A stretch of DNA of 64,000 nucleotides from positions 1 through 64,000 of the forward strand of contig PKDC01000013.1 of assembly GCA_002862435.1 (NCBI GenBank). Direction: 5' to 3'. Below the pieces are notes generated by a model. The model was given only the letters and a program-made list of their open reading frames with translations. It ran no database searches and was not told the DNA's origin. This document shows, one piece after another, positions 1-64,000 of this stretch. Source of the DNA: Pseudomonadota bacterium (GTDB taxonomy: Bacteria; Pseudomonadota; Gammaproteobacteria; UBA5335). Each line of letters begins with the position of its first letter. The stretch's first letter is position 1. A program made the position numbers and the translations under genes.

Positions 1-684
1 ACGCGTCGCGCAGTCGCGCCAGATCGGCTCGTTGCCGACCGGTGGGGTGCAGCGGGGCATGAATGGTGACGCCCAGGTGCCGACGATGGATCACCCAGCG
101 GCGGTCATCGGGCAGGGCCGCAGCCGTGCCGATCAGGGTGATCGGCACGATCGGATAGCCCAGTTCCGCCGCCGTCAGAAACGCGCCCAGGCGAAATGCA
201 CCGAGATCGCCCCGGGGCGGGATGGTCCCTTCGGGGAAAAAGACGAACGCGGCCCCGTCGCGCGCCCGGCGCAGGATCGAGCGGGCGTCCCGTGCCGCGG
301 CAGCGGCGTCCTGCCGTGCCACGAATGCGGTGCCGAGGCGACCGAGCAACCGTCCGGCGAGCGGTACCCGGCTCATTTCCCGTTTCACCACGAATGCGTA
401 GCCGGCCGGTAGAACGCCCATCAACAGCAGGCCATCGAGATAGCTGGCGTGGTTGGCGACGACGATCGCTCGTCCAGCGGGCAAGTGCTCGGCGCCGAGG
501 ACGGTCGGGCGCAGTCCGCACAGCGTCCAGGCGCTGCGCATCGCCCACCGCGCGACGCGCTGACGCATTCTCAATCCCGGTAGAATCAGGATGGGCGGTG
601 CGGACACGAGCACCACGGCGATAAAGCAGGACCAGCACCACCATGAATAGAGGTGGCTGCGGCATGAGCGGGGGGCGACGGACA
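1..684 (-). CDS. 1-acyl-sn-glycerol-3-phosphate acyltransferase-like (PlsC family), C-terminus truncated by window edge
   Basis: Manual minus-strand translation from ATG at 684 (MSVAPRSC...FIAVVLVSAPPILIL...NHASYLDGLLL...FFPEGTIPPRG...) with NHxSxxD-like and FPEGT motifs; open to base 1. Confidence 0.85.
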
Positions 685-721
685 TGGCACCGTTGGAACG
701 GATGACGACTGGGTTTCCCTT

Positions 722-1828
722 ATGGTCTCGATCGCCCGCCACGTCAAGGCTGCCCGGACGATGAATGATCTCGCCTCCGGGGGTGGCGCCCGGCCGCCCG
801 TGCCGACGCGGGAGTTGTCCTGGACGGCGCAACGTCGCCAGTTCTGGGTGCGTTACTTCTTCCTCTCGTTGCTGGTCCTCTATTTCCTCAGCGTCGAGAC
901 CGTTGCGCCGGTGCTGTGGGGCTTGGACGGCGTGCTGGTCCTCGCGGGCGTCCAGGCGGTGCTGATCGGGGTCTCCATGGTCTGGGCTCGCCTCCGGCCC
1001 CTTTCCACCTGGCGGGTCGCGGCGGGATTCTGGATCGACTATCTGCTGCTCGGGCTCATGGTCACGCATGACCCGAATGCGGCGCTGCCCTCGGCGCCGA
1101 TCCTGCTGACCGTGCTGTTCGGCCATGGTTTGCGCTTTGGCCCGCTCGCGCTCGAATCGGTGCTCGGCGGCAGCCTTCTGGTCTTGCCGGCCATCATGAC
1201 GCTGCGCGCGTCCCTCGCCGGCATCATGCCCGAGACCGCGACCTTCATGACCTTGTTCCTGTACGCCGTGCTGGCGATGTACGGCGCCATGCTGATCTGG
1301 CGCAGCGAGCGTCTGCGACGCAGCCTGGATCGCCATAGCCCGCTCGACGTCGCGACCGGCGTGCGGACCCGTCGCGCGCTGGCGGAGCAGGCCGACGTGC
1401 TGTTCAACATGCACGCGCGCAGCGGCCGGCCGCTGGTGCTGGTGCTGTTTCAGCTCACGCTTCCCGATCAGCCCGATGCAGCCATTCGGGGCGATCTGCG
1501 TCGCCGGATCCTGCGCACCTGCGGTGAAGTGTTGCGTTATGGCCTGCGCAGCTACGATCTCGCCGGACGGCAGGACGACGACCGTTTCGTGGTGCTGCTT
1601 CCGGATACCGATGAGGCGGAAGGTGCCGTGGCCGCGACCCGCTTGCAGCAGGCGCTGCTGCGACGACTGAGCCAGGTCTGGGGTGCGCCGGTGCAGGTGC
1701 ACATGGCCCGGGTCCAGGCGCCCGGGGACGGCGGCGACTATGGTCGCTTGCTGGCGCACGCGCTGGCGTGCATGGATGAGACGGTGCAGGCGCCGCCGGG
1801 CGGGCCCCCGGCCGACACGCGACCATGA
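722..1828 (+). CDS. Multi-TM membrane protein with degenerate GGDEF domain
   Basis: ORF 368 aa; hydrophobic N-terminal half, then DVATGVRTRRAL and RQDDDRFVVLLPDTD in the positions of DxLTGLxNRR and GGDEF. Confidence 0.75.
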   Translation: MVSIARHVKAARTMNDLASGGGARPPVPTRELSWTAQRRQFWVRYFFLSLLVLYFLSVETVAPVLWGLDGVLVLAGVQAVLIGVSMVWARLRPLSTWRVAAGFWIDYLLLGLMVTHDPNAALPSAPILLTVLFGHGLRFGPLALESVLGGSLLVLPAIMTLRASLAGIMPETATFMTLFLYAVLAMYGAMLIWRSERLRRSLDRHSPLDVATGVRTRRALAEQADVLFNMHARSGRPLVLVLFQLTLPDQPDAAIRGDLRRRILRTCGEVLRYGLRSYDLAGRQDDDRFVVLLPDTDEAEGAVAATRLQQALLRRLSQVWGAPVQVHMARVQAPGDGGDYGRLLAHALACMDETVQAPPGGPPADTRP

Positions 1829-2721
1829 GCGCCGCTCCGGATGCGACGCTTGTCGATGCATTCCTCATGCGTCTGTGGGCCGAACGGGGCATCTCGCCGC
1901 ACACCCGCGCGGCCTATCGGCGCGACTTGCTGGGCTTGGCCGGCTGGCTGGCCGCACGCGGGATGGATCTGGCCGCCGCGGGACCGGCCGAGCTTCAGGC
2001 ATTGCTCGCCGAACGGATGCAGCATGGGATCAGTGCCCGCTCCGTGGCGCGGCAACTGTCCGCGTGGCGGCAGTTCTACGCCGATCGGGCGCGCCAGGAA
2101 CACGGCATCGACCCGACGCTGGATCTGCTGCCGCCCCGGCTGCCGCGCCGGTTGCCGCAGGTGCTCGGCGAATCCGAGGTCGAGCGCCTGCTCGACGTCG
2201 CCACGCCCGATACGCCGCGCGGATTGCGCGATCGCGCCATGCTGGAGCTGCTCTACGCGACCGGGCTGCGCGTCTCCGAACTCGTCGGGCTCGAACTCGG
2301 GCAGATCGACCTGCGCATGGGCTGGGTGAGGGTCTACGGCAAGGGGCGCAAGGAGCGTCTCGTCCCCATGGGGGAGGAGGCGCTGCACTGGGTCACGCGC
2401 TATCTGGCGGAGGCCCGCCCCGTGCTGCTCGCCGGGCGGCGGGCCGATGCCCTGTTTCCGGGGCGGGGTGCGGCACCGTTGACCCGCCAGGCCTGCTGGT
2501 ACCGGATACGCGCGCTGGGCCGGGCCGCAGGGATCCGCAAGGCCTTTTCGCCGCATGGCCTCCGGCATGCCTTCGCCACGCATCTGCTCGATCATGGCGC
2601 CGATCTGCGCATGGTGCAGATGTTGCTGGGCCACAGCGATCTGTCCACCACCCAGATCTATACCCATGTCGCCCAGGCGCGCCTGAAGGCGTTGCATGCC
2701 GCGCATCATCCGCGCGGCTGA
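1825..2721 (+). CDS. xerD: Site-specific tyrosine recombinase XerD
   Basis: ORF 298 aa; ATGLRVSELVGL, HGLRHAFATHLLDHGADLRMVQMLLGHSDLSTTQIYTHV. Confidence 0.9.
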   Translation: MSAAPDATLVDAFLMRLWAERGISPHTRAAYRRDLLGLAGWLAARGMDLAAAGPAELQALLAERMQHGISARSVARQLSAWRQFYADRARQEHGIDPTLDLLPPRLPRRLPQVLGESEVERLLDVATPDTPRGLRDRAMLELLYATGLRVSELVGLELGQIDLRMGWVRVYGKGRKERLVPMGEEALHWVTRYLAEARPVLLAGRRADALFPGRGAAPLTRQACWYRIRALGRAAGIRKAFSPHGLRHAFATHLLDHGADLRMVQMLLGHSDLSTTQIYTHVAQARLKALHAAHHPRG

Positions 2722-2727
2722 GGCGGG

Positions 2728-3051
2728 TCAGCGTTCGAGGAGTTCCCGCTTGCCGGGCTTGCCGTCCCATTCGGTGGCGTCGGCGGGCGGATCCTTTTTC
2801 TCCGTCAACACCGGCCAGCTCTTGGCCAGATCGGCGTTGATCGCCAGGAAGGGCGCCTGATCATTGCTGAGATCGTCTTCGGAGAAGATGGCCTGGGCGG
2901 GGCATTCGGGTTCGCACAGCGTGCAGTCGATGCATTCCTCGGGGTCGATCACCAGCATGTTGGGGCCTTCGTGGAAGCAGTCCACGGGGCAGACCTCCAC
3001 GCAATCGGTGTATTTGCACTTGATGCAATTTTCGGTGACGACGTAAGTCAT
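2728..3051 (-). CDS. fdxA: 7Fe/two-cluster ferredoxin FdxA
   Basis: ORF 107 aa [55 protein letters not shown]. Confidence 0.93.
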
Positions 3052-3139
3052 GAACCCTCTCCCTCAGCGTGGCCCGGCAGGAGATGCAAACCACTGGGGG
3101 CGAAATTCTAGCGATTCGGACCCACGCTGGCGAGTGTGC

Positions 3140-3679
3140 TCAGCGGGCGCCGGGCCGGACGTCGAGATCGCGCGGCGGATAGTCATCGCGGCGGCGATCG
3201 GCGAAATAATCCTGCAGGGTGATGCGCACGGTGTGGAAGGCCAGTTCATCCCACGGAATTTCGGCTTCCGTGAAGAGGCGGGTTTCCAGCGACTCGATGC
3301 CGGGTGAAAAATCCAGATCCAGCAGTCGGGCCCGGAAGAAGACATAGATCTGATGGATGTGCGGCAGATCGAACAGGCGGTAGAGCGCGTCGATCTCGAC
3401 CCGCGCGTTGGCCTCTTCCAGTGTTTCCCGGATCGCTCCCTGGCGGGTGGTCTCGCCGTTTTCGAGAAAGCCCGCAGGCAGTGTCCAGTAGCCGCGCCGG
3501 GGATGGATCGCGCGCCGGCACAGCAGCACCTGATCCTCCCACGTCGGGATGCAGCCGACGATCATGCGCGGATTGTCGTAGTGGACCAGATCGCAGGTCT
3601 CGCAGACAAAGCGGGCCAGATGATCCCCATCGGGAATCTTGTGGACGACGGGTTGGGCGCAGTGAGGACAGAATTTCAT
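3140..3679 (-). CDS. NUDIX hydrolase with N-terminal zinc ribbon
   Basis: ORF 179 aa; CPHC...CETC ribbon, GFLENGETTRQGAIRETLEEANA Nudix box. Confidence 0.88.
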   Translation of the reverse strand: MKFCPHCAQPVVHKIPDGDHLARFVCETCDLVHYDNPRMIVGCIPTWEDQVLLCRRAIHPRRGYWTLPAGFLENGETTRQGAIRETLEEANARVEIDALYRLFDLPHIHQIYVFFRARLLDLDFSPGIESLETRLFTEAEIPWDELAFHTVRITLQDYFADRRRDDYPPRDLDVRPGAR

Positions 3680-3792
3680 GGTGGACGGCTTGCTGGGGCG
3701 GGCGAAATTGCGCGACGGATCGCATTAATGGTCCCACTGCAGTCCAGCGCTGTCCATCCCGGAGGGCGTGCCTCTGATAAAATCGGGCCATC

Positions 3793-5595
3793 ATGTCGAT
3801 TGCCCGCCTGCCCGATGCCCTGATCAACCAGATTGCCGCCGGCGAGGTGGTGGCGCGACCGGCCTCGGTGGTCAAGGAGCTGGTGGAGAACAGTCTGGAT
3901 GCGGGGGCGCGCAGGATCCAGATCGAGGTGGAGCGGGGCGGGATCGGCCTGATCCGGGTGACGGACGATGGGGCGGGCATCGCGCCCCAGGAGCTCCAGC
4001 TGGCCCTGGAACGTCATGCCACCAGCAAGATCCGCAGTCTCGCGGATCTGGAACGGATCGCGACCCTGGGATTTCGCGGCGAGGCACTGCCCAGCATCGC
4101 GGCGGTGTCCCGTTTCAGCCTGACCTCGCGCACGGCCGACAGCCCCCATGCCTGGCGCGTGGAGGTGCAGGATGGCGGCCTGTCTGAACCCCTGCCCGCG
4201 CCCCATCCGCCAGGGACCCAGGTCAGTGTACGGGAGCTGTTTCACAATACCCCGGCGCGGCGCAAGTTCCTGCGCAGCGAACGCACCGAATTCGACCATC
4301 TCGCGCGGGTGGTGCTCCAGCTCGCCCTCGCCGAGCCCCAGGTCGGACTGACGCTGACCCACAATGGCCGCACCCTCTGGCAACTGCCGCCGGCCGATGA
4401 GCTGCGGGTCGTGGAGTCTCGCCTGGCCATCTTGTTGGGCGCGGATTTTCTGCGTCACGCGTTGCATCTTCAGCACGCGGGCGCGGCTGCGGCGCTGGCG
4501 GGCTGGATTGCCGTTCCGGCCTTCTCCCGTGCCCAGCCCGATGCCCAACACCTGTACATCAACGGCCGCTGGGTGCGTGACAAGGGGCTCGCCCATGCCG
4601 TGCGCCAGGCTTATCGCGATGTGCTGCACCACCAGCGCCACCCCGCCTATGTCCTGCACCTGAGCCTGGATCCGGAGTCGGTGGATGTGAACGTGCATCC
4701 GGCCAAGCACGAGATCCGGCTGCGCGATGCCCGGCAGGTGCATGACTTCGTGGCCCGCACCCTGGAAGAGGCGCTGGCCGCAGTGCGTCCGGGTCCTGAT
4801 GCGGGGCACGGGATCAGCCGCATGCCGGGATCGGTGCCGGGTGTCGATCCGGTGCCGGAACAGGACCATCTGGCCCTGCGCGTTGCCGAGCCGGCGCCAG
4901 CCTATGCCTTTCCTGGGCTGGAAAGCAGCACACCCGCGATGCGCAACACGGCGTTTCCCGCCGCCTTGGCACGGATCGCAGCAGACCCCGTCGCGTCCGC
5001 CGGGGTCGATGCGCAAGCCTTGGGTTTCGCGCTGGGGCAGTTGCACGGCATTTATCTTCTGGCCCAGAACGCCACCGGCCTCGTGGTGGTGGATATTCAT
5101 GCCGCCCATGAGCGGATCCTCTACGAGCGCCTGAAAACCCTGAGCGCGACGGGATCTGTTCCCTGCCAAGCCTTGCTGGTGCCGGTGGAAATTTCCCTGA
5201 GCCCGGTGCAGGCGGATTGGGTGGAGCGCTGGGCGCCCCGCTGGATGGATTGGGGCCTGGAAGTGGATCGCACCGGACCGACCACAGCAAGCTTGCGGGC
5301 CTTGCCGGCGGACGTGCCGGCGCGCGATCCCGTCGGCCTGTTTCGCGACCTGCTGGCCGATCTCATGGCGGATGGGGCGAGCGCCCGACTGGAGGATCAG
5401 CACCAGGCCCTGATGGCTTCATTGGCCTGCCATGGCGCGGTGCGGGCCGGACGCGCCATGACCCTGCCGGAGCTCAATGCCCTGCTGCGCGATATGGAGC
5501 GCACCGAGCGCTCAGGCCAGTGCAACCATGGCCGTCCCACCTGGGTGCAACTGGATCGGGCGGCGCTGGATCGATTGTTTCTGCGCGGGCGCTGA
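3793..5595 (+). CDS. mutL: DNA mismatch repair protein MutL
   Basis: ORF 600 aa; IAAGEVVARPASVVKELVENSLDAGA, GFRGEALPSI, NVHPAKHEIRL. Confidence 0.97.
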   Translation: MSIARLPDALINQIAAGEVVARPASVVKELVENSLDAGARRIQIEVERGGIGLIRVTDDGAGIAPQELQLALERHATSKIRSLADLERIATLGFRGEALPSIAAVSRFSLTSRTADSPHAWRVEVQDGGLSEPLPAPHPPGTQVSVRELFHNTPARRKFLRSERTEFDHLARVVLQLALAEPQVGLTLTHNGRTLWQLPPADELRVVESRLAILLGADFLRHALHLQHAGAAAALAGWIAVPAFSRAQPDAQHLYINGRWVRDKGLAHAVRQAYRDVLHHQRHPAYVLHLSLDPESVDVNVHPAKHEIRLRDARQVHDFVARTLEEALAAVRPGPDAGHGISRMPGSVPGVDPVPEQDHLALRVAEPAPAYAFPGLESSTPAMRNTAFPAALARIAADPVASAGVDAQALGFALGQLHGIYLLAQNATGLVVVDIHAAHERILYERLKTLSATGSVPCQALLVPVEISLSPVQADWVERWAPRWMDWGLEVDRTGPTTASLRALPADVPARDPVGLFRDLLADLMADGASARLEDQHQALMASLACHGAVRAGRAMTLPELNALLRDMERTERSGQCNHGRPTWVQLDRAALDRLFLRGR

Positions 5596-5597
5596 GG

Positions 5598-6551
5598 GTG
5601 GACCGCGCACGCCAGATCCCGGTGCTGGCCTTGCTGGGGCCGACTGCAGTGGGCAAGACCGACCTTGCCTTGGCGCTGGCCGAGCGCTGGCCGGTGGATG
5701 TGGTCAACATGGATTCAGCCCAGGTCTATCGGGGCATGGACATCGGCACCGCCAAGCCCGACGCGGACGCGCGCGCGCGGGTACCGCATCATCTGTTCGA
5801 TCAGGTGGATCCCGCTGAACCCTATTCGGCCGGTCGCTTCGTGACGGATGCCCGGGCGGCGATCCAGACGATCCAGCAGGCCGGACGCGTTCCCTTGCTG
5901 GTGGGCGGGACCGTGCTGTATTACCGGGCGCTGCGCGATGGACTGGCGCCCCTGCCGGCCGCGGACCCAGTCGTGCGGACCGAGCTGACCGCGCGCGCCG
6001 CTCAAGTCGGTTGGCCCGCCTTGCACGCCGAGCTGGCCGATGTCGATCCGGCAGCGGGCGCGCGCATCCATCCCCATGATGCCCAGCGTATCCAGCGTGC
6101 GCTGGAGGTTTTGCGACTCACCGGTGTCCCTCTCAGCAGCCACTGGGCGCGCGCGGCCCACTCGGGGCTCGCGCTCCATACGCTGGCGCTGATACCGGGG
6201 GATCGGGCCTGGCTGCACCAGCGCATTGCTCAGCGGCTGGAGGCCATGTTCGCCGCCGGCTTCGTGGCGGAAGTCGCACGATTGCAGGCGCGGGGCGATT
6301 TGCATGCCGACCTTCCCGCCTTGCGTGCCGTGGGCTATCGGCAGGTCTGGGCCTGCCTGGAAGGGCGGCTGGATGAAGCGCTTTTGTTCCAGTCGGCGTT
6401 GCAGGCCACCCGCCAGTTTGCCAAGCGTCAGTTGACAGCGCTGCGCCCGCTGCCCGGCGTCATGGCTTTACATGCGGAAAATCGGGCAGCGCGGGCGCAG
6501 GCAGTCGATTATTTTGCGGCTGTTCTGGATCAATCGGATAAGCGTGGATGA
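5598..6551 (+). CDS. miaA: tRNA dimethylallyltransferase MiaA (GTG start)
   Basis: In-frame GTG at 5598 within ORF 5217..6551; LLGPTAVGKTDLALALAERWPVDVVNMDSAQVYRGMDIGTAKP. Confidence 0.95.
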   Translation: MDRARQIPVLALLGPTAVGKTDLALALAERWPVDVVNMDSAQVYRGMDIGTAKPDADARARVPHHLFDQVDPAEPYSAGRFVTDARAAIQTIQQAGRVPLLVGGTVLYYRALRDGLAPLPAADPVVRTELTARAAQVGWPALHAELADVDPAAGARIHPHDAQRIQRALEVLRLTGVPLSSHWARAAHSGLALHTLALIPGDRAWLHQRIAQRLEAMFAAGFVAEVARLQARGDLHADLPALRAVGYRQVWACLEGRLDEALLFQSALQATRQFAKRQLTALRPLPGVMALHAENRAARAQAVDYFAAVLDQSDKRG

Positions 6552-6685
6552 GCGCAATCATGCTATGCTTTTCCGGCGCCCTGAAAGGGTGCGGAAATGT
6601 CGGATTTGGATAATCATTTTTTCAACATGCGGTACCGCCCGACCTCAAAGGCAGGCGACCATAATAACAATGCTGGAGTGATGTC

Positions 6686-6946
6686 ATGGCGAAAGGACAG
6701 TCTTTGCAGGAGCCTTTCCTCAATGCCCTGCGCAAAGAGCGCATTCCCGTCTCGATCTACCTGGTCAATGGGATCAAGCTGCAGGGCCATATCGATTCGT
6801 TTGATCAATTCGTGGTCCTGCTGAAAAACACCGTCAGCCAGATGGTCTACAAACACGCCATTTCGACCATCGTGCCATCCCGGAACGTCAAGCTGAGCGA
6901 TCCAGATGCCCCGGAAGTGGTCGACCCCAATGACGGGAATTTCTAA
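6686..6946 (+). CDS. hfq: RNA chaperone Hfq
   Basis: ORF 86 aa [48 protein letters not shown]...[11 protein letters not shown]. Confidence 0.98.
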
Positions 6947-6977
6947 CCCTGACTGATTGTTCCTGAAAGGGGCGTCC

Positions 6978-8264
6978 ATGTTCGAACGCCCCGTAATCGA
7001 TCCCCGCTGCGTGCTGGTGAGCCTGGACATTGGCGCGCGCGATGCCGCCTCCCATGCCGAATTCGAGGAGCTGGCCCGCTCGGCCGGCGCCGAGGTGGTC
7101 GCGCGCGTGGGGGGGCATCGCGCCAGCCCGGAGCCGAAATACTTCGTCGGCACCGGCAAGGCCGAGGAAATCCGGGCCGTGGTACAGGAGGCGGGCGCCG
7201 GCCTGGTGCTGGTCAATCACCCCTTGTCGCCCAGCCAGGAGCGCAATCTGGAGGCGCTGATCCAGTGTCGGGTGCTGGACCGGACCGGCCTCATCCTCGA
7301 CATTTTTGCGCAGCGCGCCCGTTCCTTCGAGGGCAAGTTGCAGGTGGAGCTGGCCCAGTTGCGCCATTTGGCGACTCGCCTGGTGCGGGGCTGGTCCCAT
7401 CTGGAACGCCAGAAAGGGGGTATTGGCCTGCGCGGCCCGGGTGAAACCCAGCTCGAAAGCGATCGCCGTCTCCTGCGCGCCCGAGTCGATCAATTGGAGC
7501 GCCGCCTGGTCCGGGTGGGTCGGCAACGTGCCCAGGGGCGCGCCCTGCGCCAGCGCAGCGCGGTGCCGACGGTGGCCCTGGTGGGGTATACCAACGCCGG
7601 CAAGTCGACGCTGTTCAATGCCCTGGCCGGGGCGACCGCCTATGCCGCCGACCAGCTTTTCGCGACCCTGGATCCCACTGCGCGCCAACTGGATCTGGGT
7701 ACCCTGCGCGTTGTGCTGGTCGATACGGTGGGCTTCGTGCGCGATCTGCCGCACGAACTGGTGGCCGCATTCCGTGCCACGCTGGAGGAAACTCGTCAGG
7801 CGGACCTGTTGTTGCAGGTGGTCGATGCCAGTGATCCGGAGGCGGACCTGCAACAGGCCGCGGTTGCCGAAGTCCTTGCGCAAATCGAGGCGGATGAGAT
7901 TCCGCGCTTGATGGTCTTCAACAAGATCGATCTGGTTGATTGGCCCGCCGAGATCCGCCGCGATGGGATGGGCGATCCCGTGGCGGTGCATCTTTCAGCG
8001 CATACGGGCGCGGGCCTGGAAGAACTGCGATCCGCTATTCAGCAGTATTTCCAGGGGCGCAGCGCATGTCAGTGGCTGCATCTGGCACATGCCGAAGGTG
8101 GGATTCGGGCACGCCTGTATGCGGCGGGCGCGGTACGCGCCGAACGCATCGAGGACGATGGCTGGTGGCTGCAGGTGGAAGGTCCACCCGATCGTCTGGC
8201 GGAGATGATGCGCAAGCCTCTCGACGGTGGGACTGCGGTTGCCCCTGCGACAGGTCATCCCTAG
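6978..8264 (+). CDS. hflX: GTPase HflX
   Basis: ORF from MFERP at 6978; RPGETQLESDRR-like GPGETQLESDRR, GYTNAGKSTLFNAL. Confidence 0.95.
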   Translation: MFERPVIDPRCVLVSLDIGARDAASHAEFEELARSAGAEVVARVGGHRASPEPKYFVGTGKAEEIRAVVQEAGAGLVLVNHPLSPSQERNLEALIQCRVLDRTGLILDIFAQRARSFEGKLQVELAQLRHLATRLVRGWSHLERQKGGIGLRGPGETQLESDRRLLRARVDQLERRLVRVGRQRAQGRALRQRSAVPTVALVGYTNAGKSTLFNALAGATAYAADQLFATLDPTARQLDLGTLRVVLVDTVGFVRDLPHELVAAFRATLEETRQADLLLQVVDASDPEADLQQAAVAEVLAQIEADEIPRLMVFNKIDLVDWPAEIRRDGMGDPVAVHLSAHTGAGLEELRSAIQQYFQGRSACQWLHLAHAEGGIRARLYAAGAVRAERIEDDGWWLQVEGPPDRLAEMMRKPLDGGTAVAPATGHP

Positions 8265-8329
8265 AATGCCTCGGGCATGCACATCGGAAGCCAACAGCTT
8301 TCCAAATCTACGGTGGGAGACGGTTTTTC

Positions 8330-9457
8330 ATGGCGTGGAATGAACCGGGTGGACACGACCCCTGGGGGGGGCAGAATCGCAAGCCGGGCGGCCCTCCCGA
8401 CCTCGATGAGGTTTTGCGTAAATTGCGCCAGCGCCTGCCGAGTTGGGGAGGGGGCGGCGGCGGTAACAGCGCTGCAGGTCTCGGTCTGGCCGTGGCGGGC
8501 GTGCTGGTGCTGTGGCTGCTGTCCGGGCTTTACATCATCGATCCCGCCGAGCGCGGCGTGGTGCTGCGTTTTGGCCAGTTCCAGCGCATCACCCTTGAAG
8601 GACCGCGCTGGCATTTTCCCTACCCCATTGAGCGGGTTGAGAAAATCAACGTCGACAGCATCCGCACCAGCACCCACAAAGGGCTGATGCTCACGCGCGA
8701 CGAAAATATCGTGAACGTGGAAGTGGCAGTCCAGTACCGCGTCGCCGATGCCCAGCACTTTTTGTTCAATGTGCGTGAGCCCGAGGGAACCCTGCGTGAT
8801 GCCACCATCAGCGCGGTGCGCGAGGTGATCGGCACCAGCGCCATGGATTTCGTGCTGGGCGAGGGCCGCAGCGAAGTGGCGGCGCGCACCCAGGACCTGT
8901 TGCAAAAGACGCTGGACAGCTACGGCACGGGGCTGGTGGTGACCTCGGTCAACCTGCAGGACGCCCAGCCGCCGGAACAGGTTCAATCCGCTTTCGAGGA
9001 CGCCATCAAGGCCCGCGAAGACAAGCAGCGCATCATCAACGAAGCCTACGCGCATGCCAATGCCATTCTGCCGCAGGCTCGTGGTGCTTCAGCGCGCCAA
9101 CTGGAAGAGGCGCAGGCCTATCGCGAACGGCGGGTGGCCGAGGCGCAGGGTGAGGCCGATCGTTTCCTGGCGCTGGCGGGGGAGTACCGGCAGGCGCCGG
9201 AGGTCACCCGGCGCCGACTCTATCTTGAAACCATGGAACGCGTGCTGGCCGCCAATCCCAAGGTGGTGGTCGAGGCGGGGAATGGCAATAACGTGATGTA
9301 CCTGCCGTTGGATCGTTGGCTGAAGGAAGCCCCGGCGCGGGTTGGCGTTTCCCCTGCTGAGGGCGCGCCGCCAGCGGTGCCCGAGCCCTCGGCGCGTGGC
9401 TCGATCCAGGAGCAGCAATCCGGTTATGACCGCAGTGGCCGGGGGAGAGTGCGATGA
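8330..9457 (+). CDS. hflK: FtsH protease activity modulator HflK
   Basis: MAWNEPGGHDPWGGQNRKPGGPPDLDEVLRKL... in ORF 7940..9457; SPFH domain. Confidence 0.95.
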   Translation: MAWNEPGGHDPWGGQNRKPGGPPDLDEVLRKLRQRLPSWGGGGGGNSAAGLGLAVAGVLVLWLLSGLYIIDPAERGVVLRFGQFQRITLEGPRWHFPYPIERVEKINVDSIRTSTHKGLMLTRDENIVNVEVAVQYRVADAQHFLFNVREPEGTLRDATISAVREVIGTSAMDFVLGEGRSEVAARTQDLLQKTLDSYGTGLVVTSVNLQDAQPPEQVQSAFEDAIKAREDKQRIINEAYAHANAILPQARGASARQLEEAQAYRERRVAEAQGEADRFLALAGEYRQAPEVTRRRLYLETMERVLAANPKVVVEAGNGNNVMYLPLDRWLKEAPARVGVSPAEGAPPAVPEPSARGSIQEQQSGYDRSGRGRVR

Positions 9458-10344
9458 AGGGATTGGGCATGATGGCCGGCGCGCTCCTGCTGCTGGCCCT
9501 GTTGGTGGCTTCCAGCGCCTTTTATGTGGTGGATCTCCGCGATCGGGCCATTCTGGTGCGCCTGGGCGAGATGGTGGAAGCCGATGTGGCGCCTGGATTG
9601 CATCTGAAGCTGCCCTTGTTGGATGTGGCGCGCACCTTCGATGGCCGGCTCCAGACCCTGGATATCGCGCCGGAGCGCTTCCTGACCCTGGAAAAGAAAA
9701 ACCTGATCGTCGATTTCTACGTCAAATGGCGCATCGACGATGTGGCGCGCTACTACCGCGCAACGGGTGGAAGCGAATTCATCGCCGCGCAGCGTTTGGA
9801 ACAGATCGTGAAAGACGGTCTGCGCAGCGAGTTCGGCCGACGTACCGTGCAGGAGGCGGTGTCGGGCGATCGCGTCCAGCTGGTGCAGACCATGACCACG
9901 CTGGCCAGCCGTCAAAGCCAGGAATTGGGAGTTGAGGTTAAGGAAGTGCGTATCAAGCGCATGGACCTGCCCAACGAAGTGAGCAGTTCGGTGTTCGCCC
10001 GCATGGAAGCCGAGCGCGCCCGCACCGCCCGCGAGTTGCGGGCCGAGGGTGAGGAAGCCGCCGAGGGAGTGCGTGCGGAAGCGGAGCGCCAGCGTGAAGT
10101 GATGCTGGCGGAGGCCTATCGGGATTCCGAGCGATTGCGTGGTGAAGGTGACCGGCTGGCGGCGGAAGCATTCGCCAAGGCGCACCAGACCGCGCCGGAG
10201 TTCTATGGTTTCTACCGCAGTCTGCAGGCCTATCGGGAAGCCTTGGGCCGCGGCGACACCACCATGGTGCTCTCCACGGACAGCGAGTTCTTCCGCTATT
10301 TCAAATCATTGCCCTCGCCGCCTGCTGCGGCGCCTGCCCGCTGA
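9454..10344 (+). CDS. hflC: Protease modulator HflC
   Basis: ORF 296 aa; SPFH, FYVVDLRDRAILVRLGEM, EFYGFYRSLQAYREALG. Confidence 0.95.
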   Translation: MKGLGMMAGALLLLALLVASSAFYVVDLRDRAILVRLGEMVEADVAPGLHLKLPLLDVARTFDGRLQTLDIAPERFLTLEKKNLIVDFYVKWRIDDVARYYRATGGSEFIAAQRLEQIVKDGLRSEFGRRTVQEAVSGDRVQLVQTMTTLASRQSQELGVEVKEVRIKRMDLPNEVSSSVFARMEAERARTARELRAEGEEAAEGVRAEAERQREVMLAEAYRDSERLRGEGDRLAAEAFAKAHQTAPEFYGFYRSLQAYREALGRGDTTMVLSTDSEFFRYFKSLPSPPAAAPAR

Positions 10345-10350
10345 GTTGCC

Positions 10351-10536
10351 ATGCCAGGGGATTTGATTGCCGCGTTCGGGCTGGTTCTGGTGCTGGAAGG
10401 CATTTTGCCCATGGCCGCGCCGCGCTTCTGGCAACGCGGGCTGAACCAGCTCAGCCTGTTGCCGCCCCGTGTGGTTCGGTTGCTGGGGCTTGCCAGTCTG
10501 GTCACGGGTTGGCTGATCGTGCGTGCGGCCCGATGA
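10351..10536 (+). CDS. DUF2065 family small membrane protein
   Basis: ORF 61 aa; two hydrophobic segments, located between hflC and hisZ as commonly seen. Confidence 0.8.
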   Translation: MPGDLIAAFGLVLVLEGILPMAAPRFWQRGLNQLSLLPPRVVRLLGLASLVTGWLIVRAAR

Positions 10537-10552
10537 GCGGAGCAAGTCCCCC

Positions 10553-11743
10553 ATGAGCATGGAAAACCGCTGGCTCCTGCCCGAAGCCGTCTCCGAGGTG
10601 TTGCCGCCCCATGCGCGGGCGATGGACTTGCTGGGCCGCGCGGTCATGGATCTGTTCTGGTCGTGGGGCTACGATGCCATCGATCCGCCCCTGATCGAAT
10701 ACCTGGAGTCGCTGTTGACGGGCACGGGCCAGCATCTGGATCTGGAGACCTTCAAGATCACCGATCAGTTGAGTGGCCGCCTGATGGGCGTGCGGGCGGA
10801 TATCACGCCGCAAGCGGCCCGCATCGACGCCCAGGTGTTGCGCGGCGATGGCCCCCGGCGCCTGTGTTACCTGGGCCCGGTGCTGCACACCCGGTCCGAT
10901 GGCCGCGGGGGCTCTCGTTGTCCCTTGCAGGTGGGCGCCGAGCTGTTTGGGGACGCCAGCCCGCAAAGTGATCTGGAAGTGATTGCCCTCATGCTGGAGA
11001 CCCTGCTGCGCGCAGGACTGGATGATTTGCATCTGGATCTGGGGCATGTCGGCATCTATCGCGCCCTGATGCAGGAGGCGGCCTTGCCGGGCCAGGATGA
11101 ACGGCAGTTGTTCGACCTGCTGCAGCGCAAGGCCATGCCCGAGTTGCGGGCGTTTCTGGCGGGCCATCCCATGTCGCGGCAGGTGGCGGGCTGGCTGTGG
11201 GCCTTGCCGGATCTCAATGGTCCGGTGGACGTGCTGGCGCGAGCGCGCACTGTCCTGGCTGGGGCCGGCGCGGGGGTGGAAGCGGCTCTGGCGGAACTGA
11301 CCCGCCTGGCCGAGCGCCTCGATCAGCGTTACTCCCAGGTCACGCTGCATCTGGACCTGGCCGAGCTGCGCGGTTATGACTACCACACCGGCGTGGTGTT
11401 CGCCGCGTTCCAGTCCGGTCGTGGACAGGATCTGGCGCGCGGCGGCCGGTATGATCATGTGGGCGAGGTATTCGGTCGCGCCCGCCCCGCAACGGGCTTC
11501 AGCGCCGATTTGCACGCCCTGTATCACGCCGGTCGCTCACGCGCCGCGCCTGCTGCCGCCATCTGGGCGCCGGTCGCCGGCGAGGATCCGGCGCTTGAGG
11601 CGGCGGTGGTCGCATTGCGTCATCAAGGCGAGCGGGTCATCCGCGCCTTGAGCGAGGAAAATGGCTTGCCGAGCGCGCTGCATTGCGATCGCCGCCTGAT
11701 TTGGCGCGACGAGCAGTGGCGTGTGGATGCATGGACTCCCTGA
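10553..11743 (+). CDS. hisZ: ATP phosphoribosyltransferase regulatory subunit HisZ
   Basis: MSMENRWLLPEAVSEVLPPHARAMDLL...; class II HisRS-like fold protein upstream of purA. Confidence 0.9.
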   Translation: MSMENRWLLPEAVSEVLPPHARAMDLLGRAVMDLFWSWGYDAIDPPLIEYLESLLTGTGQHLDLETFKITDQLSGRLMGVRADITPQAARIDAQVLRGDGPRRLCYLGPVLHTRSDGRGGSRCPLQVGAELFGDASPQSDLEVIALMLETLLRAGLDDLHLDLGHVGIYRALMQEAALPGQDERQLFDLLQRKAMPELRAFLAGHPMSRQVAGWLWALPDLNGPVDVLARARTVLAGAGAGVEAALAELTRLAERLDQRYSQVTLHLDLAELRGYDYHTGVVFAAFQSGRGQDLARGGRYDHVGEVFGRARPATGFSADLHALYHAGRSRAAPAAAIWAPVAGEDPALEAAVVALRHQGERVIRALSEENGLPSALHCDRRLIWRDEQWRVDAWTP

Positions 11744-11775
11744 ACAAGCGCCGGCCCGGCGGGCTGGCTGAATAG

Positions 11776-13077
<1,302 letters not shown>

Positions 13078-13108
13078 GGGGCCTGCATGCCAATTCAAGG
13101 CGTAAATA

Positions 13109-13144
13109 CAAAAAAGGCTTTCCGTTCCCGGAAAGCCTTTTTTG
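13109..13144. terminator. Bidirectional intrinsic terminator
   Basis: aaaaaaggctttccgttcccggaaagcctttttt: inverted repeat with A/T tracts on both sides, between purA (+) and tRNA (-). Confidence 0.85.
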
Positions 13145-13158
13145 CTTTGAAATCAAGA

Positions 13159-13245
13159 TGGTGCCGAGAAGAGGACTTGAACCTCCACGGGGTTTCCCCC
13201 ACTAATACCTGAAACTAGCGCGTCTACCAATTCCGCCATCTCGGC
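13159..13245 (-). tRNA. tRNA-Leu (anticodon CAG), CCA encoded
   Basis: Minus strand GCCGAGATGGCGGAATTGGTAGACGCGCTAGTTTCAGGTATTAGTGGGGGAAACCCCGTGGAGGTTCAAGTCCTCTTCTCGGCACCA; acceptor, D, long variable and T arms fold by eye. Confidence 0.95.
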
Positions 13246-13367
13246 TCAACGGAATTGCATTTGTCCTGCAACCCCGTGGGCTGCGAACTTTAAGACTCCC
13301 CAAAGCCGTTGTCAACGGGCAAAATGCCCGATCTTAGAGGTAATCAATTTATTCATGGAACTCCTGA

Positions 13368-15722
13368 ATGGCTGAAGCTGACTGGCAATCCCGCGATCCC
13401 CACTACGAGCAGGAACGGTTGAAGTATCCCCAGCCCGCGCCCAGTCGGGAATATTTGCGCATGTTGCTGACCGAGGCGGGCGAACCGCTCTCCCGCGAGG
13501 ACATCATCGAACGCGGCGGCATCACCGGCGCCGAGGCCCTGGAAGGGGTGGAGCGACGGCTCACCGCGATGGTCCGCGACGGCGAGTTGGCGATCAACCG
13601 CAAGGGCGCCTATGGCCTGGTGGACCGTATGCATCTCGTGGGGGGGCGCGTCATCGCCCATCGGGATGGCTTCGGCTTTCTGGTCTCGGATGACGGCGGC
13701 GATGACGTCTTCCTGCCCGCGCGGCAGATGCGCGATCTGTTCCACGGTGATCGCGTCCTGGTGCGGATCAGCGGCGAGGATCGTCGCGGCCGCCGCGAAG
13801 GGGTGGTGGTCGAGATCCTGGAGCGGAACACCCAGCAGGTGGTGGGCCGTTTTTACCGCGAACAGGGCGTGGGCTTCGTGCTGCCCGAGAACCCCCGCAT
13901 CACTCACCAGATCATGATTCCGGCCGACGCGCAGGGCGAGGTCCGCGACAACCAGATCGTGGTGGTCGATATCGTCGAACCCCCCAGCAAACGCGGGCCG
14001 CCCTTGGGTCGTATTCGCGAGGTGCTGGGCGAGCACATGGCGCCCGGCATGGAAATCGAGGTCGCCATCCGCGCCCACGGCATTCCCTCGGTGTGGCCGG
14101 AAGCAGTGGAAGCGGCCTGTGCACCGTTCGGTAGCCGGGTCGAGTCTGACGACAAGCGTGATCGGATTGATCTGCGGCGCTATCCGCTGGTGACGGTCGA
14201 TGGCGCCGATGCGCGCGATTTTGACGACGCGGTGTTCTGTGAACCGGCCGGGGAGGGCTGGCGCCTGCTGGTGGCCATCGCCGATGTGGGGCATTACGTG
14301 CGCCCTGGCGATCCTCTGGACCTGGAGGCGGCCACGCGCGGCAACTCGGTCTACTTCCCCCAGCAGGTCGTGCCCATGCTGCCGGAAGTGCTTTCCAATG
14401 GCCTGTGTTCGATCAACCCCAAGGTCGACCGCCTGTGCATGGTGTGCGCCCTGGAAATCGGCGCCGATGGCGAGATCAGCCGCTTCCGCTTCTTCGAAGG
14501 CGTGATGCGCTCGGCGCAGCGGCTGACCTATGACGAATTTGCCCAGGCCGTGATCGATCGGGACGCCCCGACGCGGGAACGGCTGAAAGACATTCTGGGC
14601 CATCTGGAAGACCTCCATGGTCTCTACCAGGTGCTGCGCAAGGCCCGGGAGCGCCGCGGCGCCCTGGATTTCGGCACCGCCGAGACGGTGATCGAGTTCG
14701 GTCCGGATCGCAAGATCGCCGCCATCAAGCCGTTTCTGCGTCACGATGCCCATCGCATGATCGAGGAGTGCATGATTGCCGCCAACGTGGCGGCGGCCCG
14801 CTTCCTCAGCGAACACCGCATCCCGGCCCTTTACCGGGTCCATCCGCCACCGTCTTCCGAACGGCTCGAAGATCTGCGCGCATTCCTGACGGGCTTTGGC
14901 TTGTCCCTGGGTGGCGGCGACAAGCCCAGCCCCCAGGATTACGCCCGGGTGCTGACCGCCCTGGAAGCGCGCGAGGATCGGCACTTGATCGAACCGGTGC
15001 TGCTGCGTTCGCTCAGCCGCGCCGAATACACAGTCTCCAACGACGGCCATTTCGGCCTGTCGCTGGCGGCCTACACCCACTTTACCTCGCCCATCCGACG
15101 TTACCCCGACCTGATCGTCCACCGGGGTATCCGGCACGTGGTTCAGGGTGGAACCGCCGAAAACTATCCCCTGACGCCGGCGCAGCTCGATCGCATCGCC
15201 GAGCAGTGCTCGTTGACCGAGCGGCGCGCGGATGAGGCCACCCGGGATGTAGCGGACTGGCTCAAATGCGAGTTCATGCTGGAGCGGGTCGGCGAGGTCT
15301 TTGATGGACGCATCAACGCCGTCACCGGCTTTGGCCTGTTCGTCCTGCTCGACAAGGTGTATGTCGAGGGGCTGGTGCATGTCACCTCCCTGTCCAATGA
15401 CTATTACCAGCACGATCCGGTGCAACATCGCCTGCGCGGCGAACGTTCCGGCCACATCTACCGGCTCGGAGACCGCATCCGGGTTCGCCTGATCAACGTG
15501 AATCTTGATGAACGCAAAATCGACTTCGAACTCGCCCCGGCGGAAGGCAACCGCGACGGGGCGGCCAAAGCCCCGGCCCGACGGGGCAGCGGCAAGCGCC
15601 CAGCAGCCGCCAGCATCCCCGACCCAGCCGCGCCCAAACCCAAGGAAGGCGAAGGCGCCGACAAGACCAAGCGCCGACGCCCCCGCAAGCGCCGCAAGGC
15701 CAAAGCCAAGGAAGCGAGCTGA
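13368..15722 (+). CDS. rnr: Ribonuclease R
   Basis: ORF 784 aa; RNB domain DARDFDDAVF, S1 domain, basic K/R-rich tail. Confidence 0.95.
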   Translation: MAEADWQSRDPHYEQERLKYPQPAPSREYLRMLLTEAGEPLSREDIIERGGITGAEALEGVERRLTAMVRDGELAINRKGAYGLVDRMHLVGGRVIAHRDGFGFLVSDDGGDDVFLPARQMRDLFHGDRVLVRISGEDRRGRREGVVVEILERNTQQVVGRFYREQGVGFVLPENPRITHQIMIPADAQGEVRDNQIVVVDIVEPPSKRGPPLGRIREVLGEHMAPGMEIEVAIRAHGIPSVWPEAVEAACAPFGSRVESDDKRDRIDLRRYPLVTVDGADARDFDDAVFCEPAGEGWRLLVAIADVGHYVRPGDPLDLEAATRGNSVYFPQQVVPMLPEVLSNGLCSINPKVDRLCMVCALEIGADGEISRFRFFEGVMRSAQRLTYDEFAQAVIDRDAPTRERLKDILGHLEDLHGLYQVLRKARERRGALDFGTAETVIEFGPDRKIAAIKPFLRHDAHRMIEECMIAANVAAARFLSEHRIPALYRVHPPPSSERLEDLRAFLTGFGLSLGGGDKPSPQDYARVLTALEAREDRHLIEPVLLRSLSRAEYTVSNDGHFGLSLAAYTHFTSPIRRYPDLIVHRGIRHVVQGGTAENYPLTPAQLDRIAEQCSLTERRADEATRDVADWLKCEFMLERVGEVFDGRINAVTGFGLFVLLDKVYVEGLVHVTSLSNDYYQHDPVQHRLRGERSGHIYRLGDRIRVRLINVNLDERKIDFELAPAEGNRDGAAKAPARRGSGKRPAAASIPDPAAPKPKEGEGADKTKRRRPRKRRKAKAKEAS

Positions 15723-16503
15723 GTCCTTCGGCGGTCCCGCTGCTGACACGGGACCGCCGGGAACCCAGGGCGTCTTCGGCCTCCATGCAGTCGTCGCGCT
15801 GCTCACCTTCGACGCGGATCGCGTTCAGGCGATCTGGGTGCAGGACAGCCGCCGCGAGGACCAGGTGGCTGCCGTGCTGGAGCGTGCCGCCCGCCTGAAC
15901 ATTGCCGTGGAGGTGCTGCCGCGGCGCGCACTGGACAGCCGCCTGCCCGGTCTGCGGCATCAGGGCCTGGTGGCGTGGACGCTGCCTGCGCCGCGACTCG
16001 GCGAGGCCGATCTGCAGGCGCAGTTGGCGGATTGGGGCGCGACGCCGGTGTTGCTGGTGCTGGATGGCGTGCAGGATCCCCACAACCTGGGCGCTTGCCT
16101 GCGCACCGTCTGGGCGGCCGGCGCGCAAGCGGTGATCGTGCCCCAGGACCGGGCTGCGGGACTTACCCCCACGGTCCGCAAGGTCGCCGTGGGCGCGGCG
16201 GAACAGGTGCCCTTGTTCCAGGTCACCAACCTGGCGCGGACTTTGAAGATGTTGGCGGACCAAGGTTTTCGCATCCTCGGCGCCGAAGCCCAGGCCACCG
16301 AAAGCCTGTACACCGCCGATCTGTCCGGACCGCTGGTGTGGGTGCTGGGCGGCGAGGGCAGCGGTTTGCGGCGCCTGACCCAGGAATGCTGCGATGTGCG
16401 CGTGTCCATCCCCTTGCAGGGCGGCGCGGAGAGCCTGAATGTCTCCGTCGCCGCTGGCGTCGTCCTGTTCGAAACCCGGCGTCGGCGTTTGATGGGGATG
16501 TGA
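15508..16503 (+). CDS. rlmB: 23S rRNA (guanosine-2'-O-)-methyltransferase RlmB (SpoU family) with about 85-aa basic N-terminal extension
   Basis: GVFGLHAVVALL, LDGVQDPHNLGACLRTVWAAG, LGGEGSGLRRLTQECCDVRVSIPL, SLNVSVAAGVVLFE; only in-frame start is TTG/ATG at 15505/15508, inside rnr. Confidence 0.88.
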   Translation: MNAKSTSNSPRRKATATGRPKPRPDGAAASAQQPPASPTQPRPNPRKAKAPTRPSADAPASAARPKPRKRAESFGGPAADTGPPGTQGVFGLHAVVALLTFDADRVQAIWVQDSRREDQVAAVLERAARLNIAVEVLPRRALDSRLPGLRHQGLVAWTLPAPRLGEADLQAQLADWGATPVLLVLDGVQDPHNLGACLRTVWAAGAQAVIVPQDRAAGLTPTVRKVAVGAAEQVPLFQVTNLARTLKMLADQGFRILGAEAQATESLYTADLSGPLVWVLGGEGSGLRRLTQECCDVRVSIPLQGGAESLNVSVAAGVVLFETRRRRLMGM

Positions 16504-16612
16504 TGGCCGTTGCCGGACTTGTTCGAAAGCCGCCAAGGGTTGGAGGCGTTCGCGCATCCCCGGGATGCGCGTAGAGGCGTGCCCCTTTTCCCAGCGCGAG
16601 GCCTTGAAGCCG

Positions 16613-17047
16613 ATGACGACATCGACCGGCTGGTTCTATTGGGCCGCATTGTCCGCGTGCTTTGCGGCGCTCACGGCGATCTTCGCGAAGATCGGCATCC
16701 GGGACGTTGATTCGGATTTCGCGACGCTGTTGCGAACCGTGATGATCGTCTTTGTGCTGGCGCCCTTCGTCTGGTTCGCGGGCAAGTGGAGCAATCCATT
16801 CGACCTGGCGCCGAAATCCCTGCTCTTTCTGGTCCTGTCCGCATTCGCAACCGGGGCATCGTGGGTGTGCTACTTCAGGGCGCTTCAGATGGGCGACGCC
16901 GCCAAGGTGGCCCCGGTCGACAAGTTCAGTCTGGTGCTTGTGGCCATCTTCGCCTATGCGTTTCTGGGGGAGCGTCCGTCTGAAAGGGATTGGCTCGGCA
17001 TTGCCCTCGTGGCGCTGGGCGTGCTGGTGCTCGCCTTTAAACGCTAG
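16613..17047 (+). CDS. Half-size EamA/DMT-family transporter
   Basis: MTTSTGWFYWAALSACFAALTAIFAKIGI...APVDKFSLVLVAIFAYAFLGERPSERDWLGIALVALGVLVLAFKR; about 5 TM segments. Confidence 0.8.
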   Translation: MTTSTGWFYWAALSACFAALTAIFAKIGIRDVDSDFATLLRTVMIVFVLAPFVWFAGKWSNPFDLAPKSLLFLVLSAFATGASWVCYFRALQMGDAAKVAPVDKFSLVLVAIFAYAFLGERPSERDWLGIALVALGVLVLAFKR

Positions 17048-17108
17048 GGGCCCGGCGGAACCGCCGCCCAAGTTGATGTGATCAAGCGCATCGCCCGCGC
17101 CGGATGCC

Positions 17109-18119
17109 TCAGTGATAGCCGGCGCCGGGGCGGACCTTGCCGCGGAACACCCAGTAGTTATAGGCGGTGTAGCCCAGGATCAGCGGCAATAAGGCCACTG
17201 CGCCGACGAGCAGAAAGCCTTGCGAGGCGGGCGGCGCAGCGGTTTCCCAGAGGGTGAAGACGCGCGGCACGGTGTAGGGCCACAGACTCACCGCCAGGCC
17301 AAAAGCGCCCAGCGCGAACAGCGTGATGGTGAGCACAAAGGGCGCCCAGGGAGATTGTCGGCGCAGCGCCCGCCACAGCATCCAGCCGACCACGATGGTC
17401 AGGATCGGCACCGGCATCAGCCAGAACAGATTGGGCAAACTGAACCAGCGCGCGGCCACCTCCGCCGACATCAGCGGCGTCGCCAGGCTCACCATGGCGA
17501 TCCAGGCCAGCACCACGAACATCAACACCTGGCCGGCGTGAAACGCCCAGCGCTGCAACGCGCCTTCGGTCTTCAAGGCCAGCCAGCATGCCCCCAGCAA
17601 GGCGTAGCCACAGACCAGCGCAAAGCCGGTCATCAGGCTGAATGGGGTGAGCCAGTCCATCACGTTGCCGGTGAACTTCCCGTCCGTCACCTGGAATCCC
17701 TGGATGAAGGCGCCCAGCACCGTCCCTTGGAAGAATGCCGCCAGCACCGAGCCCAAATTGAAGGCCACGTCCCACACGCCCCGGCTGCGCTCCGCCTTGA
17801 AGCGGAATTCAAAGGCCACGCCGCGGAACACCAAGGCAAACAGCATGAACAGGATGGGGATATAGAGGGCCGTCATGAGCAGCCCATAAGCCTTGGGGAA
17901 GGCGGCGAACAAGCCGCCGCCGGCCAGCACCAGCCAGGTTTCGTTGCCGTCCCAGTGGGGCGCGATGCTGTTCATCATCAGATCGCGTTCCTCGTCGGTG
18001 CGACCCCAGGGAAACAGGATGCCGATCCCCAAATCGAAGCCGTCCAGAATCACATACAACATCAGCCCCAGGCACAGTACCCCAGCCCAGATCAACGGAA
18101 TCCAGAAACTCGCGTCCAT
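17109..18119 (-). CDS. cydB: Cytochrome bd / cyanide-insensitive oxidase subunit II
   Basis: MDASFWIPLIWAGVLCLGLMLYVILDGFDLGIGILFPW; GNETWLVLAGGGLFAAFPKAYG. Confidence 0.93.
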   Translation of the reverse strand: MDASFWIPLIWAGVLCLGLMLYVILDGFDLGIGILFPWGRTDEERDLMMNSIAPHWDGNETWLVLAGGGLFAAFPKAYGLLMTALYIPILFMLFALVFRGVAFEFRFKAERSRGVWDVAFNLGSVLAAFFQGTVLGAFIQGFQVTDGKFTGNVMDWLTPFSLMTGFALVCGYALLGACWLALKTEGALQRWAFHAGQVLMFVVLAWIAMVSLATPLMSAEVAARWFSLPNLFWLMPVPILTIVVGWMLWRALRRQSPWAPFVLTITLFALGAFGLAVSLWPYTVPRVFTLWETAAPPASQGFLLVGAVALLPLILGYTAYNYWVFRGKVRPGAGYH

Positions 18120-18135
18120 CGGCAGCGTCTCCTTG

Positions 18136-19494
18136 TTACATCCAGGCGGTGCGGGTGGGCTCGTCATGGTCCGGCTGCGTGGCGGCAGCGTCGGGACCCT
18201 GGCGAATGAGTTTGGACAGGTAATAGAGATAGGCCAGCAACAGGGTTCCATAGACTGCGACGAACAGAGACAGCGTGGTCAGGATGGCGCGTGCGGGCAC
18301 CGCCGAGACGGCCTCCGAGGTGCGCATCAGGCCCTGCACGATCCACGGTTGGCGCCCGGTTTCCGTCACGATCCAGCCGGCCAGGGTGGCGACAAAGCCC
18401 AGTGGCGCGCTGGCCATGCAGAGCAGGGCGTAGGGCCGATTGCTGTAGAGCGTGCCGCGCCAGCGCAACAGCAATCCCAGTCCGCCCAGGAACAGGAACC
18501 AGAAGCCCAATCCCACCATGATGCGGAAGCTGAAAAACACCAGCGGCACCAGCGGCCGATCGGCGGGCGCGACCTCCTTCAGACCCAGGACGGTTCCCTC
18601 CGGATCGTGCTGGAGGATTAGACTGGCCAGCTTCGGGATCGCGATCTCGAAGTGGTTGCGCTCGGCCGCCATGTCGGGCCAGGCGAACACCAGCAGCGGC
18701 GCGCCGGCGGTGGTTTCCCACAGCCCCTCCATGGCGGCGATTTTCATGGGTTGATGGCGCTGGACCTGTAAGCCATGTAGATCACCCATCACGATCTGTA
18801 GCGGCGCCAGGATCGCCAGGGCCAGCGTGGCGATGGCGAAGGCGGGCCGCGCCAGTGCGGCGCTCTGGATACGCTGCAGATGCCAAGCCGATACCCCCGC
18901 GACGACCAAGGATGTGGTCAGAAAGGAAGCCATCAGCATGTGCGGGAAACGATAGAAAAACGACGGGTTGAAGATCACCTCCGGCCAGCTTTCCACGTGG
19001 AAGATGCCATCCACCAGGCGATAGCCGGCCGGGGTGTGCATCCAGGAACTGGCCGCGAGGATCCAGAACGCCGAGATCATGGTGCCGATCGAGACGATGC
19101 AGGTGGCGGCGAAATGCAGGCGCGGTGGCACCCGCTGCATGCCGAACAGCATGACCCCCAGGAAACTCGCCTCCAGGAAGAACGCCGTGAGGACCTCATA
19201 GCCCAGCAACGGTCCCAGGATATTGCCCGTCACCTCGGAGAAACGCGCGAAGTTGGTGCCGAACTCATACGACAGCACCACCCCGGACACCACGCCCATG
19301 CCGAAGGAGAGCGCAAAGATCTTCACCCAGAAGCGATACAGCGTGAGGTAGACCGCCTGTCCGGTGCGCAGCCACAGCGCTTCCAGGATCACCAGGAACA
19401 GCGCCAGGCCGATGGTGAGCGTGGGAAACAGGATGTGAAAACTGATGGTCAAGGCGAACTGCAAGCGGGCCAGGATGACGGCGTCAAAGGGCAT
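18136..19494 (-). CDS. cydA: Cytochrome bd / CIO-type oxidase subunit I
   Basis: MPFDAVILARLQFALTISFHILFPTLTIGLA..., GWIVTETGRQPWIVQGLMRT; short Q-loop region resembles CioA type. Confidence 0.93.
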   Translation of the reverse strand: MPFDAVILARLQFALTISFHILFPTLTIGLALFLVILEALWLRTGQAVYLTLYRFWVKIFALSFGMGVVSGVVLSYEFGTNFARFSEVTGNILGPLLGYEVLTAFFLEASFLGVMLFGMQRVPPRLHFAATCIVSIGTMISAFWILAASSWMHTPAGYRLVDGIFHVESWPEVIFNPSFFYRFPHMLMASFLTTSLVVAGVSAWHLQRIQSAALARPAFAIATLALAILAPLQIVMGDLHGLQVQRHQPMKIAAMEGLWETTAGAPLLVFAWPDMAAERNHFEIAIPKLASLILQHDPEGTVLGLKEVAPADRPLVPLVFFSFRIMVGLGFWFLFLGGLGLLLRWRGTLYSNRPYALLCMASAPLGFVATLAGWIVTETGRQPWIVQGLMRTSEAVSAVPARAILTTLSLFVAVYGTLLLAYLYYLSKLIRQGPDAAATQPDHDEPTRTAWM

Positions 19495-19806
19495 GGGTGT
19501 CTCCGCTTTGTGGGGCCTGATAAATATTCGTGCTAACCATATACCAATGCCGACGATCAGTCCGATCCGATCAAGCGGGACATCCTCCACGTTTCGACAA
19601 GGTGGACGCAAACGGGTTGCAAAGGGCTGAACCAACTCAAAAGCCTTTGTCCATCCAGCTCGCGGCAGAAAATTGTGGAACAATCGCCGATCGAGGCGGC
19701 GCGGCTGTGCAAGGCGGTAAATCCCCGCTCGCATCGGGTACGAAGGGTCGCACGCCCCGAGGCGTCAGGTCCATGGCGCGCTGCCGATGAAGTGCACAAT
19801 GATTGC

Positions 19807-19960
19807 ATGGATGCTGATGTGACCAAGGAAGCCACCGCCCGCATCAAGATCAACCGGCTGCCGGTTATTCGCCGACGGCGCGCTGCCGGCCCAATTCAGG
19901 CTTGAACCCGGCCATTTTTTCCTTGCGCTGTCGCTGACTTGATCGCGGGCGGCAGGATAG
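19807..19960 (+). pseudogene. Remnant of N-terminus of type I restriction HsdR-like/DEAD helicase subunit (frameshifted)
   Basis: MDADVTKEATARIKINRL then, after frame change, LFADGALPAQFRLEPGHFF, resembling the family N-terminus KEAxARIKINxLLxxAGW(R)FFxDGxxPANIxLE. Confidence 0.5.
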
Positions 19961-20015
19961 AGCGCCAAGGTGAAAGGCGCGGGGCACGATACCGCTTAAA
20001 TAGCGAGGGCAACGG

Positions 20016-21887
20016 ATGAGCAACGAACGCTTTCCCGCTGATCTGATCGTATCGGTCCAGGATTTCGTCGACTCAGGTTGGAAGTCGGCGCTGGAGCAGG
20101 CCTCTCGCGAGGGATATTCGGCAATGTGGCAGGCATTCTCTGCTGCTGCGCGTTCGGCCATGGAGGAAGGTCGCAATGAGCACGGGAAGGTGCTCTGGCT
20201 GCTTGCCCATGCCTGCTCGATGAGGCTGTTGCCGTCGAGTCAGAACGATCCATTCGAACCCTCCCCGGTATTCCGCAATCGCCGGTCGGTCATTCCGGAC
20301 GATCTATTTGAAGCTGACATCCAATTTTTTGCCGAGATCGTCGATGCGGTAGACGACATCTGGCTGAAGGCGAGACTTGCCGATCTGGCTTGGCTGAAAA
20401 GAAAGCCGAGAGGTGTGGCGTTCGCACTTACGGCCATCGACGCTTACCGTTCCATTCCGCTGGACACGGAGACGTGGATTCGCGGTGGTCAGGAATGTTG
20501 GGAGCGAGCCATCAGCTTGGCCCGGATGCTCAAAGCCGGTGCGGGCGATCGGCTTAAGCAAATGGAGGTTTCTATCGTCGCTTCGTTCAATGCCGCAACG
20601 CGACAAGACGGTTTCCTTGGGTACTGGTTAGCGGACCTGCTGAAAACGAACGGATTGGGAGAGCTCCATCGAACTGATATCGCGCAGAAGCTTGAATCTC
20701 TGGCTCGGGAGTTCGATAGCGAAGGCGATCTGAACAGGGCGCGGGAGTATTTCTCTGCGTCCTCCGACTGGTACAGAACTATCCCTGACGAAGCAAAAGC
20801 AGCCGAGATGATGGCGTCTGTCGCCGAGGGCTGGGTCAAGGGGGCCATCGCCCAGGTCTCGTCGGACAACCCGAGTCACGGGGTGGCAGCGAGCTTCTTC
20901 GAGAATGCCATCCAGACCTATCGAACGATCCCCAGAGCCGAGCGAAACGCGCATCGAGTCGATGAGAGGATCGCTGAACTTCGCGCCCATCTGAATGAGT
21001 CTGGAGAGAAAGCTCTGGGCGAAATGCAACTGATCAGCACCCCGGGCGTCGACATCACTCAATTCGTCGAGAACGCTCGAAAGTCTGTCAGCGGGAAATC
21101 GACCACCGAGGCGCTACTGGCTTTCGCCAACCTTCATTGTGGAGTGAAGGTCGACGAGATGCGCGAGCGTGCACTTAAGCAAATGCAGCAGTTTGTATCC
21201 TATTTGCTCTTTTCTTCAACGGTGATGAGCTGCGATGGCCGAGTGATTGCCAAACATCCGGCCATGAGATTTGGTGCAGAGCCCTCGGAAGACGACGAAA
21301 TCGCCATCCGCGCTGAAATGATTCATGACTACGGCATTCTGGTCAGCATCGTGGTTCATGGCGATATCTGGCCTGCACTTGAAGTTCTGCTGCTCGAACA
21401 TCGGCTGCGCGAGGCCGATTTCATCGGCCTTGCCAATCAATCACCCATCATCCCGAAGGGGAGAGCCGGGCTTTTCGGCAAGGCCTTGTTCGCGGGTTTC
21501 GACCGGGATTTCGTCACGGCACTGCACCTATTGATACCGCAGATCGAGCACTTGGTTCGCGTACATCTCAAGCAGGCAGGGGCCAAGACGACGAATCTCG
21601 ACAAGGATGGCATTGAGAACGAAAACGGGATGAGCACCTTAATGGACCTGCCAGAAGCCGAGCAGGTTTTCGGCAAGGACCTCGCCTTTGAGCTCAAGGC
21701 GCTTTTCTGCGATCCCTTCGGACCCAATCTGCGCAACGAACTGGCCCACGGGCTGCTTGACGAAGAAGCATGCCATTCACCGGCTGCCATTTATGCGTGG
21801 TGGTTAGGGTTGCAGCTAGTCTTCAAGACCTGGTGGAATATGGCGCACAAGAACAGTACAGAGGGCGAGGTGGATGCCGATGGCTGA
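20016..21887 (+). CDS. Large uncharacterised protein with C-terminal RNxxxHG (DUF4209-like / HEPN-like R-x4-H) motif
   Basis: ORF 623 aa, intact; alpha-helical; C-terminus FCDPFGPNLRNELAHGLLDEEACHSPAAIYAWWLGLQLVFKTW. Confidence 0.85.
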   Translation: MSNERFPADLIVSVQDFVDSGWKSALEQASREGYSAMWQAFSAAARSAMEEGRNEHGKVLWLLAHACSMRLLPSSQNDPFEPSPVFRNRRSVIPDDLFEADIQFFAEIVDAVDDIWLKARLADLAWLKRKPRGVAFALTAIDAYRSIPLDTETWIRGGQECWERAISLARMLKAGAGDRLKQMEVSIVASFNAATRQDGFLGYWLADLLKTNGLGELHRTDIAQKLESLAREFDSEGDLNRAREYFSASSDWYRTIPDEAKAAEMMASVAEGWVKGAIAQVSSDNPSHGVAASFFENAIQTYRTIPRAERNAHRVDERIAELRAHLNESGEKALGEMQLISTPGVDITQFVENARKSVSGKSTTEALLAFANLHCGVKVDEMRERALKQMQQFVSYLLFSSTVMSCDGRVIAKHPAMRFGAEPSEDDEIAIRAEMIHDYGILVSIVVHGDIWPALEVLLLEHRLREADFIGLANQSPIIPKGRAGLFGKALFAGFDRDFVTALHLLIPQIEHLVRVHLKQAGAKTTNLDKDGIENENGMSTLMDLPEAEQVFGKDLAFELKALFCDPFGPNLRNELAHGLLDEEACHSPAAIYAWWLGLQLVFKTWWNMAHKNSTEGEVDADG

Positions 21888-21897
21888 GTTATAAAAA

Positions 21898-22075
21898 ATG
21901 ACGGTCGACCTGAACGTGCTCGACCACCTCGGGATCAACCTATACAGCACATCGCCGCCATTCTGACCGAGTCCTAGCTAACGCCTGGAACGCTGCGCCG
22001 AGACCGTCGACATCATGATCGACAAAGATCAGAACATCATCGATGACGGTCAGTTTCAGGTGCACATCGTCACAG
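21898..22075 (+). pseudogene. Frameshifted N-terminal remnant of HSP90-like (GHKL) ATPase protein
   Basis: Pieces in three frames: MTVDLNVLDHLGINLYS / IAAILTE / VLANAWNA / ETVDIMIDKDQNIIDDG, collinear with the N-box of GHKL proteins (LxEVVANAWDADA...IxxDG). Confidence 0.6.
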
Positions 22076-22159
22076 TGGGCGGATCTTGGTGCGGTACACG
22101 TCCTGCCAGATCCGGTGATCGGTATGGGTCGTCATGCGCCAAGGCGGATGGCTGTGGCA

Positions 22160-22186
22160 TAATAGGACCACTTTAGTCCTCTATAC
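22160..22186. promoter_or_regulatory. Candidate Rrf2/IscR-type operator upstream of suf operon regulator
   Basis: taataggaccactttagtcctctatac: AGGAC-N7-GTCCT inverted repeat; reverse strand ATAGAGGACTAAAGTGGTCCTAT resembles IscR type 1 sites. Confidence 0.5.
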
Positions 22187-22196
22187 GGGGGGGAAC

Positions 22197-22649
22197 ATGC
22201 TCCGCATCGGCAAGATGACCGATTATGGCGTGGTGGTGATGGCTCACTTGGCCCGTCATCCCGAGGCCATCCAGACTGGCGCGCAGATTGCCGCCGCTTG
22301 CCGAATTACCGTTCCTACGGTCAGCAAGCTGCTCAAGTCGCTGACGCGCGCGGGCCTGCTGATCTCGGTGCGGGGTGTGGCGGGGGGTTACCGTTTGGCG
22401 CGGGCGCCTGCGGAGATTTCGGTGCTGGAGGTGATCGCCGCGCTGGAAGGGCCGTTTGGCCTGACCGAGTGCAGCCGGGTGCCGCAGCGTTGCTCCCAAC
22501 AGGGCGATTGCAGCCTGTCGGACAATTGGGACGTCATCAACCGGGCCGTGCAGGGGGCGTTGCGGGGAGTCAGCCTGTCCCAGATGGCCACGCCCATGCG
22601 AACCCTCAAATGGTATGGCGCTGCGGATCTCCCCGCGGCGCTGCCCTGA
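22197..22649 (+). CDS. Rrf2-family SUF system Fe-S assembly regulator
   Basis: [22 protein letters not shown]...[31 protein letters not shown]; Cys residues C-x6/7-C-x5-C ([15 protein letters not shown]). Confidence 0.92.
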
Positions 22650-22686
22650 ACGTATCATCCCGTTTTTCCGATCGGAGGCCACGCAT

Positions 22687-24135
<1,449 letters not shown>

Positions 24136-24190
24136 AACCTTTTTTCAACCGTGTGTGCGGCGCCCCAGGCGCCCCGGGAAATGAAGATTC

Positions 24191-24948
<758 letters not shown>

Positions 24949-24952
<4 letters not shown>

Positions 24953-26220
24953 GCGAGGCAGCCGTGGCCGCCGTGCGCGCCTATCTGGACCGGGATGCCT
25001 TCGGTGTGGCGCCGGATCCGGCATTGGCCGAGCGCGGCGCGGTTCATCTGGCCGCGGCGGGGCTGCCGGGGGCGCCTGCGGAAAGCTGGCGCCACACCGA
25101 TCCCGCGCCCTTGCTCACGCGAGCCGTCGCGCCCGCGCCGCCCGGTGCGGTTGCCCCGGCGGCGGACGTGTTGCCCCGACTGGTGGGCGCCCTGCGCCGG
25201 GTCTGGGTGAATGGGCAGCCGGCGCCTGCTCTGGCTGAGGGCGCGCCGCCGCCGGGTGTGCGCCTGTGGGCGCTGGAGGACGCTGCCGACGGGGTGGGCG
25301 AGCGGCTCTCTCCGGAACACAGCGGCTTTGCGGCGCTCAATGCCCTGTCCTGGCGCCATGGCGCGGGTCTGGCGCTGGAAGCGGGCGTCAAGCTGGTCGA
25401 GCCGGTGCATCTGCTGTGGTGGTCCCAATCCGGCGATCAGCCCTGGGATGCCCATCCGCGCCTGTTGCTGCGACTGGCGGCGGGAGCATCAGCCACGGTG
25501 GTGATTCACCAGGCTGGTGCCGCGGCGGTTGATGCCTTCCTGGGCAGCGTGCTGGAAGTCGATCTGGCGGCGGGTGCGGCGCTTGATCTGGTGCTGGTGG
25601 ATCAACAGGGCGCCCAGGGCTTCGCGCTGAGCCAGGTGGCCGTGCACGGGGCGCGGGATAGCCGGTTGGGCCTGTGGTTGCTGGATGACGGCGCCGGCTG
25701 GGTGCGGCGCGAACTGGAGCTGACCCTGGCCGAACCGGGCGCGACCCTGGCTTTGCAGGGGCTGGTGCGCGGGCGCCGCGCGCTGCGGGTGGACAACCAG
25801 GTCGTGGTCCACCACCGTGCACCCCAGACCCACAGCCTGCAACAGACCCGCGCCGTGCTGCAGGATCGCGCCCGCGCCGTGTTCGGCGGCGGCGTGCGGG
25901 TGGCGGTGGACGCGCAAGGGATCACGGCGCGCCAGGCCAATGCCACCTTGCTGTTGTCCCGGCGCGCCGAGGTCATTACCAGGCCGGCACTGGAAATCCT
26001 GGCCGATGAGGTGCAGTGCAGCCATGGCGCCAGCGTCGGCCAGCTCGACGAGACAGCGCTGTTCTACCTGCAAAGCCGGGGTCTGGATCGGGAGACGGCG
26101 CGTACCCTGCTGATCGATGCCTTCGCCCGTGCGGCGCTGCCGGATTTGCCAGTGCCGGCCGTGCTGGAATGGGTGTTCGGTCCGGCCGAGGCGGATGCGT
26201 TTCTTGCTGCAACGGTGTGA
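24949..26220 (+). CDS. sufD: Fe-S cluster assembly protein SufD
   Basis: ORF 423 aa; C-terminal VQCSHGASVGQLDETALFYLQSRGLDRETARTLLIDAFA. Confidence 0.95.
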
Positions 26221-26232
26221 AAGAGGCCTGTC

Positions 26233-27492
26233 ATGACTGCATTGCCATCAGCCGCCTTCCCTGACGCCTTCGATGTGGCGCGGGTGCGGCGCGATTTTCC
26301 CATTCTGGATCAGGCCATCCATGGCCATCCGCTGGTCTATCTGGACAACGCGGCCACGGCGCAGAAGCCCCGCGCCGTGCTGGAGGCCATGGACCATTAC
26401 TACCGGGAGTCCAACGCCAACGTCCATCGCGGCGTGCACACCCTGTCCGAGCGCGCCACGGCGCTCTACGAGGGCGGGCGCGACCGGGCGCGGGCCTTCC
26501 TCAATGCGAGGACGCGCGAGGAGATCATTTTCGTGCGCGGCACCACCGAGGCCATCAACCTGGTGGCCCAGAGCTACGCCCGGCCGCGCCTGAAACCGGG
26601 AGATGAAATCCTCATCACCCACCTGGAACACCATTCCAACACCGTGCCCTGGCAGATGGTCTGTGAGCAGACCGGGGCCCGCCTCAAGGTGGTGCCCATC
26701 ACGCCGGACGGGGCGCTGGACCTGGACGCCTTCGAGCGCCTGCTGGGGCCGCGCACGCGGATTTTCGCCGTGGCCCATGTGTCCAACGCCCTGGGCACGG
26801 TGAATCCGATCGCCGAACTCACGGCCCGCGTGCGGGCGGCCGGGGCCATGGTGCTGATCGATGGCGCCCAGGGGGTGCCGCATTGCGCGGTGGATGTGCA
26901 GGCGCTGGATTGCGACTTCTACGCCTTTTCCGCGCACAAGCTCTATGGGCCAACCGGCATTGGCGTGCTCTATGGCCGGCGCGAGGTGCTGGAGGCCATG
27001 CCGCCCTGGCAGGGCGGTGGCGACATGATCCGCACGGTGCGCTTCGAGGGCAGCACCTGGAACGATCTGCCCTACAAGTTCGAGGCCGGCACGCCGGCCA
27101 TCGCCGAGGCGGTGGGCCTGGGGGCGGCGCTGGACTATGTGGACCGCATCGGTCTGGATGCCATCGCCCGCCATGAAGCAGCCTTGTTGAGCTACGCCCT
27201 GGAACGGCTGCGTGAGATCGACGGGCTGCGCTTCATTGGTTCCGCGCCGCAACGGGCCAGCGTGGTGTCCTTCGTGATCGAGGGCGTGCATCCCCATGAC
27301 CTCGGGACCATCCTGGATCATGCCGGGGTGGCGATCCGGGCGGGGCATCATTGCGCCATGCCGGTGATGGACTTTTACGGTGTGCCGGCCACGGCGCGGG
27401 CCTCGCTGGCCTGCTACAACACCACCGCGGACATCGACGCCCTGGTGGCGGCGCTGCAAGGCGCGCGGGATCTGTTCGGAGGGCGGGGTTAA
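26233..27492 (+). CDS. sufS: Cysteine desulfurase SufS
   Basis: VYLDNAATAQKP, DFYAFSAHKLYGPTGIGVLYGR, RAGHHCAMP. Confidence 0.97.
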   Translation: MTALPSAAFPDAFDVARVRRDFPILDQAIHGHPLVYLDNAATAQKPRAVLEAMDHYYRESNANVHRGVHTLSERATALYEGGRDRARAFLNARTREEIIFVRGTTEAINLVAQSYARPRLKPGDEILITHLEHHSNTVPWQMVCEQTGARLKVVPITPDGALDLDAFERLLGPRTRIFAVAHVSNALGTVNPIAELTARVRAAGAMVLIDGAQGVPHCAVDVQALDCDFYAFSAHKLYGPTGIGVLYGRREVLEAMPPWQGGGDMIRTVRFEGSTWNDLPYKFEAGTPAIAEAVGLGAALDYVDRIGLDAIARHEAALLSYALERLREIDGLRFIGSAPQRASVVSFVIEGVHPHDLGTILDHAGVAIRAGHHCAMPVMDFYGVPATARASLACYNTTADIDALVAALQGARDLFGGRG

Positions 27493-27935
27493 TGGATTTG
27501 CGCGACCTGTATCAGGACATCATCGTCGATCACAACCGCAATCCGCGGAATTTCCGCGCCATCGCGGGCGCCGTCCGGCTGGCCGAAGGCTACAACCCCT
27601 TGTGCGGCGACAAGCTGGTGGTTTACGCGCAGGTCGTGGATGGCCGCGTCGAGGACGTGAGCTTCGTGGGCAGCGGCTGCGCCATTTCCACTGCCTCCGC
27701 CAGCCTGATGACCGAAGCCGTCAAGGGCAAGACGGTTGCCGAGGCCGAAGCCCTGTTCACCGACATGCATGAGCTGCTCACCGGCAAGTCGGACGCGGAC
27801 CCGGAACGGCTGGGCAAGCTGGCCGCGCTGGCGGGAGTCAAGGACTATCCGGCCCGGGTCAAGTGCGCCACCTTGTCCTGGCACACCCTGAACGCCGCCC
27901 TGCACGGGGAGCAGACCCCCGTGCGCACCGAGTGA
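27492..27935 (+). CDS. sufU: SUF system NifU/IscU-like scaffold SufU
   Basis: MDLRDLYQDIIVDHNRNPRNF...NPLCGDKLVVYAQV...GSGCAISTASASLMTE...RVKCATLSWHTL. Confidence 0.95.
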   Translation: MDLRDLYQDIIVDHNRNPRNFRAIAGAVRLAEGYNPLCGDKLVVYAQVVDGRVEDVSFVGSGCAISTASASLMTEAVKGKTVAEAEALFTDMHELLTGKSDADPERLGKLAALAGVKDYPARVKCATLSWHTLNAALHGEQTPVRTE

Positions 27936-27943
27936 GGTCCGCC

Positions 27944-28495
27944 ATGTATTCCCAGCAGTCCGATTACGCGACGCTCTCCCGCGATTGCCTTGGGGTGATG
28001 ATTCCGGCGGGCGATACGGTGGTGCTGCCCGAGGGCGCCGAGGTGCGCATCACCCAGGCCCTGGGCGGCAGCTTCACGGTGTACTACGGCGGCAACCTGG
28101 TGCGTATCGCCGGCAAGGACGCCGATGCCCTGGGCCGTGACGAACCGCCCAGCCCCGAGTTGCCCGCCGATGCCGACGATGCGGCTGTGGCGGCCTGCAT
28201 CGAGGATCAGCTCAAGACCTGTTTCGACCCCGAGATTCCCATCAACATCGTCGATCTGGGGTTGATCTACGACCGGGTGGTGGAGCCCTTGCCCGAGGGC
28301 GGGCGTGCGGTACACATTCGCATGACCTTGACTGCGCCGGGTTGCGGCATGGGCGACATCCTGGCCGATGAAGTCCGGGTCAAGGTGGCGGCGGTGCCCA
28401 CGGTGAAGCGGGTGAGCGTGGAGCTGACCTTCGAGCCGCCGTGGGACCAGAGTCGCATGTCCGAGGAAGCGCGGCTGCAGACCGGGATGTACTGA
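27944..28495 (+). CDS. sufT: Putative Fe-S assembly protein SufT (DUF59/MIP18-like)
   Basis: DPEIPINIVDLGLIYDRVV...MTLTAPGCGMGDILADEV...VELTFEPPWDQSRMSEEARLQTGMY. Confidence 0.92.
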   Translation: MYSQQSDYATLSRDCLGVMIPAGDTVVLPEGAEVRITQALGGSFTVYYGGNLVRIAGKDADALGRDEPPSPELPADADDAAVAACIEDQLKTCFDPEIPINIVDLGLIYDRVVEPLPEGGRAVHIRMTLTAPGCGMGDILADEVRVKVAAVPTVKRVSVELTFEPPWDQSRMSEEARLQTGMY

Positions 28496-28496
28496 G

Positions 28497-28769
28497 TTGG
28501 CACTGCCCACGCCCTGGCAATTCGTGCGGCTGGAGCGGGAGGGCCGCTATATCGAGCTGCGCCTGCAACAGGATCTGTTCGGCTGGGTGGTGGTCCGTAC
28601 CTCAGGCGATGGGCAGGGCGGCCGGGGGCAGATGAAAACTATCCCCTGCGCCGACTATCCCGAGGCGATTCATCTCTGGAACCAAGAGGTGCGCGTCCGC
28701 AAGCGGCGTGGCTATATACCGGTCGACGCGCCCGCCGCCGTCTCGAAACCCGAGGTGCTGGCCTCCTGA
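28497..28769 (+). CDS. Small WGR-like domain protein (TTG start), last ORF of suf cluster
   Basis: 90 aa WQFVRLEREGRYIELRLQQDLFGWVVVRTSGDGQGGRGQMKTIPCADYPEAIHLWNQEVRVRKRRGY; 1 nt after sufT stop. Confidence 0.65.
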   Translation: MALPTPWQFVRLEREGRYIELRLQQDLFGWVVVRTSGDGQGGRGQMKTIPCADYPEAIHLWNQEVRVRKRRGYIPVDAPAAVSKPEVLAS

Positions 28770-28948
28770 GGCATGTGATTTTTACGGTTGAAGAAGCTCA
28801 TCCTGCCCACCACCGTTCCTTTATTGCAATCGTCGCTGCTCACCATTTAGCGATGCCATACGCGCGGGCAATGCCTCCGGTGCGGCCTGCGTTCTTAACG
28901 CATCCGGCATCCGCATTTTGTCCCCAACCACCCCGGAGCGTGTCCACC

Positions 28949-29230
28949 ATGAGCCATGTCCTGATCATCCATGAAGTCGAGGATTATCCGGCCTGGAAAA
29001 AAATCTTCGATGAGGCGGCCGGCATCCGCAAGGAGGCGGGGGAGCGGTCCTACCAGATCCTGAAGTATCAGGATGATCCCAACAGGATCGTTCACTTCTC
29101 CGCCTGGATTTCGTTGGCGCGGGCCAGGGCATTCTTTGAATCGCCCCGGCTGGTGCAGATCCGCAAGGAGGCGGGCGTCAAGGCGCCAGAGTTCATTTAT
29201 CTGGATGAAATCGAGGCAGGAAAATTATAG
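28949..29230 (+). CDS. Small ABM/dimeric alpha-beta barrel-like protein
   Basis: MSHVLIIHEVEDYPAWKKIFDEAAGIRKEAGERSYQILKYQDDPNRIVHFSAW...FFESPRLVQIRKEAGV. Confidence 0.7.
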   Translation: MSHVLIIHEVEDYPAWKKIFDEAAGIRKEAGERSYQILKYQDDPNRIVHFSAWISLARARAFFESPRLVQIRKEAGVKAPEFIYLDEIEAGKL

Positions 29231-29439
29231 CCTGTTGAAAAGCTGGATTTTCACTGCCTGTGGCATGCGCGCCCGATTCGAGTTTCAGCCTGGATCGGGA
29301 TGCTCGAAGCCCGCCTTGGCCAGGCTGGTGCGACAATATGTCACATTCCGTACTGCGCTCCTCGCCGCTAGACTGCTCGCCATCGCCGCATCCGTTCGGC
29401 GTTGAATAACCAACAATCCGGCGAGAGGCGGCAGATTTC

Positions 29440-30525
29440 ATGAACAAGCACATCCATCCCCTGTTTTTTTCCATTGGCCGCCCGATGTGCGTCCTGGGAC
29501 TGTTGGGCGCCGCCGGGCTGGCGCAGGCCCATGAGGATTGGGAAGGCGCACGGGCCGATGCCCACGCCCCGATCGGGGTGATGGGCGATCACGTCCACAA
29601 GCAAGGCCAGTGGATGGTGGGCTACCGCTACATGCCCATGCATCAGGAAGGTCTGCTGGACGGTTCGGACTCGGTCTCCAAGCAAGCCACCTACAGCAGC
29701 AAGGATACCGGCGGCTACGGCTATCACAACGCGCCGAAAGACATGGACATGGCCATGCACATGGTCGAGATCATGTACGCGCCGACCGATCGCTGGACCC
29801 TGATGGCGATGCTCCCCTACATCACCATGGACATGAGTTCCGAGCTGCACGCCCATGGCGATGCCGCGCCAGTGCCTTATGACATGGAATCGGACGGCTT
29901 GGGCGATATTGCCCTGAGCGGCCTGTTCCGCCTGACGCCGGTCAACAGCGCCCATCAGGCGATCCTGAATCTCGGCCTTAGCCTGCCCACCGGCAGCATC
30001 ACCGAAAAGGACAGCATGCCCCACGGTCATGATGGCGCGCCGATGCAGATGCGCATGGAATACCCCATGCAGCTCGGATCGGGCACCTATGACCTCAAGC
30101 CGGGCATCACCTATACCGGCCAGGGCGAACGCTGGTCTTGGGGCGCCCAAGGCATCGCCACCATCCGCACCGGCGAGAATGACGAGGGCTATACCCTGGG
30201 AAATCGCACGGACCTGACCGGCTGGGTGGCCTATGGCTGGACTCCTGCGGTGAGCACCTCCCTGCGGCTGGCAGCCGCGAGCTGGGGCAACATCGACGGT
30301 CAGGACAAGCAGATTTCCCCCACCATGTCGCCCGCAGCCGATCCCCGCGCCCAGGGGGGCGATCGGGTCGATGTGGGTCTGGGCGCCAATTTTTATGTCC
30401 CCGAAGGCCCGTTGCGGGGCCATCGCTTGGGATTGGAAGTCCTCTTGCCGGTCGCCCAACGTCTGGACGGCCCGCAATTGGAGACGGACTGGGCAGCCGT
30501 TCTCGGCTGGCAGTACGCCTTTTGA
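29440..30525 (+). CDS. Predicted outer-membrane beta-barrel 'transporter' family protein, His/Met-rich
   Basis: Signal peptide then GQWMVGYRYMPMHQEGLLDGSD...PKDMDMAMHMVEIMYAPTDRWTLMAMLPYITMDMSS; terminal aromatic F. Confidence 0.7.
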   Translation: MNKHIHPLFFSIGRPMCVLGLLGAAGLAQAHEDWEGARADAHAPIGVMGDHVHKQGQWMVGYRYMPMHQEGLLDGSDSVSKQATYSSKDTGGYGYHNAPKDMDMAMHMVEIMYAPTDRWTLMAMLPYITMDMSSELHAHGDAAPVPYDMESDGLGDIALSGLFRLTPVNSAHQAILNLGLSLPTGSITEKDSMPHGHDGAPMQMRMEYPMQLGSGTYDLKPGITYTGQGERWSWGAQGIATIRTGENDEGYTLGNRTDLTGWVAYGWTPAVSTSLRLAAASWGNIDGQDKQISPTMSPAADPRAQGGDRVDVGLGANFYVPEGPLRGHRLGLEVLLPVAQRLDGPQLETDWAAVLGWQYAF

Positions 30526-30559
30526 TGTAACCCTCTCAGCCTCTTGTTGCCTGATGTTG

Positions 30560-30588
30560 CGCCGGGGACCCCACCCGGCGTTTTTTTT
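30560..30588 (+). terminator. Intrinsic terminator after the outer-membrane protein gene
   Basis: cgccgggGACCCCAcccggcgtttttttt stem plus T tract. Confidence 0.85.
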
Positions 30589-31568
30589 CAGGTGTCGTTC
30601 CCGAGGCCCAGCGCGGGTGGCGCCCAGTGCCAGTAAATCTGCTGCACCAGATAGGGGTGGGGATGATGGCGCAGATGGTGGCGCATCAGCGTGATGGGGA
30701 CGACGCGCGGCACCTGTTCCGTCCGATAGGCCTCGATGGCCTCCACCAGCTCGGCTTTGTCGCCGGGCGTGAGTTGCTGCTTGAGATAACCCATGGCGTG
30801 GTAGAGCACATTCGCATGGCGCTTGCGGGTGGCGCGATAGCTCAAGGTTTGCATGAAACCGCTGCCGTAGCGATCCAGGCTGTCGATGAGCGGCTCGGTG
30901 CCAATCTGGGCGATGAGCCGCCCCAGGACCCGCAGGCGCTCACTGCCGTGAGCCATCAGCATCAGCTTGTGGCGGGTATGAAATTGCACCAGGGCGTCCG
31001 CCGTCGCGCCAGCGGCGCGCAGCGCCTGCCAGCGGTGGTAGGCATGAACCCGCGCGATGAAGTTTTCCCTTAACGCCGGATCCTGCAACCGCCCTTCCTC
31101 CTCGGCGGGCAACAGGGGCAGCGCCCGCATCAGGGCATCGGCGTAAATGCCGCGTCCGCCCCGGCGCAGATGACCGTTTTCACCATATACCTTGACCCGC
31201 TCCATGCCGCAACTGGGCGACCGTGCCTTGAACAGGTAGCCGCTCAGGTCCTGCGCCGTGGCCGCGACGTGTTGGCCGAATGCCGCCAGGGGCGCGGTTA
31301 CATCGAGCGTTGCATCGCGCACGCCGAGGGCGCGCACCTCGGTGTCGTCGCCCACCAGCCGAAGGGGCGGGCGGGGAGCCCCCATGCCGATCGCCATTTC
31401 CGGGCAGACGGCGCGGAAATCGAAATGCCGCGCCAGATGATCGGTGATATAGCGATCCCGCTTGTGACCGCCGTCAAAGCGCACCGGCTCGCCCACCAGG
31501 CAGGCGCTGATGCCCAGCGTCAGTCGCGGGAAGGCGGGCAGGGGATCGGGCAGGGCGGATGGACGCAT
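30588..31568 (-). CDS. DUF523 (TudS-like) - DUF1722 (YbgA-like) two-domain protein
   Basis: GISACLVGEPVRFDGGHKRD...CPEMAIGMGAPRPPLRLV...ARSPSCGMERVKVY; C-terminal YbgA FHTRHKLMLMAHG. Confidence 0.88.
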   Translation of the reverse strand: MRPSALPDPLPAFPRLTLGISACLVGEPVRFDGGHKRDRYITDHLARHFDFRAVCPEMAIGMGAPRPPLRLVGDDTEVRALGVRDATLDVTAPLAAFGQHVAATAQDLSGYLFKARSPSCGMERVKVYGENGHLRRGGRGIYADALMRALPLLPAEEEGRLQDPALRENFIARVHAYHRWQALRAAGATADALVQFHTRHKLMLMAHGSERLRVLGRLIAQIGTEPLIDSLDRYGSGFMQTLSYRATRKRHANVLYHAMGYLKQQLTPGDKAELVEAIEAYRTEQVPRVVPITLMRHHLRHHPHPYLVQQIYWHWAPPALGLGNDT

Positions 31569-31734
31569 TCGGCGATTTTAACTGGCCGGTGTGCGTCGGT
31601 GGGATAAGTGGCTGGCGAAAAACCACGCAAACGCGAGTCGGGCTAGAATGGCGCCTCGTTCGGCATCGGGCCGACGCCCCATGACCTAAGGCCTTGCGGC
31701 GCGCGTGACGGGCGCATCAAGGTTAGGAGGAGCG

Positions 31735-32229
31735 GTGAACGCCTCGGACTGGATCGATCAACTGGGCCTCACGCCCCATCCGGAGGGCGGCTATTTTCGC
31801 CGCACCTATGCGTGCGCCCGCACGGTCTCCGGGAAAGAGGGCGCGAAGCGGCCGCTGATGACCTCCATTTATTACCTGCTCACGGCAGATGAGCCGCTCG
31901 GGCGGCTGCACCGCAATCGTTCGGACATCCTGCACTTTTTCCATGCCGGCGCGCCGCTCACCTATTGGCTGCTGTTCCCGGACGGTCGACTGGAACGGCA
32001 GTGGCTGGGGCCGGATCCATTACAGGGACAGGTGTTGCAATTGAGGGTGCCGGGGGGCGTGTGGAAGGCGAGCGTGCTGGAGTCAGGCGCCTATGGGCTG
32101 ATCAGTGAAGCGGTTGCGCCGGGTTTCGATGCGGCGGATCGGGAAATGGCCAGCGCCGCGGCAATCCGCCTGACATTTCCGGCGCACTGGGCGCAATTGT
32201 CGCCACTGATTGCGGAAGAGGGGGCATGA
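31735..32229 (+). CDS. Cupin-fold protein, DUF985 family (GTG start)
   Basis: LGLTPHPEGGYFRRTYACA...TSIYYLLTADEPLGRLHRNRSDILHFFHAGAPL. Confidence 0.85.
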   Translation: MNASDWIDQLGLTPHPEGGYFRRTYACARTVSGKEGAKRPLMTSIYYLLTADEPLGRLHRNRSDILHFFHAGAPLTYWLLFPDGRLERQWLGPDPLQGQVLQLRVPGGVWKASVLESGAYGLISEAVAPGFDAADREMASAAAIRLTFPAHWAQLSPLIAEEGA

Positions 32230-32873
32230 CGGACGGGAATCCGGCGCACGCACTGGCGGAGGGACTGGCGGCGCTCGGTCTCGACCTGCCGCCGCAGGCC
32301 CGCGAGCAGTTGCTGGCGTTCCTGCCCATCCTGGCGGAGTGGAACCGCGCCTATAATCTGACGGCGATCCGTGATCCGCTGGACATGGTCCGGCGCCACC
32401 TGCTGGACAGCCTGACGGTATTGCCCCATCTGCGCGGGGAGCGGATTGTGGACTTGGGGAGCGGGGCCGGGTTGCCGGGTATCCCGCTGGCCATCGCCGA
32501 TCCGAGCCGGCATTTCATGCTGGTGGAGAGCAACGGCAAGAAGGTGCGCTTCATGCGCCACGCCATCAGCCAGCTTCGCTTGTCCCGGGTGACGGTGGTG
32601 CAGGGCCGGGCCGAGTCGGTTCAATTGAACCCGCCACCTGACACCGTGGTCGCGCGGGCGGTGGCCGATCTGGCCACCCTGTGCGGCTATGCGCGGCTGT
32701 TGGGCGCGCCTGGGGTATGGCTGGTGGCGATGAAAGGGCCCGATGTGGCGGCCGAACTGGCCGGGGTGCCGGCGGATTTTGCAGTCCAGGCGGTGCTGCC
32801 CGTTGTCGTTCCAGGGCTGGATGCGGCGCGGCATCTGGTGTGTCTGCGTCTGTTGGGTGGGGAATCGGATTGA
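32226..32873 (+). CDS. rsmG: 16S rRNA (guanine527-N7)-methyltransferase RsmG
   Basis: WNRAYNLTAIRDPLDMVRRHLLDSLTVLP...DLGSGAGLPGIPLAI. Confidence 0.95.
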   Translation: MTDGNPAHALAEGLAALGLDLPPQAREQLLAFLPILAEWNRAYNLTAIRDPLDMVRRHLLDSLTVLPHLRGERIVDLGSGAGLPGIPLAIADPSRHFMLVESNGKKVRFMRHAISQLRLSRVTVVQGRAESVQLNPPPDTVVARAVADLATLCGYARLLGAPGVWLVAMKGPDVAAELAGVPADFAVQAVLPVVVPGLDAARHLVCLRLLGGESD

Positions 32874-32898
32874 ATCGAAGCACAACGGGGGAGCCGTC

Positions 32899-33711
32899 GT
32901 GGGCCGCATAATCGCGATCGCCAACCAGAAAGGGGGGGTGGGCAAGACCACCACCAGCGTCAATCTGGCGGCGGCGCTGGCGCTGGCGCGGCGACGCGTG
33001 CTGCTGGTGGATCTGGATCCCCAGGGCAACGCCACGGTGGGTTGCGGCCTTGCGGTGAGCGAGGGGCAGGCCACTACCTGCGAGGTGCTGATGGGGGAGT
33101 GCTCCCTGGATCAGGCGCTGCAAAGCGCCGACAAGGCGGGTTTCCAGGTGCTGCCGGCCACCGGGGATCTGACCGTGGCCGAGGTGAACTTGCTGCAACG
33201 GGAGGGCCGCGAGCGCGCGCTGGCCGAGGCACTGGCAGGCGCTACGGCATCGTTCGACTATGTGCTGATCGACTGCCCGCCCGCGCTCAATGTGTTGACC
33301 GTCAATGCGCTGGTCGCCGCCCAGGGGGTGCTGATTCCCATGCAGTGCGAGTATTACGCCCTGGAAGGGCTGAAAGCCCTGCTCGGAAGCGTGGAGGGGG
33401 TGCGCCGCGAGGCGAATCCCGGGCTGGAAATCGAAGGCTTGCTGCGCACGATGTTTGATCCACGCAATCGGCTGGCGCGGGATGTATCCGAGCAATTGCT
33501 GCGGCATTTCGGTGACAAGGTCTATCGCTCCATCGTGCCGCGCAACGTGCGGCTGGCCGAGGCGCCCAGCTACGGTCTGCCCTGTGTGCTGCTCGATCGC
33601 AGCGCGCAGGGCAGCGCCGCCTATCTGGCGCTGGCCGGGGAAATGCTGCGCCGCCATGGGCGCAGCGATTTGGCGGCGGCTCAAACGACTGCGGGGATTC
33701 TGTCGCGATGA
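32899..33711 (+). CDS. parA: Chromosome partitioning ATPase ParA/Soj (GTG start)
   Basis: IIAIANQKGGVGKTTTSVNLAAALA. Confidence 0.95.
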   Translation: MGRIIAIANQKGGVGKTTTSVNLAAALALARRRVLLVDLDPQGNATVGCGLAVSEGQATTCEVLMGECSLDQALQSADKAGFQVLPATGDLTVAEVNLLQREGRERALAEALAGATASFDYVLIDCPPALNVLTVNALVAAQGVLIPMQCEYYALEGLKALLGSVEGVRREANPGLEIEGLLRTMFDPRNRLARDVSEQLLRHFGDKVYRSIVPRNVRLAEAPSYGLPCVLLDRSAQGSAAYLALAGEMLRRHGRSDLAAAQTTAGILSR

Positions 33712-34574
33712 ACCGAAAGCGCGGTTTGGGGCGGGGCCTGGATGCCTTGCTGGGCGGGGTGGCGATGGCTGGTCCTCCCACGCCGGGGGAATCGCTGGCG
33801 CAACTGCCGGTCGAGCGGCTGCGGCGCGGGCGCTACCAGCCACGGTTGCGGATGGACCCGGAAGCCTTGGCGGAACTGGCGGAATCCATTCGCACCCAAG
33901 GCGTCGTGCAGCCCATCGTGGTGCGCCCCTGGGAAGGCGATTACGAGATCATCGCGGGAGAACGGCGCTGGCGGGCGGCCCAGATGGCCGGACTGCGGGA
34001 AGTGCCGTGCCTGGTGCGGCAGATCCCCGACCAGGCGGCCATGGCTATCGCGCTGATCGAGAACATCCAGCGCGAAGACCTCAACACCATGGAAGAAGCC
34101 GGCGCCCTGGCGCGCTTGCAGCAAGAATTTTCCCTGACTCACGAACAGATTGCGGCTACCGTGGGCCGTTCGCGGGTCGCAGTCACCAATTTACTGCGCC
34201 TCAATGAACTGGAGCCGCCGGTCAAAACGCTGCTGGAACAGGGAAGCCTGGAGATGGGGCATGGGCGCGCCTTGCTGGGCCTGAAGGGGGGCGAGCAATG
34301 CGAGGCGGCGGCTTTGGTGGTGCGGCGTAGCTTGACGGTGCGTCAGACCGAGGCCCTGGTGCGGCGCATGCAGCAGCCGGCTGGTCCCGACAAGACGCCC
34401 GATCCCGACTTGGCGCGGTTGGAGCAGGATCTTTCCGAACGCCTGGGCACGCCGGTGGCCATCCAGGATCGCGGCGGCAAGGGTGCGGTGCGCATCGAAT
34501 ATCATTCCCTGGATCAGCTGGATGGATTGCTGGCGCGTCTGGCCGGACGCGAAAAAGGGAATTTTTCGCATTGA
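33708..34574 (+). CDS. parB: Chromosome partitioning protein ParB/Spo0J
   Basis: MNRKRGLGRGLDALLGG...YEIIAGERRWRAAQMAGL...ENIQREDLN. Confidence 0.96.
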   Translation: MNRKRGLGRGLDALLGGVAMAGPPTPGESLAQLPVERLRRGRYQPRLRMDPEALAELAESIRTQGVVQPIVVRPWEGDYEIIAGERRWRAAQMAGLREVPCLVRQIPDQAAMAIALIENIQREDLNTMEEAGALARLQQEFSLTHEQIAATVGRSRVAVTNLLRLNELEPPVKTLLEQGSLEMGHGRALLGLKGGEQCEAAALVVRRSLTVRQTEALVRRMQQPAGPDKTPDPDLARLEQDLSERLGTPVAIQDRGGKGAVRIEYHSLDQLDGLLARLAGREKGNFSH

Positions 34575-34667
34575 CCCATGCCAACGCGGTCATTATACTT
34601 GCGGCGCTTTTGGGGGCGGCGGTTTCGGCATACCTGATACGCGCTGGCCGGTGAGGTTCGCAGTCCG

Positions 34668-35048
34668 GTGAATCGCGCCATCATCGCCAAGCTTTTTCTA
34701 TGGCAAACCGTTGTGACCGCGACCGTGGCAGTGATCGCGGCCATGGCGTTGAGTTGGCAGGATGCAGCGGCGGCGCTCATGGGGGGTGGCATCAACCTCC
34801 TGGCAGTGGCGGCCTTCGCCATAAGAGTGGCGCTGTTGCCGCCCGATGCGACTGCGCAGGCGAGACTGGCGGCCATGGCTCGGGCCGAAGCGGTGAAGTG
34901 GGGAGTCAGCATCGGGCTCTTCGCGATCGCAGCCATGATTTTTCCAGGGCACTTTCCAGTGCTCATCTTGGCCTTTATGGCGACAACGGGTGTTTATTGG
35001 TTCGCCCTCCTGTGGGACGTTCCAGACGACAGGCAGCAAAGGGGTTGA
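34668..35048 (+). CDS. atpI: ATP synthase subunit I
   Basis: 126 aa, four TM, directly upstream of atpB; GTG start. Confidence 0.85.
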   Translation: MNRAIIAKLFLWQTVVTATVAVIAAMALSWQDAAAALMGGGINLLAVAAFAIRVALLPPDATAQARLAAMARAEAVKWGVSIGLFAIAAMIFPGHFPVLILAFMATTGVYWFALLWDVPDDRQQRG

Positions 35049-35052
35049 TTGA

Positions 35053-36138
<1,086 letters not shown>

Positions 36139-36140
<2 letters not shown>

Positions 36141-36168
36141 AACGTCCCCTCGACCCGGACGTTTTTTT
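36139..36168 (+). terminator. Intrinsic-terminator-like hairpin inside atp operon (between atpE and atpF)
   Basis: aaaacgtcc cctcgaccc ggacgtttt ttt: 9-bp stem, 9-nt loop, 7-T tract. Confidence 0.75.
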
Positions 36169-36198
36169 GGGTAGGACACGGATCGCGGAGAGTTTATC

Positions 36199-36669
36199 GT
36201 GGGCATCAACGCCACTCTGATCGGCCAGATGATCACCTTCGGGTTGTTCGTCTGGGTCATGATGAAGTTCGTCTGGCCGCCGTTGACTCAGGCGATGCAG
36301 GAACGTCAGCAGCGCATCGCTGAAGGACTGGCTGCCGCCGAGCAGGGGAATACCCAGCTGGAGCGTTCGCGCCAGGAAGTCGAAAGCGCCTTGCAGGCGG
36401 CACGCCAGCAGGCAGCCGAAATCCTGGCTCAGGCGAATCGCCGTGGCGCCGAGATGATCGAGCAGGCCAAACAGGCGGCGCGTGAGGAAGGTGAGCGGCA
36501 GATTCGATCCGCCGAAGCCTTGATCGCCCAGGAAGTGTCCCAGGCCCGGGAATCCCTGCGACGGGAGGTTGCGGATCTGGCCATGGCTGGGGCAGGACGG
36601 ATACTCAAGCGTGAAATCGACCCGTCCGCCCACCGTGATCTGGTGGACGAACTGGTCGGCCAGATCTGA
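36199..36669 (+). CDS. atpF: F0F1 ATP synthase subunit b
   Basis: [40 protein letters not shown]. Confidence 0.96.
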
Positions 36670-36683
36670 CCGGGAATCCACAG

Positions 36684-37223
36684 ATGTCCGAAGTAACGAC
36701 CCTGGCGCGACCCTATGCGAAAGCCGTGCTTGATCTGGCCCAGCAAAGTGGAGCGGCGCTGAGCGAATGGCAACAGCGATTGGATCTGTTGGCGGCCTTG
36801 GTGTCCTATCCACCCATCCGCACGGCGATTGACAATCCGCTGCAGACTGCCGAACAGAGCCGCCAATTGATCATTGACGCCCTGGGCCCCGAATTGGGGC
36901 CGGAAGGCATCAATCTGGCCAGTCTCCTGATAGAAAACGGGCGTCTTTTGTTGACGCCACAGATTGCCGAGCTTTATGGCGCAATGCGCGCAGAGGCTGA
37001 AGGCTCGGTGGATGCCGAAGTGACAACAGCAACCCCGATGGATGCCGATCAGCAACAGCGGATCAGCGAGGCCTTGTCGCGGCGGCTCGGGCGACGGGTC
37101 AACCTGACCTCCCGGGTCGACGCAAGCTTGGTGGGCGGCGCGGTCATTCGCGCCGGTGATTTGGTTATCGACGGGTCGGTCCGCAGCCAGCTGGAACGTC
37201 TTTCCCGCGCACTGGTTCATTGA
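36684..37223 (+). CDS. atpH: F0F1 ATP synthase subunit delta
   Basis: MSEVTTLARPYAKAVLDLAQ...VDASLVGGAVIRAGDLVIDGSVRSQLERL. Confidence 0.96.
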   Translation: MSEVTTLARPYAKAVLDLAQQSGAALSEWQQRLDLLAALVSYPPIRTAIDNPLQTAEQSRQLIIDALGPELGPEGINLASLLIENGRLLLTPQIAELYGAMRAEAEGSVDAEVTTATPMDADQQQRISEALSRRLGRRVNLTSRVDASLVGGAVIRAGDLVIDGSVRSQLERLSRALVH

Positions 37224-37235
37224 CGAGGAAGCAAC

Positions 37236-38777
37236 ATGCAAGTCAATCCCGCCGAGATTAGCGAGCTGATCAAACAGCGCATTCAGAACTTCCAGGTCGT
37301 CGCGGAAGCGCGCGCCGAGGGGACGGTCATCAGCGTGGCCGACGGTATCTGCCGCATCCATGGCCTCACGGCTGCGATGCAAGGTGAAATGCTGGAATTC
37401 CCCGGCGGCATCTATGGCCTGGCGCTCAATTTGGAGCGTGATTCCGTCGGTGCCGTGGTGCTGGGCGAATACGAGCAGATCAAGGAAGGCGATCGGGTGC
37501 GTTGCACCGGGCGCATTCTGGAGGTGCCCGTGGGCGAGGCCGTGCTCGGCCGCGTGGTGAATTCGCTGGGTCAACCCATCGATGGCAAAGGCCCGATCGA
37601 TACCGCCCTGTCATCGCCCATCGAAAAAGTGGCGCCAGGCGTGATTGCCCGCCAGTCGGTGTCCCAGCCGGTTCAAACCGGGCTCAAGGCCATTGACGCC
37701 ATGGTGCCGGTGGGCCGCGGCCAGCGCGAATTGATCATCGGTGACCGCCAGACCGGCAAGACCGCCGTTGCGGTGGATGCGATCATCAACCAGAAAGGCA
37801 CTGGCGTTAAGTGTATCTACGTCGCCATTGGTCAGAAGGCGTCCAGCATTGCCGCCGTGGTGCGCAAGCTGGAAGAACATGGGGCCCTGGCACACACGAT
37901 TGTGGTGGCCGCCAGTGCCTCTGATTCCGCCGCCCTGCAGTACATTGCACCCTACAGCGGATGCGCCATGGGTGAGTATTTCCGCGATCGGGGCCAGGAC
38001 GCGCTAATCGTTTATGACGATTTGACCAAGCAGGCGTGGGCCTACCGGCAGATTTCCCTGTTGCTGCGCCGCCCGCCGGGCCGCGAAGCCTATCCTGGGG
38101 ATGTGTTCTATCTGCATTCGCGTCTGCTGGAGCGGGCGGCGCGCGTCAATGCCGATTACGTCGAAAAGCTCACCCATGGTGAAGTGAAGGGTCAAACGGG
38201 CTCCCTGACGGCGCTGCCGATCATCGAAACCCAGGCCGGCGACGTGTCGGCCTTCGTGCCCACCAACGTGATCTCGATCACTGACGGCCAGATCTACTTG
38301 GAATCGGACCTGTTCAACGCAGGCATCCGCCCGGCCATCAACGCCGGTCTGTCAGTCTCCCGAGTGGGTGGCGCCGCCCAGACCAAGATCATCAAGAAGC
38401 TCGGCGGTGGCGTGCGTCTGGCGCTGGCCCAGTATCGTGAACTCGCGGCGTTTGCCCAGTTTGCCTCCGATCTGGATGAAACCACGCGCAAGCAGTTGGA
38501 TCGCGGCCAGCGTGTCACTGAGTTGATGAAGCAGAAGCAGTACGCACCGCTGTCCATCGCGCTGATGGCGCTGTCCCTGTATGCCGCCAATGAAGGCCAT
38601 CTGGACAGTGTGGACGTGAAGAAAGTGGTGGCATTTGAAACTGCGCTGCACGACTTCGCCCGCTCCGCCCATGCCGGCGTGTTGGCCAGGATTGATGAAA
38701 CGGGCGATTTCAATGCTGAAATCGAAAGCGGTCTGAAAAAGATCATCGAGGACTTCAAGGCCACCGGGACCTGGTAA
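37236..38777 (+). CDS. atpA: F0F1 ATP synthase subunit alpha
   Basis: 513 aa; [19 protein letters not shown]. Confidence 0.98.
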
Positions 38778-38800
38778 GCCACGAACCCGATAGGTGAGAT

Positions 38801-41144
<2,344 letters not shown>

Positions 41145-41166
41145 TCCATTGCGGGAGTGAGCTGAG

Positions 41167-41586
41167 ATGAGCCAGATCAACGTCGATATCGTCAGCGCCG
41201 AAGGGGAGATTTTCTCCGGCAGCGCAAGCATGGTCTTCGCGCCAGCCGTGGAAGGGGATGTGGGCATTGCACCCCGCCATGCCCCCCTGTTGACCAAGTT
41301 GCGTGCGGGAGAGGTACGAGTGCGGGATGAGCAGGGACAGGATGCGCATTACTTTGTGTCCGGCGGCATTCTAGAGGTACAACCTTTTAAGGTGACGGTG
41401 CTGGCCGATGCCGCGTTGCGCGCCAAGGATCTGGACGAGGCTGCGGCGCTCGAAGCCAAACGTCGCGCCGAGGACGCCTTGAGCCAGCGTCGCACCGACA
41501 TTGATTACGCCCATGCCCAGGCCGAACTGGCGGAAGCAATGGCCAAGCTGCAGATGCTGGAGCGGTTGCGCAAGATCCGTAGCTGA
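41167..41586 (+). CDS. atpC: F0F1 ATP synthase subunit epsilon
   Basis: 139 aa; VDIVSAEGEIFSGSASMVFAPAVEGDVGIAPRHAPLLT. Confidence 0.96.
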   Translation: MSQINVDIVSAEGEIFSGSASMVFAPAVEGDVGIAPRHAPLLTKLRAGEVRVRDEQGQDAHYFVSGGILEVQPFKVTVLADAALRAKDLDEAAALEAKRRAEDALSQRRTDIDYAHAQAELAEAMAKLQMLERLRKIRS

Positions 41587-41608
41587 ATCCGGGGTCGAAT
41601 CCTGGTTG

Positions 41609-41637
41609 AAAAAAAGCCCGCGTATGCGGGCTTTTTG
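41609..41637 (+). terminator. Intrinsic terminator at the end of the atp operon
   Basis: aaaaaaagcccgcgtatgcgggcttttt stem-loop with T tract. Confidence 0.88.
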
Positions 41638-41706
41638 CTATGGAAAAATGATGGATCGAGGGAAAGTGGATTGGTGATGGGTTCCTTCGCCAATCCACCC
41701 GCTCAT

Positions 41707-42015
41707 TTACGGGATAACAGGGGGGGTCCAGCCAAGCGAGAAGCCCCGGGTGCGATTCCAGCCCAGATTGTCGACGGTGATGCCGTAACCAAACAAGGTG
41801 CCGGCGGCATCTACATCCAGCAGACTGCCCTTGCTGAAGGACATCGTATTGGTCGTGGTGTCCAGCGCGAAGCTACGCCCCTTGTCGCGAACAATGCTCA
41901 GCGCCTGGCCATGTACGTCCGACAGTGCCGGTTCGCTCATGGGGTTCATTTCGGCCTGGGCCGCCAAAGGCAGGAGGGCCATGGCACAGGTCATCGACAG
42001 TATTTTGATCTTCAT
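41707..42015 (-). CDS. Small secreted protein of unknown function with 'LSDVHGQA' motif after signal peptide
   Basis: MKIKILSMTCAMALLPLAAQAEMNPMSEPALSDVHGQALSIVRDKGRSFALDTTTNTMSFSKGSLLDVDAAGTLFGYGITVDNLGW. Confidence 0.65.
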   Translation of the reverse strand: MKIKILSMTCAMALLPLAAQAEMNPMSEPALSDVHGQALSIVRDKGRSFALDTTTNTMSFSKGSLLDVDAAGTLFGYGITVDNLGWNRTRGFSLGWTPPVIP

Positions 42016-42157
42016 CAGTGTCTCCTCAAGTATCCACAACACACAGCCGGCGAATCATTTCGCGGCCTCTAAGGTATCGACAGGTGAGGGGCACGCTTGA
42101 GCTTATTTTTATCGCGCGGGGCTTGATTGTGTCGCGTCTGGGCAGATAACAGACCGA

Positions 42158-42790
42158 TCAAGGGGATGGCAGGCGGAGTGTCGTGCGCAGCGCGGATTCA
42201 AGATCCGTGCGCACCTGGGCGAGCGACAGATCGGCCCGGAAAGCGCGCACCTGAGTGACAGCCAGATCGGCATAACCACAGGGATTGATGCCGGCGAAAG
42301 GGGCGAGGTCCATGTCGACGTTCAGCGCCAGCCCGTGGTAGCAGCAGCCGCGTCGCACCCGCAGCCCCAGCGCGGCGATCTTGGCGCCGGCCACGTAGAC
42401 GCCGGGCGCCTCGCGGCGGGCATGGGCCTTGATGCCATAGCCGGCCAGCAGATCGATCACCGCCTGTTCCAGGGCATTGACCAGGCTGCGGATGCCCAGC
42501 CCCAGACGGCGCAGGTCGAGCAGGGGATAGACGACCCACTGGCCGGGCCCGTGATAGGTGACCTGTCCGCCGCGGTCGCTGAGGATGACGGGAATATACC
42601 CTGGCGCGAGGACATGTTCGGGCCGGGCATGCATGCCCAGGGTGTAGACTGGCGGATGCTGCACGAACCACAGCGCATCAGGAGTATGGGGGTCACGCTG
42701 GTCGGTGTACTGGCGCATCGCCTCCCACACGGCCGGGTAGGGCGCCAGTCCCCAATCCCGGACCTCTGGTGGGGGCGCTAGATCACCCAC
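42158..42790 (-). CDS. lipB: Lipoyl(octanoyl) transferase LipB
   Basis: [12 protein letters not shown]...[24 protein letters not shown]. Confidence 0.95.
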
Positions 42791-43071
42791 AACAGCCGCT
42801 TGTCGGCGCTCAGGTCACGGTAGAGGGCATCCATCTGCGCCCGGCTGGTCGCCCGCAAGGTCACGGTTACGGAGAGGTAGGCGCCGCCCCGACTGGGGCG
42901 CGTTTCGATGCCAACAATATCGGCTTCGCCGACATGCGCAGCGATCAGGGTGGAGACTAGCGCCAAGGGCTCATCGGCAATCCGTGCCACCGCCTTGATG
43001 GGATACACGCAAGGAAACGAGAGGATTTCCTCTGGCGTCATGGTGCGGTCACAGCAGGACAGCGCCGTCAC
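42778..43071 (-). CDS. ybeD: YbeD/DUF493 family protein
   Basis: 97 aa; [18 protein letters not shown]...[31 protein letters not shown]; next to lipB. Confidence 0.88.
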
Positions 43072-43924
43072 GCCAGCGCGCCAGCGCGCTTTGCCAGAGA
43101 TCCGTCATGCGCCGATAGAGCGGGCCGGGACGCCCCGCACCGACAGGTTGCCCATCCAGTCGGGTGATGGGGATCACGGCGCGGGTGGAGCTGGTCATCC
43201 ACAGCTCATCGGCGTCGCGCAGCGTGGCTTCCGGGATGTCGGTCTCCCGCACCGTCAGTCCCGCGGTTTGCGCCAGGTGCAGCACCAGTTGGCGGGTGAT
43301 GCCGTGCAGGATGCGCGTGTCCGCCACCGGGGTCAGGATCTCGTTCTGGTGGACCATGAACACATTGCTGGCGGCGCCCTCGGTCAGCAGACCGTCACGC
43401 AGGTAGAGTATTTCCACGGCGCCGGCTTCCTTGGCCGCCTGGCGCGATAGGGCATTGGCCAGCAGGGTGATGGCCTTGATGTCGCAGCGCCCCCAGCGTG
43501 GATCCGGCTGGCTCAGCGTCGCGATACCGGTTTCCAGCCAGGCGGCGGGTGGCGGCTTCAGGGGGTTCGCCATGGCGAACACGGTCGGCCGCACGGTGGC
43601 CGGGAAGGCATGATCGCGGTGATCGTCGCTGCCGCGGGTGACCTGCAGATAGACCGACCAATCGCCCGGCCCCTGATGGCTGATGAGTTCGCCGATGAGC
43701 GCCTCCCAGCGAGACCGGTCGAGCGGGTTGTCCAGACGAATGGCCGTGAGGCTGCGTTCCAGCCGGTCCAGGTGCTCCGCTAAAAGAAAAGGCCGACCCT
43801 GGTAGACGGGAATGACTTCATAGACGCCATCGCCAAACAGGAATCCCCGATCCAGCACAGAGACCCGCGCTTCGGCGAGCGGCAGGAAGGCGCCATCGAG
43901 ATAAACGGTCGTGTGTGCGCTCAT
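43049..43924 (-). CDS. dat: PLP-dependent class IV aminotransferase (D-amino acid aminotransferase-like)
   Basis: YLDGAFLPLAEARVSVLDRGFLFGDGVYEVIPVYQGRPF...EGAASNVFMV. Confidence 0.88.
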   Translation of the reverse strand: MSAHTTVYLDGAFLPLAEARVSVLDRGFLFGDGVYEVIPVYQGRPFLLAEHLDRLERSLTAIRLDNPLDRSRWEALIGELISHQGPGDWSVYLQVTRGSDDHRDHAFPATVRPTVFAMANPLKPPPAAWLETGIATLSQPDPRWGRCDIKAITLLANALSRQAAKEAGAVEILYLRDGLLTEGAASNVFMVHQNEILTPVADTRILHGITRQLVLHLAQTAGLTVRETDIPEATLRDADELWMTSSTRAVIPITRLDGQPVGAGRPGPLYRRMTDLWQSALARWRDGAVLL

Positions 43925-45069
43925 TTGAACCACAGCAGCAACCAGTGCCACAGCCGTTTCAGCCAGTTGCCGCGTTCCACCGCCTGCTTGGGATACAGCG
44001 GCGCTTCCAGCAAGGGTTCATCATTGAAACGCACCACCAGCTTGCCGATGGCCGCATCGACGGGCAGCGGCGCGATCAGTTTCTCCTGCACTTCCGCCTG
44101 GGTTTTCACCCCTTCGTATTGACCCCGAGGCACCGTGATGTAGAGATCCTTCGGCAGGGTCAGCGCGACCTTGGTTACCTTGCCCATCCAGACGGGGGCT
44201 TCCGTGACGACTTCGCCAGCCGGGTATAGGCGATGGGTGCTGTAGAAGCGGAAGCCATAGTTGAGCAGTGCCTGACTGTCGTTCATGCGGTCATTGTCAC
44301 TGGGGGTGCCCATCACCACGCTGATCAGCCGCATCTGGTCGCGTTTTGCGGAAGACACCAGGCAGAAGCCGGCCGAGCTGGTGTGCCCGGTCTTCATGCC
44401 ATCCACACTGGCGTCGCGCCACAGCAGGCGGTTGCGATTGTGCTGCTCGATGCCGTTGAAGAGGAGCTGGCGAATCGAATACCAACCGTAGTACTGCGGG
44501 AAATCGCGAATCATGGCCTGCGCCATCAAGGCGATGTCATGGGCCGTGGTGTAGTGGTTGGGGTCGGGCAGGCCGGTCGCATTCATGAAGTGGGTATTGG
44601 TCATCCCCAGCTTCTGCGCGTACTGGTTCATCAGGCCCGCGAAGGATTCCTCGGCCCCGGCGATGTGCTCCGCCAGTGCGATGCTCGCATCGTTGCCGGA
44701 TTGCACGATCATGCCCTTGATGAGGGTTTCGACATCGATCTGCGAGCCGATCTTGAGAAAGGTCCGGGAACCTTCCGAGCGCCAGGCCTTCTCGCTGATG
44801 GTCACTTGTTCGTCCAGCTTGAGATCGCCATCGGCGATTTGCTGGAAAGCGACATAGGCGGTCATGATCTTGGTGATACTGGCGGGTTCCACGCGGCTGT
44901 CGGCGTTGTGATTCACCAGCAGTCGGCCGCTGTCATGGTCCATGAGGACATAGCTGGCGGCATTGATCTGCGGCGGGGCCGGCACCGGGATGGGTGCGGC
45001 GATGGCGGTGGTGGTCCAGAACAGGAGCATGGACCAGAGGGCGAAGAAACGGAATCGGTTAGGCAACAT
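43921..45069 (-). CDS. dacA: D-alanyl-D-alanine carboxypeptidase (PBP5/6 type)
   Basis: SASITKIMTAY-like PASITKIMTAYV, SGNDA, KTGHTSSAGFC. Confidence 0.93.
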   Translation of the reverse strand: MLPNRFRFFALWSMLLFWTTTAIAAPIPVPAPPQINAASYVLMDHDSGRLLVNHNADSRVEPASITKIMTAYVAFQQIADGDLKLDEQVTISEKAWRSEGSRTFLKIGSQIDVETLIKGMIVQSGNDASIALAEHIAGAEESFAGLMNQYAQKLGMTNTHFMNATGLPDPNHYTTAHDIALMAQAMIRDFPQYYGWYSIRQLLFNGIEQHNRNRLLWRDASVDGMKTGHTSSAGFCLVSSAKRDQMRLISVVMGTPSDNDRMNDSQALLNYGFRFYSTHRLYPAGEVVTEAPVWMGKVTKVALTLPKDLYITVPRGQYEGVKTQAEVQEKLIAPLPVDAAIGKLVVRFNDEPLLEAPLYPKQAVERGNWLKRLWHWLLLWFK

Positions 45070-45258
45070 GGGAGATGGGGGCCCTTGTCGGTGGCGTGCC
45101 AGAAGGCGGGAAACGGCTTCCCGCGGAAGCGCTCATTCTAGCCCGTGGCGCGACGCGCACAACCCCGCGGCGCCAAGTCGATCGCCGGGCGCCGCGCCGA
45201 ATTGACATGCGCCGTCGAAGACCAGCGGGACGCGGCGCCCACCCGGATGCCGCATCGA

Positions 45259-46068
45259 TCAACCGTCGAGCCGCATCCCGCCGCCGAGCAAGGAGACCCC
45301 GCCATCCAGCGCGATGATTTGCCCCGTCATGTACGTGGCCAGCGGGGAAACCAGGAACAAGGCCAGATCGGCCATTTCGTCCACCGTGGCCATGCGCGGG
45401 ATGGGCAAATGGGATACCAGTTTCCCCGCCATCGCGCCATTGCCCGCCAGTCGCGCCACGCCTTCCGTGCCGGCCACGCATCCCGGTGAAATGCCATTCA
45501 CAGTGACGCCGATCCGGCCACCCCATTCCACTGCCAGGTTGCGCACCAGGGATTCGACCCCGGCCTTTGCCGCGCAGGCATGAGATTGCAGCGGCATGAC
45601 CTGGGTGGCCTGGGGCGCGGAAATGGCCAGCAGGCGCGCGCCCGGCTTGTGCAGATGGGCGAAGCTGGCGCGAAAGGTATTGAACGTCCCCAGCAGGTCG
45701 ATTCCCACCACTGCGGCAAAGGCGTTGTCGCTCATGGCCGCCGCCGGCGCCAGGAAATTCCCGGCCGCGCCGGCAATCACGATGTCCAGGGGCCCAAATT
45801 GCGCCACGGTGCGCTGGACCTGCTCCGCCAGCTCCGGGTAATCGCGCACATCCACCGAGCAGCCCAGTACCCGGCCGCCATTCAGCGCCCCGATCTCCTC
45901 ACAGGCGCGCGCGATCTTTTCCGGATTGCGCGCCACGATCGCGATATTCGCGCCGTGCTCGGCAAAGCGCCGGGCGATCCCGAGGTTGATCCCGCTGGAG
46001 CCGCCGGTGATCAGCGCGGTTTGACCGACCAGTAAATCCGATTTGAAAACCTTGCTCCCGGCTGACAT
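45259..46068 (-). CDS. SDR family oxidoreductase (2,4-dienoyl-CoA reductase-like)
   Basis: ALITGGSSGINLGIARRFAEHGANIAIVARN; C-terminal GQIIALDGG. Confidence 0.85.
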   Translation of the reverse strand: MSAGSKVFKSDLLVGQTALITGGSSGINLGIARRFAEHGANIAIVARNPEKIARACEEIGALNGGRVLGCSVDVRDYPELAEQVQRTVAQFGPLDIVIAGAAGNFLAPAAAMSDNAFAAVVGIDLLGTFNTFRASFAHLHKPGARLLAISAPQATQVMPLQSHACAAKAGVESLVRNLAVEWGGRIGVTVNGISPGCVAGTEGVARLAGNGAMAGKLVSHLPIPRMATVDEMADLALFLVSPLATYMTGQIIALDGGVSLLGGGMRLDG

Positions 46069-46118
46069 GGCCGCTCCGTATGGGGTGTTGGGGTGGGGCT
46101 TGCGCCGAAACCGCAGTG

Positions 46119-47666
46119 CTATCCACCGGACCGGAAGCGCGCGGCGTATTCATCCTTCAGGTGGCGCTTGAGCAGCTTGCCGGACGGCAGGCGCGGGAGA
46201 TGGTCGCTGAAGTCGATGTGGCGAGGCAGCTTGTAACGGGCCAGGTGTTGTGCCGCGAACTGCCGAATCTCCTCTGCCAGTTCCGCGGATCCATCCACGC
46301 CCTTGATCAGTTCGATCACGGCCTGGACGGCTTCGCCCCAGTCGGGATCAGGCACGCCGAACACCGCGACATCTGCAACCTTGGGGTGGTTGATGAGCAC
46401 GGCCTCGATCTCGGCAGGATAGATGTTGGCGCCCCCCGACAGGATGAGGTCGGTGCGCCGGTCGCTGATGAACAGCCAGCCTTCTTCGGTGAGGTGGCCC
46501 AGGTCGCCGGCGGTGATCATGCCGTCGCGCTTGACCGAGCGGGTCTTGTCCGGGTCCTTGTGGTACTGGAAGTCGCCGAGGCCAGCGGTCATGTAGATGG
46601 TGCCGACCTGACCGGCGGGCAGTTCCCGGCCTTCGTCGTCCAGGATCCGGACCTGGATGCCGGGCCAGGCACGACCGACCGTGCCAGGGTGGGCCAGCCA
46701 TTCCCTGGGCTTGACGAGTGTGCCGCCGCCTTCCGTTGCGCCGTAGTACTCGTAGATCACCGGACCCCACCAGTCCAGCATCTGCCGCTTGATCTCGACA
46801 GGGCAGGGGGCGGCGGCATGGATGACGTTGCGCAGGCTGGACAGATCGTAGCGATTGCGGATCGTTTCGGGCAGGCGCAGCAGCCGCACGAACATGGTGG
46901 GTACCATGTGGGTGGCGGTGACGCGGTAGCGCTCGATGCATTGCAGCGCGTTTTCGGCATCCCATTTGTCCATCAGGACCAGCGTCTGTCCCATGTGCAG
47001 GGCGCCGGTGCTGAAACCGGCCGGTGCGGAGTGATACAGCGGCCCCTGGCAGAGGTGGACGCCCGCGCCGGGTTTGACGTCGAACAGGAAGAACAGCATT
47101 TGGCCCAGTTGAGCGGCCTGCTCGGGCTTGCCCTCGGGCAGGGGGCGCAGCACGCCCTTGGGTTTGCCGGTGGTGCCGCCGGTGTAGAGCATCAGCGTGC
47201 CGGCGCTGCGTTCATCCGGTGGTGTCTCGGGCTGTCCGGCCAGCAGGCTTTCGTAGGGGCTGAAACCGGGAATGTCACCCACGGCGTAGCACTGGTTTTC
47301 AGCGAGGCTGGCTTCCCGGGCTGCCTGCAGCGCCGTCGCGGCGTAGTGCACGTCGGCGATGAGCACACGGGCATCGCAGTTCTCGACGATGTAGGCGGCC
47401 TCCTCACCGGTGAGATGCCAATTGATGGGCGTGACATACAGGCCGATCTGGGTGGCGGCCAGGTAGCTCTCGATCCATTCCAGCCCATTGGGCAGGAGCA
47501 GCGCGACATGATCGCCACGACGCAGTCCCAGAGCCTGCAAGGCATGCGAGATCCGGTTCACCCGTGCGCCCAGTTCGCCGAAGGTCAAGGCCAGTCCATC
47601 CGGCATGACGAGTGCCGGGCGGGCGGGATCATGCTCGGCCCACTGCCAAAAGGAATTCGCTTGCAT
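46119..47666 (-). CDS. AMP-binding acyl-CoA synthetase
   Basis: LMLYTGGTTGKPKGVLRPL, YGATEGGG, SDRRTDLILSGGANIYPAEIE, PRLPSGKLLKR. Confidence 0.93.
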   Translation of the reverse strand: MQANSFWQWAEHDPARPALVMPDGLALTFGELGARVNRISHALQALGLRRGDHVALLLPNGLEWIESYLAATQIGLYVTPINWHLTGEEAAYIVENCDARVLIADVHYAATALQAAREASLAENQCYAVGDIPGFSPYESLLAGQPETPPDERSAGTLMLYTGGTTGKPKGVLRPLPEGKPEQAAQLGQMLFFLFDVKPGAGVHLCQGPLYHSAPAGFSTGALHMGQTLVLMDKWDAENALQCIERYRVTATHMVPTMFVRLLRLPETIRNRYDLSSLRNVIHAAAPCPVEIKRQMLDWWGPVIYEYYGATEGGGTLVKPREWLAHPGTVGRAWPGIQVRILDDEGRELPAGQVGTIYMTAGLGDFQYHKDPDKTRSVKRDGMITAGDLGHLTEEGWLFISDRRTDLILSGGANIYPAEIEAVLINHPKVADVAVFGVPDPDWGEAVQAVIELIKGVDGSAELAEEIRQFAAQHLARYKLPRHIDFSDHLPRLPSGKLLKRHLKDEYAARFRSGG

Positions 47667-47805
47667 GGTGTTCCCGCTCCCGGTGTGGATGGTTTTCCCT
47701 TCCAGGGGATTAGCTCACGCCGGGCGATACTTCAAGGCGCTTTGTGTGTCGATGATCCGGATCTGCGTCGCGTGGAAAAATCAGCGGGGAAGGGTTGCAA
47801 AAGAG

Positions 47806-47830
47806 CCCGCCCGGCGGAGCGCCGGGCGGG
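47806..47830 (-). terminator. Perfect 11-bp hairpin downstream of PhoX-like gene
   Basis: cccgcccggcg gag cgccgggcggg, followed on the minus strand by CTCTTTTGC. Confidence 0.65.
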
Positions 47831-47851
47831 AAAGAGGGGGAAAGGGATCGT

Positions 47852-49327
47852 TCAGGGTTGGCGGACAGGACGGAAGCCGGTGATCATGAGGACATCGTCG
47901 GTGTCATAGCCGTCCACATCCATGCTGCCATCCGCCGGGTCATCGCTGTGCTGGATGGAGACGTAGGCCGTACGGCCGTCACCGCTGAAGAGGAAACCGG
48001 TGGGCTCGGCCGAACTGTCCACCACGGAGAGCATTTTCACGCAGCCGTCGGTTTTGATATCCCGATCCGCACCGTCCGGCAGGCAGGCCCAGATGTCGCC
48101 GTGGGAATTGTCCTCGATGACATAGGTGTTGCGTGTGCCGGGCTGGAAGGCGAGGTTGTCAGGCTGGTTGAAGTCGGCATCGCCTTCCACGAAGCGATTG
48201 ACCGTCACGGTGCGCGTATTGTTGGCCGTGAGCGGCGCACGATCGACACCGCACATCACCTCGCCATAGTTCTCGGCGGCGGCGTTGCCGGTGTTGGTCC
48301 AGCAGAAGCGCACGCCTTCCCCGGTATAGGCGGGATCGTCGTGAAGGTCCTCAGGCCGGTAGTAGCCGGTGGCCCCGGCATTGTAGGCATCCACCCGGGC
48401 ATTGGCGGCGGTCACGACCACCCAGGCGCTCTGGCCGATCTCGCAGCCTTGGCCGAACTGTTGTTTATTGTCCACGCAGGAAACCTGCAGGGCATAGACG
48501 TTTCCGGCAAGCAAGGGGGACTGGTTCAGGTTGCTGATCGTCTGGCCGGTCGCGGGGGCGTTCGGAACGAACTTGAACAGCGCGCCGCCGTCGGTGTCGT
48601 TGGGCGTGCCAGGGCGCAGTTCATCGCCCCCGAAAACAACACCTTGCGAGGTAACGGCCAAACCTTCCCAGGCCATTTTCGGCAGGGCGCTGCGCAGGGC
48701 CAGCTTGTTGGTGGTGTCCGTCATGTCGGCGCCGGTCGAATCGAACAGATTGGACGTGCCGCGGGTGGTCAGGCTGAGATTGGTGAGGGTCAGTGGGTTG
48801 AGGATCTCGTAGAGCTGGCCATCGTCTTGCTCCTCGCTCACCACGATCGTGCCCCATGGGGTACGGCGGATGCCGTCGCAGCGGCTCATGCCGCGCAGCA
48901 TGGTTTCCACCACGCCATCCGAGAGGCGGATGCGCTGCACCGAAGGATTTAATTTATCGGTGGTGCCATTGGGGAACTTGCCGAGTGACTCACGCGCACC
49001 TTCCACACAGGTAATCAGATGGCTAGGTTGGGTATCGGTGGGCCAGAACGCCATCATGTCGGTATTTTGCGCGGTATTGCGGGTGAGATAGCTCACCTTC
49101 AGCCCCTGCGCCACCAGCACCTGGGCACTGGCGGGCTGGCCGGGCGCGCGGGCATAGCCGGATGGTGGGGTGGCCGAGGCGGCAATGGGTTTGGTGAAGC
49201 CGAACAGGCGGCTGCTGCCGGATTCCAGTTGCTTCTGCATCAATTCGCCAAAATCGGCGGCTAGGACCGGCCCGGAGGCCAGGATCCCGAAGCCGAGGGC
49301 TACCAGGGTCAAGTTGCAACGACGCAT
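47852..49327 (-). CDS. PhoX/DUF839-like phosphatase family protein
   Basis: Signal peptide; QPDNLAFQPGTRNTYVIEDNSHGDIWACLPDG...SSAEPTGFLFSGDGRTAYVSIQHSDD. Confidence 0.82.
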   Translation of the reverse strand: MRRCNLTLVALGFGILASGPVLAADFGELMQKQLESGSSRLFGFTKPIAASATPPSGYARAPGQPASAQVLVAQGLKVSYLTRNTAQNTDMMAFWPTDTQPSHLITCVEGARESLGKFPNGTTDKLNPSVQRIRLSDGVVETMLRGMSRCDGIRRTPWGTIVVSEEQDDGQLYEILNPLTLTNLSLTTRGTSNLFDSTGADMTDTTNKLALRSALPKMAWEGLAVTSQGVVFGGDELRPGTPNDTDGGALFKFVPNAPATGQTISNLNQSPLLAGNVYALQVSCVDNKQQFGQGCEIGQSAWVVVTAANARVDAYNAGATGYYRPEDLHDDPAYTGEGVRFCWTNTGNAAAENYGEVMCGVDRAPLTANNTRTVTVNRFVEGDADFNQPDNLAFQPGTRNTYVIEDNSHGDIWACLPDGADRDIKTDGCVKMLSVVDSSAEPTGFLFSGDGRTAYVSIQHSDDPADGSMDVDGYDTDDVLMITGFRPVRQP

Positions 49328-49724
49328 GAGGCATCCTCCTGAGTAAGAGCGGGGTGGGACGCGGACAGTCTGGTCCCGGCTTGGCGATGAAATGGTGAAG
49401 TTCCGGTGTCAGCAAAATGACAAGGTATTCAAGGTGGGGCGCCGTGTCCCAGGCCGGCAGCGGGTTGCCCTGCACCCGATGTGCCATCGCGGGTTCTCTG
49501 GGCGCGGACACTGCGGGCGATAGTCAGGCGCCAGCGCGTCTCAGGAAGAGGCATGACCTGCCCAAGGAGCTGGTTGGCCCGCTCTTGGCTCGGGATCTCC
49601 GCCTGATGGCAGGTTGCAGAGGCGACGTGCGGCGGGGTGCTGGGTATCATAGGCACTGATTGTCGCGGCAGTGGATGTCAGGACTGCGTCAAGGCCCCCA
49701 TCACCCTCTTCCAGGTGTAACCCC

Positions 49725-50363
49725 ATGAAATACGCCGTCATTCCCGTGACCCCCTTTGCTCAGAACTGCACCATCATCATGTGCGAGCAGACCCGTGAGG
49801 CAGCGGTGGTCGATCCCGGCGGGGAGGTGGCACGGATCCGCGCCATCCTGGCCAAGCACGAACTCACCCTGACCCGCATTCTGGTGACCCACGGCCATCT
49901 CGACCATGCCGGTGGCGTGGCGGAGTTGGCCGAAGCCACGGGCGTGCTGGTGGAAGGCCCCCACAAGGCGGATGATTTCTGGATCAAGATGATCCCCCAG
50001 CAGAGCCAGATGATGGGTTTTGGCGGTCGCAGCTTTATCCCCGACCGCTGGCTGGAGGAGGGCGACACCGTGACCGTCGGGCGGCATACCCTGCAGGTGT
50101 TGCATTGTCCCGGTCACACGCCGGGGCATGTGGTGTTCTTCGAGCCCGAGGCCGGCTTTGCCCAGGTTGGCGATGTCTTGTTTGCCGGTTCCATCGGCCG
50201 CACCGACTTTCCCGGTGGCGATCACGAGACGCTGATCCGCAGCATCCGCGAGAAGCTGTTCCCCCTTGGCGACCATGTGCGCTTCGTGCCCGGACACGGC
50301 TCCACGTCCACGTTTGGCCAGGAGCGGCGCACCAATCCCTTCGTCTCGGGCCAGTACGGCTGA
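49725..50363 (+). CDS. MBL-fold metallo-hydrolase (GloB-like)
   Basis: VTHGHLDHAGGVAELAE; HCPGHTPGHVVFF; FPGGDHETLIRSI. Confidence 0.92.
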   Translation: MKYAVIPVTPFAQNCTIIMCEQTREAAVVDPGGEVARIRAILAKHELTLTRILVTHGHLDHAGGVAELAEATGVLVEGPHKADDFWIKMIPQQSQMMGFGGRSFIPDRWLEEGDTVTVGRHTLQVLHCPGHTPGHVVFFEPEAGFAQVGDVLFAGSIGRTDFPGGDHETLIRSIREKLFPLGDHVRFVPGHGSTSTFGQERRTNPFVSGQYG

Positions 50364-50366
50364 ATC

Positions 50367-50801
50367 ATGGCGGGCGCGGGCTTGCTCATGGCGCAGGAAT
50401 CGCTCTCCTGGCGCACGGTGGGGCGGGGATTGTGGGACATCACGGCGGCGGTGCAGACGGTGGTGGACCGCTCCGGCGTCACCACCGGCCAGTGCCATGG
50501 CTTCCTGCGCCATACCAGCGCTTCGCTGATTCTGTGCGAGAACGCCGATCCCACTGTGCGCACCGATCTGGAAGCCTTTGCCGCGCGTTTCGCCCCCGAC
50601 GGCGATCCCCGCTACCACCATCACCTGGAAGGACCGGACGACATGCCGGCCCATCTGCGCGCCGTATTCACCCACGTCGAAGTCACGATTCCCGTGCGGC
50701 ACGCCCGTTGCGCACTGGGGACCTGGCAGGGCATTTTCCTGTGGGAGCACCGGCTGGACGGTCAGGCGCGAGAAGTGCTGGTTACGGTGTGGGGGACGTG
50801 A
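50367..50801 (+). CDS. YjbQ/UPF0047 family protein (secondary thiamine-phosphate synthase-like)
   Basis: GQCHGFLRHTSASLILCENADP...HHHLEGPDDMPAHLRAVFTHVEVTIPV...LGTWQGIFLWEHR. Confidence 0.9.
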   Translation: MAGAGLLMAQESLSWRTVGRGLWDITAAVQTVVDRSGVTTGQCHGFLRHTSASLILCENADPTVRTDLEAFAARFAPDGDPRYHHHLEGPDDMPAHLRAVFTHVEVTIPVRHARCALGTWQGIFLWEHRLDGQAREVLVTVWGT

Positions 50802-51465
50802 AGGTGGATGTTGGGGCGCTGTAACGGACGCTGTTCGGACTGATCGTGCCGCCTGAAATGATGAAGCGCATGGCCTCGTCCACCGTCCAGTCCGTGGCGG
50901 TCAGCCGGTCGGTCGGGACGATTTGCACATAGCCGGAAGTGGGATTGGGCGTCGTGGGCACGTATACCGCCGCCAGTTCCTGGCCAGAGCCCGCATCCTT
51001 GAGGATTTTGGTGACAAACCCGACGGCGCGCATGTGGGGGCCGGGAAACTCGATCAGCACCACGCGCTGGGGCTGGTCGGGATGGCTCTCCAGGGAGCGC
51101 AGCAACTGCCGGACCCCGCCGTAGATGGTCTGGACCAAGGGGATGCGGTGCAGGACCCCATCCATCAGCGCGATCACGCGCCGGCCGATGACAAAGCTGG
51201 TCAGAAGGCCCAGCAGATAGAGCGCGAGCAGCGTCAGCAGCGCGGCGATCAGAGACTGGGCACCGGGCAGCAGCAACAATCCGACCAGCGGATCGGTCGG
51301 TCCATTCAGCCGGCCCGCGAGCGTGCGCACAGCCGGCATGCTGACGGCGGTCAGTTGGTCGAAAATGAAGGCCAGCACCCACCAGGTAATCCAGAGCGGG
51401 ATGATGGTGATCATCCCGGTGACCAGATAGCGTTGGGGATGCCATTTGTTATTGCGCCAGTTCAT
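50782..51465 (-). CDS. DUF502 family membrane protein
   Basis: YLVTGMITIIPLWITWWVLAFIFDQL...GFVTKIL...VYVPTTPNPTSGYVQIVP. Confidence 0.9.
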   Translation of the reverse strand: MNWRNNKWHPQRYLVTGMITIIPLWITWWVLAFIFDQLTAVSMPAVRTLAGRLNGPTDPLVGLLLLPGAQSLIAALLTLLALYLLGLLTSFVIGRRVIALMDGVLHRIPLVQTIYGGVRQLLRSLESHPDQPQRVVLIEFPGPHMRAVGFVTKILKDAGSGQELAAVYVPTTPNPTSGYVQIVPTDRLTATDWTVDEAMRFIISGGTISPNSVRYSAPTSTFTSPTP

Positions 51466-51500
51466 TTTGGACTCCTGCATCTGAACGAGGGATCAATTTC

Positions 51501-52247
51501 ATGCCCACGCCGCCGCCCTGGTCTCCCCATGCCCGGCGCCGGCCGGTCCCCGGATCGCGGCGGCGCCCGGCGGGGCGGGCGCTGTGGGCCGGCCTGTGCG
51601 CGCTGCTGGGGCTCACCGTACTCCCCATCGGCGCGTTGCGCTGGCTCCCGCCACCCACCAGCGCCTTCATTCTCCAGCAAGGTATCGGCAATCTGGTGAC
51701 GGGTGAATGGATCTGGCCTGACTACCAATGGGTGCCCAGGACGCGGATCTCTGCCTCTGTTGCCCTGGCTGTGGTTGCCGCCGAAGACCAGCGTTTTCCC
51801 GCCCATTTTGGCCTCGATTTGGAGGCCATCCGCCATGCCGCGGATCACAATGCCCGCGGGGGAGCCGTGCGCGGGGCCAGCACCCTGACCCAGCAAACGG
51901 CCAAGAACCTGTTCCTGTGGCCCGGGCGCAGTTGGGTACGCAAGGGGCTGGAGGCCTGGCTGGCGCTGTGGATGGAGCTGCTGTTGCCCAAGAGCCGCAT
52001 TCTGGAACTGTATCTGAACCTGGCCCAGTTCGGAGCCAACGTCTATGGCGTCGAGGCGGCCAGCCAGCGCTACTTCGGCATTTCCGCCGCGCGGCTCGAT
52101 CCGGCCCAGGCGGCGATGCTGGCAGCCGTGCTGCCCAATCCCGTGCGTTATCGGATCGATGCGCCATCGACTTATGTGCGCGGCCGTCAGGCCTGGATTC
52201 TGGGGCAGATGCGCCAGCTGGGGCCGGATTATCTCTCAACCCTCTGA
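51501..52247 (+). CDS. mtgA: Monofunctional biosynthetic peptidoglycan transglycosylase
   Basis: AVVAAEDQRFPAHFGLDLEAI...RGASTLTQQTAKNLFLWPGRSWVRKGLEAWLALWMELLLPKSRILELYLN. Confidence 0.93.
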   Translation: MPTPPPWSPHARRRPVPGSRRRPAGRALWAGLCALLGLTVLPIGALRWLPPPTSAFILQQGIGNLVTGEWIWPDYQWVPRTRISASVALAVVAAEDQRFPAHFGLDLEAIRHAADHNARGGAVRGASTLTQQTAKNLFLWPGRSWVRKGLEAWLALWMELLLPKSRILELYLNLAQFGANVYGVEAASQRYFGISAARLDPAQAAMLAAVLPNPVRYRIDAPSTYVRGRQAWILGQMRQLGPDYLSTL

Positions 52248-52326
52248 AGCCTGGCTTCCTATCCTGTGCTAGCTTTAATCAACAATTTGATCGACAGGGC
52301 CAAGACGGCCCGATGATGGAGCCAGG

Positions 52327-53241
52327 ATGCGCGACGGACAGGCCAGTTACACCTCCCGCTTTGTATTGTTTTTGCGGGCGCTGATGACCAACAGCCCCGA
52401 GACCCATATTTTCCATGACCCTGTGGCCGAGCGCCTGTTGAGCCCGCTGGGGCGCCGACTGACGCATCGGCGGTGGGTTTATCGCCTGATGGCGCGGGGT
52501 TTTCGCCGCCAGCCGCAACAGCTGGGCTTCATGGCCACGATATTGCTGCGGGCGCGGTTTGGCGAGGATGAGCTGGCGCGCGCCATCGACACCCAGTGCG
52601 TGCGGCAATATGTGATTCTGGGAGCGGGTTGGGACACCTTTGCCTGGCGCCGGCCCGATCTCATGGATCGTTTGACCGTGTTTGAGCTTGATCACCCGGC
52701 GACCCAGCAGGCCAAGCGGGATCGGCTGGCCAGGGAAGGCTTCCCGGCGCCGGACAATCTGGTGTTCGTGCCCATCGATTTCACCACCCAATCCATCGGC
52801 GTGCGTCTGCAAGAATGCGGTTTCGATCCCGCGCTGCCCACCTTCGTTAACTGGATGGGGGTGACGTATTACCTGCCCAAAGCAGTGGTGGAAGGGGTGT
52901 TTCGGGAATTGCACACGCTGTGCGCCGGCGGGGTCAGTGTGGCCTTCGATTATGCGGATGCCGGCCTGCGGGCCTATGTGGATAGCCGGTCCGCATCGTT
53001 TCAGTCGCGCTGGCGCCGCCGCCTCATGGAGCGCGTGCTGCGCCAGGTTGGCGAGCCGTTCAGAAGTCTGCTGGACGCGAAAACCTTGCCCGCCTGGTGT
53101 GCAGCGCTGGGCTATGAGTTGAAACAAAACCTGTCCAGCAAGCAGTTGCGCGACTATCTGCCGCCTGAGCAAATGGGGCCTTTTGTGCCGCGCGGACTGG
53201 TCTACCTCGCCTTGGCGCACAGCCAAGCCCATGTCGCTTGA
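52327..53241 (+). CDS. Class I SAM-dependent methyltransferase (LCMT/TIGR00027-like), copy 1
   Basis: [50 protein letters not shown]. Confidence 0.85.
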   Translation: MRDGQASYTSRFVLFLRALMTNSPETHIFHDPVAERLLSPLGRRLTHRRWVYRLMARGFRRQPQQLGFMATILLRARFGEDELARAIDTQCVRQYVILGAGWDTFAWRRPDLMDRLTVFELDHPATQQAKRDRLAREGFPAPDNLVFVPIDFTTQSIGVRLQECGFDPALPTFVNWMGVTYYLPKAVVEGVFRELHTLCAGGVSVAFDYADAGLRAYVDSRSASFQSRWRRRLMERVLRQVGEPFRSLLDAKTLPAWCAALGYELKQNLSSKQLRDYLPPEQMGPFVPRGLVYLALAHSQAHVA

Positions 53242-53326
53242 GGGGCGGCAAAACGGGGTGAATTTGCAGGAGCTTACAGGCTCGGGATGACACAACAAGG
53301 CCAGGACGGCCGAATCAGGAGCAAGG

Positions 53327-54241
53327 ATGCGCGACGGACAAGCCAGTTTCACTTCCCGCATGGTGATGTTTTTTCGAGCCCTGGCGGCTCACGATCCCAC
53401 AATCGGGATTTTCAACGATTCACTGGCAGAACAGTTGCTGAACGCTCGCGGACAGCGGATCGTCCGGCGACCGCGCACCTATCGTTTCATGGCGCGCCTG
53501 TTCCGCCGCCGCCCGCGGCTCAAGGGAGCCTTCGCTTCCTTACTGTTGCGGGCGCGGTTTGCCGAGGATGAACTGGCCCGGGCCATGGAGACGGAAGGGG
53601 TGCGCCAGTATGTGATCCTGGGTGCGGGCTGGGATACTTTTGCCTGGCGCCGTCCCGAACTCATGGCGCGATTGCGGGTGTTCGAGCTGGATTACCCCGC
53701 CACCCAGGCCGCGAAATGTGACCGACTTACCGAGCGGGGCTTCACGACGCCCGCGAATCTGGTGTTTGTACCCATCGATTTCACAACTCAGTCGCTCTCC
53801 ACGCGCTTGCAGGAATCCGGCTTCGATCCCGCGCTGCCCACCTTCGTCAACTGGATGGGGGTGACCTATTATCTGCCCCTGCCGGTGGTGGAGGGGGTGT
53901 TCCGGGAGTTGCGCGCCCTGTGTGCGGGCGGGGTTGCGGTGGCCTTTGATTACATGGATGCGCAGGTGCGTGAGCTGATCGCGCGTCAGCCCAAGACCTT
54001 GTTGCGGCGTTTGCGTCGCCGCATCGGCTTGCGCATCTGGCGGCGTATCGGGGAACCGTTTCATACCCTGCTTGACGCGAGCCAGTTGCCCGATTGGTTG
54101 CGCACACTGGGTTATGAATTGCGAAAAAATCTGACCCGGGAAACCAAGCGCGACTATCTTTCACCCGAGGAAATGGGCAGCTATGTGCCGGACGGATGGA
54201 TGAATATCGCGCTGGCCCATAGCCTACCCCGTGAGGCGTGA
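53327..54241 (+). CDS. Class I SAM-dependent methyltransferase (LCMT/TIGR00027-like), copy 2
   Basis: [50 protein letters not shown]; same length as copy 1. Confidence 0.85.
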
Positions 54242-54362
54242 TCCTGATCAGGGCGGACCCTTGGCATTCCCGGATCAGGTCGCTAAGATGACCCCATTGA
54301 CCTTCCGACTGTTCAGGAAGAGGGCAAGGATGATTCACACACAAATTGACGAGGGAGACACC

Positions 54363-54437
54363 ATGCGTTGGACCAAGCCTGCTTTTGAAGATCTGCGGTT
54401 GGGTTTTGAAGTGACCATGTATATTTTCAACCGCTGA
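54363..54437 (+). CDS. pqqA: PQQ precursor peptide PqqA
   Basis: [24 protein letters not shown], contains the E-x3-Y crosslink motif EVTMY. Confidence 0.97.
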
Positions 54438-54452
54438 TTTTGATCAAGTCTG

Positions 54453-54484
54453 CGACAGGGCCCGGCCGAACCGCCGGGCCTTGT
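54453..54484 (+). promoter_or_regulatory. Strong 13-bp hairpin between pqqA and pqqB (possible attenuator/processing stem)
   Basis: gacagggcccggc cgaacc gccgggccttgtc, one G-T pair in the stem. Confidence 0.7.
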
Positions 54485-54523
54485 CGTTTCCGAAAGGCGT
54501 GATGGGCGGCAGCGGAGAGCCTC

Positions 54524-55435
54524 ATGCGGATTCATGTCTTGGGTGCGGGCGCCGGCGGGGGATTCCCGCAATGGAATTGCCATTGCCGCTATTGCGCGGG
54601 TTTGCGCGCCGGCGCGATCGCCGCGCGGCCGCGCACCCAGTCGTCCATCACCGTCAGCGCCGATGGCGAGCGCTGGGTGCTGATCAATGCCTCCCCGGAC
54701 ATACGCGCCCAGATCGAAGCCTTCCCGCCGCTGCGGCCGGGCCGGGCGGTGCGCGATACCGGCATTGCGGCGGTGCTGCTGGTGGACAGCCAGATCGACC
54801 ACGCCACCGGCTTGCTGACCTTACGGGAAGGCCCGCGTCTTGCGCTCTACACCACGGCGCCGGTGCAGCAGGATCTTTCCTCCGGTTTTCCCGTGATCCC
54901 CATGTTGTCCCACTACTGTGGCGTGGATTGGCACCCCGTCGTGGCGGATGGTTCGGTCTTTGGTGTATCCGAGGCACCGGGACTGAGCTTCCAGGCCTAC
55001 GCCCTGTCGAGCAAAGCGCCGCCCTACTCGCCCCACCGCCACGATCCCCATCCCGGCGACAACATCGGCCTGCTCATCACCGACACGGCGACCGGCGGTC
55101 GCTTGTTCTACGCCCCGGGCCTGGGCGCATTCGAGCCGCATTTGCACGAGCCCATGTCACAGGCCGACGTGCTGATGGTCGACGGCACCGCCTGGCGGGA
55201 TGAGGATCTGATCGAGCAGGGCGCCGGCAGTAAACGGGCGCTGGAGATGGGCCATTTGCCCCAGAGTGGACCGGGCGGCATGATCGAACGCCTCGCGGCC
55301 TTCCCGCGGGCGCGCAAGATTCTGATTCATATCAACAACACCAACCCGATTCTGGACGATCGTTCCCGCGAGCGGGCGATACTCGATGCCGCAGGCATCA
55401 CCGTCGCCGAGGATGGCCTGGACCTGGTGTTGTGA
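54524..55435 (+). CDS. pqqB: PQQ biosynthesis protein PqqB (MBL fold)
   Basis: [21 protein letters not shown]...[15 protein letters not shown]. Confidence 0.96.
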
Positions 55436-55446
55436 AGGAGCACGTG

Positions 55447-56184
55447 ATGGCAGCGATGGCGGATGCGCCCTGGTCACCCGAGGTATTCGAGGCGCGGCTA
55501 CGGGCCTTGGGCGCGCGCTACCACATCCACCACCCCTTCCATGTGCGCATGTATGGCGGCGCGCTGAACCCCGACCAGATCCGCGGCTGGGTCGCCAACC
55601 GCTATTACTACCAGATCAACATCCCGCTCAAGGACGCCGCCCTGATGGCCAAGTGTCCCGACCGGGACGTACGCCGGCACTGGGTCCAGCGCATCATCGA
55701 CCACGATGGCCGCACGGGCGAGCAAGGTGGCATCGAGGCCTGGATCCGCTTGGGCGAGGCAGTCGGGCTGGACCGCGAGACCCTTGTGAGCCAGCGGATG
55801 GTGCTGCCGGGCGTGCGCTTTGCCGTGGATGCCTACGTCAACTTCGTGCGCCAGGCGCCGTGGGAGGAGGGCATCTGCTCCTCCCTTACCGAACTGTTCG
55901 CTCCCGAGATCCACCAGCAGCGCCTGCAAAGCTGGCCCGAGCGCTATCCCTGGATCGAAGCCGCGGGTTTGCAGTATTTCCGCAACCGCCTGAGCGAGGC
56001 GCGGCGCGACGTGGAACATGGGCTGGCCTTCACCCTGGCCCACTTCAACACCCGTCCTCTGCAGGAGCGGGCGCTCGCCATCGTGCAGTTCAAGCTGGAT
56101 GTGTTGTGGACCATGCTGGATGCCATGACGCTGGCCTATGAAAGGGACATGCCGCCCTATTACAACGTCGCGGCGCCGGCGTGA
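55447..56184 (+). CDS. pqqC: Pyrroloquinoline-quinone synthase PqqC
   Basis: [48 protein letters not shown]. Confidence 0.97.
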
Positions 56185-56465
56185 ACGGCCCGAGATTCGA
56201 TGCCGCGCGCATTCCCGCCCTGCGGCCGGGCTACCGGCTGCAGTGGGAGCCCGCCCAGGACAGCCACGTGTTGCTCTATCCCGAAGGCATGATCCGCCTC
56301 AATCCCCCAGCAGCGGCCATTCTGAGCCGCTGCGATGGGCAGTTGTGCGTCGGCGAACTCATTGCCGCCCTGACGGCCGAATATCCTGACGAAAGCGGAT
56401 TGGCGGAAGATGTCCATGAATTCCTCGACACTGCCCGCCAGCATGGCTGGATCGAACTGCGCTGA
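56181..56465 (+). CDS. pqqD: PQQ peptide chaperone PqqD
   Basis: 94 aa; [37 protein letters not shown]. Confidence 0.95.
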
Positions 56466-57570
56466 GCCGGGCGTGCCGCTGGCGCCGCCTTTGTGGCTGC
56501 TGGCGGAGCTGACCTATGCCTGTCCGCTGCAATGCCCCTATTGCAGCAATCCCCTCGATTACCCGCGCACCCGGAACGAACTCGACACGGCGGAATGGGT
56601 GGACGTGTTGCGCCAGGCGCGTGCCCTGGGCGCGGTCCAGTTGGGCCTGTCGGGCGGTGAGCCCGCCACCCGGCGCGACCTGGAAACCCTGGTGGCCGAG
56701 GCGCGGCGCCTGGGCTTCTACAGCAACCTCATCACCTCCGGCGTCGGCCTGGATGCCGCCCGCGTCCATGCCCTGCGCGACGCCGGACTGGACCACATCC
56801 AGGTCAGCTTCCAGGCCAGCGATGCCGCCCTCAACGACCGCATCGCCGGCACCCGCTGTTTCGACCACAAGCTCGCCATTGCCCGCGCGGTGAAGGCCGC
56901 GGGCCTGCCCATGGTGTTGTGCTTCGTGCTGCAACGGCAGAATCTGCACCAGATACCCGCCATGCTCGCCTTGGCGGTATCCCTGGGCGCCGATTACGTC
57001 GAGCTGGCCACCACCCAGTACTACGGCTGGGCGCTCGCCAACCGCACCGCCTTGTTGCCCACCCTCGCGCAATTGCGTCAGGCCGAGAGCGACGTCGCCG
57101 CCTTCCGCGCCGACCATGACGGGCCGATGAAAATCTATTACGTCGTGCCCGACTATTTCGAAGGCACGCCCAAGGCCTGCATGGGCGGCTGGGCGCGGCT
57201 GCATCTCACCGTCGCCCCCGATGGGACCGCATTGCCTTGCCACGCCGCCCGCGTGCTGCCCGGCCTCGAATTTCCCAATGTCCGCCAGCACACGCTCGCC
57301 GCCATCTGGGCCGAGTCTTCCGCCTTCAACCGGTATCGCGGCAATGCCTGGATGAAATCCCCCTGCCGCGAGTGTCCGCAGCGAGAGGTCGACTTCGGCG
57401 GCTGCCGTTGCCAGGCCTATCTTCTTGCCGGCGATGCCGCTGCCGCGGATCCCGCCTGTCGCCTGTCACCCCACCACGGGCGGATACAGGACGCCATCGA
57501 CGCCGCCGAGCAGCGCGGCGCGGAAACCCCGCTTATCTTCCGCAATCCCCGCAACGCTGCGGATCGTTGA
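56410..57570 (+). CDS. pqqE: PqqA peptide cyclase PqqE (radical SAM)
   Basis: PPLWLLAELTYACPLQCPYCSNP (CxxxCxxC), ALPCHAARVLPGLEFPNVR, SPASYW region. Confidence 0.97.
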   Translation: MSMNSSTLPASMAGSNCAEPGVPLAPPLWLLAELTYACPLQCPYCSNPLDYPRTRNELDTAEWVDVLRQARALGAVQLGLSGGEPATRRDLETLVAEARRLGFYSNLITSGVGLDAARVHALRDAGLDHIQVSFQASDAALNDRIAGTRCFDHKLAIARAVKAAGLPMVLCFVLQRQNLHQIPAMLALAVSLGADYVELATTQYYGWALANRTALLPTLAQLRQAESDVAAFRADHDGPMKIYYVVPDYFEGTPKACMGGWARLHLTVAPDGTALPCHAARVLPGLEFPNVRQHTLAAIWAESSAFNRYRGNAWMKSPCRECPQREVDFGGCRCQAYLLAGDAAAADPACRLSPHHGRIQDAIDAAEQRGAETPLIFRNPRNAADR

Positions 57571-57977
57571 TTCGCCGAGTGACATCCCGTTATTCCCGAG
57601 TTTTTCATCTCCATTGAACGGCGATCCCGTCTCCAGGAATAAGCGCAGGTTGTCTTGATCCCTTTTTTTCAGGTCGTCGCTGGGCCTCAAGTTTGGCGGC
57701 GCACCAGAGTTTCCACTTATCGCGCTGTTCAGATTTGCGGGGCCATTTCTAACAGCTTCGGCTTGGGTAGCTCGCCGCAGGGGTGATCGACATCTTTTTT
57801 GGGGTGTGTTATTACACTTGACATATCATTAGACTTGACATGACGGCAAACCACACAGTAGCTTGGCTCGGCGGAATATTGGACGCCAATGAGGTTAAAA
57901 CAAGACATCTTTTGGCGTGTCCATTCTTAGTTAGCTTCCCAAGTGTTCTTTGTTGCAACCTCAATGGAGGAATAAAA

Positions 57978-58490
57978 ATGAATCGGAATCATTTTTTGGC
58001 CGCGTTTCTTGCAATGGCAACAGCATCTGCAAGCGCAGAAATTAGCCTCAACATGGTGGATGAAAAAGGAGTTGGCGCAGCCATAGGAAACATCACTGTT
58101 TCTGACTCCAAATATGGTTTGATTTTGGCGCCTTCACTGCGCGGCCTACCGGCTGGGTTACATGGTTTCCACATCCATCAAAATCCGAGTTGCGAAGCAA
58201 AAGAAAAAGACGGTAAGTTGGTTCCCGCTCTTGCGGCTGGAGGCCACCTTGATCCTGCGGGTGCAAACAAGCACGGCGAGCCATGGGGTGAGGGGCATAT
58301 GGGTGATCTTCCGCCGCTCTACGTTGATTCTTCAGGCAATGCGTATCAGCCCGTTTTGGCGCCACGTCTAAAAGTCGCAGATCTCGCTGGACGCTCAATC
58401 ATGATTCACGCAGGTGGAGACAATCATTCTGATCATCCGGCGCCACTGGGTGGCGGGGGAATGCGCATCGCTTGTGGCGTAGTCAAATGA
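57978..58490 (+). CDS. sodC: Periplasmic Cu/Zn superoxide dismutase SodC
   Basis: [22 protein letters not shown]...[21 protein letters not shown]...[30 protein letters not shown]...[13 protein letters not shown]. Confidence 0.95.
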
Positions 58491-58499
58491 TCAGTATGG

Positions 58500-58562
58500 G
58501 GGGGCAACAATTCGTTGCAGGCTGACAGGCCCTGACGGGCCGCGGCCTGAGCTAAAACCTTA
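58500..58562. other. Weak attC-like imperfect inverted repeat
   Basis: ggggcAACAATTCGTTgcaggctgacaggccctgacgggccgcggcctgagctaaaacctt: AACAATTCGTT as in aadA-type attC sites, then interrupted stem; 3' GTTRRRY core not intact. Confidence 0.35.
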
Positions 58563-59182
58563 TGTCCCAAGAAAATCTTCTGCCACCAACCAACTTACCT
58601 GATCTATCCAGGCTTCACGCATGGTCAGAACGGGCGGCCATCCTGCGTGTCATGGGGTGTGGAGGATCACGAGACTATACGGCACAGGTCTTGCTGACAA
58701 ACGGAGTACGGCTACTCGACGCAGCAATTGGCGACTATCAGCTTGGGAGATCTGAAGTTCTGGAATTTCACGCAAGAGATCCGAGTGAGTTCGCCATTGG
58801 CTACATCATGCGAGCTACGACACATTTCGAGAGTTGCATTTGGCATCTCGATCGATTTATCAAACACGCGCGCGCACTCCAGGCACTCCCGAATGCCGAG
58901 TCGGAACTCACAGCACTAATCCCCGAAGACCTCAGTTTCCTCGCTGAATCTGACAATGCCATCACTAATTTGAGAAACACGATTTCTCATTTGGACAAAG
59001 TATCGGATAATAAAGAACTGCCACAGGGTGCCAAAATCGTATTGGCGCCTTTAAAAGATGGCCTGTGAATTTCCTCCCGAGAAATCTCGTGGCAACAACT
59101 TGTTGACTGGCTAACAGAAGCGCACAAATGTGCTGAAGCACTCGCAAATTTCCGCCCTCCCGCTCGTGCAGGCGGGGCATAA
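58562..59182 (+). pseudogene. Small R-x4-H (HEPN-like) protein, reading frame interrupted by in-frame TGA at 59066-59068
   Basis: ORF 168 aa with ITNLRNTISHLDK; same frame continues past TGA as ISSREISWQQLVDWLTEAHKCAEALANFRPPARAGGA to TAA at 59180. Confidence 0.6.
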
Positions 59183-59235
59183 CCATTCATTCAAGTCGAC
59201 GCCGCTTCACTGTGCTCTTAATTCAAACGTTAAGC
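59177..59235. other. Integron attC-like recombination site (59-base element)
   Basis: GCATAACCATTCATTCAAGTCGACGCCGCTTCACTGTGCTCTTAATTCAAACGTTAAGC: inverse-core-like GCATAAC, CATTCAAG.CGACGCCGCTTC and CTTAATTCAA.CGTTA as in aadA-type attC, 3' core GTTAAGC fits GTTRRRY. Confidence 0.7.
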
Positions 59236-59319
59236 GCTCAGGATAGTTATGAGGAAATTCGCGGCTTCAATTTTCTGCTGATGGCTGGAATGGCAGTGGC
59301 TACAGAATCTGTAGCCTGT

Positions 59320-59604
59320 CATCGGATCGACCATGCCTTCATTCAGACAAACGACCCCGTGCGCCGCGACCGGGGCATCACCGTGCAGGACATGCCCGAC
59401 CTGCACCGCGAGCTGCGCCACGTCGCAGCGCAACTTCTGAAGGCCGGCGCCGACCGTATCCATTATTTTCATGCCGGGCCGGCGGTGGTGGCGGCGCTGG
59501 TGGGTGCCGAGTTCGCCAATGGCGCGTGCGTATTTTTCTACCAGTATGGGGGCGGCAGCTACACGAACTTCGGTCCGATCCGTCCGGCTGCGCCAGCGGC
59601 GTAA
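59320..59604 (+). pseudogene. C-terminal fragment resembling a SAVED sensor domain (CBASS-type)
   Basis: ORF 59212..59604 C-terminus DRGITVQDMPDLHRELRHVAAQLLKAGADRIHYFHAGPAVVAALVGAEFANGACVFFYQYGGGSYTNFGPI. Confidence 0.4.
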
Positions 59605-59758
59605 GCGGGTGCGCACCGACGCCGGATGCGTATCCGATTGTTCTCGCAACTTGATCCCTGAACCTCGTCATCGTCGCCCAATCTAAGTTCCGTCAGCATC
59701 CGGGCGGATGGTTAGAATGGGCGTCTCGGGGCTGTTTCGGCCCTGGCAGGAGAACGGA

Positions 59759-60403
59759 TTGAAGATCAAGCATGGGGTTGGGGTCATGGTGCTGGCGGTC
59801 TGCGTGGTCCTTGGCGGCTGCGCGGGACTCGGTTCCCCCACTGAGCGGGCCGATGGCTATCCGGATGACGTCTACGGCCGAGGCGGATGGGGCGATCCGC
59901 TGGATCCTTATGGTCCGTACCCGTCGCCCTACGGACGGTATGGCTATTACGGCCCCTATGGTCCTTATGGGGGGTTGGGCTACTCGGGCTGGTGGGGGCC
60001 GCCGGTTTACCCGGTTTATTGGATTTATCCGCAGGCGGAGCCGGCCCCGATGGCTGGGGCGAAGTCTCGCCAGGGACGGATGCTGCGTTTGCAGGAACGC
60101 GCGCTGGATGTGCCGGAGTTCCGCTTGCCGCCGGTACGCATTGCGCCTCCACCCGCCGTGGGTTCAGGCGGCTGGCTGCGTCAGGCGCGGCCACCTGCTT
60201 CCCCGCCGCCCACGCCGGGGCGTGGGCCCCAACCCGTCCGGGCGCCGTCCCCTGCCGTGCCGGTACGGGCAAGACCCGCCCCCATTGCGCCGCCGGCGGT
60301 GATTGTTCCCCCGGTGAGAGCGCCACGGCCTCAGGCGGAACCCGCCAATGACGGACCACGCCCGCGTCGCATGTTTCGCCGTCAGGCGCCGGATGAATCG
60401 TGA
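59759..60403 (+). CDS. Lipoprotein with Gly/Tyr/Pro-rich low-complexity segment
   Basis: LKIKHGVGVMVLAVCVVLGGCAG lipobox (TTG start; upstream ATG at 59708 possible); YGPYPSPYGRYGYYGPYGPYGGLGYSGWWGPP; proline-rich C-terminus. Confidence 0.7.
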   Translation: MKIKHGVGVMVLAVCVVLGGCAGLGSPTERADGYPDDVYGRGGWGDPLDPYGPYPSPYGRYGYYGPYGPYGGLGYSGWWGPPVYPVYWIYPQAEPAPMAGAKSRQGRMLRLQERALDVPEFRLPPVRIAPPPAVGSGGWLRQARPPASPPPTPGRGPQPVRAPSPAVPVRARPAPIAPPAVIVPPVRAPRPQAEPANDGPRPRRMFRRQAPDES

Positions 60404-60656
60404 TCCGGTACCGCGGGGAAATGCGACCGCTCGGGCTGCACCGTGAGCCCGGGAATACGCAAACCGCGATTCCTTTCGACAAGCGCAATACGGGCGGACT
60501 TCAGACCTGCTCTCGCTGAATCAACCGGCTGCGCAGAGATGCTTGACTTGCCAGCCGACCCTTGGTGGGGCGTGCCGTCAGGGGCGGTTGGGCGAGTTTG
60601 GTATTCTCAAGGGGTTCGGTGGTTTTTGGCGTGTCTTCATCCACAGGCGTAAGCAC

Positions 60657-61919
60657 ATGATCCGGTCTCGATGGTCTTCTGTTGGTGCGGGACTTTTCTT
60701 GCTGTCGATGGGCGGCGTGACGGGCGCGGAGCCGGCCCCGGCGTCACCGCCCACCGAGGCGCCTCCGCCCGCAACGGCGCCTGCCGCGCCCGCCGGGGCG
60801 CCCGAGGATCCGGCGCAGCGGGCGGCCCTGGGCGATGTCCAGGCCCAGGTGACGCTGGCGGATCGCCTGGCCGGGGAGAATCGCTGGGAAGAAGCCGTGC
60901 GCTGGTATACGGCGGCGGCTGAGCAGGGCAACGCCGTGGCCCAGTTGCAACTCGCCGATGCCTATCTGTCGGGGCATGGCGTGACCCGGAATGAACCCCA
61001 GGCCGTGCAGTGGTATGCCCGCGCGGCGGAGCAGGGTTTGGCGGCGGCTCAGGTCCGTTTGGGCGAGGCCTATCTTTCCGGCGTCGGTGTTGCGCGCGAT
61101 CCGGCGCAGGCGGTGCAATGGTTCACCAAGGCAGCCCAGCAGGGCGAGGCGGTGGGCCAGTTGCGGCTTGGACTGGCTTACGACAGTGGTCAGGGCGTGC
61201 GTCGGGACCCGGTGCAGGCGGCGCAATGGTTCGCCAAGGCGGCCGAACAGGGCCATCCCGTGGCCCAATCGGCATTGGGCGAGGCCTATCGGCAGGGCGA
61301 AGGCGTGCCGCGCGATCCGGTGCAGGCGGCGCAATGGTTCACCAAGGCGGCCGAACAGGGCCAGACCGAAGCCCAGTTCCGACTGGGTCAGGCGTTTGCC
61401 CAGGGCAGTGGCGTGGCGCGCGATCCGGTGCAGGCGACGCAGTGGTGGACGCGCGCGGCGGAAGCGGATCACCGCGAGGCAGCCTACGAGCTGGGCCAGG
61501 CCTTGGCTCAGGGAGCCGGGGCGCCGCCGGACAAGCCGGCCGCCGTGCGCTGGTATACCAAGGCCGCATTGCAGGGAGATCCCCGCGCCCAGACTGCCTT
61601 GGCCTTGGCTTACGCCACGGGCGATGGCGCGCCGCAAAGTTTTGGCGAGGCGTTCACCTGGTCCAACCGCGCGGCGGAGCAGGGCGATGTGCGCGCCCAG
61701 ATCCTGCTGGGGCAGTTGTACTACCGTGGGCTGGGCGTGCCCCAGAACTTCGAGCAGGCCTATATCTGGGTGGATGTGGCGACTTCACGCTTCACGGGCG
61801 CCGGGCGGCGCGAGGTGGTGCAATTGCGCGATGCCCTCGCGCGACTGCTGACCGCGGACCAGTTGGCCCGCGCCCAGGGGCGTGCCCTGGAGCTGGTGCG
61901 CAGTCACAACTGGCGGTAA
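60657..61919 (+). CDS. Exported Sel1-repeat (SLR) protein
   Basis: Repeated AAEQG.A.AQ..LG.AY..G.GV.RDP.QA.QWF.KA units of 36 aa. Confidence 0.9.
   Translation: MIRSRWSSVGAGLFLLSMGGVTGAEPAPASPPTEAPPPATAPAAPAGAPEDPAQRAALGDVQAQVTLADRLAGENRWEEAVRWYTAAAEQGNAVAQLQLADAYLSGHGVTRNEPQAVQWYARAAEQGLAAAQVRLGEAYLSGVGVARDPAQAVQWFTKAAQQGEAVGQLRLGLAYDSGQGVRRDPVQAAQWFAKAAEQGHPVAQSALGEAYRQGEGVPRDPVQAAQWFTKAAEQGQTEAQFRLGQAFAQGSGVARDPVQATQWWTRAAEADHREAAYELGQALAQGAGAPPDKPAAVRWYTKAALQGDPRAQTALALAYATGDGAPQSFGEAFTWSNRAAEQGDVRAQILLGQLYYRGLGVPQNFEQAYIWVDVATSRFTGAGRREVVQLRDALARLLTADQLARAQGRALELVRSHNWR
60880..61750 (+). repeat. Tandem 108-bp Sel1-coding repeats
   Basis: Recurring cgcgatccggtgcaggcggcgcaatggttcaccaaggcggccgaacagggcca-like segments at about 108-bp spacing. 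Confidence 0.8.
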
Positions 61920-62061
61920 GCGCTGAACGCAAGTTCGTGGCGTGATCCTGCGGCGGATCAAGAACCGGCCAGGATCACCCGGAACGGTAGCGCGATGCGC
62001 CCATTCTTTATTGCGCGCTGAGCTTGCGGATAGGCGAAGTCGTCTTGAGCGCGCGAAACGC

Positions 62062-63006
62062 TCAGGTGCGCGGCGCGGCTGTTGGCGCAGCACTTCCCGG
62101 CTGGCGGTTCAGATCCCAGAAAATGCCGCTCATTTCGCGGGCCATGGCCTGGAACAGCAAGGGTTCGGCGTCTTTGAAGGTGAGCCGCAGCTTGCCGGCA
62201 AACCCCACGACCTGGCTGTTGTACAACTGCCAGCTGTCGGGCGATGCGGGCGTGTGGCGGTCGGTTGCGGCGGCGGATTCGATCTGCGAATCGGCCAGGC
62301 CCAATACGGCATTGACCTGGCGGAAGGCTTGATCGGCCGCGATGCGTTGGGCTTCCGCGGGTGGCAGCGGCGGGGGGACGGCGGGCTGGCGTTCGCGAAT
62401 CTGCAGGTCGACCACCAGCTCATAGGTGTTGGTTTCGAAGTAATGCCCAGTGACCGCGCCCGTGACGGTGCCCACCAATCCGCCGATGCCGGCGTTCTGG
62501 ATCACTTCGTTGCGCCGACCAATGGTGGCGGCCACGGCGGCGCCGCCCACACCCGTGGCCAAGGCGGTGACGGTGGACAGGTCGCGTACTTCCTTGCCCA
62601 CATACAACACGTTGTACAACAGCATGTAGTGCGCATCAGCGGGGTTGTTGGTGATCACATAGCCGCGTTGGGCGAGCTGCTGCAGCAGCAGCGGCTGCAA
62701 CCGGTCATTGGCGGAATGGACAGTGGACGTGTTGGTACCGACCACGTAGATGCGTCGCCGCGCTTCGGGCACAGGGGGCGCCAGGGGCGGGATGAAGACA
62801 TTGGCCGACATCTTCACTTCCAGGTCGACCCCATTGACCGAAAGCCCGCTGGGATCGTCCTTTTTCGCGTTCCGGCCGCAACCGACGAGCGCCAGCACGA
62901 GCAATATCAGGATTCCCGCCCGCGCCCATCTCCGTCGGCCGCTCACAGCCCGTGGCGCGGTGCGGCGTGGGGTCTTGCAGGGTAAGGGATCGGTCCGGGT
63001 ATGCAT
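62062..63006 (-). CDS. TraT-like lipoprotein
   Basis: LVLALVGCGRN lipobox; ANVFIPP...VGTNTS...LAQRGYVITNNPADAHYMLLYNVLYVGKE...VDLQIRER...KLRLTFKDAEPLL. Confidence 0.75.
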   Translation of the reverse strand: MHTRTDPLPCKTPRRTAPRAVSGRRRWARAGILILLVLALVGCGRNAKKDDPSGLSVNGVDLEVKMSANVFIPPLAPPVPEARRRIYVVGTNTSTVHSANDRLQPLLLQQLAQRGYVITNNPADAHYMLLYNVLYVGKEVRDLSTVTALATGVGGAAVAATIGRRNEVIQNAGIGGLVGTVTGAVTGHYFETNTYELVVDLQIRERQPAVPPPLPPAEAQRIAADQAFRQVNAVLGLADSQIESAAATDRHTPASPDSWQLYNSQVVGFAGKLRLTFKDAEPLLFQAMAREMSGIFWDLNRQPGSAAPTAAPRT

Positions 63007-63149
63007 GGTCAAGCTTCCGGGGGGCATGGCGTCATTCATGGGGGGCAGGATTGGCTATCATACCTTGGACAAAGGACGGGCCAAGGGGTTGCACGTCGCG
63101 CGGCGGTCGCCGTCGGCCATTTGATTCCCCTCTTGGCGAGGAGGCAAGC

Positions 63150-63335
63150 ATGGATTTCTGGCTGCCCATTGCAGTGCTCATCATTGTGGTGTTGGGCGTG
63201 CTGATTCTCTTCGACCTGCGCTCGGCCGATACCGGCGATGAGTCGGATGAGAGCGGGGAAGAGGACGACAGCGGCCTGGAGAGTAGTTGGGATGCCTACT
63301 TTCGGGAACACGACGAACAGCGTCGCAAGCACTGA
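63150..63335 (+). CDS. Small membrane-anchored acidic protein
   Basis: 61 aa MDFWLPIAVLIIVVLGVLILFDLRSADTGDESDESGEEDDSGLESSWDAYFREHDEQRRKH. Confidence 0.6.
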   Translation: MDFWLPIAVLIIVVLGVLILFDLRSADTGDESDESGEEDDSGLESSWDAYFREHDEQRRKH

Positions 63336-63430
63336 CCGTGCTTCCACGCATGCGGCCACCGGATCACCCGTTCCCGCTACTTGGCCTCCTGATGCGTTTC
63401 CAGGTCGGGTTCATGCCCCCGAGCTGGGAG

Positions 63431-64000
63431 TCAATCCGTTGGTTCGGGCGAGGCGGGGGCCGTGACCTGGCGGGGGTCCAGTTGGTTGGGACTGTCCCGC
63501 TTGGCCAGGAAGTCGCCGATGTTGGCGATGGTGGTTTCAGCGATGGCGGTGAGCGCCTCGCGGGTGAAAAAGGCCTGATGGCCAGTGACCAGCACATTGG
63601 GGAATGACAACAGCCGCGCGAACACATCATCGGTGATGATCTGGTCGGACAGGTTCTGGAAGAACAGGTGGGATTCTTCCTCGTACACGTCCAGCGCCAC
63701 GGCGCCGACTTGGCCTTGCTTGAGCGCGGCGATCAGGGCGCTGGCATCGACCAGGGCGCCGCGGCTGGTGTTGATCAGGATGGCGCCGGGCTTCATCAGG
63801 TTCAGCGTTTCGGCATTGATCAAATGGTAGGTCTGGGGCGTCAGGGGGACATGCAGGCTGACCACGTCGGCGCTCTGCAACAGCGTGGTGAGGTCGGTGT
63901 AGCGCAACCCCAGTGCCGCACATTCGGGATCCGCCATCTGATCAAAGGCCAGCAGACGGCAGCCGAAGCCGGCCATGATGCGAGCGAAGGCACGGCCGAT
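63431..64000 (-). CDS. D-2-hydroxyacid (D-lactate) dehydrogenase, N-terminus beyond window
   Basis: [20 protein letters not shown]...[43 protein letters not shown]...[18 protein letters not shown]. Confidence 0.9.

Follow-up and report, generated by a model that had tools for sequence, protein, structure and literature searches.

The window, by which we mean the whole stretch of 64,000 nucleotides analysed, carries at 20016–21887 of its forward strand a stop-free open reading frame (ORF) that runs from ATG to TGA and encodes 623 amino acids, intact as the first-pass annotation had described it. Its neighbours are a cydA-type oxidase gene on the minus strand and, on the other side, an Rrf2-type regulator and suf genes, which agrees with the earlier placement between a cytochrome oxidase and a suf block. 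In two sister genomes, G003 and G002, both species of the window's genus, the site is empty and the cydA-type gene directly neighbours the Rrf2 regulator: ~140–190 bp separate the aligned blocks, compared with 2.64 kb in the window, and blastn against the corresponding loci (L107 in G003, L106 in G002) places the junctions at 19507 and 22150–22151. The insert has no terminal repeats, only short chance-like pairs, and contains no integrase ORF.

The gene is present in two of 37 relatives (window genome counted), the other being G003, where it lies elsewhere in the genome. That second copy (L004:10511–12404, G003:C15) consists of two overlapping frames close to the end of its contig, a split that may reflect decay or an assembly error. 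At the window locus no RNA families were found, and no sigma-70-like promoter was found near the ORF, so its expression here is uncertain. The features are as follows:

19508–22149, no strand: the entire insertion, from the cydA-type gene to the Rrf2 regulator (blastn junctions)
19795–19902, plus strand: possible remnant of an HsdR N-terminus, MDADVTKEATARIKINRL..., picked out by eye in a six-frame translation, with a frameshift
19925–20019, plus strand: 3' end of drmMI, the class 1 DISARM adenine methyltransferase gene, VADLIAGGRIERQGERRGARYRLNSEGNG* (blastx, blastn, alignment, in-frame reading)
20016–21887, plus strand: the whole ORF, a DUF7380–solenoid–DUF4209 protein and predicted HEPN RNase effector (full-length PADLOC PDC-S39 match, model, tree, alignments)
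20043–20546, plus strand: DUF7380 domain, aa 10–177 (PF24098, E 7.1e-49)
20616–20900, plus strand: middle part, a helical repeat (TPR-like), about aa 201–295 and beyond (profile search, fold search, model helices)
21537–21560, plus strand: PQIEHLVR, of the form PQxExxxR, aa 508–515, with the HEPN Ex3[KR] motif (invariant in alignments, 57/57)
21543–21812, plus strand: DUF4209 domain, aa 510–599, predicted HEPN (PF13910, E 1.4e-23; C-terminal model)
21732–21752, plus strand: RNELAHG, aa 573–579, the R-x4-H catalytic signature (invariant in alignments, 57/57)
21900–22002 or a little beyond, plus strand: degenerate 5' part of a gene for a BbrUII/HgiDII-type GHKL restriction enzyme, MTVDLNVLDHLGINLYS... 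(blastn, alignment)

Domain architecture and HEPN signature

The protein begins with a DUF7380 domain that the first-pass annotation had missed (E 7e-49; 166.5 bits against a Pfam gathering cut-off of 27), continues with a middle part whose profile matches the TPRs of kinesin light chain (E 5e-5), and ends in a DUF4209 domain (83.2 bits against a cut-off of 22.3), the family to which it had been assigned from its motif. Over its full length (aa 1–615, E 2.9e-255, model PDLC05012) it matches PDC-S39, a single-gene phage-defence candidate in PADLOC, and the family has thus been listed before. PDC-S39 (models PDLC05012 and PDLC05011) matches the ORF protein over its full length but is listed as a single-gene candidate, whereas the relatives of the ORF are optional members of class 1 DISARM and type I restriction-modification (R-M) operons. 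NCBIfam holds no model for the protein, and the two PHROGs families that match it are both without function.

Catalytic HEPN domains carry R-x4-6-H, with a polar residue after the arginine, and an upstream Ex3[KR] motif (PMC3710099). Both are found throughout this family: R[NHD]xxxHG and the upstream PQxExxxR are kept in all 57 full-length homologues collected, and six residues (R573, H578, G579, Q509, E511 and R515) show no variation across an 18-sequence alignment in which identity falls to 21%, or across a 42-sequence alignment of mostly closer homologues. RNELAHG, which had been read at codons 21732–21752 and corresponds to R573–G579, is therefore not a chance occurrence of the R-x4-H signature.

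An AlphaFold model built with 42 sequences is almost entirely helix, as the first reading of the sequence had anticipated, with a pLDDT of 89 for the whole protein and 95 for aa 421–614. Because a fold search with the full chain returned mainly TPR and other solenoid proteins, the C-terminal part was modelled separately. Csm6 is a HEPN RNase, and its chains took ranks 1, 2, 3 and 5 when the mostly helical C-terminal model was compared with the PDB; the expected likeness to a HEPN fold thus has Csm6 as its nearest structure but at E 0.14–0.7, below significance, and the resemblance of the two domains is suggestive only. Sequence searches of the PDB returned no HEPN relative of the ORF protein and nothing beyond TPR repeats.

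DUF4209 was placed in HEPN in 2013 as the C6orf70 family, whose members were noted to be fused to TPRs and to occur in operons related to R-M (PMC3710099). With that family the ORF protein shares the DUF4209 domain, R-x4-H, Ex3R, the TPR fusion and the R-M-related operons, whereas the eukaryotic C6orf70 members have a transmembrane segment that it does not (PMC3710099); DUF7380 was not seen among the domain names of that paper. The family and its HEPN assignment were accordingly known computationally already, as a PADLOC candidate and a HEPN member, and the earlier description of the protein as uncharacterised holds in the experimental sense: we found no report in the literature of activity or phage protection for any family member. 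We likewise found no paper on DUF4209 in DISARM, a full-text search for DUF4209, with subscription literature mostly outside its reach, leading to the 2013 HEPN paper alone.

Remnants of a class 1 DISARM operon

Pieces of DISARM, a system described later than the 2013 HEPN paper, adjoin the ORF on both sides. Upstream, the last ~30 codons of drmMI remain in frame, and their TGA overlaps the ATG of the ORF; intact operons have a similar stop–start overlap between drmMI and the homologue. The tail matches the DrmMI C-termini of L056, L060, L075 and L054 by blastx at E 1e-6 to 1e-4 (L056 and L060 at 1e-6) and is 80% identical to L056 over 72 nt by blastn. Downstream, the GHKL stump matches L075 (blastn, E 3e-14), where the intact gene encodes a BbrUII/HgiDII restriction enzyme (NF050001, E 5e-258) and starts at nearly the same distance behind the homologue as in the window; within ~106 aligned nt, the stump has suffered two 1-nt indels that shift the frame and a 3-nt deletion. 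The GHKL-ATPase remnant of the first-pass annotation (21900–22002 or a little beyond) is thus confirmed, and its restriction remnant stands as the DrmMI tail at about 19925–20018. The HsdR-like piece at about 19795–19902 has no such confirming match: it looked convincing by eye as the start of HsdR, but tblastn against plasmids and 274 genomes gave no relative.

In the protein tree, the window protein lies among the DISARM-embedded homologues of L056, L075, L055, L082 and L054, and a supported split (97/85) places it with the group of L056, L075 and L055. Measured against the class 1 DISARM set of drmA, drmB, drmMI and drmD, the locus has the drmMI tail only, and DrmA, DrmMI and DrmD have no match elsewhere in the window genome, the assembly of which is ~96% complete. 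The window locus is a DISARM remnant and no DISARM system, and the ORF is the only intact gene of the former DISARM cluster here; it stands alone today, as had been said of it, but as the leftover of an operon. The simplest history would be that a DISARM operon with the gene arrived and then lost both sides, the deletion having occurred in this lineage or before the fragment's arrival.

One explanation for such a survivor is that it is a dying relic, intact by recency and neither expressed nor under selection. Its neighbours are truncated, no consensus promoter was found near it, the same-genus copy in G003 is split, and the copies at L083, L096 and L099 are broken, so retention of the gene is not universal. 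Against this, the ORF has no net frameshift in 1869 nt, compared with two in ~106 nt of the adjoining stump, and among the codons on which five DISARM-embedded relatives agree, the window shows 8 synonymous changes and 1 nonsynonymous change, similar to those relatives. Pairwise dN is ~0.17 and dS exceeds 1.3 (near saturation), and the dN/dS of ~0.1 to relatives averages over all of the gene's past and not just the period after the deletion; the decay of the GHKL stump could also be partly older than the deletion. The comparisons favour continued selection on the ORF, and we consider it unlikely that the window copy is a mere relic.

Genomic company of the homologues

We compared the neighbourhoods of 65 loci, which form no random sample. 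In eight of them (L054, L055, L056, L059, L060, L061, L075 and L082) the gene lies between drmMI and drmA; L075 was checked gene by gene with PADLOC, and the other seven were assigned by similarity to it. The order in L075 is drmMII-like methylase, drmD, drmMI, homologue, GHKL gene, drmA, drmB and drmC, so that the BbrUII/HgiDII-family GHKL enzyme (L075:11886–13817, plus strand) lies within a class 1 DISARM operon, flanked by the DUF4209 gene and drmA. In L056, genes for a HATPase_c_3 and a Methyltransf_35 protein occupy this slot as well (L056:11912–14347, plus strand). Class 1 DrmD occurs in 4 of 369 genomes of the class, and a DISARM placement in 8 of 65 loci is far above random expectation, for a sample that is itself non-random. 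DISARM loci without the gene are common; it is absent from all four sampled in the class, two of which are incomplete, and is therefore optional.

In seven further loci (L064, L068, L069, L074, L079, L081 and L096) the gene stands behind hsdS in a type I R-M operon, and downstream of it comes hsdR, what is left of an hsdR, or a gene of the Schlafen-AlbA type; a 184-aa gene intervenes in L069, and the contig of L081 holds just the end of hsdS. Other settings include L097, where a type IIG methyltransferase precedes the homologue and Schlafen and Druantia-like genes follow it, and plasmid copies that overlap or adjoin genes of the type III R-M type: the copy in L034 overlaps a type III methyltransferase, and that in L030 precedes a methyltransferase–helicase pair. 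A gene of the Schlafen AlbA-2 type often lies directly 3' of the DUF4209 gene (L064, L062, L068, L071, L079 and L097), as if the two were co-travelling. Stumps of host operons beside the gene occur in places besides the window: hsdM is represented in L071 by its first ~64 codons just upstream of the homologue, L074 has the initial 29 codons of an hsdR-like gene immediately downstream, and in L090 a broken piece resembles part of an ORF labelled hsdM.

P2-like prophages and phages carry the gene between gpA and the portal gene, and the P2 gpA–gpQ region is an antiviral hotspot with proven defence genes (PMC9122126). The version in this hotspot, ORF612 of a P2-like prophage (AM157366), is homologous to the ORF protein over 96% of its length, but at 22% identity it represents a distant subfamily (phrog_5183); we found no report in the literature of a phage-defence assay of ORF612. 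ORF612-like versions occur in 20 of 5426 complete E. coli genomes, with the gpA–portal position in both of the two inspected. In three viral contigs (L027, L028 and L029) the gene comes directly behind a phage integrase-like gene, which makes this the third type of mobile context.

Matches reach 75% identity in distant proteobacteria and 60% on an archaeal contig. No small partner gene recurs beside the family, and a toxin–antitoxin pair was rejected on that ground. The defence association suspected at the outset is thus seen in DISARM, in type I R-M operons and in the P2 hotspot, and the homologues do not sit in constant housekeeping contexts.

This company invites comparison with the anticodon nucleases PrrC and RloC, both of which have a C-terminal HEPN nuclease, as is predicted for the ORF protein. 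PrrC shares with the ORF family a location in R-M operons, and RloC the self-locking that we propose below; the ABC ATPase part of both, for which the ORF protein has no Pfam match, is replaced in it by DUF7380 and TPR-like repeats. If the protein were a guard of the PrrC kind, it would be silenced by a DISARM or R-M partner, freed when a phage inhibits that partner, and useless or harmful alone. The 15 of 65 loci in R-M or DISARM operons do recall the placement of PrrC within hsdMSR, whose R-M enzyme keeps this HEPN nuclease silent (PMC3710099). However, the gene is intact in a window genome without DrmA, DrmMI and DrmD, most homologues lie outside such operons, many of them in phages and plasmids, and the partners are unrelated (DISARM, type I R-M, Druantia-like genes), which makes a single fixed partner contact unlikely; RloC, moreover, shows that the N-terminal part of a HEPN nuclease can itself do the locking (PMC3710099). 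Since the gene is intact without any DISARM gene and keeps the company of unrelated systems or of none, a fixed silencing partner is improbable, and we give the guard explanation only a small chance. A self-locked sensor–effector like RloC or Tha fits better.

Proposed function and its meaning for the family

We propose, with a probability of roughly 70%, that the ORF encodes a self-contained HEPN RNase effector of phage defence, probably acting by abortive infection, that outlived its DISARM operon. The steps that we envisage may be set out as follows:

(i) DUF7380 and the TPR-like part would act as sensor and lock and, upon sensing a phage-derived signal, would release the HEPN domain.

(ii) The C-terminal DUF4209 (HEPN) domain, probably as a dimer, would cleave RNA metal-independently via R573 and H578, and this cleavage would lead to a translation stop or the death of the infected cell.

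(iii) In other genomes, the gene would often serve as a second line carried by a first-line system, class 1 DISARM or type I R-M, in whose operon it follows the modification genes and precedes the gene for the helicase or restriction enzyme.

(iv) Here, deletion would have reduced the host DISARM operon to the tail of drmMI upstream and the head of the GHKL gene downstream, leaving the ORF alone intact, which suggests that the protein can act without its operon.

Two described systems come close to this scheme. Tha, from an S. aureus prophage, is a single prophage-encoded protein with a C-terminal HEPN domain, an R-x4-H motif and abortive-infection behaviour, and the histidine of its motif is needed for defence; it differs in its length of 301 aa, in an N-terminal domain unmatched in the ORF protein and in having phage tail proteins as its trigger (PMC11087260). 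The backup effectors embedded in BREX are HEPN and Schlafen RNase genes that form a second line in a modification–restriction operon; Schlafen-AlbA genes also adjoin the ORF family, but the carrier is BREX there and DISARM or type I R-M here, and the BREX study does not mention DUF4209 (PMC12839542).

It is very improbable that the protein is an RNA-turnover or stress RNase without a phage role, as the overlap of DUF4209 with the C6orf70 family and the ER-linked RNA-decay role predicted for eukaryotic C6orf70/ERMARD (PMC3710099) might suggest, given that the gene is patchily distributed and has been transferred (distant proteobacteria at 75% identity, an archaeal contig at 60%), a presence in only two of 37 relatives, window genome included, and locations in defence operons and a prophage hotspot.

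One of the four class 1 DISARM loci sampled in the class, none of which has the DUF4209 gene, holds an RT-UG5-nitrilase gene in the gap between drmMI and drmA (L118:4440–7622, minus strand; PADLOC E 1.6e-285). Anti-phage activity has been reported for the RT-UG5-nitrilase type (PMC9122126), and its presence there makes the gap resemble a cargo slot. We accordingly put forward, with confidence evenly divided for and against, that the gap between modification and helicase genes in class 1 DISARM is a slot for independent second-line genes (the DUF7380–DUF4209 HEPN RNase, the BbrUII-type GHKL enzyme and the RT-UG5-nitrilase), that cargo of this kind can survive the loss of its carrier and come under selection of its own, and that the window would then be a case in which the backup alone persists after loss of the primary system.

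These findings give PDC-S39, until now a listed defence candidate, a definite place within the operons of DISARM and type I R-M systems, and in the window locus nature has made the deletion experiment. Should the gene function on its own, as this locus suggests, it would be a self-locking RNase effector amenable to single-gene tests, and the gap between drmMI and drmA suggests itself as a place in which to seek further unrecognised immune genes.
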